Made by a program: the position numbers and the translations under genes. This document shows, piece after piece, positions 1-63,381 of a stretch of 63,381 nt of DNA. Every line of letters starts with the position of its first letter. Within the stretch, counting starts at the first letter, position 1. Origin of the DNA: Bifidobacterium tissieri (GTDB lineage Bacteria > Actinomycetota > Actinomycetes > Actinomycetales > Bifidobacteriaceae); the NCBI RefSeq assembly GCF_002259645.1, contig NZ_MWWV01000008.1, forward strand, positions 1 through 63,381, in the 5' to 3' direction. The notes beneath the pieces are model-generated. The model worked only from the letters and a program-made list of their open reading frames with translations, had not been told where the DNA came from and did not search any database.

Positions 1-499
1 GGGTGAAGTCCGACTGCCACGTCTCGTTGGGCAGCGCGGCCTCGAACCTCGCGTACGAGGACCTGGGCCGCTTCCTCGGCTCGGGGCGCACCAGGCCCGC
101 CTGCTTGAGGATGCGGTGGATCGTGGAGTTCGCCGGAGGCCTGACGCCCTCGCGCTCCAGCCTGGCGGCGATGGACTCCGGCCCCGAGTCCAGACCGGCG
201 GCGTCCAGCTCGCGCCGGAGCGCGACGATCCGCTCCCTGGTCTCCTTCCCGGTCCTGTTGGCGATACGGCGCGCGCGCCTGGAGCGGGGCAGGAGACCTT
301 TCTCTCCCTCCTCGCCGTACCTGCGTCTCAGCTCGTTCGCCCACTGCCTGGTGACGCCGTGGCGCCGGGCGGCCTCGGCGACCGGCATGCCCGCGAGGAT
401 CGCGTTGACGATGGCTTTGTTGCGCAGGAACTCGCTACGGGCCGCGGGGCCATCATCATTGGAATGCGCTGGTGTCTGCTGCTGTGATTGTGTGTCCAT
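1..499 (-). CDS. IS481-like transposase, 5' part, cut by the window edge
   Basis: The minus strand is open from an ATG at 499 to base 1 without a stop. The protein starts MDTQSQQQTPAHSNDDG and carries a helix-turn-helix region (AEAARRHGVTRQWANELRRR) at about residues 38-57. A basic linker and a second helical DNA-binding part follow (STIHRILKQAGLV). The open frame ends in ETWQSDFT, where the Asp fits the first acidic residue of an rve-type DDE catalytic core. This order (HTH, HTH_32-like, rve core) is that of IS481-family integrases. About 166 residues are present and the rest of the catalytic domain lies outside the window. Known role of the family: cut-and-paste transposition in the cytoplasm. 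The GC-rich codon use matches the host. Family assignment is from pattern recognition, so an IS3-like ORF is a weaker alternative. Confidence 0.8.
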   Translation of the reverse strand, partial: MDTQSQQQTPAHSNDDGPAARSEFLRNKAIVNAILAGMPVAEAARRHGVTRQWANELRRRYGEEGEKGLLPRSRRARRIANRTGKETRERIVALRRELDAAGLDSGPESIAARLEREGVRPPANSTIHRILKQAGLVRPEPRKRPRSSYARFEAALPNETWQSDFT

Positions 500-526
500 A
501 CACCAATCAACCAGCACCGACCTGTA

Positions 527-599
527 AACCATGCCCCGAGACATACGTCAACCATGCCCTAGGACACCCCGTCAACCATCCCCCGAGACATACGTCAAC
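527..599. repeat. Three tandem end repeats upstream of the IS481-like transposase
   Basis: Three consecutive copies of about 24 bp follow the pattern AACCATGCCCCGAGACATAC plus GTCA. They begin near 527, 550 and 574, and the middle copy is diverged (CCTAGGACACCCC). They sit just upstream of the transposase start and probably mark the IS end and its transposase-binding sites. The exact IS boundary and target duplication cannot be fixed without the other end. Confidence 0.6.
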
Positions 600-893
600 T
601 ATCCGCTCGAACTAGACAGAGCCATATCCGCCTAGCGAAGCCAGGTTAGGCAAATCGGTGGAATCTAGATAGGATCAGACCAGTCCAGACGGAATGAGAC
701 GGGGCTCAGCCGTGGTACTGATGAAACTCAAGCCAGCATCAAACGAAAATGATTCTGCTGAAGCTCAAGCCGAATGAATCATCCGTCACACGCCCTACGC
801 TCCTCCCCAAGCCCAAACCCAAATAAGATCCGAGCCCGGTCCAAACACGGGCAACAGCGGCAGACTCCCTCGCCGGCCAGTACAGTGTGAAGC
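600..893. other. Gene-free stretch between IS end and SGNH hydrolase
   Basis: No convincing gene is seen. It holds one copy of a CCTAGCGAA motif (631-639) that recurs near 36.5 kb, and presumably the promoter of the SGNH hydrolase. No clear -10/-35 pair could be chosen. Confidence 0.4.
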
Positions 894-1535
894 ATGAAGA
901 ACCTACTTTGCTTCGGCGACTCCAACACGTTCGGCACCAATCCCGCCCAGCCGGGCACCCGCCACCCGTTCGGCGTGCGTTGGACCGGCCGTCTCGCCAC
1001 CATGCTCAGCCCGGAATGGCGCGTGATCGAGGAAGGCATGGGTGGCCGGACCACGGTGTTCGACAACCCGATGGAACCCCGACGTTCAGGCATTCAGGCC
1101 CTGCCGATCGTGCTGCAGTCGCACCGCCCGCTCGATTGCGCGATCGTCAGCCTCGGCACGAATGATCTCAAGGAGATCTTCCACGCGTCGCCGCGCACCA
1201 TCGCCGCCGCTGCCGAACAGGTATGTGCCGCAATCCGCGACTATCCGTATGGCGGCTGCGGTCCGGCCCCGAAGATTCTGCTTGTGTCACCGATCGCGGT
1301 AAAGCCGGGGATCTCCCGCAGTCCGTACGTCGGCTTCGATGAAGATGCCGTGGAGCGCTCACATCGTCTGGCACCGTTCTATCGCGAGGTCGCGGAGCGG
1401 AACGACTGGATGTTCCTCGACGCCGCCACCGTGGCCGAAGCCAGCGACGCCGACAAGCTGCACATGGACCCCGAGAACCACGCCCGCCTGGCCGACGCCA
1501 TCGCCGACATCCTACGCATCGAATTCACCGACTGA
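894..1535 (+). CDS. SGNH/GDSL-type hydrolase (arylesterase-like)
   Basis: The 213-residue protein has the SGNH blocks in order. Block I is FGDSNTFG with the nucleophilic Ser at about residue 9, and block II has Gly in the GMGGRT region. Block III is SLGTND (Asn for the oxyanion hole), and block V is DKLHMDPENHARLA with Asp and His near residues 194-200. No signal peptide is seen, so a cytoplasmic esterase or acyl-carbohydrate deacetylase acting on small esters is expected. The length fits single-domain SGNH enzymes. The start ATG at 894 was chosen because the nucleophile motif lies 8 residues downstream, as is usual in the family. It stands alone between an IS end and a repeat-rich spacer. 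The true substrate cannot be read from sequence. Confidence 0.85.
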   Translation: MKNLLCFGDSNTFGTNPAQPGTRHPFGVRWTGRLATMLSPEWRVIEEGMGGRTTVFDNPMEPRRSGIQALPIVLQSHRPLDCAIVSLGTNDLKEIFHASPRTIAAAAEQVCAAIRDYPYGGCGPAPKILLVSPIAVKPGISRSPYVGFDEDAVERSHRLAPFYREVAERNDWMFLDAATVAEASDADKLHMDPENHARLADAIADILRIEFTD

Positions 1536-1572
1536 TCGCGCGAGTTTTCACAAGGATACTGCCGCCGTTCTT

Positions 1573-1652
1573 TCGCGAGTGTGAGCCCCTCCCCGAGTCC
1601 TCGCGAGTGTGAGCCCCTCCCCGAGTCCTCGTTAGTGTGAGCTCACACTAAC
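1573..1652. repeat. 28-bp tandem repeat running into a palindrome
   Basis: Two exact 28-bp copies (1573-1600 and 1601-1628) contain CGCGAGTGTGAGCCCCTCCC. A third begins at 1629 and turns into the palindrome TTAGTGTGAGCTCACACTAA at 1632-1651. The repeat core GTGTGAG resembles a half-site of that palindrome. Confidence 0.85.
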
Positions 1653-1670
1653 GTCCCACACCCTCAAAAC

Positions 1671-1691
1671 GTTGAAATTTCAACACCCATA
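1671..1691. repeat. Dispersed motif GTTGAAATTTCAAC + ACCCATA
   Basis: The perfect 14-bp palindrome GTTGAAATTTCAAC is followed directly by ACCCATA. Nearly the same 21 bases recur at 46044-46064 (GTTGAAATTGCAAC + ACCCATA). Function is unknown. Confidence 0.7.
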
Positions 1692-1695
1692 TTTT

Positions 1696-1713
1696 TTAGT
1701 GTGATCACACTAA
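1696..1713. promoter_or_regulatory. 18-bp palindrome TTAGTGTGATCACACTAA, copy 1
   Basis: This is a perfect palindrome, nested inside a wider inverted repeat (ACCCATATT at 1685-1693 and AATATGGGT at 1716-1724). The same 18 bp recur at 48925, 53408, 56120, 56185 and 56250. It may be an operator or a REP-like element. It lies between convergent genes, which is unusual for a simple repressor site. Confidence 0.7.
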
Positions 1714-1991
1714 GGAATATGGGTGCTCAGTATGTGGGCAAAGATTAAGTGATGAGATGCGGTGATGGATAGCCCGAGCACCGGAGTTCGATAGTTGACG
1801 TTTGGTTCCGGACCTACGGACCAACAAATAGATGAGGTTCAACGTCAACGGGCGGCTGGGCAGCCGACACCGGAGGACGACCGACGGACATGGTCAGGCA
1901 GGTTCCACGTTCCGCCCGCCCCTCACCGTCGCGTCCTCGTCGGGCATCGACGGTCAGGCAGGTTCCACATTCCACGTGCCCCCTGTCTGAC

Positions 1992-2100
1992 GACCACCCC
2001 GCCCAGCCCAGCTGACCGCCCAGTCCAGCCAGCCGACCACCCCGCCCAGCCAGCCGACCGCCCAGTCCAGCCAGCCCGACCACCCCGCCCAGCCAGCTGA
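1992..2100. repeat. 43-bp tandem repeat, about 2.5 copies
   Basis: CCAGCC/GACCGCCCAGTCC-rich units start at 1992, 2035 and 2078, the third truncated. Just upstream, GGTCAGGCAGGTTCCAC occurs twice (about 1891 and 1951). The Gly-rich minus-strand reading frame across this array is judged a product of the repeat, not a gene. Confidence 0.8.
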
Positions 2101-2115
2101 CCAAACCACGCACCT

Positions 2116-2838
2116 CTAGCGGCGGATCTTCCAGATCAGGTAGGCAGCGAGCGTGATGCCGTCCATGATGTTGCCCTCGACAATCATCGTGTCGATCTCC
2201 TCAGGCGTGAGCCATGCGAGACGGGAATCGGTGTCATCGACATCGGCGCGGAAGGGATCATCGACCGCCCGCACTGGCTGCGCACCCTGCGCGCCATCAG
2301 CAGCAGCCTCAGCCCCCGCCTGAATCTCCTCGTCGCTCACCTTCGCCTCAACCACGGCCACGGAGTCACGCAGCTTGCACGTATCAGCGTGGATCATCTG
2401 CAGCAGGCGACGCCCGTCCGTACCAACGCCGGCTTCGGCGAACAGCTCACGCTCGGCGGTGGCACCGGAAACCTCACCTGGCACGCCCATGCTGCGCGGG
2501 AACTCCCATTCGAACGAATCAGTGGCGATACGCCAATGCCGCACCAGCAGCAGACGACCGTCCGAACGCACGGGAATGCACACCGCGCTCGGCTGCCCGC
2601 CACGCACCTGTGCGAACAGGACGGAATGCGTCCGGGGCGCGCCATCGCCAGCCCCTTCACCGTCGCCCTCACCGTCGTTCGACTCGCCGTCCACGCTCAC
2701 ATCCGTCTGGAACACGGTGAACTGGGATTCGTCATCCCCCTGGAACACGACCTTCTCGTCGTGCACGATCATCTGTGATTCCAGCCCGGAGCGAATAGCC
2801 GTCATGGCATCGTCCGCACCGCCGTTGACCTCGGTCAT
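2116..2838 (-). CDS. Nudix hydrolase, ADP-ribose pyrophosphatase-like (paralog 1)
   Basis: The 240-residue protein is related to ADP-ribose/NDP-sugar pyrophosphatases, seen in RHWRIATDSFEWEFPRSM preceding the Nudix helix. The Nudix box is degenerate. E-x7-REL-F-AE-A-G-V keeps the first Glu, RE and the last Glu, but the usual first Glu of the EE pair is Ala and the leading Gly is Ser. Residues 50-80 form a Gly/Glu/Asp-rich insert. The start at 2838 was chosen over an upstream in-frame Met (2958) because AACCTCC on the plus strand gives a GGAGGTT ribosome site 4 bp away, and because the paralog at 4280-5041 begins MTDVNG in the same way. The two paralogs flank rfbB. The substrate is uncertain because the catalytic Glu is replaced. 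Confidence 0.85.
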   Translation of the reverse strand: MTEVNGGADDAMTAIRSGLESQMIVHDEKVVFQGDDESQFTVFQTDVSVDGESNDGEGDGEGAGDGAPRTHSVLFAQVRGGQPSAVCIPVRSDGRLLLVRHWRIATDSFEWEFPRSMGVPGEVSGATAERELFAEAGVGTDGRRLLQMIHADTCKLRDSVAVVEAKVSDEEIQAGAEAAADGAQGAQPVRAVDDPFRADVDDTDSRLAWLTPEEIDTMIVEGNIMDGITLAAYLIWKIRR

Positions 2839-4258
<1,420 letters not shown>

Positions 4259-4279
4259 GACGCCGCACTGCGGCGGCGA

Positions 4280-5041
4280 TTACTCCTCTTCTACGGCTTC
4301 ATCCGCTTCGCGGCGGGTCTTCCAGATCAGATAGGAGGCGAGCGTGATGCCGTCCATGATGTTGCCTTCTGCGATCATGGTGTCGATTTCTTCGGGGGTG
4401 AGCCATGCGAGGGTGGCTCCATCGAGGTCGTCCAGGCCGGCGAGGCTGCCGTCGGCGAGTACGCCCGCTTCGTCAAGCGATTCGGAGTCCACGGCGAGCT
4501 CGACCACGGCGATGGAATCGCGCAGCTTGCAGGTGTCGGCATGCATCATCTGGAGCAGGCGGCGCGACGTGGCCTTCACGCCGGCTTCGGTTTCCAGTTC
4601 GCGTTCCGCGGTGGCACCGGAGACTTCGCCGGGAGCGCCCATGCTGCGCGGGAACTCCCATTCGAACGAATCGGTGGCGATGCGCCAGTGGCGGGCGAGC
4701 AGCAGACGACCGTCATGCACGGCGATGCACACGGCACCGGGCTGTCCGCCGTTGACCTGCGCGAAGAAGATGGGATGCACCCGTCGCTTGCCCTCGGCAT
4801 CGCGATCCACATCGGATTCAACGGACTCCGCATCGAGTTTGGCCTCTTCATCAAGCTCGGACTTCGTGTCGATAAGGCCGGCCGCATTGCCGTCTTCGAC
4901 GTTGCCCAGGCTCACGTTGGCCTGAATCACGGTGAAATGGGCCTCATCGTCGCCCTGGAACACAACCTGCTCGTCGTGCACGATCAGATTCGATTCGAGT
5001 CCGGTACGGATGGCAGCCACGGTGCCGTTGACGTCGGTCAT
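4280..5041 (-). CDS. Nudix hydrolase, ADP-ribose pyrophosphatase-like (paralog 2)
   Basis: The 253-residue protein is a clear paralog of the gene at 2116-2838. Both share RHWRIATDSFEWEFPRSM, QMMHADTCKLRDS or close variants, and the C-terminal LTPEEIDTMIxEGNIMDGIT. The Nudix box reads E-VSGATAE-REL-E-TE-A-G-V, again lacking the first Glu of the EE pair (here Thr). GGAGGACTT precedes the ATG at 5041. An acidic insert (about residues 55-95) differs from paralog 1. It faces rfbB tail to tail, with the stop codons about 22 bp apart. Likely a cytoplasmic nucleoside-diphosphate-X hydrolase, with the substrate unresolved. Confidence 0.87.
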   Translation of the reverse strand: MTDVNGTVAAIRTGLESNLIVHDEQVVFQGDDEAHFTVIQANVSLGNVEDGNAAGLIDTKSELDEEAKLDAESVESDVDRDAEGKRRVHPIFFAQVNGGQPGAVCIAVHDGRLLLARHWRIATDSFEWEFPRSMGAPGEVSGATAERELETEAGVKATSRRLLQMMHADTCKLRDSIAVVELAVDSESLDEAGVLADGSLAGLDDLDGATLAWLTPEEIDTMIAEGNIMDGITLASYLIWKTRREADEAVEEE

Positions 5042-5433
5042 AAGTCCTCCACGTTATGCGAGAATGTAGTCATTGTGTGTCAGACTACTCCGCAAACGGC
5101 GGAATTTCAGTAATTCTCGGGAATCTCAAGCTCTTTTGAACGGTAATATTCGAAATTTTGGACGCGATGTGCGAGTGAACACGGGAAGCGAACATTGCCT
5201 CACGAGAAATGTTCGGTTTTGGGGGCTCGTATAGGGGGCGTCTTCCCCCGCACCCGACCCCCAAACCGAGGCCTCCCAAAATCAACAAAACATCCCATAC
5301 ACATACAAATGTGGCGGCCGAAACGAGCGCCGGACCCCAGGGGAATCCGGTCACCCGGTTCGACCGCCACAGAGCAATCACAGAGCAATCACAAAGCAAA
5401 GCCCGCGCCTCACACAGCGCAGCCCCGCACCCG
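5042..5433. other. Gene-free spacer with hairpin
   Basis: It holds the promoter side of Nudix paralog 2 and the 3' side of glf. No gene is supported. Direct repeats of CAGAGCAATCA occur near 5370-5395. Confidence 0.5.
5214..5268 (-). terminator. Nested hairpin downstream of glf
   Basis: The outer stem CGGTTTTGGGGG (5214-5225) pairs with CCCCCAAACCG (5258-5268), and the inner stem is GGGGG (5234-5238) with CCCCC (5245-5249). It lies about 165 bp past the glf stop, with no long T-run, so it is a structured element and only possibly a terminator. Confidence 0.45.
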
Positions 5434-6606
5434 CTACTTCAGCAGCGGCTCCACCTGCTCCTCATACGCAGTGAGCGCGGTGTCGATCACATTGTGCATG
5501 TCGTAGTACTTGTACGTGCCCAGACGACCGCCGAACACGACCTTCGGCTCGGCCGCGGCCTTCTCCGCATAGCGGGCGTAGAGCTCCTTGTCGGCGTCGG
5601 TGTTCACCGGGTAGTACGGCTCATCACCGCGCTCAGCGAAGCGGGAGTACTCCTCCCACACCACGGTCTTCTCGTGGTTCTGCTGGTCGGCACGCTCCGG
5701 GTTGAAGTTCTTGAACTCGATGGCGCGGGTGTACGGCACGTCGGCGTCGGAGAAATTCATCACCGGGCATCCGAAGTGGTCGTCCTCATCGTAGCGAACC
5801 TCCTTGAAGTCCACGGTGCGCCACTTGAGGTCGCCGAGCTCGTAGTCGAAGTAGCGGTCCACCGGACCCGTGTACACGATCGGCACGCCCGCGGCGAGCA
5901 GCGCCTTCTTGTTGAACGGCTGCGACTCGTCGAAGAAGTCCACACCGAGGGTCACATGGATGCGCGGATCGTCGATCATGCGCTCCATCCACTTGGTGTA
6001 GCCGTCCTTGGGCAGGCCCTCCCACGTGTCCTTGAAGTAGCGGTTGTCGTAGTTGAAGCGCACGGGCAGTCGCTTGATGATGGCGGCCGGCAGCTCGCTC
6101 GGGTCGGTCTGCCACTGCTTGCCGGTGTAGTTCTTGATGAACGCCTCGTACAGCGGGCGGCCGATCAGCTGGATGCCCTTGTCGTTGAGGTTCTGCGGAT
6201 CGGTGCCGGCGAGCTCGCCCGCCTGCTCCTCGATGAGCGCCTTGGCCTCGGCCGGCGTGTAGTGCGCGTGGAAGAACTGGTTGATCGTGCCGAGGTTGAT
6301 CGGCAGCGGGAACACCTCGCCATCGTGCGTGGCGTACACGCGGTGCACGTAGTCGGTGAACTCGGTGAAGCGGTTGACGTAATCCCACACGCGCTTGTTC
6401 GACGTGTGGAAGAGGTGCGCGCCGTACTTGTGGATTTCGGCGCCGGTCTCCTCGTCCATGTACGAGTAGGCGTTGCCGCCGATGTGATCGCGGACGTCGA
6501 TGATCTCCACCTTCACGCCCAGGTGTTCCACCGCCTGCTGCGCGATCGTCAGACCGAACAGTCCGGCGCCGACGATCACCAGATCCGGGTAGGTGTTCTC
6601 AGCCAT
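5434..6606 (-). CDS. glf: UDP-galactopyranose mutase
   Basis: The 390-residue flavoenzyme begins MAENTYPDLVIVGAGLFG, with an FAD-binding GxGxxG motif. IIDVRDHIGGNAYSYMDEET, KYGAHLFHTSNKRVWDYVN and the active-site signature GKQWQTDPSELP follow, and RLPVRFNYDNRYF completes the family pattern. It interconverts UDP-galactopyranose and UDP-galactofuranose in the cytoplasm, supplying UDP-Galf. The start at 6606 is backed by GAAAGG 7 bp upstream; an upstream Met at 6645 lacks this. It is the last gene of the unit running leftward from 11052 and lies 66 bp past the GlfT2-like gene, a direct partner that uses UDP-Galf. Confidence 0.97.
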   Translation of the reverse strand: MAENTYPDLVIVGAGLFGLTIAQQAVEHLGVKVEIIDVRDHIGGNAYSYMDEETGAEIHKYGAHLFHTSNKRVWDYVNRFTEFTDYVHRVYATHDGEVFPLPINLGTINQFFHAHYTPAEAKALIEEQAGELAGTDPQNLNDKGIQLIGRPLYEAFIKNYTGKQWQTDPSELPAAIIKRLPVRFNYDNRYFKDTWEGLPKDGYTKWMERMIDDPRIHVTLGVDFFDESQPFNKKALLAAGVPIVYTGPVDRYFDYELGDLKWRTVDFKEVRYDEDDHFGCPVMNFSDADVPYTRAIEFKNFNPERADQQNHEKTVVWEEYSRFAERGDEPYYPVNTDADKELYARYAEKAAAEPKVVFGGRLGTYKYYDMHNVIDTALTAYEEQVEPLLK

Positions 6607-6672
6607 GTGCAACCTTTCTATGTTTGGTTTTCCGCTACGGACCATAGTACTTGCGACGGTGCCAAGCGGCCG

Positions 6673-8772
6673 CTACTCGGCCTTGGAACCCTTGGATTCA
6701 GACGCCTTATCCACCGCGAAGATACGACCCCACGTCTTCAGGGACGGCAGATCATACGCACGGTACTCGGCGGACAGCCGCTTCCAGTCGCGCACGAGCT
6801 GGCTCGCCAGACGATACCCCTCCCACATGCTCTTGCGGAAGCGTGCGTTGTCACGCTTGAACCAAGCCACCCCGTTGCCGTCGGGCGTGGTGACCAGCGC
6901 CGAGTCGATGCCGGCGAACGCAAGCCACGTCCACGCGGTGTCCTGCGCGGTGATCGCCACGTCGGGCTTATCACCGTCGTTCACACACGCACGACGTCCC
7001 GGAAGCCCTGGAATCAGGCTACGCACGATCTGGCGAATGCCGCCCTCGCGCCGCGCCTTCGCCCCCTGAGGCCTGTACCGAGGCGACACGAGCTCGCGCT
7101 CCGGCTCCGGGAAGTCGTCGAAGCTCGGCTTGGCCTGCGCGTCGGTGAACTGCCCACGCAGTTCGCGCATCTCCCCCAGCTTGGTGGGCAGGCAGTCGAC
7201 GATGTACTGCGGTCCGCGCAGGATGTCACGCAACGCCTGATGCCGCAACGCCATAGCGGAGTAGATGAATCGCAGTCCCAGGCTGGCGTCACTGTACAGG
7301 TTCTCGAAGATCACGCGCTTCGACGGCTCAGGCTTGAGCAGCAGCGCCGCGATCCACCGGTTGCGGTTGGTGAAGTACTCCTCCCACGTGCGCGCGTTGT
7401 CCTTGCCATGCCACGCCTGATGCCACACGGCCACGCCCGGCAGGCACACGGTCGGGAATCCGGCACGCTTGGCGCGCAAACCGTATTCGATATCGTCGAA
7501 CTTGATGAACACGGGCAGCGACAGACCGATCTTCTTGAGCACGGTCACGGGGATCATGCACATCCACCAGCCGTTGAAATCCTCGTCCACACGCTGATGG
7601 CGTTCGGGCGCGTCACGCAGCGGTTCGACGGAGAAGTCGTGGTTGTATCCCATGCCACGCGACGGCGTCATCCACATGCGATACCAGTCCACGCGCTCGC
7701 CCTGCGAGTACAGCACGGTGCGGTTGTCGAGGTGCAGCATGCCGCCGCCCACGAGCGTGGGACGAACCGTGTAGTCGGAGAACTGTAGCGCGCGCAGGAT
7801 CGCCTCGGGCTCGCTGATCGCGTCGTCGTCGAGCAGCAGGCAGTACGTGCTTTTGCCGGCTTCCACCGTCTCGTACATGCCACGCGAGAATCCGCCGGAA
7901 CCGCCGAGGTTGCGCTGGCGGATGTAAGTGAGCTGCTGGCCGAGTTCGGCGGCGACCGCAGGGAACCCGCTCTGGTTCTTCACCAGATCGGTGCCCTGAT
8001 CGGTGCAGTAGATGGTGTCGAGCCGCTTGCGCAGTTCGGTTGCCTCGCTCATGGCGACGAGCTGGTTGAGGCAGTACGACGGACGGTTGAACGTAGCGAT
8101 CGCGATCGACAGCGTGGTGTTGCCTTCAGCCACGCGACGGTCCTGCGGCACCTGCCATGCGGCGTGCGTGATGGTCAGATCGTTCGCGGCGGACGCTTCG
8201 GCATCGAACCAAAAGTATCCGCCGTCCATAAGATCGGTCATGGGTACTTCCGCGGCGATGGTACGGTTGCGCGCCACCTTGGTGGAGCCGGATCCCTCCA
8301 CAGTGATCGCGGCGACCGGGAACGAGAGCCCGCGTCCGTTGGAACGGTACAGCAGCACACGACCGGTGCCGCTTGCGGTGGCGACGAAGCGCACAGAGTC
8401 CACGCGCGTCCAGCGCCGCCAGTATGAGGCGGGGAACGCGTTGAAGAACGTGCACAGTGACGTGCGATGACCGGCCTTCACGCGGATTTCGTCGCGTGAG
8501 GTGGCGGTGAACGAGTCGGTACGCACGCCGCCGGCCGCTCCGGAGCCTGCGACCGATCCGCGGACGAGATGCTGGAATTTGGATTCGTTCATCTGCCCGA
8601 ATTCCAGTGTCTTCATGTCGATACGCGAGTCGAGCATGGTTTCGGAAAGATGCTGCGGCGTCCAGTCGATCGCGTAGAGCGGCATGGTCAGATCGGCGTC
8701 ACGCGTCGGGTAGACGATTCGGACCACGGTTTCCCAGGTGCGCAATTGCTCGTCGGATTTCACAGAACTCAT
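6673..8772 (-). CDS. GlfT2-like galactofuranosyltransferase (GT2)
   Basis: The 699-residue protein matches the GlfT2 architecture: an N-terminal beta-sandwich region (about residues 1-200), a GT-A core with TLSIAIATFNRPSYC, and a metal-binding LLLDDDAI. Next come WWMCMIPVTVLKKIGL and FIKFDDIEYGLRAKRAG with VAVWHQAWHGKD carrying the conserved acid and His, and a C-terminal helical region. Known family role: processive addition of Galf from UDP-Galf to a lipid-linked galactan at the membrane's inner face. The start at 8772 has AAGGAGTGAACTC upstream, only 4 bp after the ATPase stop. Adjacent glf supplies the donor and the Wzt/Wzm pair exports the product. A second homolog lies at 14136-16007. 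Confidence 0.9.
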   Translation of the reverse strand: MSSVKSDEQLRTWETVVRIVYPTRDADLTMPLYAIDWTPQHLSETMLDSRIDMKTLEFGQMNESKFQHLVRGSVAGSGAAGGVRTDSFTATSRDEIRVKAGHRTSLCTFFNAFPASYWRRWTRVDSVRFVATASGTGRVLLYRSNGRGLSFPVAAITVEGSGSTKVARNRTIAAEVPMTDLMDGGYFWFDAEASAANDLTITHAAWQVPQDRRVAEGNTTLSIAIATFNRPSYCLNQLVAMSEATELRKRLDTIYCTDQGTDLVKNQSGFPAVAAELGQQLTYIRQRNLGGSGGFSRGMYETVEAGKSTYCLLLDDDAISEPEAILRALQFSDYTVRPTLVGGGMLHLDNRTVLYSQGERVDWYRMWMTPSRGMGYNHDFSVEPLRDAPERHQRVDEDFNGWWMCMIPVTVLKKIGLSLPVFIKFDDIEYGLRAKRAGFPTVCLPGVAVWHQAWHGKDNARTWEEYFTNRNRWIAALLLKPEPSKRVIFENLYSDASLGLRFIYSAMALRHQALRDILRGPQYIVDCLPTKLGEMRELRGQFTDAQAKPSFDDFPEPERELVSPRYRPQGAKARREGGIRQIVRSLIPGLPGRRACVNDGDKPDVAITAQDTAWTWLAFAGIDSALVTTPDGNGVAWFKRDNARFRKSMWEGYRLASQLVRDWKRLSAEYRAYDLPSLKTWGRIFAVDKASESKGSKAE

Positions 8773-8776
8773 GAGT

Positions 8777-10228
8777 TCACTCCTTCTTGCCGATTTTGGC
8801 ATTGGGCTCGTCGTCAGAAGACGCGGAAGAGGCAGAAGGCACAACATCCTCAGTACCGGTGGCCGAATCATCCTCCGCGAACGGATCGTATCGCTTCATC
8901 ACTTCAATCCCCTGCTCGCCTTCCGCCGGCGCGATCTGAATGGCGGAGTGATTGAGCAACGCGTATGCGTCACCCTTGCTGTTGCGGATCACGAAAGTGC
9001 AGGCGTTATCCCCGGTTGCCACGGCCACCATGTCGGTGAAGTTGGGATCGGTGGGACTGGGCTTACGCAAGGACGTGAACAAACGGAATTCACCGCTGTT
9101 GAACAGATTGAGCGGCACCTCGAACTCCACGGTGTGGTGACCGTGCTCCTTCATACGGAACACCTTGGCACCCGTATCGTACGTAATACCGCCTCGACGG
9201 ATGTCGTTCATGGAGATGGCGAGATAGAAGTCTCCCGGCTCGTCGTACTGGTATTCGACGGCGAAACGGAATACATCGTCGCTGGTCAGCATGGGCTTGG
9301 ACACCGCGTATGTACGCAACAGCGGGCACTGCTCGTTCAGGCCTTCCGGATAGAGTCCCTTGGCCGCGTTCTCCTTGACCTTCTGGTCCTCGATCTTCTT
9401 CTCGGCCTCGAGATTGGCGAGCGTGTACTGATCCGCCACGGTTTCCTTATCGCCGATGGCGGCCACTTCGCCTTCCTTGATCATCATGGCTCGTGTGCAG
9501 TATTTTTTCACCGATCCCATGTCGTGCGTCACGAGGATGACGGTCTTGGTGGGGTCCTTACGGATTTCGGTGAAGAAGTCGTCACACTTGCGCTGGAACG
9601 CCTCGTCGCCCACGGCGAGCACCTCGTCGAGCACGAGGATATCGCCCTGTGCCTTGATGGCGACGGAGAAGGCGAGTCGCACCTGCATGCCGGATGAGTA
9701 GTTCTTGAGCTTCTGGTCCATGAATTCCTCAAGCTCGGCGAATTCGACGATGTCGTCGTACATCGCGTCGATCTCTTCGGTGGTGAAGCCCAGCAGACAG
9801 CCGTTAAGGTACACGTTCTCGCGACCGGTGAGTTCGGGATTGAAGCCGACACCGAGTTCGATGAACGGCACGAGCTTGCCCTTGACGTTCACGCTGCCCT
9901 TGTTCGGATAATAGATCTGCGAGATGATCTTCAGCAACGTGGACTTGCCACCGCCGTTACGGCCGACGATGCCGAAGAACTCGCCCTGATGCACTTCAAA
10001 GGAGATGTCCTTGAGCACTTCCTGGGTCTTGTAGCCCTTGATGCCCTTGGTCCAGTTGATGAACGCCTGCTTGAGACCGGTCGCCTGCTCGGTAGGCAGT
10101 TTGAAGGTCTTGCCGACATGGTTTACGGACAACACCACGGGGGCGTCCTCGAATGCGAGTTCGGGGCGAATCTGCCTGATCTCAGCAGCCTCCGCGGACG
10201 CGTCGACTTCGTTCTTCGTTTCGCTCAT
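8777..10228 (-). CDS. Polysaccharide ABC exporter ATPase, Wzt-like, with C-terminal extension
   Basis: The 483-residue protein has an ABC domain (about residues 30-270) with Walker A GRNGGGKST. It has a Q-loop region, signature YSSGMQVRLAFS, Walker B ILVLDEVLAVGD and switch His in LVTHDMGS. This is the TagH/Wzt subfamily pattern. Residues about 300-440 form the extra beta-rich domain that in Wzt proteins binds the glycan end, and the tail is Ser/Asp-rich. With the permease it should export the undecaprenyl-linked glycan across the membrane. The start ATG overlaps the permease stop by one base (TAATG), implying translational coupling. Confidence 0.93.
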   Translation of the reverse strand: MSETKNEVDASAEAAEIRQIRPELAFEDAPVVLSVNHVGKTFKLPTEQATGLKQAFINWTKGIKGYKTQEVLKDISFEVHQGEFFGIVGRNGGGKSTLLKIISQIYYPNKGSVNVKGKLVPFIELGVGFNPELTGRENVYLNGCLLGFTTEEIDAMYDDIVEFAELEEFMDQKLKNYSSGMQVRLAFSVAIKAQGDILVLDEVLAVGDEAFQRKCDDFFTEIRKDPTKTVILVTHDMGSVKKYCTRAMMIKEGEVAAIGDKETVADQYTLANLEAEKKIEDQKVKENAAKGLYPEGLNEQCPLLRTYAVSKPMLTSDDVFRFAVEYQYDEPGDFYLAISMNDIRRGGITYDTGAKVFRMKEHGHHTVEFEVPLNLFNSGEFRLFTSLRKPSPTDPNFTDMVAVATGDNACTFVIRNSKGDAYALLNHSAIQIAPAEGEQGIEVMKRYDPFAEDDSATGTEDVVPSASSASSDDEPNAKIGKKE

Positions 10229-11052
10229 TACATCACCTCCGCGAACTTACGGCTGTTCACACGGAACACGTGCACGCCCACCCAGATCAGGATCACGGTA
10301 AGGGCAAGCGGAATGATCGGCACCCACCAGTGGCCGAACTGATTCCACACGGTCGGTTGGGTTTCCGGGGCGATGAAATTGTGACGAATGTCCTGAATCG
10401 CCTGCGCGATCGGGTTGAGCAGTTCAAAACGTGCCACTTCCGCGTAGAATCCACCCTTGTTGGTCACATAACTCAGCGGGTAGATGATCGGCATACCGTA
10501 GAAGATGATCTGCTGCAGCACTTCCCAGATGTGCGCGATATCGCGGTAGTAGGCGTACATGGTGCTGAAGATCAGCGCCATACCGAGTGCCAGAACCCAC
10601 AGTTGGATCACGCTGAACGGCACGAGCAGCACTCGCCAGGTGAAATGCACATGATTGAAGATCGCGAAGATCAGCACCACCACGTAGTTGATGGCGAGAC
10701 TGATCATCGATCCACAGGTCGCCGAAACCACCACGATGTAGTTCGGGAAGTGGATCTTACGCAGCAGATCACCGCGATCGACAATGGCATGCAGGCCGAT
10801 GGACGTGGCCTCCGCCACGAAGTTCCACGAACAGATACCAAGCAGCAGCACTACGGGGTATGTGGGGGTACCGTCGGTCATGCGCAGGAACTTGCCGAAC
10901 ACGAGGTACATCACTGCGAACAGCATCAGCGGCTTGAGCACGGACCATGCCACGCCGAGGAACGAGCCCTGGTATCGCAGTTTGAAATCAGTCTTGACCA
11001 GTCCACGCAGCACGATCAGCGCGTAGCTGTACCGGTCCTGGATTTGTTTCAT
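10228..11052 (-). CDS. Polysaccharide ABC exporter permease, Wzm-like
   Basis: The 274-residue ABC-2 type permease begins MKQIQDRYSYALIVLRGLVKTD. The KLRYQGSFLGVAWSVLKPL motif is characteristic of Wzm/TagG/KpsM permeases. About six membrane segments are visible (PLMLFAVMYLVFG through VILIWVGVHVFRV). Typical family length is 260-280. The start at 11052 is preferred over the longer reading frame to 11151, whose first 33 residues look non-coding; a GTG at 11064 is also possible. It is the first gene of the minus-strand unit 11052 to 5434, which also holds the ATPase, the GlfT2-like enzyme and glf. Confidence 0.92.
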   Translation of the reverse strand: MKQIQDRYSYALIVLRGLVKTDFKLRYQGSFLGVAWSVLKPLMLFAVMYLVFGKFLRMTDGTPTYPVVLLLGICSWNFVAEATSIGLHAIVDRGDLLRKIHFPNYIVVVSATCGSMISLAINYVVVLIFAIFNHVHFTWRVLLVPFSVIQLWVLALGMALIFSTMYAYYRDIAHIWEVLQQIIFYGMPIIYPLSYVTNKGGFYAEVARFELLNPIAQAIQDIRHNFIAPETQPTVWNQFGHWWVPIIPLALTVILIWVGVHVFRVNSRKFAEVM

Positions 11053-11216
11053 CACTGTCTTCACGGCGTTCCATCGTATCAGCGAGCCGATATAACAACG
11101 GTTCCAAGCCCTCCGATGGTCACACGGTCTGCGCATGGGGACACAGACCATGCTTATGCATTTCAGGAAGACACTGATTTATGGTTCTCGCAAACAAGCC
11201 ATGATGCACACAGTTA

Positions 11217-12413
11217 TCAGACCGGTTTAAAAGCATCCATAATGGTGATGTTGCTCGTCCACATTCCACGCCCTTCCCTACGTACAAGTCCCAATTCAGC
11301 GAGACGTTTCAGATCTCGGGAAAGCATCCGGGCACGTTTTGTCTCATCATTACCGTATTTGGCTGCAATACGCGGGGTCAACTGGCTAATCTGCTGCCGC
11401 TCTAGTGAGCCTGACATATTCGACATGGCAATCACAACGTCACGCCTTCTGTCACGCGCGACTCCGGAAGGCTCATCTCGGAGCACTTCATAGACAAGGC
11501 TCTCCCACGCAATCTTTCTCTGCTGGTCCTGAACCCGCTCAATCTGGTCACGAAGCTTCTCTACGAATCCCACTGCGCTGTAATGAACAAATCCAGATGC
11601 GTCTCCGTTCCTCGAAGACTCGCTCAATCGAAGATAATACTTATCCCTCGTCTGATTGTAATAATCGGCAAGGGTATTCGCAGAAATCCACGGGACCACT
11701 CCGGAATGATCAAGTATCGCCGTCTCCACCAAGCGAGCCGTACGTCCATTGCCGTCTCCGAAACCGTGAATCCACACCAGATACAGGTGCGCCAGTACCG
11801 CAGCCAGGAAGCAGAGGTAAAACCGCATATCCTCTTGATCGTCGTTACAGGCATCCGCCGGCTCAAGGTATTCAGTGTTTAGCCATTCGCACAAGCGATC
11901 CATCAGATAAGGGACATCTTCGGGAGGGGCTCCACGATAGGATCCCACCACCATCTGTCCGGTGCAATACTCACCAGGAACTACATAATCTTCGACTTCA
12001 AGACCGTCCAATACTTTGCGGTTCTGGTCCTTGATCCATTCCGCAGACAAGCGGAACCGTTCGCCGCTTCTACCGGAGGAATCAATATCCTTCAAAGCCC
12101 CCAAGACATTGTCAACTTCCTGTTCAAGGTATCGCTGAGAAGGAGGTAACTTCTCCTTTCCCTCCCGCAGCGCCATCACCTGGGCTTCAGACAATGTGTT
12201 TCCTTCAATGGCGGTTGAGGCCAACGCGCCTTTGATCATATAGATACGAGACAAGTCTCTTTGTAATGCCGGCTTTAGCGGAGTACCCGACAAATGCTTG
12301 CATTTGGAGTAAGCTTCGCCGAGCTTGGCCCACAACGGAGCAAACGATACTGCGTAGCGAAACGAAATCCACGGATTCTGCTGCTCATATCTACGACCGT
12401 CTCCCATGGCCAA
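11217..12413 (-). CDS. Fic family protein with N-terminal inhibitory motif and C-terminal winged helix
   Basis: The 398-residue protein contains the Fic core HGFGDGNGRTAR at about residues 215-226, where the catalytic His is followed by the phosphate-binding loop. Upstream, LASTAIEGNTLS carries the (S/T)xxxE(G/N) inhibitory motif, so this is a self-inhibited class II Fic protein. The C-terminal 100 residues look like a winged helix (QQISQLTPRIAAKYG, RDLKRLAELGLVRREG). Known chemistry of the family: AMP transfer from ATP to a hydroxyl of a target protein. The start is probably TTG at 12413, 5 bp after GGAG; the next ATG is 12407. No partner toxin or antitoxin gene is adjacent, so a housekeeping or regulatory AMPylator is as likely as a toxin. 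Base composition is less GC-rich than its neighbours. Confidence 0.9.
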   Translation of the reverse strand: MAMGDGRRYEQQNPWISFRYAVSFAPLWAKLGEAYSKCKHLSGTPLKPALQRDLSRIYMIKGALASTAIEGNTLSEAQVMALREGKEKLPPSQRYLEQEVDNVLGALKDIDSSGRSGERFRLSAEWIKDQNRKVLDGLEVEDYVVPGEYCTGQMVVGSYRGAPPEDVPYLMDRLCEWLNTEYLEPADACNDDQEDMRFYLCFLAAVLAHLYLVWIHGFGDGNGRTARLVETAILDHSGVVPWISANTLADYYNQTRDKYYLRLSESSRNGDASGFVHYSAVGFVEKLRDQIERVQDQQRKIAWESLVYEVLRDEPSGVARDRRRDVVIAMSNMSGSLERQQISQLTPRIAAKYGNDETKRARMLSRDLKRLAELGLVRREGRGMWTSNITIMDAFKPV

Positions 12414-12671
12414 CCACGCTCCTCAAGCAATAACCATTTCAGGTGTCCTTTACAATTGTCCAGTGTATACGTCCATAGACAATCGATGTAATATCAGCGA
12501 TAAGCCGAACTTTTACCAGCGGTCTTGGTACCGGAATCCACCTGTTAAACACGGTTTCGAGATACCAACTTCAACTATTGACATGTCCTTTTGTCGATGC
12601 AACAGTTAATAAGACCAGCATCACCGCAGTCCTACATCAAGTTTGTCAGTTGTGCTCTTAGCATTGACTCT

Positions 12672-14003
12672 ATGAGTAAAGAGATCCAGCAAACTGGTCA
12701 CGATCCCAAAGTCAGCGTCATCATGGCGGTCTACAACGCAGCCTCTTACCTTGAGCAGAGTATCGGTAGTCTGCTGGATCAGACGTTTACTGATTACGAG
12801 ATTCTCTGCGTGGACGACGGTTCAACCGATGAATCGTGCGATGTTATCAACGGGTTGATCGACGTACACCCGAACGGGTCACGAATCCGGCTTCTTCACA
12901 CATCTCATGTGGGAGTCGGCGAAGCTCGCAATATTGCGCTTCAGCAGGCCCGAGGGCAATACATTGCCTTCCTTGACTCCGATGACTATGCCGACCCTAA
13001 GATGCTGGAAAAAGCCGTGACCAAGGCGGATGACACGCGGGCAGACATCGTTATATGGGACGTCTGGTTCATGGACCACAAGTCCGGTCAGGAGATATAT
13101 CCGCCAGTTGGAACTCTCAACTTCCATTACTTTGACGACGGTTCCGGCACGTTCTCATATGAGAAGAATCCCGATTACATCTTCACATCGTTCCAGAACT
13201 GGGTGTGGAACAAACTGTTCCGACGTGATTTTCTGAAGGAAAACGATATCAAGTTCCCCAATCTGGCACGAACCGAGGATCTGGAATTCACCTGTCTGGC
13301 CCTCGTTGAGGCCAAACGCATAGCGGTTATCTATGAACGTCTGGTGAAATATCGAATCAACAGGGGCTCGTCCAACATGGATACCGTCGACCTGCATCCG
13401 CTGGACTTCCTAACAGCGTTCGTCGATCTCAAAGAAGAACTGGTCCGTCGCGGCATCTATCAGAACGTGCGGATGAGCTACATCAATTGGGCACTGTCAT
13501 CTGCTCTCTTTAATCTCTCAACGCAGGCACGATACGAGACTTTCCTGAGCGTGTTCAATGCATTGCGAGACTACGGATTCCGGCAGATGGATATCACCGA
13601 CCAACTCACGCGTGAAGACATCCAGAACGAAGCGTGGTGGAATGAGTATCAGACCATGTTGGCAAGTACTCCGGAGGAGCTACTTCTGCATTATCTCCGG
13701 GACACTCGTCGGAATGAAGCGTTCTTCATTTGCGAGCTCAATAAGGCCGACCGAGAAAAGAACAAGCTGAGCCAGACGATTAACACATTGAACCAGACGG
13801 TTCAAGAGCAGCAGGAGCATGTTACCGAACTCAAGACGGCACTTGAACACGAGCAGGAAACCGCACGACATGAACGTAAAATGCACGAGCACTGGGAACA
13901 TAAAGCGCAGGCGACTCGCAACTCAATCACTTTCAAGGTTGGCCGCATCGTCATCTTCCCACTTCATGCGGTGAAGCGTTTGGTACAAGCAATCAGACGA
14001 TAG
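12672..14003 (+). CDS. GT2 family glycosyltransferase with C-terminal coiled coil
   Basis: A GT-A fold starts with VSVIMAVYNAASYLEQSIGS, followed by ILCVDDGSTDESCD and IAFLDSDDYADPKMLEKA (DxD). Later NWVWNKLFRRDFLKE and EDLEFTCLALVEAKRIAVI complete the EpsE/WcaA-like domain to about residue 290. Residues about 360-415 are a Gln/Glu/His-rich coiled coil, and the last 30 are basic and hydrophobic (VGRIVIFPLHAVKRLVQAIRR), suggesting membrane association. Probable role: addition of a sugar in surface-polysaccharide synthesis. It is 442 residues from the ATG at 12672. That start has no good ribosome site, and an upstream in-frame ATG at 12591 cannot be excluded. It is transcribed opposite to the flanking glycan genes. 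Confidence 0.9.
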   Translation: MSKEIQQTGHDPKVSVIMAVYNAASYLEQSIGSLLDQTFTDYEILCVDDGSTDESCDVINGLIDVHPNGSRIRLLHTSHVGVGEARNIALQQARGQYIAFLDSDDYADPKMLEKAVTKADDTRADIVIWDVWFMDHKSGQEIYPPVGTLNFHYFDDGSGTFSYEKNPDYIFTSFQNWVWNKLFRRDFLKENDIKFPNLARTEDLEFTCLALVEAKRIAVIYERLVKYRINRGSSNMDTVDLHPLDFLTAFVDLKEELVRRGIYQNVRMSYINWALSSALFNLSTQARYETFLSVFNALRDYGFRQMDITDQLTREDIQNEAWWNEYQTMLASTPEELLLHYLRDTRRNEAFFICELNKADREKNKLSQTINTLNQTVQEQQEHVTELKTALEHEQETARHERKMHEHWEHKAQATRNSITFKVGRIVIFPLHAVKRLVQAIRR

Positions 14004-14055
14004 CCGCAAGGTTACACAAGCTGAAGCAGACAAAGGAACTCAACGCAAATAATGT

Positions 14056-14094
14056 GAGAGGCGCTGTCCGGCATCGAACCAGACAGCGCCTCTC
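14056..14094. terminator. Bidirectional terminator hairpin
   Basis: The 13-bp perfect stem GAGAGGCGCTGTC (14056-14068) pairs with GACAGCGCCTCTC (14082-14094), with a 13-base loop. It lies between the convergent GT2 gene (stop 14003) and the second GlfT2-like gene (stop 14136). T-rich ATTTCTC follows on the plus side. Confidence 0.85.
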
Positions 14095-14135
14095 ATTTCT
14101 CAATCACAGTCACACAGGCACTGCGAACGAGCCGA

Positions 14136-16007
14136 CTACTCCATGTCCAGGTAGTTCTTCCAGTACTTTACGGAAGTTAGTTCGGGACGGGCTGCGGCGT
14201 ATTCGGCGCGCAGACGGTCGATGTTCTTCCTGTAGTACTTGAGGTCGCGCTCGTAACGCTTGACGATCTCCTCGTAGCGAGCAGCATCCTTGATACGGAT
14301 GGCACCCTTCTTGTTGTACCAATCGATCACGATCAGGTACTTCTTGCCACGAATCACACCAGCCGGGTATGCCCAACCGAGCAGCGGAATTACAGCGTAG
14401 CCTTCGCCCTCGGTCTTCAGCAGACGCTGACCATTGTTAGTGGCGTAATCCTGCAGACGCTCGAGACGGGTACGCGGCTTGTCGCTGTCGACGAGCTGGC
14501 GGGTGATCTGGCTGATATCGAAGCCGGTGATGTGCAGATCCTCGGCCTGACGCTGCAGTTCCTCAAATCCTACGAGCTGTTCCTTGCGCTTGTTGGCACG
14601 CATGAACGTGGCTTCGGCGACACCGGGCTTGGAGATGAATCGCGGGCCCTTGAGGAAGTCCTCGAACGCGTCGAGGCACAGCTCAGCATTGGCGTATCCG
14701 AACTTCTTGAGCTCGAGGCGGATGTTGTTGTGCAGCTCGTGCATGAAGTCGGAGTGCGGGGCGAAACCGGTGGTGCACTGGGCGATCATGGTGTTACGCG
14801 TGGTCTGATAACGCTCCACAGCGGCGTTGTAGCGCACGTGGAACGACATGTGCCAGATGCACAGACCGTTCATGGTGATGAGCTCACGCTGGCAACGCAC
14901 ACCGTATTCCGCATCGTCGCAACGCACGAATACAGGCAGCGGCAGGCCTTCTTCCTTGATCACGCTGATCGGGATGCAGCAGTACCACCAAGCGGCGTAA
15001 CGCTGGTTGTACTTGGTGATGGCCTTGGGCAGCTTGAAGACCTCGTTAAACACCACATCTTCGTACTTGGTAAGACGCAGCGGAGGCTTGGCAGGAGCGA
15101 ACGTGCCTTCTTCGGTCATGAAACCGGTGTCTTCCCACTGGTCCTCGCCGATCTCGTAGTTGAGCATGGCACCGCTGATCATGGCATCCGCGTACTGCGG
15201 CTTGAGAATGCGCAGCAGGTTGTAGGTGCGCTTGATGCTCTCCGGAGAGACGGCGACATCATCGTCCATGAGCAGAATGTTGGTGGCCTGAGGCTTCTGC
15301 TCCATGGCCTCGATCATGCCGCGGGTGAATCCGCCGGCACCACCCACGTTCTGGTTCGGACGAACGATCACATGGTCGTCACTCAGCGCTTCAGCATCGA
15401 GAGTACGACCGTTATCGATCACGTACATGTGGAAGTGCTTGGCGATATCGTCGCCGGAACCAAGGATCTGCTCCTTTACGAGTCCGATGTTGCGCTCGAT
15501 GAAGCTTTCCTTCTTGAACGTGGTGGTGGACAGCACGAATTCGACAGGACGGAAGTCGCCTTCGAAGTCAAGGGAGTAGTAGCTGTTGCGAATAGCGACC
15601 TTGCCCTCGGTGGTGATCTCGAAGCCGACGATCACGGCATCGGAGTCGATCTGCAGTTCAAAGTCCAACGTCTGCCACTCGTCGGATGCCTTCAGCTTGT
15701 ACGGGTCGCCCACCGGCTCGGGATGAGCGGAGAACACACCGCCCTTGGTCTGCTGCACGCTCACGGCAGCACCCTGAAGCTCAAGGTGCAGGTAGAACTT
15801 CTTCGCGCGAGTGTACTTCTGCAGCTTCTGCACGGACAGCGAGTTGAAGTATGTGGAGAAGTCGTAGACACCCCGGTCGTACATGATCCAGGTGTTGTTC
15901 TCCTTGTCTTCAAGGAGCGAGCCCTCCGCCTTGCAATACAGCGACGGATAGCTCAAGGACCGGGGATTCTTCTCCAGCAGGACATTAGCGAACTTGATCG
16001 TTGGCAT
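14136..16007 (-). CDS. Second GlfT2-like galactofuranosyltransferase (GT2)
   Basis: The 623-residue homolog of GlfT2 has an N-terminal beta-rich domain (YKLKASDEWQTLDFELQ). The GT-A core has LLMDDDVAVSPESIKRTYN, WWYCCIPISVIKEEGLPLP and FVRCDDAEYGVRCQRE, then LCIWHMSFHVRYN with the conserved His. It shares the motif order of the 6673-8772 gene but is clearly a diverged paralog. The pair could perform different linkages or chain stages, as initiating and elongating galactofuranosyltransferases do elsewhere; that division is an inference. ATG at 16007 is preceded by GAGGTGAGT; a GTG at 16013 is also in frame. It follows the AT-rich membrane-protein genes on the same strand but keeps host-like GC. 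Confidence 0.88.
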   Translation of the reverse strand: MPTIKFANVLLEKNPRSLSYPSLYCKAEGSLLEDKENNTWIMYDRGVYDFSTYFNSLSVQKLQKYTRAKKFYLHLELQGAAVSVQQTKGGVFSAHPEPVGDPYKLKASDEWQTLDFELQIDSDAVIVGFEITTEGKVAIRNSYYSLDFEGDFRPVEFVLSTTTFKKESFIERNIGLVKEQILGSGDDIAKHFHMYVIDNGRTLDAEALSDDHVIVRPNQNVGGAGGFTRGMIEAMEQKPQATNILLMDDDVAVSPESIKRTYNLLRILKPQYADAMISGAMLNYEIGEDQWEDTGFMTEEGTFAPAKPPLRLTKYEDVVFNEVFKLPKAITKYNQRYAAWWYCCIPISVIKEEGLPLPVFVRCDDAEYGVRCQRELITMNGLCIWHMSFHVRYNAAVERYQTTRNTMIAQCTTGFAPHSDFMHELHNNIRLELKKFGYANAELCLDAFEDFLKGPRFISKPGVAEATFMRANKRKEQLVGFEELQRQAEDLHITGFDISQITRQLVDSDKPRTRLERLQDYATNNGQRLLKTEGEGYAVIPLLGWAYPAGVIRGKKYLIVIDWYNKKGAIRIKDAARYEEIVKRYERDLKYYRKNIDRLRAEYAAARPELTSVKYWKNYLDME

Positions 16008-16119
16008 ACTCACCTCATCAGAATCATGTGTGACTGGGATTAGCCTAGCATATGAAAACTATATATATCACTAGCCTCTAACCTCTCATCCAGCTGCAAT
16101 GGGTAATTGCAGTGCGCGA

Positions 16120-17757
16120 CTACTTACTTGTCGACATTTTCTGACAGCGTTCAACGACCTTTCCCAGCACGCCAGATCCCCACTGCCCAATAACTGCAAG
16201 ACCTGCACCAGCCAGCGGAATCATCATGATATACGCCGGCATAATATATTGGGATTGAGCTTCCCAGAGCAGATAAAGCAACGCCATACCAAAAGGAATC
16301 ATTACAATATTGATTTGATAAACAGTAAGCTGCTTACGATAGAAAAACAAAGCAATAGCACTGCCTAATAGGAGTAAAAACTGTATTACGTCACAAATAT
16401 TTGAAAATATGGAATGTAATTTACCATAATACATAGAATGCAATACAACACTCATGGGTCGATCGCTCATTGCGGGACGATCCGATCTGCCTGATGACCA
16501 ATTACTCGCCAATAAGGACTCATAAGTCGGTTCGGTCCACTCTGAGAGAAATTTCTTACTAAAGAAGCTAATAGCATACCAGGGATCATCTTCAAAACTT
16601 TTCAGAGAATTCTGAATCGACTCCATAGAGTCTAGCTTAGCTTGTTCGGGATCATAATTATCAGCAGGCCAACTAGCAGGATAGCCATTGTACCATCCCG
16701 CGTTATCTGGCATAGCTTCTTGCGGTCGTTGCAAGCCCATGGCAATCCAGACAACCTTCGGCAATCCTTTATCGGTCTCATATCCAGATTGGTTACCAAT
16801 ACCAGCAATCACAAAACCTGACAGCACATAAAAAACCACAGCAAGAAAAATACAGATCAATTCACTCCAATGGAATTGTTTAATCAAAGAAACAATCCAA
16901 GTGACTATCATTGCCATGAACACATAAATCATCGTCGATTTCAAGAGAATGGCAACAATTATAAAGAAAGCGCTGGCGATTCCTTGATTCAGTTTCTTCT
17001 CTCTCAGAGAGCGACACTGGAACAAAAGCGCCAGCAATACAAACGGCAAAGATAAGGTATTGCCATATGCAAAGGTGACATAGATGATTTGCGGAACAAA
17101 AAAGAAACAAAGTAACAATGTAATTTTGACAGCTTTTTCATCTCTAAAGAGCTCATGCGAAAGTTTTCCTAGTAACAAAAATGAAAATGATGTAAAAAAT
17201 ACATTAAGAATTTCAATTGCGAGATAATCACCATCACCAAAGATCCAGTTCACCATACGGAAAACAAACATCAAAGGCAACTGATAAGGGTATCGTTCCA
17301 TTGCTCCATTAGCGCAAGCCGCCCAAGTTTCATCACTCGGGATACTACAATCAGGCATAAGAGAAGGATTGTTCAAACCACGTGCAACAAAAAAGGTATC
17401 GTATGAATCCCACTCAGGCCATACATGAGCCAAAGCTATCCACCCAAGACCAAGTATAAATGTATAGAAAAACAAAATTTTTAAAATGGTCTGTAAATTA
17501 ACCCTATTTAGGAAATTACAATAATTTAACAAAGATACCAAGAAAATTGCAGCTAGGGCAATGATAGCCGTTGTCCACCAATTCTCAAGAGAAAAGACGA
17601 CACGATAATTATAATCCGGTAAATAAACCGTTACAAATAGCGAAAGAATTCCAACGACCAAAAAAAAGACAATGGAGACCCAAACGACAATGCGTTCAAC
17701 AAACCATGAAATTCCTATTGAAATCGAATTCAATCGAGCTTTGACACCTGAACTCAT
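16120..17757 (-). CDS. Polytopic membrane protein, GT-C glycosyltransferase-like
   Basis: The 545-residue protein has roughly 11-13 hydrophobic segments. After the first segments comes WPEWDSYDTFFVARGLNNP, an acidic extracellular-loop motif of the kind seen in GT-C/mannosyltransferase-like proteins that use polyprenyl-phosphate sugars. A soluble loop of about 110 residues (about 330-440, rich in Trp, Pro and Ser) precedes the last segments. GAGGGGAGAAAA stands before the ATG at 17757. Base composition is markedly AT-rich compared with glf and the GlfT2-like genes, suggesting later acquisition. Probably acts with the GtrB-like transferase at 19641-20600 to transfer a sugar to the surface glycan, but no specific family name can be proven. 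Confidence 0.7.
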   Translation of the reverse strand: MSSGVKARLNSISIGISWFVERIVVWVSIVFFLVVGILSLFVTVYLPDYNYRVVFSLENWWTTAIIALAAIFLVSLLNYCNFLNRVNLQTILKILFFYTFILGLGWIALAHVWPEWDSYDTFFVARGLNNPSLMPDCSIPSDETWAACANGAMERYPYQLPLMFVFRMVNWIFGDGDYLAIEILNVFFTSFSFLLLGKLSHELFRDEKAVKITLLLCFFFVPQIIYVTFAYGNTLSLPFVLLALLFQCRSLREKKLNQGIASAFFIIVAILLKSTMIYVFMAMIVTWIVSLIKQFHWSELICIFLAVVFYVLSGFVIAGIGNQSGYETDKGLPKVVWIAMGLQRPQEAMPDNAGWYNGYPASWPADNYDPEQAKLDSMESIQNSLKSFEDDPWYAISFFSKKFLSEWTEPTYESLLASNWSSGRSDRPAMSDRPMSVVLHSMYYGKLHSIFSNICDVIQFLLLLGSAIALFFYRKQLTVYQINIVMIPFGMALLYLLWEAQSQYIMPAYIMMIPLAGAGLAVIGQWGSGVLGKVVERCQKMSTSK

Positions 17758-17837
17758 TTTTCTCCCCTCAAAGAGACATCCTACTCAACACTTTTCTAAA
17801 TCAGTTTTAGAAACAAATGATCATTAGGGAAAACTAA

Positions 17838-19610
17838 TTATCTCAACTGCCGTTTTGCCTTTATAAAAAGGCGCCTAACTCCCCCAGCTATTATTGCAAA
17901 CAACGATAACATTGATACAGTTTCCCCGATACGCCATGAAACTGGTTCAACAAAACTGACTGTTACATGCCCCTTATAACCATCAGGAACATGTATCACC
18001 ATCACACCATCACGATTTGCGGACAGCGAAAACTGAGAAACAGCATTTTCGGCGCGCACGGTATAATGCGGATACATCAACAACGGTACAGTGATCTCTC
18101 CGTTAGACGAGGCATCCGCGATCTCGAGATCTATAGTAGCGCCTTTTTTTTCATAGGAGGAGAGCGAGACATTTACCGGATCGGGATACTTACTCTGGTT
18201 AGCTATCAGAGTATTGACATCAGCATTTACCGGCAAATACTCTCCACTCATTACACCATAATTTCCGGTTGGCTTAAATTCCGACGAAGAAAAATCACCA
18301 ACAGGCTCCGTGTTCTGCAACCAAGTCGTAATAGCCACTCCACCCTCTACAGTGCATAAGGCGATCATCAAAGCCATGACAGGAACCGCGAGCACACGAT
18401 ACCCATTGGCTGTCTTCAAAAGGCATATCCCGATGCACGCAATCAATACAAGTAGGGCACTAGCAACACCGAGTAATCTCCAGGGAAATTGAATGGTAGC
18501 AACTATTGAGATTACCTCATTCCAAATAGCAAATCTCGAAAAATGCCAATGAAAAGCGGAGGTGGAGGCAAACAATACACAACCTGTAGTCATTACTGAT
18601 ATTATTCCAATCTTAATCCAGTTTTTGCTTTGATCATTGCCATCTATCATAATAATCGCGATAATAAACAGAAGAACACCTGACAAAAGCGTCCATCCAA
18701 CGCCAAAGGGCATATCCTGCGCTATGTCGGCAGCAGGATCGCTTGCACCTTTCATGGGAACGAAGAGCATAAATAATTGTGAAGGCTGAATGGCATGAAG
18801 AGCTGCGAAATCCATTTTCTCTTCGGCGGTGAGAGCACCAACCTTCATATTGACATTTTTGTAGAAATCAAGGAAAGGAACTATAAACCATGCTGTTAAG
18901 GCAATAGAAATAACACCGGATACCGCCAGTCTCTTCCACACAATTATCGAATGATTATGGACTAAGCCCACAATGACAAATACAAATGCGACGGGAAATA
19001 CCAATATAATGCTTACGGTATGAGATATCATAATTCCAGAACAGCCAATTGTCGTCCAGAGCCAAGAAAATCCAAATTCGCCCGTCTCTCGAAGAAAGAT
19101 ACCATATAGTCCATATGCCAGTACAGGAAAAAACATCAAAGCCGTATATTCACCAACTGACGCTCTTAAATACAAGTCCTCTAGGCGATATGGTGCCAAA
19201 GTCCATAAGTAGGCAGCTAAGATTCCTAGCGAAATGGAGCTAAACATTTTTCGACCGACAAAAAAAGTAATCAGTATTGTCGCAGCATTGATTAAAAGCA
19301 CAAATACTTTGTAAGCGGTTGTAACAGACAACCCAATTAGACATAAAATTCCCGCAGGATAGAGTAATAGGTCTCCATAAAGAACGGAAACGGGATACCC
19401 GTACCCATTTAACTGAGAAAATTGGACACGAACAGGGAATTGGCCTTGTCTAAGGGCATCAGCAATACCCTGTATACGGTATAGGTGGAAAACTAGGTCA
19501 TGACCCGTCGTGGAAATTGGCAGATATGACATATACATCGGTATATCTACCACAAGGAGCAAAACAAGGAGAGCAATGACCGTTATCTTTCCTCTCTTGG
19601 AATAATGCAT
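17838..19610 (-). CDS. Large membrane protein of the PTPS-related/YfhO-like type
   Basis: The 590-residue polytopic protein has an early loop STTGHDLVFHLYRIQGIADALRQ, then QFPVRVQFSQLNGYGYPVS and PAGILCLIGLS. This region resembles the membrane proteins annotated as 6-pyruvoyl-tetrahydropterin-synthase-related and GT-C-like. About 11 transmembrane segments are followed by a soluble C-terminal domain (about residues 430-560, beta-rich: VNVSLSSYEKKGATIDLEI) and a final membrane anchor. It is AT-rich like its neighbour and lies 30 bp downstream of the GtrB-like gene on the same strand, so probably co-transcribed. Expected role: membrane step of surface-glycan modification. Start ATG at 19610 has only a weak ribosome site. 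Confidence 0.7.
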   Translation of the reverse strand: MHYSKRGKITVIALLVLLLVVDIPMYMSYLPISTTGHDLVFHLYRIQGIADALRQGQFPVRVQFSQLNGYGYPVSVLYGDLLLYPAGILCLIGLSVTTAYKVFVLLINAATILITFFVGRKMFSSISLGILAAYLWTLAPYRLEDLYLRASVGEYTALMFFPVLAYGLYGIFLRETGEFGFSWLWTTIGCSGIMISHTVSIILVFPVAFVFVIVGLVHNHSIIVWKRLAVSGVISIALTAWFIVPFLDFYKNVNMKVGALTAEEKMDFAALHAIQPSQLFMLFVPMKGASDPAADIAQDMPFGVGWTLLSGVLLFIIAIIMIDGNDQSKNWIKIGIISVMTTGCVLFASTSAFHWHFSRFAIWNEVISIVATIQFPWRLLGVASALLVLIACIGICLLKTANGYRVLAVPVMALMIALCTVEGGVAITTWLQNTEPVGDFSSSEFKPTGNYGVMSGEYLPVNADVNTLIANQSKYPDPVNVSLSSYEKKGATIDLEIADASSNGEITVPLLMYPHYTVRAENAVSQFSLSANRDGVMVIHVPDGYKGHVTVSFVEPVSWRIGETVSMLSLFAIIAGGVRRLFIKAKRQLR

Positions 19611-19640
19611 TCTTCAATTTTCCCTTACTAGCACTCACAA

Positions 19641-20600
19641 CTACTTATTAATCTTCTGCTCCTGCACCAGATAATTCGGCCTCCCCTTAGTCTGCATGAA
19701 GATGCGCCCAAGGTATTCGCCAATGATGCCGAGGCTGAGCAGCTGCACCCCACCCAGAATGAGAACCACGACCATGGTGGACGCATAGCCGGGAACATCG
19801 ATGCCCTGAGCAAAGGTCTTGACCAGAATGACGATGGCATAGACGACCGCCGCCAACGACACCAAACTACCCACCCACGTGGCAATCTTCAGAGGCGCGG
19901 TGGTGAAACTGGTAATGCCGTCCATGGCCAGATGGAACAGCTTCAGATAGTTCCACTTGGTCTTGCCCGCCACACGCTTATCACGATCATAGAGGAACTC
20001 GATCTTCTTGAAACCGATCCAGCTGAACAGCGCCTTGGAGTTGCGCTCGGACTCATCCAGCCGCTTCAACGCGTCAACGCACTTGCGATCAAGCAGACGG
20101 AAGTCGCCGGTATCCTTCTGGATGGCCACGCCGGACACCTTCTGCAACAGATCGTAATACCAGCGGCTAGTGGCCTTCTTCAGCCAGCTCTCGCCCTCAC
20201 GAGAACGACGACGCGCGTATACGTCGTCATATCCCTGCATCCACAGTTCCGCCATCTGCGGAATGAGTTCCGGCGGATCCTGCAAGTCAGCGTCAATGAT
20301 CACCAAGCCGTCGGTATGCACGTTCTCGATACCCGCGTACATGGCCTTTTCCTTGCCGAAGTTACGGGACAAGAAGATGTATTCCACATACGGATGTTTT
20401 GTCGCATATTCCTTGATCAGAGGGCGGGTGTTGTCTTTCGACCCGTCGTCGACAAACAGCAACGTGTAGTCCAATGTCTCCGATCCGGCTACCAAGGCAT
20501 CCATACGGTCAAACAGGATGGGCAGAGACTCCTGCTCGTTGTAGCATGGGATGAGCACCGTGATGGTCCTCTTCTCCGAGGAGTTCGTCTGCTCACTCAT
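19641..20600 (-). CDS. GtrB/DPM1-like polyprenyl-phosphate glycosyltransferase
   Basis: The 319-residue GT2 enzyme has ITVLIPCYNEQESLPILFDR, FVDDGSKDNTRPLIKEYA and SRNFGKEKAMYAGIE, followed by VIIDADLQDPPELI (DxD). FRLLDRKCVDALKRL and GKTKWNYLKLFHLAMDGI precede two membrane segments near residues 230-300. This is the pattern of bactoprenol glucosyltransferases and dolichol-phosphate mannosyltransferases, which load a sugar onto undecaprenyl phosphate at the cytoplasmic face. The ATG at 20600 follows GCGAGG by 7 bp; an in-frame TTG lies at 20606. As the first gene of the 20600 to 14136 run, it would supply the lipid-linked donor for the membrane proteins downstream. Confidence 0.92.
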   Translation of the reverse strand: MSEQTNSSEKRTITVLIPCYNEQESLPILFDRMDALVAGSETLDYTLLFVDDGSKDNTRPLIKEYATKHPYVEYIFLSRNFGKEKAMYAGIENVHTDGLVIIDADLQDPPELIPQMAELWMQGYDDVYARRRSREGESWLKKATSRWYYDLLQKVSGVAIQKDTGDFRLLDRKCVDALKRLDESERNSKALFSWIGFKKIEFLYDRDKRVAGKTKWNYLKLFHLAMDGITSFTTAPLKIATWVGSLVSLAAVVYAIVILVKTFAQGIDVPGYASTMVVVLILGGVQLLSLGIIGEYLGRIFMQTKGRPNYLVQEQKINK

Positions 20601-20847
20601 ATCCAAACCTCGCCTCGTTTCTTCTCCCCTCGAAAACGGTGAGGGGACAAAGTTTCATTTTTGCACACAGCTAACAGGATTCTACCCCACTGTGGAGATG
20701 GCAGAACGACTTCACTCTGGAAAGCACATTGCATCGTCCCGAACTCCACAGATTCACCAAAGAGCATTTTCCGTGCGGACATAGACCGACACGGAAGCTG
20801 CAGTGACGAATGGCAGTCTTTTTCACACTGCCATGCACCCACCACCG

Positions 20848-22194
20848 CTATTTATTACCAAGGCCAGCCAGCCGATACCGTGTAGACGGGCCACTACCCT
20901 CGCGGACAAGCAGACCCCGCTTGATAAGGGATCGCAGCAGCTTGGCGGCGGTTGCCTGAGATACGTTGATCAGCGATTGCACCTCGGCACGCGTTACCGC
21001 ATCATGTTCAGCAATGTAATCGAGAACCTTCTTCTCTCTATCATTTGCTGGTTGCGAAACGGCAGGAGCGCTGTGCGATTGAGCGCTATGCATATCCTCA
21101 TCCGGAAGACGTTTCCGCGGCAGCACAAGACGAAACACATGATCGCTGATATTAAACTCCGGCTGAGTATCGGCATCCGCGTAATCCGCCAGAATGCGTC
21201 GTATTCCAGTCCCATACGCCTCTACGAGATGCAGACGATAGAACACATTTGCCAACTTGGGATTCCGCTGGCACGAAATACCGTTGAACATATCGGAACG
21301 AGTCAGCGTATCCGGCAAACCACCAGGATTGAGGAATTCCATACGATTCGGGAACACGCTGACCAACGAAGGCGCGCTCAGGGCGTAATCGCGATGAATG
21401 ATCATGTTCAGCAAAGCCTCGCGCAACGTCAGAGGCGCATACGCATACTCATCCACACGCTTCAGCCCTTCAACTCGCGATATTACGCGGTTACGCCGGT
21501 TGACAAACGCGGCAACCTGATCGATCTGGTCAAGCAGGGAACCGGAAAACTCCTGACGATCCAGAAAAGTCTCCTTACTCGATTCCGAGAACTCCGCGGC
21601 CTTGATCGACACCGTGCATTGGTCCGACAGCAACCACGCCAGATTCGTGAACACACCATCCGCATTCACCATACCCAGCGTACGCATGGATGCCGTCGTA
21701 AAAGCCAGACCAGCACCATGAAACGCATTCTCTGTTGAATGGAAGGTCAGGCTTTGCTCAAGACTCACAGCCGACTCATATGAATTCCCCGCAGTGGTTC
21801 GTATCATGTCCACAATCGCAGACTCCGATGCCGGAATCGACGCAGCACCTGACCGCACATACACCCCGGCCGAACGAATGCCCTTATCCGCCAAATAATA
21901 CGGCCTATTCGACCCGCGACCGACATGCACCGCAACGACCGTGGCCCCTTCCCGGTCCTCCGAATCAACCGATATGAAAGGCATCAGATCTGGACGGATG
22001 CCATCTGAAATCGCCTGCGTGGCCTGCCTCATCGATTCATCGGCATCCGGTACACCGCAGACATGACCATCATCATCGACGCCGAGCCATATGATCCCAC
22101 CATCCGTATTGGCAAATGCGACAGCCGTACGCTTGGCGCCCTGTACCCAATCGCGCTTGAACTCCGTGTACAGATCCTCTGAAAACCCTGTCAT
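20848..22194 (-). CDS. AlbA_2/Schlafen-type DNA-binding regulator with HATPase_4-like domain
   Basis: The 448-residue protein has an N-terminal AlbA_2 domain (TEFKRDW, VAFANTDGGIIWLGVDDDG, about residues 10-120). A middle GHKL-like part has APLTLREALLNMIIHRDYAL and FLNPGGLPDTLTRSDMFNG, then YGTGIRRI. The C-terminal winged helix reads KVLDYIAEHDAVTRAEVQ and SQATAAKLLRSLIKRGLL. Proteins of this build are often labelled RecG-like or divergent-AAA_4 transcriptional regulators; RecG helicase motifs are absent. It is probably a cytoplasmic transcription regulator, with targets unknown. It lies 247 bp upstream of the GtrB-like gene on the same strand. Only a weak GGTGG precedes the ATG at 22194. Confidence 0.87.
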   Translation of the reverse strand: MTGFSEDLYTEFKRDWVQGAKRTAVAFANTDGGIIWLGVDDDGHVCGVPDADESMRQATQAISDGIRPDLMPFISVDSEDREGATVVAVHVGRGSNRPYYLADKGIRSAGVYVRSGAASIPASESAIVDMIRTTAGNSYESAVSLEQSLTFHSTENAFHGAGLAFTTASMRTLGMVNADGVFTNLAWLLSDQCTVSIKAAEFSESSKETFLDRQEFSGSLLDQIDQVAAFVNRRNRVISRVEGLKRVDEYAYAPLTLREALLNMIIHRDYALSAPSLVSVFPNRMEFLNPGGLPDTLTRSDMFNGISCQRNPKLANVFYRLHLVEAYGTGIRRILADYADADTQPEFNISDHVFRLVLPRKRLPDEDMHSAQSHSAPAVSQPANDREKKVLDYIAEHDAVTRAEVQSLINVSQATAAKLLRSLIKRGLLVREGSGPSTRYRLAGLGNK

Positions 22195-22221
22195 GCGTAG
22201 ATACCACCTATCGACTCGTCG

Positions 22222-22275
22222 TATCTTGTATCTTATCTTATCTTCTTATATCTTGTATCTTATCTTATCTTCTTA
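22222..22275. repeat. Two perfect 27-bp pyrimidine/TA tandem repeats
   Basis: The unit TATCTTGTATCTTATCTTAT + CTTCTTA occurs at 22222-22248 and 22249-22275, followed by a partial unit. It sits in the promoter region of the AlbA_2 gene and itself contains smaller TATCT repeats, so its copy number may vary. Confidence 0.9.
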
Positions 22276-22348
22276 TTATCTTATCGTGCGGCTATAGAGG
22301 CGTAGCTCAACCGCGTCCGCGCACCGAGCATAAACAACCATAAACAAA

Positions 22349-22383
22349 GAGTGCCGCAACTGTATGGAACAGTTGCGGCGCTC
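22349..22383 (-). terminator. Terminator hairpin downstream of the GH39/GH43 gene
   Basis: A 15-bp stem, GAGTGCCGCAACTGT with ACAGTTGCGGCGCTC (one G-T pair) and a 5-base loop, is followed on the minus strand by TTTGTTTATG. Confidence 0.8.
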
Positions 22384-22414
22384 GCGTGGAGTATGACCAG
22401 CGGCTGGACTAGTC

Positions 22415-22444
22415 GGTCTTCCGATTCAGAACGAATCGGAAGGC
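22415..22444 (-). terminator. Second hairpin just past the GH39/GH43 stop
   Basis: CTTCCGATTC (22418-22427) pairs with GAATCGGAAG (22433-22442), extended by GG/CC. It lies only 8 bp beyond the stop and may act with the larger hairpin at 22349-22383. Confidence 0.6.
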
Positions 22445-22451
22445 CACTAGA

Positions 22452-25400
22452 TCACTTCTTGTTGAAGGCCCAGTGCTGGGCGACCGAGTTGTTGGACGTC
22501 CACATCTGGATGTTGGTTCCGTTGCTCGTGCCACCGGCGGCGGCATCGATCACGAAGTCCTCGCGCAGGGCGGAGTGCAGAGTGAACGAACCATTCGATT
22601 CCTTCACGAGCACCCACTTCTGGGCGAGCGATCCGTTGGACGACCACTGCTGCACGTTCGCGCCATCGTTCGACGAGGCATTCGAAATATCGAGCACCTT
22701 GCCGGATTCTACATTGGTGAGTGTCACATAACCATTCTTGTCATGCGACACCTTCCACGCCTGAGCGTTCGTGCCGTTGCCCTCATAGAGCTGCACGTTC
22801 GCACCATCGTCGGCGGAACCGCCAACCACGTCGAAACGCATCTGCTTCGCGGCCGTGGACGCGATCTCATACGTGCCGTCCGCCAGATCACCCTTGTGAT
22901 CGGCGGCCAGCTTGTCGAGACGCTGACGGGTCGTGGTGGTCTTCTTCAGACGCCAGCGCTGGGCGGAGGAGTCGTTCGAGGAGTAGATCTGCACGTTCGC
23001 GCCGTCGTCGGTGCTGCCACCGACGATGTCGAGCACCAGATTCTCCGCGGCGGCGGACTGGATCTTGAAGCCGTTCGCGGTGGAGACCGCGATCCACTTC
23101 TGGGCCCATGTGCCGTTGCCGTCGTACTGCTGCACGTTCGCGCCCGGATTGGTGGAACCGCCAGCCACGTCGAGCACCTTGCCGGAGCCAGCGTTGGTGA
23201 TGGTCAGGTAGCCGTCGGCGTCGTGCTTGATGGTCCACGCCTGAGCGTCGGTACCGTTGCCGGAGTAGATCTGCACGTTCGCGCCGTTGTCACGCGAGCC
23301 GCCAGCCACGTCGAGCACTTCCGCGTTCTTCTTGCCCGCGGCGAACTTGTACGTGCCATCGGCGATGTCGTTACGGTGCTCATCGGCCAGCTTGTCGAGA
23401 CGATCGCGCGGCGTTTCAGCACCGCTGATCTTCCACTGCTGGGCTTCAGAACTGTTCCCGTCAAAGATCTGAATCGGCGTACCGTCGGCGTTGATTGCGC
23501 CTTGCAGGTCCAAAGCCAGACTGGAGTCGGATGCGGCAATCGTCAGCGCAGAATCAGTCCCAGCAAGCTGCCACTGAGTCGCAGCCTTACCCTCGTCCTT
23601 CTGCTGCGTCACCGGATCCCCCGCAGCATTGCCGTGCGCGAGGAACAGGCCGGAGTTCACGTTCTTGATGGTGTAGTTCCCGTTGTCAAGATGCTTGAAC
23701 TTGTAACGCTGGGCCATGGTGCCGTTGGCGGTGTAGAGCTGCGCACGGGCGCCGACGGCCTTGGATGCGCCGGTCATGTCGACCACGCGGGAGCCGTCTT
23801 CGATGGCGGTGGCGATCACGTACGTGCCGTCCTTGAGCGTCACGTTCACGGCCACCTGCGCGTCAAGACCCTTCACCTTGCCGGTCGCGGTGAACGTACC
23901 GATGGTGAAGAACTTCTGCGAGTCCACGGAGCTCCAATCCACGGCCTCCTCGGTGGTGGTGCCGTCGGCCCACGTCACCTTGGCGGTCTTGGGCAGCTGC
24001 GCCACGTTACCCACATTCGTGGTCACGTCGGCGAGCTTCTCCACGCTCACCGGAGCATTCTCCACGGTCACCTTCACGGTCACGTCAAGACCAGCGGCCT
24101 TGCCCTTGACCTCGAACGAACCGGGCTTCGCATACGACTCCGCAGGAATCGCATCCCACGTCACCGGCTCATCGGTCGTGGTCTTATCGCTCCACGTCGC
24201 CTTCACGGTCGTCGGCAGCACCGGCGCCACGCCCATGGCGGTGGTCACGGCGTCCGGATTCTCCACGGCGACGATCGTGGACGGAGCCTGTCCGGCACCC
24301 ATCGGCACGACCGTGCGCTGGAACGGCGTGCTGAGCTGGTTGTTGCCGAGACGCTTCACCGGCGTCATCACGTAGTTGGCCTTGGTGGTGTCCACGTCGG
24401 CGGTGTGACTCTTCAGCGGATTCCAGTCGTCGGCGAGCAGCATGACTGCGGGCTTGTTGTTGGCATCCTGATACTGCAGCACATAGGTCGGCTGACCGAT
24501 GTACGTGCGGGTGTTCGAATCCTGGTTGCCCCAGTTCTTGCGGGCATCGTCACGGCTCTGCAACTCGGTGAGGTTAGTCCAGCCGTTCGGGTCCTCGATG
24601 TTGCTCGTGCTCGCGTACTCGGTCTGCGTCGGATCCCAGTAATCCTGGGCGGACGTGATCATGTAGAACCGGCCGTTCTCCTTGAACAGGCTCGGAGCCT
24701 CCCGGTACTTGATGTTCGGGAACTCGTAGGAGCCGTCCGGGTCAACGCCCGTGTAGTCGTCGTTGAGTCGGTACAGACGCACCTTCTCGGTGGACGACAC
24801 GATGTACGCCTTGCCGGTGTCCGGGTCGGCCCATGCGGACAGATCGCGGGAGGCCATCGGCGTGAGCTTGCCGTTCACGTTCACCTTCGGCTGGGCGTGC
24901 ACCTGGCCGTCCTGCCACTTGAGAGGCTGGTACTTGCCGTCAACGGTGTCGGACTGGAACGCGATAAGCTGCGAGGAGCCGTAGCCGACCGTGCCCTCCC
25001 AGTGTGCCCAGATCAGGTACTTGCCGGTCTTGGCGTTCTTGAGGATGTGCGGACGTTCGATCTTGCAGCCGAGCTTGGAGTTCTGCAGGTACTGCGGGTG
25101 CTTCGTCACCAGATCCTTGAACTTCTTATTATCGTTGTAGTTCAGCACCTTCGAGGTCAGGCCCGCAACGTTGCCGTCGCAGTATTCCGCGGCGTTCGGA
25201 TCGTCGATGCTGGTCACCGCGTTCGCGAACTGCCAGTTGACCAGATCCTTGGACTTGTACATGTTGATCGTCGTGTACAGCCACTGGTTGGCGAACACGC
25301 CGTTGGCACCGTTGTAGTCGGTCGGCACGTTGTCGGGCGCGCCCTGACCGACCCAGTAGAACGTATCGCCGTCCTTGAGCACGGAACCGCCGTGGGCCTG

Positions 25401-27062
25401 GATCACCTGACCGTCGGTGGTCTTCCACGCGGTGAGGTTGGTCAGGTACGTGCCCTCCTGCGGGGCCTTGGGGGTCTCATACACCTGCGGCACGGCCTTG
25501 GCGGTGAGCCTCACGTCCTGGTTCTCGAAGTTGATGGTGACGTCCTTGGTCTGGTCGTCATTGTCGAGCGTGGGCTTGTCGGCCGTCCAGTAGACGAGCT
25601 TCTGCGCGCCGGACTTGTTGCGGTAGATGGCACGATACACGCCGTCGGCGTTCTGATACGAACCATCCACGTAGCTGTAGCCCTTGAGCGCCAGCGTCAC
25701 ATCCTTGATGATGTTGTACGCTTCGGTGGTCTTCACATCGCCCGGGTTGGCCGGATCGTTGTCCTCGTTGATGCTGAACGAGTCATAGCCGACCATGCGG
25801 TACGGCGAGGCGAGGTTCAGACCCTTGATGTCCTTGACGAGCAGCTGACGAATCAACCAGATACCCTGCAGGTTGGAATCCTTCGGAATCTTGTTGAAGC
25901 CACACGACCAGCTGGTCTCGGTGTTACCCGCCGAGCATCCGAACTCGGAATCCATGAAGTCGTAGCCACCAACCGGGCTGGATGCCAGCGGATTCTCCGG
26001 GGAGCTGATCCAGTAGCCGTGGCCGGACAGTGCCGTGGCGTGTGCGGCCTTCATCTCGTTCTGGTACTGGTTGAGCTTGCCCGGACCGGAGAAGTTGCCC
26101 CACACGTAGGCGGCGTTGGGATCATACTGCCGAATGGTGTCGCCAATGAACTGGTCGAGTTCGATCCACTGGATCTTGGCCTCGTCCTTGTTGTTGCCAC
26201 CAGGCCAGTGCTCCTCGGATTCCGGCTCGTTGAACGCCTCCCAGATAATGCCCTTGTTGGCGAACTTCTGGATGGCGTCGGAGATCGTGTCCTTCACCTG
26301 ATCCTTGGTGAACGACGGCACGGTCTTGTACACCTGATGCGGGTCCGGATTGCTCACGGCCTTCGGATCCGGGTTGCCCTGGCTAAAGTAGACGACCGGC
26401 TTCAGGCCGGCGTCGAGAATGCGCTGGATGATCTGATCAGGCAGATCGGTGCTCGGCGCGCAGTCGCCGGGGACAGACTGATCGCAGTTCGGATCGACCG
26501 CGTTGAGCGGGCTGATCAGGTACGACGTCTTCACATACGTCATGCCGGATTCCTTGACCAGCTTGAGCTGTGCGTCAAGGGACTTCAGATTCGGTTCGGT
26601 CGGACGCGTGCCCGGACCCTTCCATCCGTACTCGCCGGCGGCGATATGTTCGCTCTGACTGTACGTCTGCGGTTCGTCGGCGGCATTGCCGGACGCGCTC
26701 TCGGTCTGGTTCACGTCAGACGTGGAGCCACGATCCACCTGCAGTGCGCTCTGCTTCGGGGACTCCGTATCGCCCACGTTCTGCGTGCCCCACTGGTACG
26801 GCCACAGGAAGTACGCGATCGTCTGATCGAACGGAGCCGTCTTGGACGGCAGGCCGGACGGCGCGATCTCCAGTTCCTCGTTGGACTGATCGGCCGCCGT
26901 CTGCACGGACGCGGACTGCGTAGTCTGCACAGTGGCAGGTGCCGCCGAAGCCGCTGACGTGGTGACCGCCGCAGTTGCTGCACCCATGGCAACAGCACAT
27001 AACGCGGCGATCACTTTGAATGGTGCTCTGCCGGCACCATCCGTATTCTTCGCCTTACTCAT
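22452..27062 (-). CDS. Secreted GH39-like + GH43-like fusion with Ig-like and ricin-type domains
   Basis: A 1536-residue secreted protein. The signal peptide runs to about residue 41 (ASA-AP). Residues about 70-535 form a TIM barrel like GH39: acid/base Glu279 in IIWEAFNEPESEEHW and nucleophile candidate Glu373 in YDFMDSEFGCSAG. Residues about 537-925 resemble GH43 exo-galactanase-type domains (AWKTTDGQVIQAHGGS, CKIERPHILKNAKTGKY, YREAPSLFKENGRFY). Two Big_4 Ig-like domains (about 929-1080) and repeated ricin-type/CBM13 trefoil modules (QxW-like AQxW repeats) to the C terminus follow. No LPxTG anchor is seen. In bifidobacteria GH39 and GH43_24 enzymes act on arabinogalactan side chains and backbone, so arabinogalactan breakdown is inferred. 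The direct neighbour is a GH53 protein. GAAGGG lies about 10 bp before the ATG. Confidence 0.82.
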   Translation of the reverse strand: MSKAKNTDGAGRAPFKVIAALCAVAMGAATAAVTTSAASAAPATVQTTQSASVQTAADQSNEELEIAPSGLPSKTAPFDQTIAYFLWPYQWGTQNVGDTESPKQSALQVDRGSTSDVNQTESASGNAADEPQTYSQSEHIAAGEYGWKGPGTRPTEPNLKSLDAQLKLVKESGMTYVKTSYLISPLNAVDPNCDQSVPGDCAPSTDLPDQIIQRILDAGLKPVVYFSQGNPDPKAVSNPDPHQVYKTVPSFTKDQVKDTISDAIQKFANKGIIWEAFNEPESEEHWPGGNNKDEAKIQWIELDQFIGDTIRQYDPNAAYVWGNFSGPGKLNQYQNEMKAAHATALSGHGYWISSPENPLASSPVGGYDFMDSEFGCSAGNTETSWSCGFNKIPKDSNLQGIWLIRQLLVKDIKGLNLASPYRMVGYDSFSINEDNDPANPGDVKTTEAYNIIKDVTLALKGYSYVDGSYQNADGVYRAIYRNKSGAQKLVYWTADKPTLDNDDQTKDVTINFENQDVRLTAKAVPQVYETPKAPQEGTYLTNLTAWKTTDGQVIQAHGGSVLKDGDTFYWVGQGAPDNVPTDYNGANGVFANQWLYTTINMYKSKDLVNWQFANAVTSIDDPNAAEYCDGNVAGLTSKVLNYNDNKKFKDLVTKHPQYLQNSKLGCKIERPHILKNAKTGKYLIWAHWEGTVGYGSSQLIAFQSDTVDGKYQPLKWQDGQVHAQPKVNVNGKLTPMASRDLSAWADPDTGKAYIVSSTEKVRLYRLNDDYTGVDPDGSYEFPNIKYREAPSLFKENGRFYMITSAQDYWDPTQTEYASTSNIEDPNGWTNLTELQSRDDARKNWGNQDSNTRTYIGQPTYVLQYQDANNKPAVMLLADDWNPLKSHTADVDTTKANYVMTPVKRLGNNQLSTPFQRTVVPMGAGQAPSTIVAVENPDAVTTAMGVAPVLPTTVKATWSDKTTTDEPVTWDAIPAESYAKPGSFEVKGKAAGLDVTVKVTVENAPVSVEKLADVTTNVGNVAQLPKTAKVTWADGTTTEEAVDWSSVDSQKFFTIGTFTATGKVKGLDAQVAVNVTLKDGTYVIATAIEDGSRVVDMTGASKAVGARAQLYTANGTMAQRYKFKHLDNGNYTIKNVNSGLFLAHGNAAGDPVTQQKDEGKAATQWQLAGTDSALTIAASDSSLALDLQGAINADGTPIQIFDGNSSEAQQWKISGAETPRDRLDKLADEHRNDIADGTYKFAAGKKNAEVLDVAGGSRDNGANVQIYSGNGTDAQAWTIKHDADGYLTITNAGSGKVLDVAGGSTNPGANVQQYDGNGTWAQKWIAVSTANGFKIQSAAAENLVLDIVGGSTDDGANVQIYSSNDSSAQRWRLKKTTTTRQRLDKLAADHKGDLADGTYEIASTAAKQMRFDVVGGSADDGANVQLYEGNGTNAQAWKVSHDKNGYVTLTNVESGKVLDISNASSNDGANVQQWSSNGSLAQKWVLVKESNGSFTLHSALREDFVIDAAAGGTSNGTNIQMWTSNNSVAQHWAFNKK

Positions 27063-27192
27063 ACCTCATATTCCCTTCTTTCGTCCACAACAAAGAGGAC
27101 GAATTCAGGCGGATTATATGGCCGATGAGTATCGCCAAGACGAACAATGCCATTGTTTGCCAGCATTTGCATGAGCAAATGATCATCAAAAA

Positions 27193-27227
27193 CGCCGAAC
27201 CGCACAGAAAATATGTGCGATTCGGCG
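27193..27227 (-). terminator. Terminator of the tandem GH53 gene
   Basis: The 14-bp stem CGCCGAACCGCACA (27193-27206) pairs with TGTGCGATTCGGCG (27214-27227), with one mismatch and a 7-base loop, followed on the minus strand by GTTTTTGATG. A second inverted repeat built on ATGCTGCGTT/AACGCAGCAT lies at about 27248-27299. Confidence 0.85.
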
Positions 27228-27314
27228 TGTATGGCTGGTTATGGTTATGGGATGCTGCGTTCGCTCGCCCTCAGACGAACATCCGCAACGCAGCATTCCG
27301 CAAACGCGGCCGGA

Positions 27315-30300
27315 CTACTTCTTCTCGAACGTCCAGCGCTGGGCGGCGGAACCGTTGGAACTCCACATCTGAATGTTGGTGCCATTCGACGTGGAACCAC
27401 CGGCGGCGTCGATCACAAAGTTCTCGCGCAGTGCGGAAACCAACGTGATCGAACCATTGCCATTCTTCTGCAGAATCCACTTCTGCGCCCACGAACCGTT
27501 CGACGCATACTGCTGCACGTTCGCGCCCTCAGCCGTGGACGCGCCGGAGATGTCAAGCACCTTACCCGATTCCACGTTGGTCAGCGTCGCGTAGCCCTTC
27601 GCATCGATCGACACCTTCCACGCCTGCGCGTTCGTGCCGTTCGACGCATACAACTGCACGTTCGCACCATCGTCGCGAGAGCCGCCGACCACGTCGAAGC
27701 GCATGGAACCCTTCGCCGTCGACGCGATCTCATAGGTGCCTGCGGCAACATCGGACTTGTGCTCGGCGGCCAGATCGTCAAGACGCATGCGCATGGACTT
27801 CGCCGCGGCGAACGACCAACGCTGCGCCTTAGTGCCGTTCGACGAGTAGACCTGCACGTTCGCGCCGTTCGCGGAGGAACCGCCTGACACGTCAAGCACC
27901 AGATCCGGGCTCAGCGCGGACACCAGCTTGATCAGACCGTTGTCGCCCTTCACGGCCACCCACTTCTGGGCGTACGTGCCGTTGGAACCGTACTGCTGCA
28001 CGTTCGCACCGTTGTTGGCCGAACCGCCAGACACGTCAAACACCTTACCGGAGTTCGCGTTCTTCAGCGTCACATAGCCGTCGTCGTCATGCGACACCGT
28101 CCACACCTGCGCATCGGTGCCATTGGAATCGTAGAGCTGCACGTTCGCGCCGTCGCCGGTGGACGCGCCGGACACGTCAAGCACAGCGGCATCCTTCAGC
28201 GCGGACGACACCTTGTACGTGCCGTTCTTCAGATCGTCACGATGCTCGTCGGCCAGACGGTCGAGCTTCTCGCGCGGACTGGTGGCGTCGAGGAACTTCC
28301 ACCGCTGCGCCAGATTCTCGCCATCCTGAGTGAACGACCACAGCTGCAGCAGACTGCCGTTGCTGTTGTTCGCGCCCGGCACATCAAGAGACATGCCCTC
28401 CAGACCATCGGCCGCCGGACGGATCGTGAACGAACCGTTCTCGGCGAGCGCGATCGTCCACTCGGTGCCATACGTGTCGGAGCCGTTGCGCTGCTGGATG
28501 CGGGAACCGTCCTTGGCATGCAGCGGGTAGGCCAGCGGCAGGCGAGAACCCTGGTTCACGATCGTGTAGTTGCCGTTCTTCAGCGCGGTCACACGATACT
28601 TCTGCGCGGCGGTGCCGTTGCGGTCATACAGCTGCACGTTCGCGCGGGATGCGGTGGAGCCGCCGGGGATGTCGAACACGCGTTCACCGCCGTTCAGCGC
28701 GGTGGCGATGGCGTACGTGCCGGTGCCGATGGTCACGTTCACGTGCACGGTCACGCCCTGGTCCCAGCCGTCGATCGTGCCGTGCACGTCGAAGGAGCCG
28801 ACCTGCGCATACTGCGACTTGGCGACGGCATCCCAGGTCACCTTGGCCTTGGCAGTCGTGCCGTCGGACCAGGTGACGTCAACGGTCTTGGGCAGGGTCG
28901 GGGCCTTGCGGGCGGGCGTGTTCACCGCTTCCGGCGTGGCGACGGCCGTGATGTTCTTCCACTGCGCGTAGAGCTGCACGTCGGCGGTTACGGCGGTGTT
29001 GAAATCGTAAGTGTCGCGGCCCTGTTCGTCCGTGGTCCAGCCGACGAACGTGTAGCCGGCACGGGTCGGATCGGCGGGCTTTTCGGCCTTCTTGCCGTCG
29101 GCCACCTTCTGTTCGGCGGTGGTGGAGCCGCCGCGCGAGTCGAAGCGGACCGTGTACGCGCGGACCAGCTTGGACGTGGCGTCGCCGAGTGCGGATGCGG
29201 CGTCCTGGATCTGCTGGTCGGTGGCGTTCGCGTCGGCGAGCACCTTGCGGGCGTTGTCGCGGGCCTCGGCGAGCGCCTTCCACGAGTCGGCGGTGTAGTC
29301 GTTCTCGTTGAGCTTGTCGGCGGCGTTGAGGCTGTTGCTCAGACTGTCACGGTTGCCGGGTTCGACGGTGATGTCGAATGTGGCGGTCTTGGACTTGTCC
29401 GGCTTGCCGTCCTGCAGGTAGGTGACGGTTACGGTCTTGGTGCCGGCCGTGCTCATGTCGGGGCTGGAGACCGTGTATTCGCCGGTGTCCAGCGGGCGCT
29501 GGGTGCCGTCGGCGAGGGTGGCGGCGACGGCGAGACCGTTGGTGTCGAACGTGTCGCCCACGTGGTAGCCGGTCTTGGATGGCTGCGCGGTGATGGCGAT
29601 GCCGGTCACGTTCGGCGTCCACTTGGCGTACAGGTCGAACACGCCGTTGGCCTGGTCGGTGAGGTTGGTCACCTTCTGGCCGTCGGCGAACGAGTCGCCG
29701 GTGCCGTCGGCCTTGGTGTTCCAGCCGGCGAACGTCCAGTCGGTGCGGGTGAACGCGTTCTTGTTCAGGTCCGCTTCCGTGCCGTAGGCCATCTTCTGGT
29801 CGGTGGTCTTTTCGGGCTGGGCGCCGTCGTTCGCGTGGAAGCGCACGGTGTAGGCGTTGGTGCCCCACTGAGCGTAGAGCGTGGTGTCGGCGGAGATCGG
29901 CTTGGAGAAGTCGACCGGCTTCTTGCCGTCCTTGTCGGTGGTCCAGCCGGTGAACGCGTATCCGACGCGGGTCGGGTCGGCGGGCTTGCCGATCACGGTG
30001 CCGTCCTTCACGGTCACGGGGTCGATGGCGTTGCCGCCCTGGGTGTCGAATGTGACGGTACGGTCGGCGATGATCTGCGTGAACGCCTTGAGCGACTGCA
30101 GTGCGTTGCCGTGATCGTCGAACAGCGCCTGATTATCCCAGCCGGAGGCTCCCCAGCTGTCGTATTCGGTGTTGTTCGGATCGTTGTCCTTGGAGTATTC
30201 GCTGGCCCAGCCGGTGCCGAAATCGTTGGAATACGTGCGGTTGATCTGCCAGTGGTTGGTGCCGGGCACGACGGCGATCCATGCCGGTTCCCAGTAGAAC

Positions 30301-32858
30301 GCGCCAAGGCCCAGATCGGTGCCGTTGTCGGTTTCGGTCACGGTCTTCATGATGTCGTGGATCACGTCGGCCTGGCCCTGGGCGCTGGCCGCGTAGTCGC
30401 TGACGCCACCGTCGGTGAGGTTGTTCGCGAATCCGTCGCTGTCGCTCATGGTGAACGGCTGGCTGAATTCCATGACCGCGAACTTCTTCCTGTACGTTTC
30501 GGTGATCACCTTCTCGCTCTTGACGAGCGCGGCCATGCCGTCGTGCGCGTTGGTGTTGTCGCTGCCGGCGGACCAGAACGGGTAGTAGGTCATGCCGAAC
30601 ACGTCGTAGTCGAGACCGTACTTCTGGAAGTTGTCAGCGATCACGTTGATCGTCCACGAATCCGAATACATCATGTGCACGGCGATCTGCGTGTCCGGCG
30701 ATTCCTTGCGGATCACCTTGGCGGCGGAGTTCATGAGATCGACGAGCTTGCTCCAGTTCGGATCCTTGTCGAAGTCGAATCCATTGCTGCACACGGTGAC
30801 GCCGAGCAGACCGCAGTTGCTTTCGTTGCCGATCTGTACCATGCCGAGGTCAACGTTGTTGTCCTTCATGGCCCTCATGAATTCGGCGGTGTAGTCGGCC
30901 ACGTCGGTCTTCAGCTGATCGAAGTCGTGGCCCTTCCACGCCTTGGGCGTGCGCCACGACGACGAGTAGAAGTCGTTGTAGTGGATGTCGACGTTCACCT
31001 TGAGACCGTACTTGGTGGCTTCCTTGGCCATGGCGGTCACGTTCTCAAGATCGTTGTTGCCGCCGCCGTAGGAACGACCCTGCGCGTCCTTCGGATCGTT
31101 GAACAGGCGCAGACGTACCCAGTTCATGCCGTTGTCCTTGAGGATCTTGAACAGCGGCTCTTCCTTGCCTTCGAAGTTCTTGAAGCGCACGCCGGCCTCG
31201 TAGAGCGCCTGATAGCTGGAGACGTCGGCGCCGCGGATGGTGTCGTTCGTCACCGTGGGAATGGATTCCACGGACGCCGGCTCCTTGGACGCACCGGTGT
31301 CGGAGCCGTCCGCGTACGGGTCCTGTGCCTCGGGCACGAGGTCGGTGTCGGACGGGTTCGCGGCGGCGAGCTGGGCGAACATCTTCAGCGACTGCAGCGG
31401 CTGGCCGAGATCGTCGAACAGGGCGGCGTCATCCTGCTGGGATGCGCCACCGTTGTTCGCATAGTCCACGTAGCCGTTGGCGTACTTACTCACCCAACCG
31501 GTGCCATACTCGTTGGCGGCGTTCCAGTTGTCGTCGGCATGCCACAGACCGGCCTTGACGGCGATCCACGTGGCGTCGCCGTAGAACACGCCGGCGCCGT
31601 TCGCATTGTTCTTGGCGGAGACGATCGCCTTGTACAGGCTGCGCACATAGTCGGCCTGCGCCTGCGGGCTGAGCGTCTTGCCGGCGGCGGTCAGATCGGT
31701 GCCGCCCGTGGTGTTGGACTGGCCGTCGGAATCGTACGGCGTGAACGGGTAGAGGGTATCGAGCACGGCGATCGACTTGCCATACTCCTCAGAGACCGTC
31801 TTGCGGGTCTGGGCGAGGGCACCGAGATCGTCGTACACGGCGTACACCTTGGTGCCGAGCACGTCGTAGTCCACCTTGTAGTACTTGAGCATGTCCACGT
31901 ACGTGGTGACCAGTACCGGCGTGACGGACGAGACGCCCACCGCGATCGTGGTGTTTCCGCTGTTCGCGGAGATGGACCTGCTGGCCGACTGGATCAGCGC
32001 GGCGATGGACTTCCAGTTGTCCATGCCAAGGAAGCCGCCCTGCAGCGCCTTGCTGTCGTCGTAGTACGGGGAGCTGATCTCGCTGCCGATGGTGACCATG
32101 TCCGGGGTCACGCCGCCGGCCTTCAGGGTTGCGAGCGAGCGCTTGGTGTAGTCGGCGACCTTGGTTTCGAGGTCTGCCTGCTTGGTCGGCCAGCCCTTCG
32201 GCAGCTTCTGCACGGTCTTGGACGTGTAGAAATCGGAGTAGAGGAACTGGATGTTCACCTTGAGCCCGTTGGCCTGAGCCACCTTGGCGGTCTTCAGGGC
32301 ATTGTCGAGCGTGGGGTTGCCGCCGCCGTAGGTGTTGCCATCGTTGTCGGCGGGGTTGACGGCCACCTTGAGCAGCACGTAGTTCACGCCGCTGGACTTA
32401 AGCAGCTGCATCATGCCGGCGTCGTCGATCTCGCTGCCATTGAAGTCCTTGAACGTCACGCCGGCGGACTTCTCGGCCTGATACGAGGTGAGGTTCACGC
32501 CGCGCACGGTGTCGGCGGTCATGGAGGAAACGCCGGTGACACTGGCGGGAAGCTTCGTCACACCGGTGTCGGTACCTTCGTTCCAGGCATCGGGGTAATC
32601 GGGGTTCACCGCCGCCGGGGCTGCGGATGCGGGAGTCTGCGACGACTCCTCAAGTAACTGCTGCTGTTGCTCCGCCGCCTTCTTGGCGGCTTCGGCTCGT
32701 TTGGCAACGCTGGACGAGGCGTAATCCTGACCAACGGTTGCAGAGGCGTTTGCGGTGGCGTTCGACGCGTCCGCGGCGGAAGCCATCGACGCCGGCACCA
32801 GCATCGACAACGCCGCCACGGCAGCGCACACCGCAGCAAGAGGTTTCCTACTGCTCAT
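27315..32858 (-). CDS. Secreted endo-beta-1,4-galactanase with two GH53 domains
   Basis: A 1847-residue protein with a signal peptide ending near ASA-AD (residue 29). GH53 domain 1 spans about 115-500 and domain 2 about 538-945; each has TxRGxxxxSYQA, YGGGN and a WIAV segment. Domain 2 has the expected catalytic pair, Glu679 in QIGNES and Glu797 in VMEFSQPF. Domain 1 keeps Glu260 (TIGSEIS) but has Asp367 in VLDTLYPF where the nucleophile Glu is expected. Then come two Flg_new/InlB-type repeats, a Big_3-like domain, a FIVAR segment (DKLNENDYTADSWKALAEA), another Flg_new, Big_4, and ricin-type modules from about 1370 to the end. It should cut beta-1,4-galactan (type I arabinogalactan) outside the cell. 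GGAAGAGA precedes the ATG at 32858. Confidence 0.92.
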   Translation of the reverse strand: MSSRKPLAAVCAAVAALSMLVPASMASAADASNATANASATVGQDYASSSVAKRAEAAKKAAEQQQQLLEESSQTPASAAPAAVNPDYPDAWNEGTDTGVTKLPASVTGVSSMTADTVRGVNLTSYQAEKSAGVTFKDFNGSEIDDAGMMQLLKSSGVNYVLLKVAVNPADNDGNTYGGGNPTLDNALKTAKVAQANGLKVNIQFLYSDFYTSKTVQKLPKGWPTKQADLETKVADYTKRSLATLKAGGVTPDMVTIGSEISSPYYDDSKALQGGFLGMDNWKSIAALIQSASRSISANSGNTTIAVGVSSVTPVLVTTYVDMLKYYKVDYDVLGTKVYAVYDDLGALAQTRKTVSEEYGKSIAVLDTLYPFTPYDSDGQSNTTGGTDLTAAGKTLSPQAQADYVRSLYKAIVSAKNNANGAGVFYGDATWIAVKAGLWHADDNWNAANEYGTGWVSKYANGYVDYANNGGASQQDDAALFDDLGQPLQSLKMFAQLAAANPSDTDLVPEAQDPYADGSDTGASKEPASVESIPTVTNDTIRGADVSSYQALYEAGVRFKNFEGKEEPLFKILKDNGMNWVRLRLFNDPKDAQGRSYGGGNNDLENVTAMAKEATKYGLKVNVDIHYNDFYSSSWRTPKAWKGHDFDQLKTDVADYTAEFMRAMKDNNVDLGMVQIGNESNCGLLGVTVCSNGFDFDKDPNWSKLVDLMNSAAKVIRKESPDTQIAVHMMYSDSWTINVIADNFQKYGLDYDVFGMTYYPFWSAGSDNTNAHDGMAALVKSEKVITETYRKKFAVMEFSQPFTMSDSDGFANNLTDGGVSDYAASAQGQADVIHDIMKTVTETDNGTDLGLGAFYWEPAWIAVVPGTNHWQINRTYSNDFGTGWASEYSKDNDPNNTEYDSWGASGWDNQALFDDHGNALQSLKAFTQIIADRTVTFDTQGGNAIDPVTVKDGTVIGKPADPTRVGYAFTGWTTDKDGKKPVDFSKPISADTTLYAQWGTNAYTVRFHANDGAQPEKTTDQKMAYGTEADLNKNAFTRTDWTFAGWNTKADGTGDSFADGQKVTNLTDQANGVFDLYAKWTPNVTGIAITAQPSKTGYHVGDTFDTNGLAVAATLADGTQRPLDTGEYTVSSPDMSTAGTKTVTVTYLQDGKPDKSKTATFDITVEPGNRDSLSNSLNAADKLNENDYTADSWKALAEARDNARKVLADANATDQQIQDAASALGDATSKLVRAYTVRFDSRGGSTTAEQKVADGKKAEKPADPTRAGYTFVGWTTDEQGRDTYDFNTAVTADVQLYAQWKNITAVATPEAVNTPARKAPTLPKTVDVTWSDGTTAKAKVTWDAVAKSQYAQVGSFDVHGTIDGWDQGVTVHVNVTIGTGTYAIATALNGGERVFDIPGGSTASRANVQLYDRNGTAAQKYRVTALKNGNYTIVNQGSRLPLAYPLHAKDGSRIQQRNGSDTYGTEWTIALAENGSFTIRPAADGLEGMSLDVPGANNSNGSLLQLWSFTQDGENLAQRWKFLDATSPREKLDRLADEHRDDLKNGTYKVSSALKDAAVLDVSGASTGDGANVQLYDSNGTDAQVWTVSHDDDGYVTLKNANSGKVFDVSGGSANNGANVQQYGSNGTYAQKWVAVKGDNGLIKLVSALSPDLVLDVSGGSSANGANVQVYSSNGTKAQRWSFAAAKSMRMRLDDLAAEHKSDVAAGTYEIASTAKGSMRFDVVGGSRDDGANVQLYASNGTNAQAWKVSIDAKGYATLTNVESGKVLDISGASTAEGANVQQYASNGSWAQKWILQKNGNGSITLVSALRENFVIDAAGGSTSNGTNIQMWSSNGSAAQRWTFEKK

Positions 32859-33017
32859 TCTCTTCCTTCGTTCATTTCCTCATATGGATTGCGAACCACA
32901 CGATCGATGGAGAACTCTTCAATTGTCCTCACATCAAACCGGTGAATATCACGATCTTACCATTCGGTAAGCCTAGGAAATACAAGGAATTGCCAACGGT
33001 TGCAGTAGGTCGGATCC

Positions 33018-36000
33018 TTACTTCCTATTGAATGTCCAGCGCTGGGCGGCGGAACCGTTGGACGCGTACATCTGAATGTTGGTGCCGTTGCTCGTGCCGC
33101 CGCCAACGGCGTCGATCACGAAATCCTCCTTCAACGCGGAACGCAACGTGATCGAACCATCGTCGTTCTTCACCGCAATCCACTTCTGCGCCCAGGAACC
33201 GTTGGACGCATACTGCTGCGCGTTCGCGCCGTTGCTCGTGGACGCGCCGGAGATGTCCAGCACCTTGCCGGAGTTCACGTTGGTCAGCGTCATGTATCCT
33301 GCGGAGTCGTGCGACACTTTCCACGCCTGCGCATTCGTGCCGTTCGACGCATACAACTGCACATTCGCACCGTCGTCACGCGAACCGCCCGACACGTCGA
33401 AGCGCATCGACTTCTTCGCGGTTGACGCGATCTCAACCGTGCCGTCGGCCACGTCGGACTTGTGCTGCGCGGCCATCTTGTTCAGACGCGTGCGCATAGT
33501 GCTGGTCGTCGTGATCGTCCAACGTTGCGCCTTGGACCCGTTCGAGTCATACACCTGCACGTTCGCGCCGTTTGCAGAGGATGCACCGGTCACGTCGAGC
33601 ACGGACGAGGATTTGAGCGCGGTCGCGATCCGGTACGTGCCGTCCTTGAGATCATCCTTATGCTGGGCGGCGAGCGTGTTCAACCGGTCGCGTGATGTCG
33701 GCGCTTCGGCGATGGTCCACTGCTGGGCCTTGGTACCGTTGCCGTCGTAGATCTGGAGTTTGGTGGCGTTGGCCGTGGCACCGGCGGGCAGGTCGATCGC
33801 ACGGTTGGAGCCGGCTCCGTATAGCGAGAACGCGACGGCGGACGAATCCGTACCGTTGGCACTGTCGGTGCCGTTGCTGCCTTCTGCCGTGCGCACGATC
33901 CAGTGCTGGGCCGCGGAACCGTTGGAATCCCACTGCTGCACGGCGGACCCGTTGCCGGTCGAACCGTTCGCGACATCGATCACACGGCCGGAATTGACGT
34001 TGGTGATCGTGTAGACGCCGTTGCCCACCTGACGGAATCGGAACAGCTGCGCGTCGGTGCCGTTGTCGTCGAAGAGCTGGAGCCGTGCGCCGTTGTCGGT
34101 GTTGGCACCCGTGACGTCGATCACACGGTTCTTCGCGGCAGCGGACTGGATCTTCACGGCCTTGGTGGTGAACGGTTTCGTGGCCGACGCGAGCAGGAAC
34201 TTCTGCGCGTTCGTGTCGTTGGGCGTGTACAGCGCGACGGTGGTGTGGTCGCTCGTGCTGCCGCCGGCGAGGTCGAGCACCCAGTTGCCGAGCGCGGACT
34301 GGATGTAGTAGCCGCTGCCGGAGTCGCGGATGAACCAGCGCTGAGCGGTGGTGCCGTTGGACGTGAACTGCTGGACCGTCGCGCCGTTATACGCGTTGCC
34401 GCCGTTGATGTCGAGCGCCTTGCCGGAGTTGACGTTGGTGATCACGTAGCTGCCGTCGGACTGCTTGGTGAACTTGAACTGCTGCGCGACGGAGTTGTTG
34501 TACGAGTACAGCTGGGGCCGGGTGCCGTCGGACGTGCTGTAGTCGGGGATGTCGATGCTGGCCGAGTCGCGTGCCTTCGCGTTGATGTAGTAGACGCCGT
34601 CGGGGATGGTGACAGTGGCGAGCGTATTGATCTTGGGCACGAGCAGCGACTGCACCTTGGTGCGGATGCTGTCCATGCGGTCCCACATCTTCTGACCGGG
34701 GCAGGCGGTGTTGTTCGCGCTGTCGACCCAGTGGGCCTTGTCGCCGTGGCCGGTGATGCGCGGCTGGGTGCCCTTGTATTCGAACGTGTCCTTGGCGTTG
34801 GTGATGCCGAGGGCGTTGAATTCCCAGGCGATGGCGGCGGAGACCGAGTTGATCGCGGCCTCGGATGGGGCCTGGCTGGTGAAGTCGCCGAGCACGACCA
34901 CGCCGAACGTGGCGGTGTTGAAGCCACGGGCGTGAGCGCCGACGGCGTTGCTTGCGGGCACGACCTGATTGTCCACGCCTTCGTCGCGGCCCTCCCAGAT
35001 GCCGCCGTACTTGTCGACGAGCAGGTTGTAGCCGATGTCGCCCCAGCCGTTGGACGTGTTGTGATACACGTAGATGCCATTGATGAGTGCGGGGACTTCG
35101 GCCTGCGTGTAGTTGTTGGCCGGCTGGTAGGTGTGGTGGACCACGGCACCCTGCCAGTGGCCGCTGTTGTCGGGCTTCCAGGCGCGGGCCGGGTTGCCGG
35201 ACTTCCACCATTCCTCGCGGGTGTGGATGCGGCCGGCGGAGGTGATGGCGTCGGCGGCGGTACGGACGGATGGGGTGGAGGTTGCGGCGGTGGGCGCGGC
35301 TGCGGAATCCACAGAGTTTTCCCGGTTATTCACGGTGTTTGCGGTGTTCTCCGCAGTCGAAGCCGTTGTACTGGAATCTGCTACGCCGGAATCCACAGAC
35401 TTGTTCGCGGTATCCACATGTTCGGCATTCGTATTCGCGGACGGGACATCGGACCGTGCGTCGGAGTGGGGCACATCGGACTGTGCCGTCGAGGTAGACT
35501 GCACGTCACGCGTATTGGAACGAGCCGTAATGTCCGCACTGGTCTTTGCATCGCCAACGGCGGAATAGCCCGGATCGACGGTGATGAACTTCGCCTCGGT
35601 AATCGTCTGGCCATCCACTGGGGTCAGGCGCGCCTCGGCCTCGGTGGCAAGACCCACGTAATAGGCCGGGCTGGAGCCCATCTCGCCAAGATCATCGTCA
35701 ACGGATGGAAGCGTCCGCCACTCGCTCCACGCGTTGTCCTTGAAGTATCGGAGTTCGAGCTTCGGCGCCTTGGCCATGTCGGTCATATCCTGCTGCTTCC
35801 ACGTCACGCCCACCGTGGCTAGGCCATCGAGGTCGGCCGCAGCGACAAGCGTGTCGGACCCGGTGTCGTCGGTCAGACCGTCGGAGCCACTCTCGCCGTC
35901 GTCATTCTGCGCATCCAACCCGTACGTGGACACGTCCGACGCGGACATAAACGACTCTTCGGCTGTCTTCGGCGTATGCGTCTTCTCCACCTTGGTCGGG

Positions 36001-36209
36001 CCGTCCGCCGAGGTGCCCGTCACCGTCGATGTCGTTACGGGAGCTGCCGAAGAAGTCACGTCGGAAGCGCCGGTCGAGGTCGTCGCGGCAACATTCGCAT
36101 CGGAACCGGACGCGGACGGTGCTGCCACGGCTGAACCCATCGGCATCAGCATCGCCGTTGCGGCCACTCCCCCGACCACGGCCTTCATCACACGAGTCCA
36201 TGCACTCAT
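33018..36209 (-). CDS. Secreted PGRP/amidase_2 N-acetylmuramoyl-L-alanine amidase with ricin-type repeats
   Basis: The 1063-residue protein starts MSAWTRVMKAVVGGVAATAM with a signal peptide to about residue 30 (AVAA-PS). A Ser/Thr/Ala-rich region (to about 320) includes WKQQDMTDMAKAPKLELRYF. The PGRP/amidase_2 domain (about 328-515) has zinc ligands His in GAVVHHTY and ITGHGD and Cys in TACPGQKMW, with YNLLVDKYGGIWEGR. From about 540 to the end are ricin-type trefoil repeats whose last 140 residues closely resemble those of the two preceding glycosidases. Family chemistry: cleavage between muramic acid and the stem peptide in the cell wall. The start at 36209 is preferred to an upstream in-frame start at 36239 because GAAGGAAGCG lies before it. 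Probably the lectin part binds wall or surface glycan. Confidence 0.92.
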   Translation of the reverse strand: MSAWTRVMKAVVGGVAATAMLMPMGSAVAAPSASGSDANVAATTSTGASDVTSSAAPVTTSTVTGTSADGPTKVEKTHTPKTAEESFMSASDVSTYGLDAQNDDGESGSDGLTDDTGSDTLVAAADLDGLATVGVTWKQQDMTDMAKAPKLELRYFKDNAWSEWRTLPSVDDDLGEMGSSPAYYVGLATEAEARLTPVDGQTITEAKFITVDPGYSAVGDAKTSADITARSNTRDVQSTSTAQSDVPHSDARSDVPSANTNAEHVDTANKSVDSGVADSSTTASTAENTANTVNNRENSVDSAAAPTAATSTPSVRTAADAITSAGRIHTREEWWKSGNPARAWKPDNSGHWQGAVVHHTYQPANNYTQAEVPALINGIYVYHNTSNGWGDIGYNLLVDKYGGIWEGRDEGVDNQVVPASNAVGAHARGFNTATFGVVVLGDFTSQAPSEAAINSVSAAIAWEFNALGITNAKDTFEYKGTQPRITGHGDKAHWVDSANNTACPGQKMWDRMDSIRTKVQSLLVPKINTLATVTIPDGVYYINAKARDSASIDIPDYSTSDGTRPQLYSYNNSVAQQFKFTKQSDGSYVITNVNSGKALDINGGNAYNGATVQQFTSNGTTAQRWFIRDSGSGYYIQSALGNWVLDLAGGSTSDHTTVALYTPNDTNAQKFLLASATKPFTTKAVKIQSAAAKNRVIDVTGANTDNGARLQLFDDNGTDAQLFRFRQVGNGVYTITNVNSGRVIDVANGSTGNGSAVQQWDSNGSAAQHWIVRTAEGSNGTDSANGTDSSAVAFSLYGAGSNRAIDLPAGATANATKLQIYDGNGTKAQQWTIAEAPTSRDRLNTLAAQHKDDLKDGTYRIATALKSSSVLDVTGASSANGANVQVYDSNGSKAQRWTITTTSTMRTRLNKMAAQHKSDVADGTVEIASTAKKSMRFDVSGGSRDDGANVQLYASNGTNAQAWKVSHDSAGYMTLTNVNSGKVLDISGASTSNGANAQQYASNGSWAQKWIAVKNDDGSITLRSALKEDFVIDAVGGGTSNGTNIQMYASNGSAAQRWTFNRK

Positions 36210-36803
36210 ATCCGCTCGCTTCCTTCTTGCACAACACACGTATCTCCCAACCTACCCGGCCCTACCTACCCGATCCGTCCGGCGGCTTCCGGCGTCATCG
36301 CACCCTGTTCATCAGGCAACCGCTTTGACATCGCCACGACTAACACCAGCGCACCTGCTCCAACATCGTCGCCATGACCGACCATCCATCCACCAAGCAG
36401 TGGCCTAATACCTAATAAATAATGGAAACCGTCGTGAAAGCTGTCTGCTCCCGGCCTGCCCACGAAGCCGCATTTGATGCCCGTGTGGAATCTGCAACCG
36501 CTCACCCCTGACCTATCCCCCGTTCACTAGGCAGATGCGGCAAATCCCCAAGATATAACCACCGTTCGCTAGGTCTTTCGCAAAATAGACCAACCGGCAG
36601 CAGCCCCCAGAGAGCTCAATTCCCCATCATTCTGTTGAGGACTAGTAAAATCCAACAACCTAGCGAAGCGTACATAGACCTATACAGACCCTGGAATCTG
36701 CCTAGCGAAGCACAGATAGCCACCGAGCCCAGCCCCGCGGGCGCCACGCTATCTTCCGAGGCCGCATACATACAATGGGCGTGGGTTTTCGGCGGGAGCG
36801 GAT
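36210..36803. other. Divergent spacer with 42-bp repeats
   Basis: No gene is supported across about 590 bp between the amidase and the PP2C-like gene. It contains four CCTAGCGAA-type motifs, described separately. Promoters for both divergent genes must lie here. Confidence 0.5.
36523..36709. repeat. CCTAGCGAA motif array: two inverted pairs with 42-bp spacing
   Basis: Minus-strand copies lie at 36523-36531 (one mismatch) and 36565-36573, and plus-strand copies at 36659-36667 and 36701-36709. The spacing within each pair is exactly 42 bp, about four helical turns, and ATCTG precedes the distal motif in both pairs. A single further copy is at 631-639. This is likely a DNA-binding array or the remnant of an inverted repeat element. 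Confidence 0.65.
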
Positions 36804-37964
36804 ATGCGGATCGATATTGCGGAACAACGGACCTTGGGCAAGCGCGAGAATGCACGACTCAACGAGGACGGCATCTACGCCAACGACTGCGGCAACGGAT
36901 TCATCGCCGTGGTGGATGGGGTGACCAGTAAAAGCACCGCGAACATCTGGAATCCGACACCCGGGGTCGTGGCGAAGGATACGATTCTCGCCGCATTGCG
37001 GAGGGCTCACCCCGAGACCGATCTGCGCGGCATGCAACGGCTGATCGACGGTGCTCTGCGGGAGAAGTACCGCTCTGATATGGCGGCTGCGGGTATCAAC
37101 GCGTGCGGGACCGACACGCGTGTGGAAGGAAACAGCGAAAACGGCACGTGCACAGGCGGGTCTCTGCTCGACCACGTGCGCAATCATCCCAACGATCGAC
37201 TGCAGGCCAATGCCGTGATCTATTCGGCGGCGCGGCACGAGATCTGGCTGTTCGGGGATTGTCAGGCGATGGTCAACGGACACGCGATCCCCACCACCAA
37301 ACGCGTGGATGTACTGCTCGGCGAGCTGCGCAGCTTTGCATGGCACGCGATGCGGTTGCAGGGCCCACAGGATCGGCAAAGTCTATCGGACGACTGGCAG
37401 GGCTCTTGCGATTCGCACGATCAGGCACGAGACATGATCATGCCGTTCCTGCGATTGCAATCCCAGTTCGCGAATCGGCGCGGCGAATACGGATACTTCG
37501 TATTCGATGGCTTTACAGACCCGGAGTATCCGATTCAGGTTATCAACGTCGCTCGCGGAGAATCTGAACCGCCGACTCGATCGTTGGATTGGGCGTTAAA
37601 GGAATCACCAAGATCGCCAGCAGGATCAACGGAACAGGAGACGAGAGCGAAGGCGGATTCATCGGCGTCGTTGCTGCAGTCGTCGGAATCGTCTCCACAG
37701 CCATCGCAGTCTTCGATATGGCTGTCGGCACAGTCATCAACGTCCGGGGTCATCGGCGCGGTTTCGGTGCGGCCAGGCGACGACGTGGTTCTCGCGAGCG
37801 ACGGATATCCGATCATGCGCCCCACACTGGCGGAGTCGGAACAGGAACTGGAACGATTGCGCCGCGCGGATCCGCATCTGGTCAATGAATTCCGCACGAC
37901 CAAGGGATTCACGCCGGAATTACGATCGTTCGACGATCGAACTTATATCCGCTTCGCCGCATAA
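36804..37964 (+). CDS. PP2C-like serine/threonine phosphatase-related protein
   Basis: The 386-residue cytoplasmic protein (no signal or membrane segment) has the PP2C hallmarks in diverged form. ARLNEDGIYAND and FIAVVDGVTSK match the N-terminal metal-binding Asp motifs, IWLFGDCQAMVNG matches the middle GDS-type strand, and GDDVVLASDGYPIM matches the late SDG motif. Between these, residues about 265-315 are a Ser/Gln-rich linker of low complexity. If active it would remove phosphate from Ser/Thr with two metal ions. Start ATG at 36804 follows GGGAG by 5 bp. It stands alone and ends about 100 bp before a strong terminator. Partner kinases are not in the window. Function is an inference from motifs. 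Confidence 0.65.
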   Translation: MRIDIAEQRTLGKRENARLNEDGIYANDCGNGFIAVVDGVTSKSTANIWNPTPGVVAKDTILAALRRAHPETDLRGMQRLIDGALREKYRSDMAAAGINACGTDTRVEGNSENGTCTGGSLLDHVRNHPNDRLQANAVIYSAARHEIWLFGDCQAMVNGHAIPTTKRVDVLLGELRSFAWHAMRLQGPQDRQSLSDDWQGSCDSHDQARDMIMPFLRLQSQFANRRGEYGYFVFDGFTDPEYPIQVINVARGESEPPTRSLDWALKESPRSPAGSTEQETRAKADSSASLLQSSESSPQPSQSSIWLSAQSSTSGVIGAVSVRPGDDVVLASDGYPIMRPTLAESEQELERLRRADPHLVNEFRTTKGFTPELRSFDDRTYIRFAA

Positions 37965-38067
37965 CGCTTCCGACACCCCGACACCTCGGCATATACCACC
38001 AATCCGGTTCGGGCAGCATTGTCCGACGCAGCAACGGCGCTCAGCAGATAACGATTGGCGGAAAAAC

Positions 38068-38103
38068 GAAAATCCCCCAGCGGCTGAGCCGTGGGGGATT
38101 TTC
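38068..38103. terminator. Strong terminator downstream of the PP2C-like gene
   Basis: The 12-bp perfect stem GAAAATCCCCCA (38068-38079) pairs with TGGGGGATTTTC (38092-38103), with an inner CGGCTGAGCCG. The A- and T-rich arms let it serve both strands, so it could also end the small-peptide transcript coming from the right. Confidence 0.9.
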
Positions 38104-38244
38104 AGGTGAAACTATGGGGCCGGACCTGACTGGGCACCGTCGAAACGATCGAAACGATCCACTCGCGGTGATTCAGCGGCCTTGGCCGTCGCCGAGATTC
38201 CGTTTCCGTATCGCGAAAGAAACGGGATCCCAGTTCGAAGTTCA

Positions 38245-38272
38245 GTTATGAGTTATGGGTTACGAGTTATCG
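38245..38272. repeat. Four 7-bp tandem repeats
   Basis: GTTATGA, GTTATGG, GTTACGA and GTTATCG lie in a row just past the stop of small peptide gene 1. They are imperfect copies of GTTAYSR and their function is unknown. Confidence 0.8.
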
Positions 38273-38289
38273 CCGCGCCGCTAGTTGAT

Positions 38290-38415
38290 TCAGCGAGCGT
38301 CGTCCTGCAGGTCACGCAGGGTGTCGGCGATGGCTTTGCCGGCGACCGGGTTGGCAGCCAGAGTGGAAGCGCCGTAGAGGGCCATACCGCGCAGAATGCT
38401 CTTCTTGATGTTCAT
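38290..38415 (-). CDS. Small peptide gene 1 (41 residues), paralog of gene 2
   Basis: The ATG at 38415 is preceded by AAGGAGAACATC, a near-ideal ribosome site at correct spacing. The frame encodes 41 residues: MNIKKSILRGMALYGASTLA, then ANPVAGKAIADTLRDLQDDAR as two parts ending at TGA 38290-38292. It shares MNIKxSxxRGxAxYGASxxA with the peptide at 38517-38639; the C-terminal halves diverge. The N-terminal half is basic and then hydrophobic with a Gly/Ala pattern, and the C-terminal part is an acidic amphipathic helix candidate. No cleavable signal peptide is evident. The family is not recognised. Conserved N-terminus, two separate ribosome sites and paralogy argue that it is a real gene. It lies about 100 bp downstream of gene 2 and may share its transcript. 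Confidence 0.8.
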   Translation of the reverse strand: MNIKKSILRGMALYGASTLAANPVAGKAIADTLRDLQDDAR

Positions 38416-38516
38416 GATGTTCTCCTTGTTGTTGAAGTATGTGATTGATTATTCAGTTGTAAGTCTTGAACGCCCTGTGATCTGCGGCCATCCGCGGTCG
38501 ATCAGGGTTTGCGCGC

Positions 38517-38639
38517 TCAGCGGGTCTCTGCCTCGCGAGCCAGGTCGATGACCGTCTGGTTCATCTTGCTGCAGGAACCGGCCATCACGGAGGCGCCGTA
38601 CATAGCCAGACCGCGCATCATGCTGTTCTTGATGTTCAT
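38517..38639 (-). CDS. Small peptide gene 2 (40 residues), paralog of gene 1
   Basis: From ATG 38639, with AAAAGGAACAGCA upstream, the frame reads MNIKNSMMRGLAMYGASVMA then GSCSKMNQTVIDLAREAETR and ends at TGA 38517-38519. A longer in-frame reading to 38741 adds 34 residues with no ribosome site and would destroy the alignment with gene 1, so the shorter start is preferred. The first 20 residues match gene 1 at about 12 positions. One Cys (residue 23) is present here and absent in gene 1. The promoter-proximal position behind a palindrome suggests regulation. Possible roles include a secreted or membrane-active peptide, a signal peptide for cell-cell communication, or a small regulatory protein; none is demonstrated. 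Confidence 0.8.
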   Translation of the reverse strand: MNIKNSMMRGLAMYGASVMAGSCSKMNQTVIDLAREAETR

Positions 38640-38687
38640 TGCTGTTCCTTTTCTATTTCCGTCCGCCTTGTTTGGCTGACATGAATA

Positions 38688-38716
38688 ACGATAGAGCACC
38701 TGCGCAATTTGCGCAA
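38688..38716 (-). promoter_or_regulatory. Candidate promoter and operator of the small-peptide genes
   Basis: On the minus strand TTGCGC (38716-38711) and TATCGT (38693-38688) are 17 bp apart, and the ATG of gene 2 lies 49 bp downstream. The -35 box and spacer overlap the palindrome TGCGCAATTTGCGCA (38701-38715), a likely repressor site. ACCAAGTGGTTGGT, another inverted repeat, lies at 38737-38750. Confidence 0.5.
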
Positions 38717-38818
38717 GCGCTGGCGCAGAGAAACCTACCAAGTGGTTGGTATTACGCCGTTTTGTCGGCGTGTCGCACGAAGAGCTTATCTTTCCTTGAA
38801 ATTACAACGGTTTGAAGA

Positions 38819-38834
38819 AAGTGTGATCACACTT
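38819..38834. promoter_or_regulatory. Variant of the GTGTGATCACAC palindrome
   Basis: AAGTGTGATCACACTT keeps the 12-bp core GTGTGATCACAC of the window's recurrent palindrome but has AA/TT in place of TTA/TAA flanks. Confidence 0.6.
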
Positions 38835-39002
38835 ACGATATGGTCACCAAGACATCGGCAAGCACGGCACCTCTTCTTACGCCGCAATCAGCCAGTACAA
38901 GAAGACAGCGTTCCCGCGCGATGCGCAACACCGTTGCCCTACTGCACGACGGTCGGCTCTGGGTAAAGCCACGTCACGAGCATCCCCTTATCGTCCTCAA
39001 AT

Positions 39003-39039
39003 CTACCCGGTTATGCCCAGACGTCCGGCAATACCCAGA
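39003..39039. repeat. IS-end-like repeat, solo copy
   Basis: A 37-bp segment from CTACCCGGTTATGCCCAG to AATACCCAGA matches 62637-62673, beside the right-hand transposase, with four mismatches. It probably marks a lost or fragmentary copy of the same mobile element. Confidence 0.6.
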
Positions 39040-39293
39040 ATAGGTACGAACGAGACGACTACAGTCGAAGCCCGAATAATCAGCGACAGAATCAAAACAC
39101 CAACTTGGCGAAATACAGCAACACAACCCGACGCATCGCAATCCGATGCCCAGCGGCAAGAGCCCACGGACCCCACGACCAACAGTGCGACGTGCACCGC
39201 AGTCCGAAATCCAAAGCGACGGCGTTCACCAGATCCCGAGTCAGCCTACGTCACCCCTGGCAACGAAGAGTCCGGGCGGCAGTCGACAACAAT

Positions 39294-39403
39294 ACGGGCT
39301 GAAAAAGACGGTTTTCGCAATTCGTAGTGCTTTACGGACGTTTCCGTGCCTTGAAACGTCCGCACACTACTACGAATCGCAGGAATCGTCTTTTTCAGCC
39401 CGT
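39294..39403. repeat. Long imperfect inverted repeat, about 110 bp (MITE or structured RNA)
   Basis: The left arm starts ACGGGCTGAAAAAGACG and includes ATTCGTAGT and CGGACGTTTC. The right arm is its reverse complement with a few mismatches and ends CGTCTTTTTCAGCCCGT. Arms are about 50 bp with a short centre. No coding capacity. A non-autonomous transposable element is the simplest reading; a stable hairpin RNA is the alternative. Confidence 0.75.
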
Positions 39404-39661
39404 AATTTCTGCCCCGAAGCCCGAACGTCGTCGCGACCGGCCCGCGATCGTATCCGCATAGCCCGAGCACCAGCCCGAGCATCGCACCTATCGCGTAGTT
39501 ATGCAGACATACAGCAGCGCATCCACGTCACGCAAAACACGCCACAATCGTTCGCAATGTTGATTGTCCCCGAATACCCCCGCAGTTAGAATGAAAACAG
39601 ATCAGCGATGATGCTGACGCCTTAAGGGACAGGGGCACCATGTTTTTAAGGAGGTCCGCCA

Positions 39662-40837
39662 ATGTCTGCGCACAGTAATGAAAACGAAAACGAAAACGTC
39701 GAGTCGGGAACGACCAACCCCACAGCACCCAGCTCAGCAACGCCTTCGGATGGCGCACAAAACGCACACGGCAAGGTCATCTCACTGGGCGAAGTGGCGG
39801 TCAATCTGACCATGGGTGTCAACACCATTCCACTGCCCGGCGGATTCGCATACTCGGAGAACGCCGGCACCAGCATCGGCGGCAGCTTTGCCACGCTGCA
39901 GGCCGCGGCGCGCATGGGGGCGCGAACCGAACATGCCGGCATCATCGGCAACGGACCGTGGGCGACCATGATCCGTCAGGCGTTCGACGCGGAGGGCATC
40001 GCGCACACGGGCCAGGATCGTCTGGACGAGGACTCCGGTCTGCGCGTACTGCTCAGCGACGGCAGCCCGCGCAAGACGCTCATCGCCAAATTCGGCGCCG
40101 AGGCGCATGGCTCGTTCGACTCGTTTGACGAGATCCGCCCGGAAAGCAACGACGTACTGCACATCAGCGGCAACACGCTCACCAACCGCACCGCAAGCGC
40201 AGTGTTCGCGTTCATGCGACGCGAGGACGAGCATTGGAGCGACTACGGCGGTTTTGACGAGAACGGGAATCCGCACGGGCATCGATATCAGATCGTGATC
40301 AACCCGTCGGGCGCGGTGATCGGGCATGTGAACGAGCAGCTTATCGAAACGCTGGTGCTCGATCGTCCGATCTGGACCTGTAACAAACGCGAGGCCCGCG
40401 CGGTGGCGCTCCGACTTGGCATTCCGATCACGGATCCAGAGCCAGTGATGGTCAACGGCAGCACCGAAGCGACCATGCCGGAGCTGATCGAGGGGCTGGG
40501 CGAAGTGCTGAAATCGCCGGTGATCATCCGCACCGGAGCCAGCGGCGCGTGGCTGTGGGAACCGGATGAAATCGGCAGCTCCGAAGGCATGATCACTCAC
40601 GTGCCCGCCTACGCCGCCAAGGCCACGCACACGCAGTCGGCCGGCGGATGCCACACCGGCGTGCTGTGTGCGATGCTGGCGCGCGGCGCCGATCTTGAGG
40701 ACGCGGTGGAAGTGGCCAATGCGGCTTCGTCGATCGCGGTGTCTCGGGCCGATTCGGTTACCGGCGAACCGAGCTGCCCCACGCTTTCGGAGGCGAAGAT
40801 GCTGATCGCCAAGCAGATGGAGGCGGATCGCGGGTAG
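39662..40837 (+). CDS. PfkB-family carbohydrate kinase homolog with altered active site
   Basis: The 391-residue protein has a ribokinase-like fold: VISLGEVAVNLTMG, GGSFATLQAAARMGARTEHAGIIGNG, DVLHISGNTLTN, WTCNKREARAVALRLG and SPVIIRTGASGAWLWEP. The C-terminal anion-hole motif, normally DTxGAGD with the catalytic base Asp, reads QSAGGCHTG, so the Asp is replaced by His. The first 38 residues are a Asn/Glu/Ser-rich extension. AAGGAGG lies 8 bp before the ATG. Family chemistry would be ATP-dependent phosphorylation of a sugar or nucleoside; with the base lost it may be inactive, regulatory, or act by another mechanism. Monocistronic, followed by 480 bp without a gene. Confidence 0.85.
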   Translation: MSAHSNENENENVESGTTNPTAPSSATPSDGAQNAHGKVISLGEVAVNLTMGVNTIPLPGGFAYSENAGTSIGGSFATLQAAARMGARTEHAGIIGNGPWATMIRQAFDAEGIAHTGQDRLDEDSGLRVLLSDGSPRKTLIAKFGAEAHGSFDSFDEIRPESNDVLHISGNTLTNRTASAVFAFMRREDEHWSDYGGFDENGNPHGHRYQIVINPSGAVIGHVNEQLIETLVLDRPIWTCNKREARAVALRLGIPITDPEPVMVNGSTEATMPELIEGLGEVLKSPVIIRTGASGAWLWEPDEIGSSEGMITHVPAYAAKATHTQSAGGCHTGVLCAMLARGADLEDAVEVANAASSIAVSRADSVTGEPSCPTLSEAKMLIAKQMEADRG

Positions 40838-41324
40838 GCCGAGCGCAGACGGCGAGCGGAACGCGGGTAACGAAATGTGACAGATGCGAAGCTTGGACGC
40901 AAGCGCGATAAGTGCGGCAAATACGAGGAGCCGCGGAACGGGTATTCGTATCGGCACCAGACGGACAATAGCCTGATTTGTTTGGTTCGGGCCGACGGAC
41001 TGTTCGCATATCCGTACTGTCATTAAATGATGCGCACCGGCCTCGTACTGTTGCGCACTGTCGCGCACCGGATGCGCCGGCACATGACACTCCGTGTGCA
41101 CACGCAGTACACGCAACGGTGCAGCACACACAACAGTGCACGTGCACGTGCACGTGGAATGCAGCTTGCCACTCTAAGTCCCAAGCCTCACACGCCACAT
41201 CTCACGCTCGCGACACGCCGATAACGCCTTGCAATGACGCCATTTTTTGCATTCCTCAAAAACCGTGTTATTCTTTTCAAGTTGCCTGACTGAGCAAATC
41301 TCACGAGTTCAGGATGGTAACGCT
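40838..41324. other. Gene-free spacer before tRNA-Ser
   Basis: No gene is supported. A run of GTGCAC/CACGTG alternation lies near 41137-41155. The tRNA promoter must be in the last 60 bp, where TTGCAT...TTATTCTTT near 41246-41278 is a candidate. Confidence 0.4.
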
Positions 41325-41413
41325 GGAGAATTCGCCTAGTGGTCTATGGCGCACGCTTGGAAAGCGTGTTGGGTGAATAGCCCTCACGAGTTCGAATCTC
41401 GTATTCTCCGCCA
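41325..41413 (+). tRNA. tRNA-Ser, anticodon GGA
   Basis: The acceptor stem GGAGAAT (41325-41331) pairs with ATTCTCC (41403-41409), followed by G and an encoded CCA (41411-41413). The anticodon stem CACGC/GCGTG encloses the loop TTGGAAA with anticodon GGA, reading UCC and UCU. The long variable arm (TTGGGTGAATAGCCCTC) and the T-loop TTCGAAT confirm a class II serine tRNA. Confidence 0.96.
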
Positions 41414-41416
41414 TCA

Positions 41417-41446
41417 GGGATTTCGGTTCGCCGGAATCCCTTTTTT
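41417..41446 (+). terminator. Terminator of tRNA-Ser
   Basis: GGGATTTCGG pairs with CCGGAATCCC across a TTCG tetraloop, followed directly by TTTTTTG. A canonical Rho-independent terminator 4 bp past the tRNA end. Confidence 0.93.
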
Positions 41447-41583
41447 GTTATCACCGCAGGCGTATGCGCACATACGGCATGTAGTCACATGCGCGGAGCC
41501 CACTGGACAGCCGCGCCCGCTGGGCCGGCATCGGCACCCGCCTGGCCGGCACCGGCACACACTGCCGCCGGTGCCGTCAACCA

Positions 41584-43503
41584 CTACCACTGGGCGCGCA
41601 TGTCGCGGGAGTAGACCACTTCGCCGGGGGCGGGGTAGCCGTCGAGCAGCTGCGGAACGGTAACGAGCGTGAAACCCAAGCGACGCAGATCGTGGATCAC
41701 ATCGGGCAACGCGTCGGCCGTGCTCTGGTGGATGTCATGCATCAGCACAATCGAGCCGGGCCGCACCTGCGCCAGGATCTTCTCCCTCGTCTTCAACGCG
41801 TTGAGACTCTTCCAGTCGTACGAGTCCACGTCGTAATCGACCAAGCCGAGGTTCAGCGCCACGGCCGTACGACGCGACGCCTCGTCGTACGCCCCATGAG
41901 GCGGTCGCAACAGACGCACCGGCTGACCGGTGACGGACTGCACGGCACGGTTCGTGTCGACCAGCTGCTGTGCACGATCGGCGGAATTCATCGACGGCAG
42001 ATCCGTATGGTTCCACGTATGGTCGCCGATCACGCTGCCGGACGACAGCGCTTTGACGAGCGGGGAAATCGACGCCTCCTCCGCACCCGCCGAGCCGGCA
42101 CCGGCGGAGGCACCTTCGGCACCTTCCGCATCCGCCGCGCCGACGGTCTGTCCCACGGCAAAGAACGTGGCCTGCACGCCCTCGCTTTCCAGTGTCTGCA
42201 CCACCTGCGGACTCACGGCGTTCGGACCGTCGTCGAACGTAAGCGCCACGCATTTCTGCACGCTGCAATCGATGCCGATCTTGCGGTTCTGCGACTTGAC
42301 CACGGCGTTCACTGCCGCGTTCAGCGCGTGCACGTGACCGGCGCGGGCCTGCGCGGCATCGACATCAGATTGCAGGTGCAGGGCGTCGGCCGCGGTGTCG
42401 GCGGATTTGGACGCGGATTGCGCGTCGAACGCGGGATTCGCGGCATCGGCAGCAGCGGCGGCTTGCGTTGCCAGATCGGTGTCGGCGGACAGCGCTGCAC
42501 CCTGCGTTCCCGTTCCCGTCATCCCCTGTAGAGCCGTGGTGTCGGCGAGCGCGGATTCGATGGCCCGGAGGAGCTTGATGCGGGTGGACGAGTCAGCCAC
42601 CGCATCCTTGGAGTTGTCGAGCACCCATTGGGCATTGGCGATCGCGTTGGCGAAGGCCGTGGTGCTGCCGGAGAGGTCGCGGTCCATGGGCAGGAGTGCG
42701 GACGCGGCCGCGTTTGTGGCCGCTTTCTTGCGCAGATCGGCGACCTCGGTTTCCACCTGCTGCCATGCGGTCTTGAACTTGTGTGCCTTGCCCGCGAGCG
42801 CGGTGGGCAGTTGTTTGGCGTCACAGGCCGCGTCGTCGTATATGCCGGACGGCTCGCTCACGGTGATATCGCCTGCGTTGTCGACTTCGGCGGCGACCGC
42901 CTCCAGATGCGCGCGATTCTGTTGGTAGGCGTACTGATAGTGCTGGCAGTCGGCGATGGCGAGGCGATAATACCGGTAGCCGGACAGCGATCCGACTGCG
43001 GCAAGCGCCAGCGCGAGGATCACGATGAGGGTGATGATGACGACGGTTCGCTTGCCGCGACGCTGCTTTGCGGCACGGGGGCGACGGGACGGCTTCCGTG
43101 CGGGTGACTGGGCGGACTCGGAGGACGACCGGCGAGACCGGCGGGCGGATGTGCCGGCCTTGGACACGGAAGAGTCGGTCTTGCTGGTACGGCCTGTCGG
43201 ATTGGCACGACCCGCCTGATTGGTGACCGAGAACGAGTCAAGATCGATGAATTCGGCGGCGAGATCAATGACCTCGGTTTCCGCGGCATGAATGCTGTCG
43301 TGAACGCCTTCGGCACGCGACACAGGCGCTGAGCGAGTGGCGGACGTCTCCGCGGCGGACGTCCCGGTGCCAACACCGGCACCGGCACCGACTCCCATAC
43401 CGGCATCGAGTGCTTTTTCGGCTTCGACAACGGGTTGCCTGTCCCATGCGAACAGCGGACCGGTGTACTCGGTTTCCTTGCGCGTTCTGAAGTCCCGTGC
43501 CAT
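41584..43503 (-). CDS. Membrane-anchored polysaccharide deacetylase (NodB family)
   Basis: The 639-residue protein has a basic, Ser-rich cytoplasmic part (to about 155), one membrane helix (VVIITLIVILALALAAVG, about 158-175) and an Ala-rich extracellular stalk. The C-terminal NodB domain starts at about residue 415. The NodB motifs are CVALTFDDGPNAVSP (two Asp), VIGDHTWNHTDLPS (metal His), RLLRPPHGAYDE, DYDVDSYDWKS and IVLMHDIHQSTADALP. Family chemistry: metal-dependent removal of acetyl groups from N-acetylated glycans, here most likely peptidoglycan N-acetylglucosamine at the outer face. The start at 43503 follows GGGAGAACG; the longer frame to 43539 lacks one. A loop rich in Gly/Ala (GAADAEGAEGASAGAGSAGA) interrupts the domain after FFAVGQTV. 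Divergent from the next gene. Confidence 0.92.
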   Translation of the reverse strand: MARDFRTRKETEYTGPLFAWDRQPVVEAEKALDAGMGVGAGAGVGTGTSAAETSATRSAPVSRAEGVHDSIHAAETEVIDLAAEFIDLDSFSVTNQAGRANPTGRTSKTDSSVSKAGTSARRSRRSSSESAQSPARKPSRRPRAAKQRRGKRTVVIITLIVILALALAAVGSLSGYRYYRLAIADCQHYQYAYQQNRAHLEAVAAEVDNAGDITVSEPSGIYDDAACDAKQLPTALAGKAHKFKTAWQQVETEVADLRKKAATNAAASALLPMDRDLSGSTTAFANAIANAQWVLDNSKDAVADSSTRIKLLRAIESALADTTALQGMTGTGTQGAALSADTDLATQAAAAADAANPAFDAQSASKSADTAADALHLQSDVDAAQARAGHVHALNAAVNAVVKSQNRKIGIDCSVQKCVALTFDDGPNAVSPQVVQTLESEGVQATFFAVGQTVGAADAEGAEGASAGAGSAGAEEASISPLVKALSSGSVIGDHTWNHTDLPSMNSADRAQQLVDTNRAVQSVTGQPVRLLRPPHGAYDEASRRTAVALNLGLVDYDVDSYDWKSLNALKTREKILAQVRPGSIVLMHDIHQSTADALPDVIHDLRRLGFTLVTVPQLLDGYPAPGEVVYSRDMRAQW

Positions 43504-43724
43504 CGTTCTCCCGTGTCTCCGTTTCGGCGTTTCCACCAACCCTCAACTCGAACAGCACAAGCATACCGGCAGGCATGGCGCATGGTTTCAGACAAGATAC
43601 CTCACCTCCCGAAACCAACGGACGCAGGCCTTGGCAATGAACCGCCGGAACCAAAGCTACAGTGAAAACCGGCACGACCCCAGACACAGCAACCCCGATT
43701 CGGCGGGCACGATAGGGTGGGCGT

Positions 43725-45884
43725 ATGACTTCGACGCAGGCCCCTGAAACCTCTGAACCCTCGGATGCTCCGAGCGCGGCACCGACCACCGCACCGAAGG
43801 CTGTCACCGCAGCCGGCACCAACCCCAACACCTCGAAGAGCATCGCCCCCGTCCCGGAAGAAGCCACCACCCCCACCCCAACCGAGGCTGCTCCCGAAAC
43901 CGCGCCCAGGCCCCGCGATGGCCGCGCAACCACGCAACCCCAAACCCCTGCCTCAGACACGCTCGCGCCCAAGATCACCCTTGCCGCCCGCATCGCGGGG
44001 ATCGTAGGCGTTGCGCTCGCGTTTCTCATCGTGCTGGCATGGTTCCCCCGCGGCATCTGGAACAGTCCGATCCAAGGCATCGACGCCCCAGCCCATTACT
44101 ACTTCATCCGGGAGCTGCTGGAACAGGGGCCGGCCAAGGCGCTGTCACTACTGCCGAACGGCGGCTACTATCCCCCACTGTTCCATCTGCTCGCGGCCTC
44201 CACAGTCAAGCTGGCCGCCCTGTTCGGCGTACACCTCAGCGTGTTCACCGCACTTGACGTGGTATGGATCACCTCCTCCGGTCTGCTGTGGCCGGCGGGC
44301 ATGCTGCTGCTCTGCTCATACTTCCTGCGCACCGCCACCCCGATCACTCGCATGGTCGCGAACCTGCTAATCCCCCTACTGGCCGTGGCCTCGGCCTCGC
44401 ACCCGTTCCACATGCTCTACTCGGGTCCGCTGATCGCGTTCGGTCTGGCAAGCACGCTGCTCCCATTCCTGCTCTACTGCTCCCTGCGCTTCCTCGACGC
44501 CCTCACCGCGCTGATCCACGCGCCACGCGGCCACCGCCTCAGCGCAATAACCCTTCGCCCACTGTTCCTGACCGCGCTGAGCACCGCGGCAACCGGCCTG
44601 CTGTGCGTGGCGGCCCACCCCCGCGTTGTCTTCACCTACGCACTGCTCATTCTGCCGTTCATCCTCACCCGCCTGCCGTGGAAGTTCATCCTGGCCGTGT
44701 TCGTGCTGATGATCGTGGGCGCGGGCGCGTTCCTCGCGTTCATGATCAACTTCTACCCGTCGAACCGGTATGCGGATCCCGGTGCCTGGTTCCACACATT
44801 CGTCCCCACCAAAACCGTGCCTGAAGCCTTGTGGACCGCGTTCAGCGACCACCTGTCGTCCCTGTCCAGCGGCACGATCGGCGGCAATCCCGTGGCCGGC
44901 GCGTTCATGTTCCTTGCCCTGATCGCCGCCGTTATCGCCGCGCTCGGATTCGCCGGCAATCGTCTGCGCGACGGCATCGCCCTGACGTTGGGCTACGCGT
45001 TCGTGATCATTGTGTATGTGTGCAGCGCGTCGCTCACCGGCGCGATTCCGAACATTCTCACCGCGCCCTGGTACCGCTCGGACGCCCGCACAGTGACGAT
45101 GTTCCCGTTCGTGCTGCTGCCGCTGCTGGCGTTCGGCCTGTCCTGCGTGGAACGCGCCGTGACCGAATTCGCACTGGTCAAGGCGTCACCAACGCGCGAC
45201 GCCCTCGGCATTCCCGATATCCGCAGCGCCCAGCACGTGCGCGGCAACGGCACCGATGACCCGCGCATCCCCAGCAGCCTGCCCCCCATCGTCTCCGCTG
45301 TCGTTGCGATCGTACTGGTCGTGTCGATGACCGCGGCCATGGTTCTCACGCAAATCAGCAATCCCATTCGCGCCACGATGAGCGAGGAGATCACACGGAA
45401 CGCCAGCTACGACAAGCCCGATCAGTACGAGCAGCTCACTGCGGACAAGTACGATGCGATGCGTCGCATGGTGGCGACGACCGGCACGCGGGCCGCGGTG
45501 ATCTCCGACCCGATGAACGGCTCGATGTATGCGAGCACGCTGTTCGACGCGAACATGCTCTACCCGGTGTATAACCCGCAGCACACCAAGAACGGCGCGA
45601 TCTTCGGCGAGGTTGAGGACGCGTTCGCATCCGGCGACAGCCGTCGCGTGCTGGATACGGTATGCCCGGTGGGCGGCGACGCTGGCGCGTATTTCCTGGC
45701 GATGGGCCCGCAGGCGGCCAGCCTGCAATTGTTCACGTTCAAGCAGCAGTATGATCCGTTCCACAACGAGGATCTGATCGCGCGATACGTGAACGATGGC
45801 ACGCTGATCAAGGTCGACGACTACGGCAACTACGGCGACCATGCCAAAGGCTGGGCGCTCTATCGCTTCGTCTGCGGTAACTAA
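43725..45884 (+). CDS. Polytopic membrane protein, DUF6541/GT-C-like
   Basis: The 719-residue protein has a Pro/Thr/Ala-rich cytoplasmic tail of about 85 residues, then about 10-12 membrane helices. The first extracellular loop has SPIQGIDAPAHYYFIRELLE and the motif GGYYPPLFHLLA, where the acidic residue fits GT-C-type active sites. A soluble C-terminal domain (about 560-719) starts after the last helix (VVAIVLVVSMTAAMVLTQIS). Proteins of this kind are usually placed among DUF6541 or uncharacterised arabinosyl/mannosyl-type transferases. Likely role: polyprenyl-phosphate-dependent sugar transfer at the cell surface. The start ATG at 43725 has only a weak GGGTGGG before it. It is divergent from the NodB deacetylase. 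Confidence 0.75.
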   Translation: MTSTQAPETSEPSDAPSAAPTTAPKAVTAAGTNPNTSKSIAPVPEEATTPTPTEAAPETAPRPRDGRATTQPQTPASDTLAPKITLAARIAGIVGVALAFLIVLAWFPRGIWNSPIQGIDAPAHYYFIRELLEQGPAKALSLLPNGGYYPPLFHLLAASTVKLAALFGVHLSVFTALDVVWITSSGLLWPAGMLLLCSYFLRTATPITRMVANLLIPLLAVASASHPFHMLYSGPLIAFGLASTLLPFLLYCSLRFLDALTALIHAPRGHRLSAITLRPLFLTALSTAATGLLCVAAHPRVVFTYALLILPFILTRLPWKFILAVFVLMIVGAGAFLAFMINFYPSNRYADPGAWFHTFVPTKTVPEALWTAFSDHLSSLSSGTIGGNPVAGAFMFLALIAAVIAALGFAGNRLRDGIALTLGYAFVIIVYVCSASLTGAIPNILTAPWYRSDARTVTMFPFVLLPLLAFGLSCVERAVTEFALVKASPTRDALGIPDIRSAQHVRGNGTDDPRIPSSLPPIVSAVVAIVLVVSMTAAMVLTQISNPIRATMSEEITRNASYDKPDQYEQLTADKYDAMRRMVATTGTRAAVISDPMNGSMYASTLFDANMLYPVYNPQHTKNGAIFGEVEDAFASGDSRRVLDTVCPVGGDAGAYFLAMGPQAASLQLFTFKQQYDPFHNEDLIARYVNDGTLIKVDDYGNYGDHAKGWALYRFVCGN

Positions 45885-45951
45885 GTCAACTCAGCCAACG
45901 GCTGGCCCGGCCCTTTGATGGGCTCAACATCGAAATTTGGAGTCCGCAAGG

Positions 45952-46153
45952 GACAATCCTCGAGTTCTGTGCGGATTGCGGGGTCTTGCAGACACCAATC
46001 TCCGAGTTCTGTGCGGTCCCAGACGAGAATGCAAAGTATGACCGTTGAAATTGCAACACCCATACTCGGAATCTGCCGCCAAACACGCACAGAACTCAAC
46101 GATAGGTGTCTGCAAACAACGAAAAACGCACAGAACTCGGAGATAGGTGCCTG
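45952..46153. repeat. Composite repeat with paired inverted copies (MITE-like)
   Basis: CGAGTTCTGTGCGG occurs at about 45961 and 46003, and its inverse CGCACAGAACTC at 46086 and 46128. The adjoining CAGACACC and GGTGTCTG also pair. Near the centre is GTTGAAATTGCAAC + ACCCATA (46044-46064), shared with 1671-1691. The nested symmetry suggests a small non-autonomous mobile element. Confidence 0.7.
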
Positions 46154-46202
46154 AATCATCGAATCATCGCAGTATCGGCCTGCATGATTGAGGCATGAGA
46201 AA

Positions 46203-46255
46203 GCCCTCTGCCGGAACGACCCATAACGATTCCATAGGAACGTCCCACAGAGGGC
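46203..46255 (-). terminator. Terminator of the amino-acid permease gene
   Basis: GCCCTCTG (46203-46210) pairs with CAGAGGGC (46248-46255) around a longer partly self-pairing loop; the minus strand continues with TTTCTC. It lies 79 bp past the permease stop. Confidence 0.65.
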
Positions 46256-46333
46256 AACCAGTCACGGTCAAACAGCCAAGGCCCAGCTCTGGAACCCCGG
46301 CTACCCGATCAACCTCAACGAATCAACAACAAT

Positions 46334-47848
46334 TCAGTCCTTGACCATCCAAGGCTTGTCATCGGGCACATCCACCACTTCGCTCGGCTTGGCGAACCGC
46401 TGCTTGAGGAAGTAGATGCCGTAACAGGCCACCAGGAAGATCAGCTCGGCGATCAGCGCGAACCGCTGCTCCACGTCGAAGAACACCAGGAAGAACGACA
46501 CCGTGCACAGGATGAACGCGCCCCACGACGTCCACGGATAACCGGGCGTACGGTACTTGAGCTCATCCACGCTGTGTCCTTCGGCGATCCAACGCTTGCG
46601 GAACACGATCTGGCAGTAGGCGATCGCGATCCACACCACCACGGCGGACAGACCGGAAATGCCCACAAGCACCAGATACACCGTGCTCGCCGCCACCACG
46701 GACGACAGCAACGCCAGCAGGCCACCGGCCATGGACGCGCACAGGGCAAGCATCGGCACGCCTCGACGGTTCGTCTTGGCGAACCACACGGGGATCATGC
46801 GCTCGTGACCCAGCGACCACACCATGCGCGTGGTGGCATACAGACCGGAGTTCGCCGCGGACAGCACCGCGGTGAGCACCACAAAGTTCATGATGTCGCC
46901 GGCGAACGGCAGACCAATGCTGTTGAACACGAGCACGAACGGGCTTTCATCCACGCCGGCATCCTGCCACGGGATCAGCGCCGACATGACCACGATCGAA
47001 CCGATGAAGAACAGCACCAGACGCCACAGCGTAGTGTGGATCGCCTTGGGCACGGCCACCTCAGGGTTGCGCGTCTCACCCGCGGTCACGCCGATCAGCT
47101 CGGTGCCGGAGAACGCGAAGTTCACCGTCAGGATCGTGGCGAACACCGGCATGAATCCGTTCGGGAACGTGCCGTCCTTCACCAGATTGTGGAACAGCGG
47201 CGCATGATCGTAGCCATGCACCGGCAGCGCACCAAAGATCGCCAGACCGCCGATCAGGATGAACGCGCAGATGGCCACCACTTTGATCGACGCGAACCAG
47301 AACTCGGTCTCCGCGAAGAACCGCACAGACAGCGCGTTCGACACGAAGATCAGCACAATGCACGCCGCACTCCATATCCACGTGGGCGTGCCGGGGAACC
47401 ATCGCTGCATGAGCAGTCCGGCGGCAGTGAACTCCGATCCGAGCGCCACCGTCCAAGTAAGCCAGTACTGGATCGCGACCACGAAGCCCGTGGCGGGTCC
47501 GATGAACTTGTCCGCGTAGACGTGGAATGATCCAGTGACCGGCATGGCCACCGACAGCTCGCCCAATGACAGCATGACCAGATAGACGATCACCGCGCCG
47601 ATCGCATACGCAAGGATCGTGCCGATCGGACCGGCCTGATGGATCGTATATCCGGAGCTCAGGAACAGACCTGTGCCGATCACGCCGCCAAGCGAGATCA
47701 TCTGCAGATGGCGGGCTTCCATGCCGCGCTTAAGACTGGTGTGAATGGCGTGCGTATGCGGGCCCTTCGGGGTTTCCTCGCCGGTTCCGTCCGCAACGGT
47801 CGCGGTCGATTCGCCGGTGGCCGCTTCGCCAGATTGGCTGGTTGTCAT
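46334..47848 (-). CDS. APC-superfamily amino-acid permease
   Basis: The 504-residue protein has 12 membrane segments and the APC signature at its start: [19 protein letters not shown] followed by [54 protein letters not shown] and [20 protein letters not shown] place it with the AAT family (LysP, AnsP, GabP, ProY). It imports an amino acid by proton symport across the cell membrane; the substrate cannot be fixed. The N-terminal 37 residues are polar and cytoplasmic, and the C-terminus ends in a short charged tail. Typical family length is 450-500. Standalone gene, with its own terminator. Confidence 0.95.
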
Positions 47849-48173
47849 GGTGTTCTCTCTGGTCGTTCTCTATATGTCAAATCGTCAAATATATGCGCCA
47901 AATAATACGAGGCGATGCGTGATACCACATAGTAGATTCATAGCGATCCGCGCCACATACGTTTTGGCCGAATCACTAGCATAGTCAACAACGCGGCGGG
48001 ATGGGTATTCAGAACGCAAAAAATCTGGGCTCTCGAGCCTCGAAAAGGCCGGAAAGCCCAGATCCGGTGCCAGATAACAGCAGATATCGGCAGTCATCGG
48101 CAACGACGAATCGCTGTCGCCTATCGATATCCGACGATCATCCGCGGCAATGATTACTCGGCGATCGCTGCGG
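47849..48173. other. Spacer between permease and HD-domain gene
   Basis: No gene. It contains the terminator at 48023-48063 and the AT-rich permease promoter region. Confidence 0.5.
48023..48063 (-). terminator. Terminator of the HD-domain gene
   Basis: ATCTGGGCT (48023-48031) pairs with AGCCCAGAT (48055-48063). On the minus strand the stem is followed by TTTTTGCG, a standard Rho-independent layout. Confidence 0.85.
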
Positions 48174-48875
48174 TCACTTGGCGTCGATGAGCACCATGTG
48201 ATACTGCTCGGCCATCTCCTTGAGGCCCTTCGGCTCGCCGTAGATGCCGACCAGATCGCGCATGCGCTGTTCGTTCGCCTTACCGAACTTGGCGCAACGC
48301 TGGATCGCCTTGGCGGCGGTCACGAAACGCGGCGGCGCGGACTTGCTGTTGAAGTTGTCGGCGTACATCACGATCTCCTGCTCGGTAGTGCGCGGCACGT
48401 AGTCGGCAACAGGCAGCGGCAGATGCTGCTGCTCCACCATCTCCTTGGTGATGCCCACGCCGGTGTGGTTGCGGCAGAACTGGGCGATCTCCTCGTCCAC
48501 GCCCTCGGCCTTGAGGATGTCGTAGCCGGCCAGACCGTGCAGGATGTAGCGGTCGCGGTTGAACGAGACGGGCTCTCCGTTGGTGCCGTCGTTGTCGATG
48601 ACCTCGTAGGTGCCGATGTCGTGCAGCAGTGCGCCGACGACGGCCTTGTCGGTGTCGAGCAGACGGGTGGGGGCCTTGGTCGTGTACTGCTGGATCAGGT
48701 CCTTGCCCAGCACGTCGGCCTGCACGTACAGACGGTTGCGGAAGCGGCAGATCTCACGCACCATGTTCGCCACGATCATGCAGTGGCGGTACACCAGCTC
48801 GTAGGCTTCCTGCGAGGGCGCGTACTTGCGGTGCAGATCATCGATTTCATCAAAGTTTGGAATCATATCGCCCAT
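48174..48875 (-). CDS. HD-domain phosphohydrolase-like protein
   Basis: The 233-residue protein begins MGDMIPNFDEIDDLHRKYAP. HD motifs are CMIVANMVREI with the first His just upstream (VYRHC), ALLHDIGTYEVIDND (HD pair), FCRNHTGVGIT and YADNFNSKS with a late Asp. Family chemistry is metal-dependent phosphate release from nucleotides or cyclic nucleotides; the specific substrate is not apparent. No signal or membrane segment. Start at 48875 has GGTGG about 8 bp upstream; a second Met (48866) is possible, and the longer frame to 48914 is not favoured. A single-gene unit with a 3' terminator. Confidence 0.87.
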   Translation of the reverse strand: MGDMIPNFDEIDDLHRKYAPSQEAYELVYRHCMIVANMVREICRFRNRLYVQADVLGKDLIQQYTTKAPTRLLDTDKAVVGALLHDIGTYEVIDNDGTNGEPVSFNRDRYILHGLAGYDILKAEGVDEEIAQFCRNHTGVGITKEMVEQQHLPLPVADYVPRTTEQEIVMYADNFNSKSAPPRFVTAAKAIQRCAKFGKANEQRMRDLVGIYGEPKGLKEMAEQYHMVLIDAK

Positions 48876-49200
48876 CTTAGAACCACCCACAGGCCCGGGT
48901 CTTGGCCGGTCCATCCCCGCGTTGTTAGTGTGATCACACTAACCGGCCTGATGCACCCCATGGCCACCCGCAATCACCCGCCCCATCAGAAATCTCCCAG
49001 TTTTTCCACAGGAGTAGCCTAGAAAGGGAACAGCGAACGCACACATACTGTGCCCATAGTGAACAAGGGCCGTATTCTGCCTTGACGCACGCTGGCATTC
49101 GCATTCGAACATCCGAGCCTCCGTATCGGATATCCGCAACAATCGCGAGCGCGGCGGCATGAACGATCGGCCGACACTGTAAACGGAACTGGAGAAGTAC
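48876..49200. other. Divergent spacer with palindrome
   Basis: About 325 bp between the HD gene and the ABC permease; no gene. It carries palindrome copy 2 and the promoters of both genes. Confidence 0.5.
48924..48943. promoter_or_regulatory. Palindrome copy 2 (GTTAGTGTGATCACACTAAC)
   Basis: A perfect 20-bp palindrome containing the 18-bp core, flanked by GGCCGGT (48904-48910) and ACCGGCC (48942-48948). It lies 49 bp upstream of the HD-domain start, in a divergent promoter region. Confidence 0.75.
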
Positions 49201-50499
49201 ATGTTCGTCCTGAAGAACACATGGGCAGCGATGGGGCGCCACAAGGCGCAAACCATACTGCTGGTCCTGACCGCCGTGGCCGTATCGTTCGGCTCGATCG
49301 TGAGTCTGTCCATACTCGACGCCGCGAACACGGCGACTACGACCACCTACAACGCGCTGACGCCGTCGGTCGTGTTCCGTGTCGACCGCAACCGCATCAT
49401 CGCCAAGGAGGGCGGTGACGCCAGCAAGGTGGATTGGACGAAGTACAACCTGTCCTGGGAGAACTATTCGGAGTATGTGGAGAAGGCGACGAACGCCGGC
49501 GTGCAGCTGGCGAACGCGCATTCCGGTGAGACGGCGAAGGTGAGCATCGACGGCCTGTCCGCCACGAAGGACGGCGCCCAGCTGGCGATCACCGGTTTCT
49601 CCGACGCCGATGCCGTGGCCGACAGTCTCAACGGTTCGTACACCGTGGTCCAGGGCAAGGATCTCAGCTACGATTCCAACAACGACGAGAATGCGGCCAG
49701 CAGCGTGCTGGTTCCGCAGGCGCTGGCCACCAAGAACAATCTGAAGGTGGGCGACACGATCAAGCTCGCCAATCCGACTGATGCAAGCCAGCCACTGGAG
49801 GTCAAGATCGCGGGCATCTACAAGACCAAGTCCACGGCATCCGAGGCGCAGACCGGCATCGATCAGGACAATACGCTGCTTGCCAGCACGGCGGTCACCA
49901 TGTCCGCGGGTCTGACCGGCGTGGACACCACCGCCACCAATAATCTGCTTGACATCGCGATGGTGCTGCAGAGCCCGGCCGATTATTCGAAGTTCGAAAC
50001 GGCGGTGCGCAAGGCCGGTCTGAGCACGGATTACATAATCTCGTCGCCCACGATCAACAAGTACAACGAGAAGATCGATCCGTTGAAGAGCGGTGCCGGC
50101 AAGGTGCGTATGGGCATGATCGCACTGTTCGTGGCCGGCGGCGTGATCGCGCTGCTGCTGATCGTGTGGGGCATCGGCCGGGCGCGCACCGGCGAGGTGA
50201 GTTTCCTGACCATGGTCGGCGTGACGCGCGGACGCATCGGATGGCAGTTCTCGCTGGAGAATCTGCTGCCGATCCTGATCGGCTGGATCGCGGGCACGGT
50301 CGGCGGATTCTTCGCCGCCAAGCCGCTGTCGAACGCGCTGGCGGCGGGTACGGATGCGGCCGTGAACGCCGGTACCATCTGGACGATGGTGTGGATCGGT
50401 CTGGGCACGCTGGCCGTGACGATGGTGATCTGCCTGGTGCGTGCGAATCTGACCAAGGCGGCGACGATGCTGGGATCGCGAATGGAGGAGACCCGATGA
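49201..50499 (+). CDS. FtsX/MacB-type ABC transporter permease
   Basis: The 432-residue protein has one N-terminal membrane helix (QTILLVLTAVAVSFGSIVSL), an extracellular domain of about 260 residues and three C-terminal helices in the FtsX domain. The first and third of these are MIALFVAGGVIALLLIVWGIG and TIWTMVWIGLGTLAVTMVI. The 4-helix layout is that of MacB/LolE-like mechanotransmission permeases, which use cytoplasmic ATP hydrolysis to move an extracellular domain. GGAG lies before the ATG at 49201. Its stop overlaps the start of the ATPase gene (ATGA), so the two are co-translated. No accessory lipoprotein or kinase gene is adjacent. Confidence 0.88.
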   Translation: MFVLKNTWAAMGRHKAQTILLVLTAVAVSFGSIVSLSILDAANTATTTTYNALTPSVVFRVDRNRIIAKEGGDASKVDWTKYNLSWENYSEYVEKATNAGVQLANAHSGETAKVSIDGLSATKDGAQLAITGFSDADAVADSLNGSYTVVQGKDLSYDSNNDENAASSVLVPQALATKNNLKVGDTIKLANPTDASQPLEVKIAGIYKTKSTASEAQTGIDQDNTLLASTAVTMSAGLTGVDTTATNNLLDIAMVLQSPADYSKFETAVRKAGLSTDYIISSPTINKYNEKIDPLKSGAGKVRMGMIALFVAGGVIALLLIVWGIGRARTGEVSFLTMVGVTRGRIGWQFSLENLLPILIGWIAGTVGGFFAAKPLSNALAAGTDAAVNAGTIWTMVWIGLGTLAVTMVICLVRANLTKAATMLGSRMEETR

Positions 50500-51575
50500 G
50501 CGACGACAAGAAGATCGACGAGACGACTGACAAGACGGTGGAGAACGCTGCGGATACCACTGCGGCAAACGCCAACGACGATGTGATCACCAAGTTCGAC
50601 ATCGTGTTCGATGATGTGGATGACGCGGATGGCGCCGATTCCGGTACGGCCAGTACGGACGGCACGGATGACGGCGACGATGCATCGGCATCCTTGGCCG
50701 ACGCGGATGCCGATGCATCCGAAACGTCTAGCGAATCCGACGCCGACAACGCCGAATCCGAGTCCGACGTCGACGATTCCGACGCAGATAAGGCCGATAA
50801 GGCAGACGGCGCAGCAACCACGTCGGCCGTCAAGACGCTCCCGGTCGAATCCGTCGAAGTAGTGGAGGCGGAATCCACCGCGAAGCACATCGATCATGAG
50901 ATCCGTCACAAGGACGCGTTCAAGTTCAAGGCGTATCCGGTGCTGGCGCTCAAGCACGCCTCCTACGCGCCGGACCGCAAGGGCGGCGACGTGCTTCACG
51001 ATGTGAGCATGGAGTTCTACTCCCGCAAGACGCATGCGGTGCTGGTCGATGCCGAATCCGAGCACGCGGCCATGATGGGGCTGCTGTCCGGTCTGATGCG
51101 CCCGACCGACGGCAAGGTGATGTTCAAGAGTCAGGATCTACTGGAGCTCATGCCGCAGGAGTACCGCGGTCATTTTGTGGGCATCGTCTCGCAGAAATAT
51201 GCGCTGCTGCCGTATCTGAGCGCGGTGGAGAACATCGTGATGGCTATGGAGGCGTCGGGCCGCAACTTCCTCAAGGCCAAGCCGATCCTCGCCGCGGAAC
51301 TGCTCGAAAACGTCGGCTTTCCTGACGAGAAGAATGACGTTCGCGTGACCGATCTGCTCGAGGTGGACCGTCGCAAGGCGGCCATCGCCCGCGCCCTGTC
51401 CTGCGAGCCGGCCGTGATCCTGACGGATGAGCCGACCGGTCAGCTGGGCGACGATGGACGGGACGAGGTGCTGAAGCTGCTGCGCTCCCTCACGCGCAAG
51501 GATGATCACTGCGTGGTGATCGTGACCGAGGACCGCGATCTTGCCAAGTCCTGCGACTACACATACACGCTGTAA
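50496..51575 (+). CDS. ABC ATPase-like protein with eroded nucleotide-binding motifs
   Basis: The 359-residue protein has an acidic, Asp/Ala/Ser-rich N-terminal tail of about 135 residues, then an ABC domain of the MacB/LolD type (LALKHASYAPDRKGGDVLHDVSMEFY). The Walker A position reads LVDAESEHAAMMGLLSGL, with no GxxGxGK(S/T). The signature position reads LLEVDRRKAAIARALS instead of LSGGQ, and the switch His is Glu in VIVTEDRDLA. The Q-loop (GIVSQKYALLP) and Walker B with catalytic Glu (PAVILTDEPTGQLGDD) remain. The first ATG (50496) overlaps the permease stop. It may be a non-hydrolysing regulatory partner. Degeneration is localised and the frame is intact, so this is not simple decay. Confidence 0.85.
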   Translation: MSDDKKIDETTDKTVENAADTTAANANDDVITKFDIVFDDVDDADGADSGTASTDGTDDGDDASASLADADADASETSSESDADNAESESDVDDSDADKADKADGAATTSAVKTLPVESVEVVEAESTAKHIDHEIRHKDAFKFKAYPVLALKHASYAPDRKGGDVLHDVSMEFYSRKTHAVLVDAESEHAAMMGLLSGLMRPTDGKVMFKSQDLLELMPQEYRGHFVGIVSQKYALLPYLSAVENIVMAMEASGRNFLKAKPILAAELLENVGFPDEKNDVRVTDLLEVDRRKAAIARALSCEPAVILTDEPTGQLGDDGRDEVLKLLRSLTRKDDHCVVIVTEDRDLAKSCDYTYTL

Positions 51576-51974
51576 ACAATTACGCGCAGAGGTCACAGAC
51601 AACAGACAGGAGCCTTCCACCATGCATGGGTGAGGGGTGCGGTTCATTCACCGAACCGCACCCCTCACCCATATCCAGCGGCAGGTCAAAAACGAGTTCT
51701 CATTACCGATGCAGGAACGGACGCAGAACGCGGCATATCCCACGGGCACCTTCTTGTCGATGTCCCCTGTCATACTGTAAATATATTTATGAATACGTAG
51801 TTGTATTCGCTCCTTTCGATAAAACTAGCACTTTAACAGGGCGCTAGCTCCCAATAAACTATCCGCATTCTCCCGATTCTTAATTCAGCGCATAGACAGG
51901 CCTAGGGTTCCGCGAACTCCAAACAACACAACTGAAGTATTCTTGTCTATCTATAATAGAAGGGAACCGACCCT
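51576..51974. other. Spacer at the left border of the AT-rich island
   Basis: GC content falls sharply after 51680. It contains hairpin repeat copy 1 and, just before the amidase_6 gene, TATAAT at 51952-51957 as a probable -10 box. No gene. Confidence 0.5.
51615..51673. repeat. Hairpin repeat copy 1 (left flank of the island)
   Basis: TTCCACCATG followed by a perfect 20-bp inverted repeat, ATGGGTGAGGGGTGCGGTTC (51626-51645) and its complement (51653-51672), with a 7-base loop ATTCACC. A second copy lies at 53336-53395. It also stands where a terminator for the ABC unit would be expected. Confidence 0.88.
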
Positions 51975-53187
51975 ATGAGAGGGTATACCCAAAAAACAAT
52001 GTCGCTCTTAGCGTCATTCATCATCGCAATTTTTTTTAGTTTTCCATTGACCATCGCCGCGACAAATGCGTCACAATTGGACTCGCAAAGTACTGATACT
52101 ACAGCGTTCGACAGTGATACCGCCGCCCAGAAGTCTCTTACCGACTACATAAAACAGCTCGAAATGGTTTACGAGTCTGACAATAACAGCGATAGAGAAT
52201 CTAACATCAACTCATTGGCAGAAGATCAAGTAGGTTATCTGAGAGATACCTACATAAATTCAGGCATGCACATTCAAAATGCTGAAATAGATACCAAGGT
52301 TCTCACAGCTTCGCGCGACGGATCCGATATGAAAATAGCCACTGAAATGACTACCGTAATCACATATGAATATCGTGCAGAGGACGGACAACATACCGAC
52401 TATTCCTCAAGTACCGATATACACAATATCATTCTGAAGAAAATAACGGGCCATACATACACGATCACGTCCGATACTCTAGTTCCCGAGGAAGAAACCG
52501 ACGTAGCATCGTCACCTTCATCTTCTGCGCCATTGGATATTTCCTCTGATCCCGGCCTTACATCAGAGCAAGTACTTACCCAGCTTAACTCTACCGATAT
52601 GTCTTTGCCACCTCACCCATACGCAGGAGCAAAGCCCGTGGTGGAACCTCAATTATCCGCTGACTATGCTCTTAAATGGACCGCTCCCCCCATATGATGG
52701 GGATGAGAGAGAAGATTACAATTCAGATTATCCATACAATGGGGAACTACATGATTGTACAAATTTTCTTTCTCAAGCAGTTCATGCAGGGGGACTACAA
52801 TATCAACTCTACGATTATGCTCCCTATAATTCATTAAATTGGAAGCCAACCATCATGTTTCGCAATGGTTATACTTGGCACAATGCCGAAGCAAGCTACC
52901 AGTACATGAAGAAAAATGCATATAACATCTTTGATGACATACGCATGGACACCGGAAGTCTCATTTATGTTGATTGGTCAAATAGTGGGAAGATGAGCCA
53001 CGCTCTCATGATCACAAGTGCAGGACGTATTTTCTTAGAAACTGGCGAAATTAGGTTCGTCCCTAATATCAGTCAAAAATCCAGAAATAGGCACAATGAG
53101 CCACTCCAAACCTATGTGGCACGAGCAGTAAAGGAAAATCCCAACCTTCGCTGGCATCCGCTAGCCACAAGATGGATCCCGTTGTAA
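51975..53187 (+). pseudogene. Secreted amidase_6-type protein, split by a frameshift at a C6 run
   Basis: The first frame (51975-52697) encodes 240 residues: a signal peptide (SLLASFIIAIFFSFPLTIAA), a mixed domain and a stop after SADYALKWTAPPI. The second frame (to 53187) continues with PPYDGDEREDYNSDY and DCTNFLSQAVHAGGLQY (amidase_6 Cys motif), then SHALMI with the catalytic-type His. Removing one C from the six at 52686-52691 fuses them into a single protein of about 403 residues (YALKWTAPPYDGDE), as expected for the family. This may be phase variation, recent decay or a sequencing error. A -10 box TATAAT precedes the start closely. The gene is strongly AT-rich and lies between two copies of a hairpin repeat. 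Expected role if intact: secreted cell-wall peptide amidase. Confidence 0.8.
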
Positions 53188-53335
53188 ATAATTAAAGCAA
53201 TCCTCCATCAAAACACCGCCTAGAAATCAGAGGTTTTTACTACAGAAAGCCGAAAGGAATTTCTAGCAAAAATTCTCTGGTACAGACGGAAACCTTTTGC
53301 CATGGTTTCACCATTTCCCACCATACGACAGAACT

Positions 53336-53395
53336 TTCCACCATGTATGGGTGAGGGGTATGGTTCATTCACCGAACTGTACCCCCTCACCCATA
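53336..53395. repeat. Hairpin repeat copy 2 (right flank of the island)
   Basis: TTCCACCATG plus ATGGGTGAGGGG...GGTTC ATTCACC GAAC...CCCCTCACCCAT, differing from copy 1 at only a few stem positions (TAT for GCG), plus one extra base in the right arm. Same orientation as copy 1, 1.7 kb away. Confidence 0.88.
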
Positions 53396-53407
53396 CCTCG
53401 CTCGCCC

Positions 53408-53425
53408 TTAGTGTGATCACACTAA
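53408..53425. promoter_or_regulatory. Palindrome TTAGTGTGATCACACTAA, copy 3
   Basis: A perfect 18-bp copy, flanked by C and G, 13 bp beyond hairpin repeat copy 2 and 46 bp past the stop of the CDF gene. It lies between convergent genes. Confidence 0.72.
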
Positions 53426-53470
53426 GAAAAAGAACGAGACGCAACCGGTACCACCGGTACCGGCGGCAAT

Positions 53471-54523
53471 CTAATCATGAAAGACGCCGTCGCGGATGTT
53501 GGTGTATCCCTCCGGTTCGATCTGGAACGTGGAGTGCTCCACCGAAACGGGGAAATGGTCGCGCACGCAGCACTGCAACGAAGTGAGGATCGCCTCGTAG
53601 TCGCCGATCGTGTCGGCGTCCACCACCACATGCGCACTGAGCGTCGGCATGCCTGTAGCCACGGTGTTGGCGTGCAGATCGTGTACGTTCACCACATGCT
53701 CCACATTGCTCAGATGCGTGCGGACCTCCTCCAGATCCAGTCCTTCCGGGGTCTCCTCAAGCAGCACCTTCATACTGGAGTGCAGCAGCTTGCCGGCACG
53801 CGGAATCATCAGCAACGCGATGATCGCGCCGGCAATCGAATCGAAATTCCCCCATCCAGTGGTCATGACGAGCACGGCGGACACGACGACCGCCACCGAG
53901 CCGAGCGCATCGTTGGCCACCTCCAGGAACGCGGCCTTCATGTTCATGTTCGCCTTGCGGTCGCCGATCAGAATGACCAGCGATCCCAGATTCGCCGCCA
54001 GACCGATGATGCCGAAGATGAGCAGCAGGAACGGGTCCTGCACTTCCTCGCCATTGCCGAACAGTCGCATGACCGCTTCGATGAGCGCGTACAGACCAAC
54101 GGCCATCAGGGCGAGCGCGCCTCCGGCGGCGGTGATCACCTCGAGTCGCGCCCAGCCCCATGTGCGTTCCGAATTGGGTTTGCGTCGCATCAGGATGGCG
54201 GTGATGGTGGACGCGGTCAGCACCGAGATGTCGGTGAGCATATGGCCCGCGTCGACCATCAGGGCGAGGCTGCCCGTGATGACCGCGCCGATCACCTCGG
54301 CGAGGAACACCGTGCCGGTGAGACTGAGCGTGGCGATCAGTCGACGGGCGTGCCCCGGATCACCGGGATCTCCACCATGCGAGTGCGAATGCGAATGCAC
54401 GTGCCCGGTACGCGGCTGCCCGGCATTCGTCTGGTCGGCAGGGCTACTGGACGTACCGCCAGAAATACCGCTGTCGGCCGGCTGCCCGGTACCGTTCTTC
54501 ACGTCCTGTTTCACGTCTGTCAT
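53471..54523 (-). CDS. Cation diffusion facilitator (CDF) metal exporter
   Basis: The 350-residue protein has a His-rich cytoplasmic segment (HVHSHSHSHGG, about residues 40-50), six membrane helices and a C-terminal CDF cytoplasmic domain. Helix II has LALMVDAGHMLTDISVL and helix V EVANDALGSVAVVVSAVL; the HxxxD and NxxxD metal-site patterns are those of CzcD/ZitB-like zinc exporters. It moves zinc or a similar divalent cation out of the cytoplasm in exchange for protons. The start at 54523 was chosen over the TTG-type upstream reading. Single gene. The C-terminal domain keeps HANTVATGMPTLSAHVVVD. Confidence 0.93.
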   Translation of the reverse strand: MTDVKQDVKNGTGQPADSGISGGTSSSPADQTNAGQPRTGHVHSHSHSHGGDPGDPGHARRLIATLSLTGTVFLAEVIGAVITGSLALMVDAGHMLTDISVLTASTITAILMRRKPNSERTWGWARLEVITAAGGALALMAVGLYALIEAVMRLFGNGEEVQDPFLLLIFGIIGLAANLGSLVILIGDRKANMNMKAAFLEVANDALGSVAVVVSAVLVMTTGWGNFDSIAGAIIALLMIPRAGKLLHSSMKVLLEETPEGLDLEEVRTHLSNVEHVVNVHDLHANTVATGMPTLSAHVVVDADTIGDYEAILTSLQCCVRDHFPVSVEHSTFQIEPEGYTNIRDGVFHD

Positions 54524-54632
54524 ACCCCACACTGTATCCCGTTGAGTATTTCAATGGGGCATATCCGCGTATTGTGCGCCGAGCGAGGAGCCATGGCGAA
54601 CGACGGCGAAGGATGATACACGGGTACACGAA

Positions 54633-54712
54633 AGCGGGTGGACACGGATTCGTGGGAAAAAAGGAACCTCGTTTGAAGGAACCTTGTTCCGTCGAATCTG
54701 CATCCACCCGCT
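54633..54712 (-). terminator. Inverted repeat downstream of the glutamate-cysteine ligase gene
   Basis: AGCGGGTGGA (54633-54642) pairs with TCCACCCGCT (54703-54712), enclosing GGAACC/GGTTCC-type smaller repeats. It lies 31 bp past the stop, and a stretch of A residues near 54657 would give U residues in the minus transcript. A composite terminator is likely. Confidence 0.5.
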
Positions 54713-54742
54713 CAACCAGTCGTCAACGCGGCTCGCAAGCCC

Positions 54743-56005
54743 TCAGCTCTGGAACACGTCCGGACGCTGCGGATCGCCCGGCTCGGTGTCGAGCGTGCCT
54801 TCGGCGTGCAGGAACTCTCGCCAGAACTCAAGACTCTGACCGTACGGATGCGCGTCGGCACCGTGCGCCTGCAGATCGGCCTTGGCCTCACGCACGTCGA
54901 GCGAGGTCAGACCGTCGAAGTACGACAGCAGTCCCGAGAACTCCTCCGGCGAGTAGAACAGGTTCGACACGATCTCCGTCAGACGTTGCGCACGCGCCAC
55001 CGGCAGCGAATCCCAGTGACGCAGCTCGACGAAGTTCTTCAGTCGCACATCGTTGAAATGCGTGGAGATCAGATGGTTGATCTCCGCCTGATTGAGCTCA
55101 CGATCCGGATAGATCGCGGCCGCATCGTCGTACGGCGCGGAGAACACCGGTCGATCGCCCGTGTACTCGGGCGTATGCGATAGGTCGGCGATGAACACGG
55201 GCGTGGTCAGCACGTCGGTCGCGTAATGCTCCCAATCGTAGTTGTCGTCGTACAGACCCCACAGCTGGTTCGTGCGCTGCGGGTCGATCCAATCCCACAT
55301 CTCCTGACGCAGCAGCGGGAACGGATTCGGCTCCTTCTCGAAGAACGGGGTGTTGCGGAAGAACCACGCGAGGATCGGGCCGACAGCCGTGCCGATACGC
55401 AGCTTGTCGATCGAATCCTTCTCGCTGAAGTAGTCGATACTCACCTGCGTGGATGCGGACGCGCGCATCATGCAGTAACCGTAGCGGGCGATGCGGGCGA
55501 AGTACTTCTGCATCGCGTAGTAGCGGTGCTTGGGGATGATCTCGATCTCCTTGTAGGAGGTGTCGGGCTGGTATCCGTAGTTGATCAGTCGGATGTCGAA
55601 ACGGTCGAGGATCGGGTCGAGATCGCGTCGGAACTGCGCGTACAGCGCATCAAGATCGTCGGCGTGACGGAGCACGCCCAGCGAACATTCGATCTGTCCG
55701 CCCGGTTCGAGGGACACGGCGATGCCGGGCTTGCCGAGGCCGAGCAGATGGCCGTCCTCATAGTATTCGCGCGTGGGATCGTAATGTGAGGCAAGCGCCT
55801 GCAGCACGTTGCGGATGCCGTGCGGTTCGGCGTACGTCACCGCCTTGCCGGTGGATTTGCGGATGGGCAGATGTTCGATCTCCACACCGAAACCGTAGTT
55901 GTCGGGGCTTTTGATGCCGGATTCGAAGAACTTCAGCAGGCTCTGCACATGCTTGGGATTCGGCTTGGTGCCCTGGTGGGCAAAATCGAAGGCTCGTATC
56001 GTCAT
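54743..56005 (-). CDS. Glutamate-cysteine ligase, GCS2 family
   Basis: The 420-residue protein begins MTIRAFDFAHQGTKPN. FGVEIEHLPIRKSTGKAVTY, SLEPGGQIECSLGVL, MMRASASTQVSIDYFSEKD and VELRHWDSLP give the GCS2 (plant/actinobacterial type) active-site pattern. It should join glutamate and cysteine through the gamma-carboxyl with ATP in the cytoplasm. No glutathione synthetase gene is in the window, so the product might be used as gamma-glutamylcysteine itself. An EgtA-like role is also conceivable since a class II amidotransferase follows upstream. The start at 56005 is preferred to a longer reading to 56077. It lies downstream of a three-palindrome array on the same strand. Confidence 0.87.
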   Translation of the reverse strand: MTIRAFDFAHQGTKPNPKHVQSLLKFFESGIKSPDNYGFGVEIEHLPIRKSTGKAVTYAEPHGIRNVLQALASHYDPTREYYEDGHLLGLGKPGIAVSLEPGGQIECSLGVLRHADDLDALYAQFRRDLDPILDRFDIRLINYGYQPDTSYKEIEIIPKHRYYAMQKYFARIARYGYCMMRASASTQVSIDYFSEKDSIDKLRIGTAVGPILAWFFRNTPFFEKEPNPFPLLRQEMWDWIDPQRTNQLWGLYDDNYDWEHYATDVLTTPVFIADLSHTPEYTGDRPVFSAPYDDAAAIYPDRELNQAEINHLISTHFNDVRLKNFVELRHWDSLPVARAQRLTEIVSNLFYSPEEFSGLLSYFDGLTSLDVREAKADLQAHGADAHPYGQSLEFWREFLHAEGTLDTEPGDPQRPDVFQS

Positions 56006-56119
56006 GCCTCGAGCGTACTGCAACCCGCTCCCCCGACATGTGCCGGACGCTATACGAATAATCGATAGACCGCGCAACGCATCCCCGCTTCCCGGCTTCC
56101 CCGGCTTCGTCCTTCGTTC

Positions 56120-56267
56120 TTAGTGTGATCACACTAAGAATTGGGAGTCTAAGTGGGAGTAGGGCTCAGGGAACTTCACGCCCGTTAGTGTGATCACACT
56201 AAGAATCGGGAGTCTAAGTGGGAGTAGGGCTTGGGGATGTTTGCACCAGTTAGTGTGATCACACTAA
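56120..56267. promoter_or_regulatory. Array of three palindromes in 65-bp tandem repeats (copies 4-6)
   Basis: TTAGTGTGATCACACTAA occurs at 56120-56137, 56185-56202 and 56250-56267, each 65 bp apart. The intervening DNA is itself repeated (GGGAGTCTAAGTGGGAGTAG). It fills the region between the class II amidotransferase stop (56302) and the GCS2 start (56005), so it may control the GCS2 gene. Confidence 0.78.
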
Positions 56268-56301
56268 CGGATGACGGATGCATCGGGTATGGTTACAGCC
56301 C

Positions 56302-57156
56302 CTACAGCTCCTCGATCGCGTATTCGCCCGTCTGGTTGGACGCGATGATCATGTGATTGTTCGGCAGGGTCTTCCAACCGTCACGCTCACGCTGCTCGAA
56401 TCCGGAACTGGCGGCCACCACACCGCCGTTCTTCAGTTCGCGATACCGGATGCGACGATAGTCGGCCGCGTGCTCCACCTGACCGTATCGCGCGTACAGC
56501 TCCTCGATCTCCTTCTCCGGCTTGAGACTGCCGACCGCGTGCACGCAGATGTAGGTGTCTCCGGTCTGGATCATGCAGTTGTACGACGACCGCGGATACT
56601 GCGCACGCAGATCGCGGATCGTCTCGCGCACGGCGTCATGCAGGGCCAGTCCCTTGTGATGGTAGGCGAGAACGAGGGCGAAGTACACGGCAGAGTCGCT
56701 CTTGCCACCGGTACGCAGCATGTCGAGTTCGGAGACGGGCTTCTTTGGAGCGCGCACGATGTTGCGCTGATTGAGATCGCTGATATCGCCGTTGTGAATG
56801 AACGAGACACCGTCGGCGAAGAACGGCTGCTGATTCTCCATGATCAGCGGCAGACCGGACGATGCGAGACGCAGATGATAGAGCGCGCCGCGAGCGCCCT
56901 GACACTCGATCGAACGGAATACTGGATCGGCGTAGGCGGACGACGTGGATTTGTACACGCTCACATTCGCGGACGGCGACGGCGCCCCGCCGTCCTTGGT
57001 GCCGGCGGGCTCGTACGGATCGGTGATGAGCGCGGCACCCCAGCCGTCGTTGTGAATGATCGCCATCTGCTGGAACGTTTCCAGCTGCGAAGACGTCAGC
57101 ACGTCGTCAAGGCTCTGATTATCACCTGAAGTAGCGTATCCCAACAGTCTGCACAT
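56302..57156 (-). CDS. Class II glutamine amidotransferase (YafJ/EgtC-like)
   Basis: The 284-residue protein starts MCRLLGYATSG, so Cys2 becomes the N-terminal nucleophile after Met removal. HNDGWGAALI, ALYHLRLASSGLP, QPFFADGVSFIHNGDIS and GKSDSAVYFALVLAYH are the GATase_6/YafJ signatures. It hydrolyses a glutamine or gamma-glutamyl amide in the cytoplasm. EgtC, which removes glutamate in ergothioneine synthesis, is a member of this family, and EgtA is a glutamate-cysteine ligase, which makes the adjacent GCS2 gene notable. EgtB and EgtD are not present here. Possible start at 57156 has only a weak ribosome site. Confidence 0.9.
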   Translation of the reverse strand: MCRLLGYATSGDNQSLDDVLTSSQLETFQQMAIIHNDGWGAALITDPYEPAGTKDGGAPSPSANVSVYKSTSSAYADPVFRSIECQGARGALYHLRLASSGLPLIMENQQPFFADGVSFIHNGDISDLNQRNIVRAPKKPVSELDMLRTGGKSDSAVYFALVLAYHHKGLALHDAVRETIRDLRAQYPRSSYNCMIQTGDTYICVHAVGSLKPEKEIEELYARYGQVEHAADYRRIRYRELKNGGVVAASSGFEQRERDGWKTLPNNHMIIASNQTGEYAIEEL

Positions 57157-57348
57157 AGTCTTCCACCATACCGGCTTCCCGTGTCAACTTGCCCACGGTG
57201 TTATAGAACATGGCTATAACGATCGACGAACGATTGATGACGGCATTGACAACGAACGATTGCGGCAGCCAAACGATCGTGGGCGGCCCCGCCGCGAAAT
57301 GTCCTGAGACATCCGTGGCCGGACCGCCCACGTCATTCACGTGCCGGA

Positions 57349-60396
<3,048 letters not shown>

Positions 60397-60818
60397 CTGG
60401 AACCTCCAACAATTCCGCGCATCCGAGGACACGCAAAACCTTGTGAATATCTCGTGACCTTCAAGTCAAGATACACACAATACCACCGCCGAAAGCATTT
60501 GATAAATCAGTTGGAAGGAATGTCGGGAAGCATACAACTAACGTTCATCTAACGTTTTTTATACGGTTTTTCGACGACGATCTACGGTGATTTTCCAAGA
60601 TTCTCGTCACGTGGACCATCATTATTATGACGTCAGACCATAGAGGTCAGATGTATCGAATCCAAAATATCGGGTTTCAGTTATCCGCGTCGGAATGGAC
60701 AAATAATCAAAATAGCCGGAATGACGGGGATCGCCGCGTCGAATTATCACCGTTGTGGCATCTCGCCACAATCTCCGCGACGGATTGCACAGCCGTCGTC
60801 CCTTCAGTCTTTCAGCCG
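60397..60818. other. Promoter spacer of kup
   Basis: About 420 bp without a gene, less GC-rich near 60480-60680. CTAACGTTCAT and CTAACGTTTTT form a tandem repeat at 60538-60557. Runs of T near 60553-60562 and AT-rich DNA suggest a promoter. No riboswitch fold could be established by eye. Confidence 0.4.
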
Positions 60819-61769
60819 TCAGATCCCGTACACCCGACGGGTGTTCTCACGCGTAAGCGCGGCAGTTTCGTCGATCGTCAGATCAAGCACGTCGGCCATC
60901 GCGGCGAGCGTGTACGGAATCATGTACGGCGCGTTCGTACGACCGCGGTATGGCATGGACGTCAGATACGGCGCATCGGTCTCCACGAGGATATGGTCGC
61001 GCGGCGTCAGCGCGAGCGCCTCGCGAATGCCGTCGTTGCCCTTGTAACTCACCGTGCCGGAGAAGCTCAGATACCAGCCATTGTCGCGCGCGATACGGCC
61101 CATTTCGGCGTCGCCCGAGTAGGAGTGGAATACGGTACGGTCGGGGGAACCATCCTTGAGCAGGATGTCGATGCAGTCGGCGTGTGCGTCGCGATCGTGG
61201 ATCTGCATGGGCAGGTTCAGTTCCTTGGCAAGAGCGATATGCGCGCGGAACGCCTCGCGCTGATGCTCACGGGCGGCGTCACCAGTGCGGAAGAAATCAA
61301 GTCCGGTCTCGCCGATCGCGACCACGAGATCCGCATGAGCGACCGCCAGACGATGCACTTCGGCGATGGCGTCGTCAAAGTCGATGTCATGCCACGGCTT
61401 GTATTTGACTTCGAGTCCGTCCGGGCCCTGCGCTCCACGATGACCGTGCAGCACGGCCTCGTTGGGGTGGATCGCCAGCGCGGCGCGCACACGATCGGGG
61501 AATTCCTCGGCCAGACTGACGGCACGAGACAGATTCGGGTATTCACAGCCGACGTCGACGATCTTACGGATGCCGACCGCAGCGGCCATATCCAGCAGTT
61601 CGCCTTCGGAATACACGGGCACGGGAGGCTGTCCTTTGACGGCGGCCTCGTGGCTCATGGCCTGCGAGAACGGGACCACGGACCTGACGTGCGTATGGTT
61701 GTCGATCGTCCACTCGGCAAGTGGTTTGGGTGCCGGAGCCCAGCTTCTGTCGCGATGATGTTTGGCCAT
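60819..61769 (-). CDS. tatD: TatD-family DNase
   Basis: The 316-residue TIM-barrel metal hydrolase has IDNHTHV (two metal His), VGCEYPN, ALAIHPNEAVLHG, IGETGLDFFR (Glu), LPMQIHDRDAH (His), TVFHSYSGDAEMG (His) and LVETDAPYLTSMPYRG (Asp). That is the full TatD metal-ligand set. A 3'-5' exonuclease or related metal-dependent DNase role in the cytoplasm is expected. An insert near residues 30-60 (VPFSQAMSHEAAVKGQPP) is longer than in E. coli TatD. The start at 61769 follows CTGGAG by 4 bp. It lies upstream of kup on the same strand with a 420-bp gap, so it is not clearly one operon. Confidence 0.95.
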   Translation of the reverse strand: MAKHHRDRSWAPAPKPLAEWTIDNHTHVRSVVPFSQAMSHEAAVKGQPPVPVYSEGELLDMAAAVGIRKIVDVGCEYPNLSRAVSLAEEFPDRVRAALAIHPNEAVLHGHRGAQGPDGLEVKYKPWHDIDFDDAIAEVHRLAVAHADLVVAIGETGLDFFRTGDAAREHQREAFRAHIALAKELNLPMQIHDRDAHADCIDILLKDGSPDRTVFHSYSGDAEMGRIARDNGWYLSFSGTVSYKGNDGIREALALTPRDHILVETDAPYLTSMPYRGRTNAPYMIPYTLAAMADVLDLTIDETAALTRENTRRVYGI

Positions 61770-61902
61770 ACGCTCCAGTATGCACATGAGTCTGGCCACA
61801 GTTGGTACGGCGAGGGCGGCAAGGACGGCGGGATGCGGTACGGGGAATGTTGGGAATGTGGAGAATGTGGGGTTATAGGCCAGAATGTGGGGGAAAAGAA
61901 AA

Positions 61903-61927
61903 ACCCGGCGGGGACTGGCCGCCGGGT
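61903..61927 (-). terminator. Orphan Rho-independent terminator
   Basis: ACCCGGCGG (61903-61911) pairs with CCGCCGGGT (61919-61927), followed on the minus strand by TTTTTCTTTTCCC. No gene ends immediately before it; short minus-strand frames of about 21-22 codons from 62029 or 62039 are the only candidates. It may end a small RNA or be the relic of a gene displaced by the IS. Confidence 0.75.
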
Positions 61928-62518
61928 AATCAGAGAAAGGAAGAGAGAAGAAGGGTTCAGTTATCCGATTCGCTTACCGACTGACTCGACGTTGCCGAGC
62001 CATCCGTGGAACCGCATCCGCGGTATCATCCGCTGACATCTCTTATATAACTCCTGCTTTCTGGACACAACGATGCAATAACCTTGGAGTTACCTAAAAG
62101 TGTGAGCTCGGCTGGAAGACTTGTCGGTCGGTCAGTGGCTCCGATCTTTTTTGGGGGCTCTGGCCTTTGATGTTGGCCTGTCTGGGCTGCGAGGAGTGCC
62201 GCGTCGACGTTTTCCGGTGCAGGCCATGGTCCCAGACCTTTCGGGACTGCGAGAAGTACCAGCCTGCGAATGCCGGCTCACTGGCGGAGAGGCATCGTGA
62301 TCTGGTGATCGAGAGGAGTATCAACTTGGCGGAATGCCAAATCGCTGGAGTTGCAGGTCCTGGTGACTTACGACTCGCGTGGGTTTCCACATCGCTTACG
62401 ATCATCGAGCGCCCTCACCACCGGCAAGACCGCCCCGCCACCGACATGATCCTTACCATCAAACCCCGATCCGTTCGGAGTCAAACCAGACAGGGACGTA
62501 GGTTACACCGGACCGAGG

Positions 62519-62610
62519 CTGGGTCAAACCGGACATGGGTCTGGGCCAAACCGGACAGAGGTCTGGGTCAAACCGGGTCATGAGCACCGACTCTGGGTAT
62601 AACCATGTCA
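62519..62610. repeat. Four direct CTGGGTCAAACCGG iterons
   Basis: Copies start at 62519, 62541, 62563 and 62593 (spacing 22, 22, 30) with consensus CTGGGTCAAACCGGACA; the last is diverged. They probably lie in the transposase-binding end of the element at the right edge. Confidence 0.75.
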
Positions 62611-62636
62611 CGAACACCCTCTTTTTCACCGCTAAC

Positions 62637-62673
62637 CTACCCGGTTACACCCAGACGTTCGGTAATACCCAGA
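62637..62673. repeat. Two inverted iterons, IS-end-like (match to 39003-39039)
   Basis: CTACCCGGTTACACCCAG and the following GGTAATACCCAG are inverted copies of the CTGGGTnnnACC iteron. The whole 37-bp segment recurs at 39003-39039 with four mismatches. Confidence 0.7.
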
Positions 62674-62867
62674 GTAAGAGTCCGGGTTATAGGCCAAAAT
62701 GTGTGTCTGTTTCGGCTTGCTTTCCTTTATGGCAGTAGGCGTTTCCCCTGTTCGAGTTGTATGGGCGGGGAACTCGAAGTCGGCCAGAATGTGTGTCCGG
62801 AACAGGCTGTGAGGCCTTTCGGGACAACGGTTGAGCGGCTTTCGAGTTGGCGTGGCAGATTGGGTGG

Positions 62868-63381
62868 ATGAACACACCCAGTTGCGCCGTGTGCGGCGAG
62901 CCGATGAAACGGAACGGAAGAACAAGCTCGGGGCGGGTCAGGTGGCGGTGCCGGGACGCCGGCTGCGGGAGCTCGCGCACCCAGTCGCGCGACAACAGGG
63001 CCCGTGACCTGCGGTGCGGACTGGACTGGCTGTTCTCCAAACGGTCGCAGGCCGAGCACGACCTGCCCTCCCGCACGTTGCGCCGCCGGTGCGAGCTGAT
63101 GTGGGGCCTGTGGCCGCCGGTGCCCCTGGTGGACGAGGTGCGTCACGTGGTGCATGTGGACGGCATCCACCTGCACCGCGACGCCGTGGTACTGATCGCC
63201 ATCGCCGACGGGCACGTGATCGGCTGGCACATCGCCAAAAGCGAGCGGTCGGCGGCGTGGCAGAGCCTGATGGCGCGCATCGCGCCACCGGACGTGCTCG
63301 TGTGCGACGGCGGGGGCGGCATCATGAAGGCCGCGAAGACCGTGTGGCCCGACACCCGCATCCAACGCTGCCTGTTCCACG
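62868..63381 (+). CDS. IS1249/IS256-like transposase, 5' part, cut by the window edge
   Basis: The frame is open from ATG 62868 to the window end, 171 residues without a stop. It begins MNTPSCAVCGEPMKRNGRTS with a zinc-finger-like CxxC, then RWRCRDAGC (C-x4-C type). A helical region (RDLRCGLDWLFSKRSQAEHD) precedes the DDE core: HVVHVDGIHLHRDAVV with the first Asp and VLVCDGGGGIMKAAKTVWP with the second, ending RCLFH as in IS256-type enzymes. The third acidic residue would lie outside. Known role: DNA transposition. Only a weak GGGTGG precedes the ATG. The assignment to IS1249 rests on motif recognition, with an ISL3-like or IS1595-like element as a weaker alternative. Confidence 0.75.
   Translation, partial: MNTPSCAVCGEPMKRNGRTSSGRVRWRCRDAGCGSSRTQSRDNRARDLRCGLDWLFSKRSQAEHDLPSRTLRRRCELMWGLWPPVPLVDEVRHVVHVDGIHLHRDAVVLIAIADGHVIGWHIAKSERSAAWQSLMARIAPPDVLVCDGGGGIMKAAKTVWPDTRIQRCLFH

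Follow-up and report, generated by a model that had tools for sequence, protein, structure and literature searches.

Microproteins of 37-44 residues form a bifidobacterial family tied to LacI-type control in relatives

Aureocin A70 and other leaderless bacteriocins consist of short peptides encoded in tandem, each with its own ribosome site and without a leader. In Escherichia coli, sugar stress induces the microprotein SgrT, a single-copy product of the SgrS RNA that is under an activator; its target is known, a sugar transporter that SgrT binds and inhibits. The bifidobacterial peptides described here resemble aureocin A70 in being short, tandem and leaderless with separate ribosome sites, whereas their near-neutral C-terminal part, the absence of a recognised immunity gene and LacI-type control in relatives set them apart. 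As a functional analogy, they are like SgrT in having about 40 residues in a single domain, and their production, too, would be linked to sugar status, as LacI-type operators and a co-occurring LacI gene imply; the family differs in these operators and in its tandem paralogues. A close regulatory match is the PtxS regulon of Pseudomonas, in which, according to the portion of PMC5902321 consulted, a LacI-family repressor acts through a 14-bp operator near the -10 element that is identical to the bifidobacterial one. PtxS controls sugar-acid operons, whereas in five of eight genomes scanned from a second Bifidobacteriaceae genus the only exact site belongs to a microprotein gene. The global AraQ/MalR1 LacI regulon of Bifidobacterium (PMC4746261, PMC6882875, cited from parts of these papers) also touches the family, since one peptide type carries an AraQ-like site, TTGTGAGCGCTAACAA, in 3/3 promoters, close to the published motif TGTGAGCGCTCACA (PMC4746261). 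In their main texts, as far as covered, the two AraQ/MalR1 papers mention no microprotein targets, and "peptide" is absent at word starts.

The window, the whole 63,381-nt stretch analysed here, is contig C37 of the 2.87-Mb genome of a primate-gut Bifidobacterium and contains two small minus-strand genes, pepA and pepB (Table 1). The original prediction had proposed such a pair, each gene with its own Shine-Dalgarno site, and both reading frames and both sites were found as claimed. The common N-terminus of the paralogues is also present. When pepA was searched against its own genome, two further matches had E values of 2.0e-11 and 2.3e-11, and another three, pepB included, fell at 5e-4 to 0.006. 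The further claim that the C-termini differ is borne out by a variable C-terminal half, but both peptides end in Arg after a D/E-rich stretch, as does the family as a whole. A 74-aa extension of pepB from a TTG start is unlikely because of upstream stops in the relatives G002 and G003: at three of four loci a stop lies 16-20 codons upstream in the peptide frame (open-frame lengths 56, 56 and 59), and at the fourth, where the frame is open (105), the matching TTG frame nevertheless ends in TAA.

Table 1. Features of the pepA/pepB locus, in window coordinates.
Feature	Position	Strand	Description	Basis
Terminator-like hairpin	38069-38102	unassigned	inverted repeat AAAATCCCCC...GGGGGATTTT, between pepA and convergent gene 36804-37964	
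pepA	38293-38415 (38290 including stop)	minus	41-aa microprotein MNIKKSILRGMALYGASTLAANPVAGKAIADTLRDLQDDAR, second gene of the transcript	ORF, homologues, pN/pS
pepA Shine-Dalgarno region AAGGAGAACATC	38416-38427	minus		same motif 5′ of closest pepA homologues
pepB	38520-38639 (38517 including stop)	minus	40-aa microprotein MNIKNSMMRGLAMYGASVMAGSCSKMNQTVIDLAREAETR, first gene of the transcript	ORF, homologues, pN/pS
pepB Shine-Dalgarno region AAAAGGAACAGCA	38640-38652	minus		located in sequence
Predicted 5′-UTR hairpin TGTCAGCC-AAACAA-GGCGGACG	38660-38681	minus		minimum-energy fold
Promoter	38688-38716	minus	-35 TTGCGC 38711-38716, 17-bp spacer, -10 TATCGT 38688-38693	
15-bp palindrome of the original prediction TGCGCAATTTGCGCA	38701-38715	unassigned		exact in only 7/14 related promoters
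20-bp near-perfect palindrome CTGCGCCAGCGCTTGCGCAA	38709-38728	minus	probable operator; overlaps -35; core AGCGCT	
TetR-like palindrome TACCAACCACTTGGTAGGT	38733-38751	minus		ACCNACC....GGTA invariant in 14/14 promoters
Box GACACGCCGAC	38764-38774	minus		CACGCCG invariant in 14/14 promoters

The order of pepA, pepB and the two flanking genes is the same in two other species (L060 of G002 and L062 of G003). On the plus strand, a 386-aa gene at 36804-37964 converges on pepA and adjoins the peptide pair in two other species at 46-53% identity; a Pfam search of it gave no match, and it contains NEDGIYANDCGNGFIAVVDG, which we take to resemble a PP2C phosphatase motif. Within the terminator-like hairpin that separates it from pepA, a stem scan for which about one chance hit is expected called a minus-strand stem. 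Further along, at 33018-36239 on the minus strand, lies a 1073-aa protein with many ricin-type lectin repeats and an N-terminal half that presumably resembles a peptidoglycan amidase; it is probably a secreted cell-wall enzyme. Upstream of the pair, at 39293-39404, is a 112-bp imperfect, MITE-like inverted repeat with 52-nt arms that are 83% complementary. A related repeat lies upstream of a second peptide array in the same genome (L009 8211-8326). The terminal 15-mer of the window's repeat occurs in 16/253 loci, and all 16 cover the places just named.

That second array, on contig C12 (locus L009), makes up four of a group of five further peptide genes, and distant copies exist besides. A family profile finds members in 9/9 genomes of the window's genus, with E down to 3.7e-23, and the 38-row profile A3 finds them in 33/189 Bifidobacteriaceae genomes from 2 of 16 genera, namely all nine genomes of the window's genus and 24 genomes of the second genus. 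Homologues beyond the strain, on which the original prediction was to be judged, were thus found. For homology outside the Bifidobacteriaceae, a sample of 394 genomes from the class yielded, besides the window's own genome, one weak match (E 0.005), inside a 415-aa open frame. Of the 112 ORFs listed by the searches, seven with E 0.0016 to 0.017, all lacking a terminal R or K, were set aside as chance matches; there are 88 distinct members at E < 1e-4, 37-44 residues long. The last residue is Arg in 82 of these and Lys in the other six, as compared with 16% R and 11% K in a control of 218 long ORFs, counted regardless of whether they are real genes.

At least four family types exist. The core type (SFKDSM/SLKDSM) was found in both genera, the array type (NIKKS/NMKNS) includes pepA and pepB, and three genomes yielded the MNIAKSMLHG type. 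The GFKKN..MALAGF type, captured by profile A5, matches 25/189 genomes, only 13 of them at E < 1e-10, and the weaker matches are read as cross-matches to other family types. The A3 and A5 profiles match each other at 98.2%, a figure that is partly circular because they have one row in common. Two further peptides, starting MTNKNIF and MANKNIF, end in Arg and lie behind the same LacI operator as the core type; this type, M(A/T)NKNIFGD(F/I)(I/L)NYCADNMFPESIAREKMAE..R, stands at L248 5121 and L249 5591 in second-genus genomes G153 and G190, and a relative of it, at L070 7979-8095, adjoins a peptide gene. In G005 the whole peptide region occurs twice in opposite orientation on contig C1 (L065 and L066, 95-113 kb and 219-237 kb), either as a large inverted duplication or as an assembly artefact; the contamination estimate for this genome is 9%.

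The claim that the peptides belong to no known family stands, as no significant match was found in Pfam, NCBIfam, PHROG, PADLOC or the PDB. When 38 A3 members were scanned, the best E values were 0.0035 in PHROGs, 0.048 in Pfam and 0.038 in NCBIfam, PADLOC gave none at 0.01, and every family listed matches a single member. A defence system was rejected for want of a PADLOC match, and a mobile or phage origin was rejected on the absence of phage or plasmid matches: pepA had no tblastn match in 50,697 phage records, a G059 peptide had none in 72,556 plasmid records, and 0/18 pattern matches in IMG/VR were confirmed. A literature search that included family heptapeptides found no description of the family in titles and abstract starts of a partial listing. 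The consulted part of PMC7903761 reports one novel small protein of B. longum, of 57 aa, which could not be matched to the family from that part.

The reading frames are under purifying selection, the point on which the original prediction had asked for a rate analysis. Pooled pN/pS is 0.12 for pepA (five close homologues) and 0.25 for pepB (four close homologues), and it ranges from 0.12 to 0.47 across eight groups of close homologues, with single pairs up to 0.86. By halves, in seven groups, pN/pS is 0.22 in the N-half and 0.39 in the C-half (pN 0.042 versus 0.096), and one of the seven, a second-genus group, reaches 0.87 in the C-half. Between the window species and the two species with the same locus, pS is 0.19 for pepA, a rough figure from about 31 synonymous sites, as against 0.39-0.62 for the two flanking genes; this is consistent with codon constraint and may hint at high expression. 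Overall, there is good support for a new small-protein family with conservation at the protein level and a link to LacI-type control in relatives.

The promoter elements of the original prediction, a -35/-10 pair with a 17-bp spacer overlapping a palindrome, were located where it had put them. A strict sigma-70 consensus scan of 37900-39000 returned no promoter, and the promoter claim therefore rests on conservation. To this end, 14 promoters of the window's array type from nine genomes were aligned, leaving out the second, inverted G005 copy, and the -10 element CTATNGT is conserved in all of them. The case for the 15-bp palindrome as operator is weakened by its exact presence in only half of these promoters. 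The adjacent 20-bp palindrome is better kept: its consensus TTGCGCCAGCGCTTGCGCAA is exact in 10/14 promoters, has one mismatch in three (the window included) and three mismatches in one. Repressor-type control, which had been proposed, thus gains from the conserved promoter palindromes and loses on the particular palindrome named. Across the whole window genome, the 20-bp palindrome has only two one-mismatch sites, both 5′ of peptide arrays; only these count, because at up to three mismatches the pattern gives 3 matches versus 15 per strand for a reversed control. The TetR-like palindrome likewise has only two one-mismatch sites in the genome, both 5′ of peptide arrays, and its two-mismatch matches are near control level. 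A RAMACGCCG box, akin to CACGCCG, was noticed by eye in second-genus promoters. The core AGCGCT of the 20-bp palindrome is that of LacI-type sites such as TGTGAGCGCTCACA of AraQ, as given in the consulted part of PMC4746261, a likeness to LacI-type sites that we infer from these letters.

In the second genus, the peptides are linked to a specific regulator. A LacI-family orthologue of at least 73% identity is present in 23/112 genomes, which are exactly the 23 with a core peptide; the 24th genome with family members, G129, has the GFKKN-like type only, and LacI matches of 49 to 51% identity in four more genomes are read as paralogues. The hypergeometric value of this co-occurrence, 2e-24, ignores shared ancestry and so is not readable as a probability. 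The two genes are divergent and within 600 bp of each other in 19 genomes, 1.8 kb apart in G138, 22 kb apart in G114 and on different contigs in G153 and G190. All 24 second-genus core promoters examined, from 23 genomes, contain the palindrome TGAAAYCGGTTTCA. The 14-mer TGAAACCGGTTTCA stands just behind the -10 element, exact in 23 of these promoters and with a C-to-T change at position six in one; according to the consulted part of PMC5902321, PtxS, which represses in response to 2-ketogluconate in Pseudomonas, has this very operator. Of the eight second-genus genomes scanned, five (G059, G138, G020, G128 and G161) have a single exact copy of the 14-mer, which lies at the peptide promoter. 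A second exact copy lies 5′ of another R-ending 38-aa peptide in G153 and G190 and, in G114, inside a larger ORF that by eye is aldo-keto reductase-like.

The same operator is found in the window's genus, 5′ of a core-type peptide in 7/9 genomes, and the LacI orthologue in 8/9, at 60-63% identity (the G008 copy has one internal stop in its read-through). G007 has peptides and no LacI orthologue at E 1e-70, and this LacI is therefore not needed everywhere. Nor is the peptide its sole target in this genus, because the operator also stands 5′ of genes for a 2-hydroxyacid dehydrogenase, a TIM-barrel protein and a short-chain dehydrogenase, and of a 384-aa ORF in G004. The neighbours of the G002 LacI gene are a D-2-hydroxyacid dehydrogenase, a mannose-isomerase-like enzyme (a call below the equivalog cut-off), a nitroreductase and a xylose-isomerase-like TIM-barrel protein, and parts of this gene order are kept in G001, G008 and the window genome. 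These neighbours and targets, with the PtxS operator identity, suggest that the ligand of the bifidobacterial LacI may be a sugar acid or hexose; the operator identity is no proof of this, because similar recognition helices can lead different LacI proteins to the same sites.

The combination of TGAAACCGGTTTCA at the promoter and a LacI gene was thus found in relatives; it does not extend to the window's pair, as an exact TGAAACCGGTTTCA is absent from the window genome. This genome does have a TGAAATCGGTTTCA promoter at L009 10818-10831, near an endonuclease-IV-like gene, where relatives have a core-type peptide. No recognisable peptide lies downstream of this promoter, and the core-type peptide was probably lost there. 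A partial LacI match in the same genome (G000:C11:101310-102029) covers residues 101-340 at 70% identity, with the DNA-binding part outside the match; it is closer to the second-genus regulator than is the window genome's own orthologue.

Most of the mRNA leaders have a predicted hairpin. A stem of the type at 38660-38681 appears in the minimum-energy fold of 10/14 array leaders; it is absent in G005, G007 and G008, and has another shape in G004 C26. The motif GTCAG is invariant in the 14 aligned array promoters and opens the predicted hairpin in ten leaders. In the second genus, a half-operator close to the probable 5′ end can pair with a following GAARCC-like stretch, and a second stem of varying sequence precedes the ribosome site in 24/24 single-sequence folds. 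Compared with 300 mononucleotide shuffles, the second stem beats 95% of them in 22/24 leaders, the exceptions being L129 and L134. An automatic consensus fold of the 24 leaders gave no pairs, perhaps because the hairpins are out of register in the alignment. A known RNA element was rejected for the window and L009, where Rfam matches only a tRNA.

An AlphaFold2 model of pepA, built on an alignment of 34 sequences (two from the window, the rest from related loci), consists of helices at 2-21 and 23-40 with a mean pLDDT of 74.7 and a low pTM of 0.32. The C-terminal helix of pepA is amphipathic, as only 0.9% of shuffles reach its moment; that of two other peptides tested is borderline (7 to 8%). 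In all three, the N-terminal 18 residues carry +1 to +3 and show no significant amphipathicity (their moment is reached by a fraction of 0.20 to 0.59 of shuffles), the C-terminal 18 residues carry 0 or -1, and the mean hydrophobicity of the N-half is low, at 0.13-0.16. None of the three has the cationic and amphipathic character sought in a leaderless bacteriocin. Among the neighbours, called as ORFs of at least 100 aa, no immunity gene or dedicated exporter was recognised; short immunity genes would be missed by these calls, which use the longest ORF, and the resulting clusters include spurious antisense ORFs. A gene for an MFS transporter adjoins five array loci in the window's genus, spread over four genomes (L059, L061, L064, L065 and L066), and may matter for transport; no such gene cluster adjoins the window's pair or those second-genus loci that were examined. 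The original prediction had derived a signalling, immunity-linked or membrane-active role from the divergence of the C-termini, and this is not supported, given the overall C-half pN/pS of 0.39, the low N-half hydrophobicity and the lack of a recognised exporter or immunity gene.

The explanation we favour, tentatively and at a little under even chances, is that pepA and pepB are sugar-triggered intracellular two-helix microproteins that modulate a partner. The genes, the family, the selection, the promoter conservation and the linkage of LacI, operator and peptide in relatives come from computation, and from them we infer the trigger, the abundance, the cytoplasmic site and the modulator role. 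As two members of the bifidobacterial family, the peptides would be encoded on short mRNAs with strong ribosome sites and mostly with a predicted 5′ hairpin. LacI-type, possibly also TetR-type, repressors that sense sugars or sugar acids would switch these genes, so that an inducing sugar would take the repressor off the promoter and let the peptides build up in the cytoplasm. There they may fold as predicted into two helices, of which the N-terminal one, MNxKxSMxRGLALYGAS, is conserved and the C-terminal one is variable, D/E-rich and near-neutral with an invariant basic end. Most likely their role would be to adjust, by binding, a protein or membrane-surface partner that has a link to the uptake or metabolism of carbohydrates. 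Paralogues expressed together would have one binding mode and a differing second helix, and hence may differ in partner or in the make-up of mixed oligomers. The window's pair would presumably obey the same logic via its own, different palindromes, and its arrays likely respond to a sugar.

The exact co-occurrence of LacI and core peptide in 23/112 genomes, which extends to three where the genes are not adjacent, would also be expected if the peptide were an effector or antirepressor of its own LacI-family regulator in a feedback loop. We regard this as unlikely, given that G007 retains peptides without this LacI and that many paralogues of the window's genus lie behind other palindromes. Secreted or processed quorum-type signalling peptides, with the mature signal at the C-terminal end, would account for paralogue arrays with more variable C-halves, and the invariant basic residue at their C-terminus could be a mark for processing or recognition. 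The N-half is the more conserved, however, which is the reverse of classical pre-signal peptides, no secretion signal was apparent by eye and no receptor gene was recognised among the conserved neighbours, so that a role of this kind appears quite improbable.

We give a low probability to leaderless multi-peptide bacteriocins that are exported and act on competitors' membranes. Short leaderless peptides in a tandem array, with separate ribosome sites and a cationic N-terminal part, do fit that description, and the MFS gene beside five array loci could in principle serve for export. Against this, the C-terminal part is near-neutral and no amphipathicity spans the whole length, no immunity gene was recognised and the MFS cluster does not extend to the window's pair or to the second-genus loci examined, PHROG, Pfam and NCBIfam gave no significant match, selection is purifying overall rather than diversifying, and a LacI co-occurs. 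No support was found for a bacteriocin, immunity or secreted-signal role. That function lies in the RNA, with the reading frames only secondary, is highly improbable: predicted 5′-leader hairpins whose stem sequences differ between genomes speak for it, but all eight groups have pooled pN/pS below one half, single high pairs notwithstanding, and Rfam yielded no match besides the tRNA in the window or L009.

On the favoured reading of sugar-triggered intracellular modulators, a bolder version, which we consider doubtful, would have the LacI sensor dedicated to a 42-residue peptide as a self-contained sugar switch, with this peptide as its sole output in several species and no metabolic gene behind the same exact operator. 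In primate-associated species the peptide gene would then have multiplied into arrays behind sugar-type repressor sites that differ from one array to the next, yielding combinatorial small adaptors that retune metabolism or transport according to host diet. Proteins of fewer than 50 residues are poorly charted, and this family is absent from all profile libraries searched. If the proposed explanation is true, gut bifidobacteria own a conserved repressor-microprotein module, and with it an unsuspected layer that would link dietary sugars and bifidobacterial metabolism.
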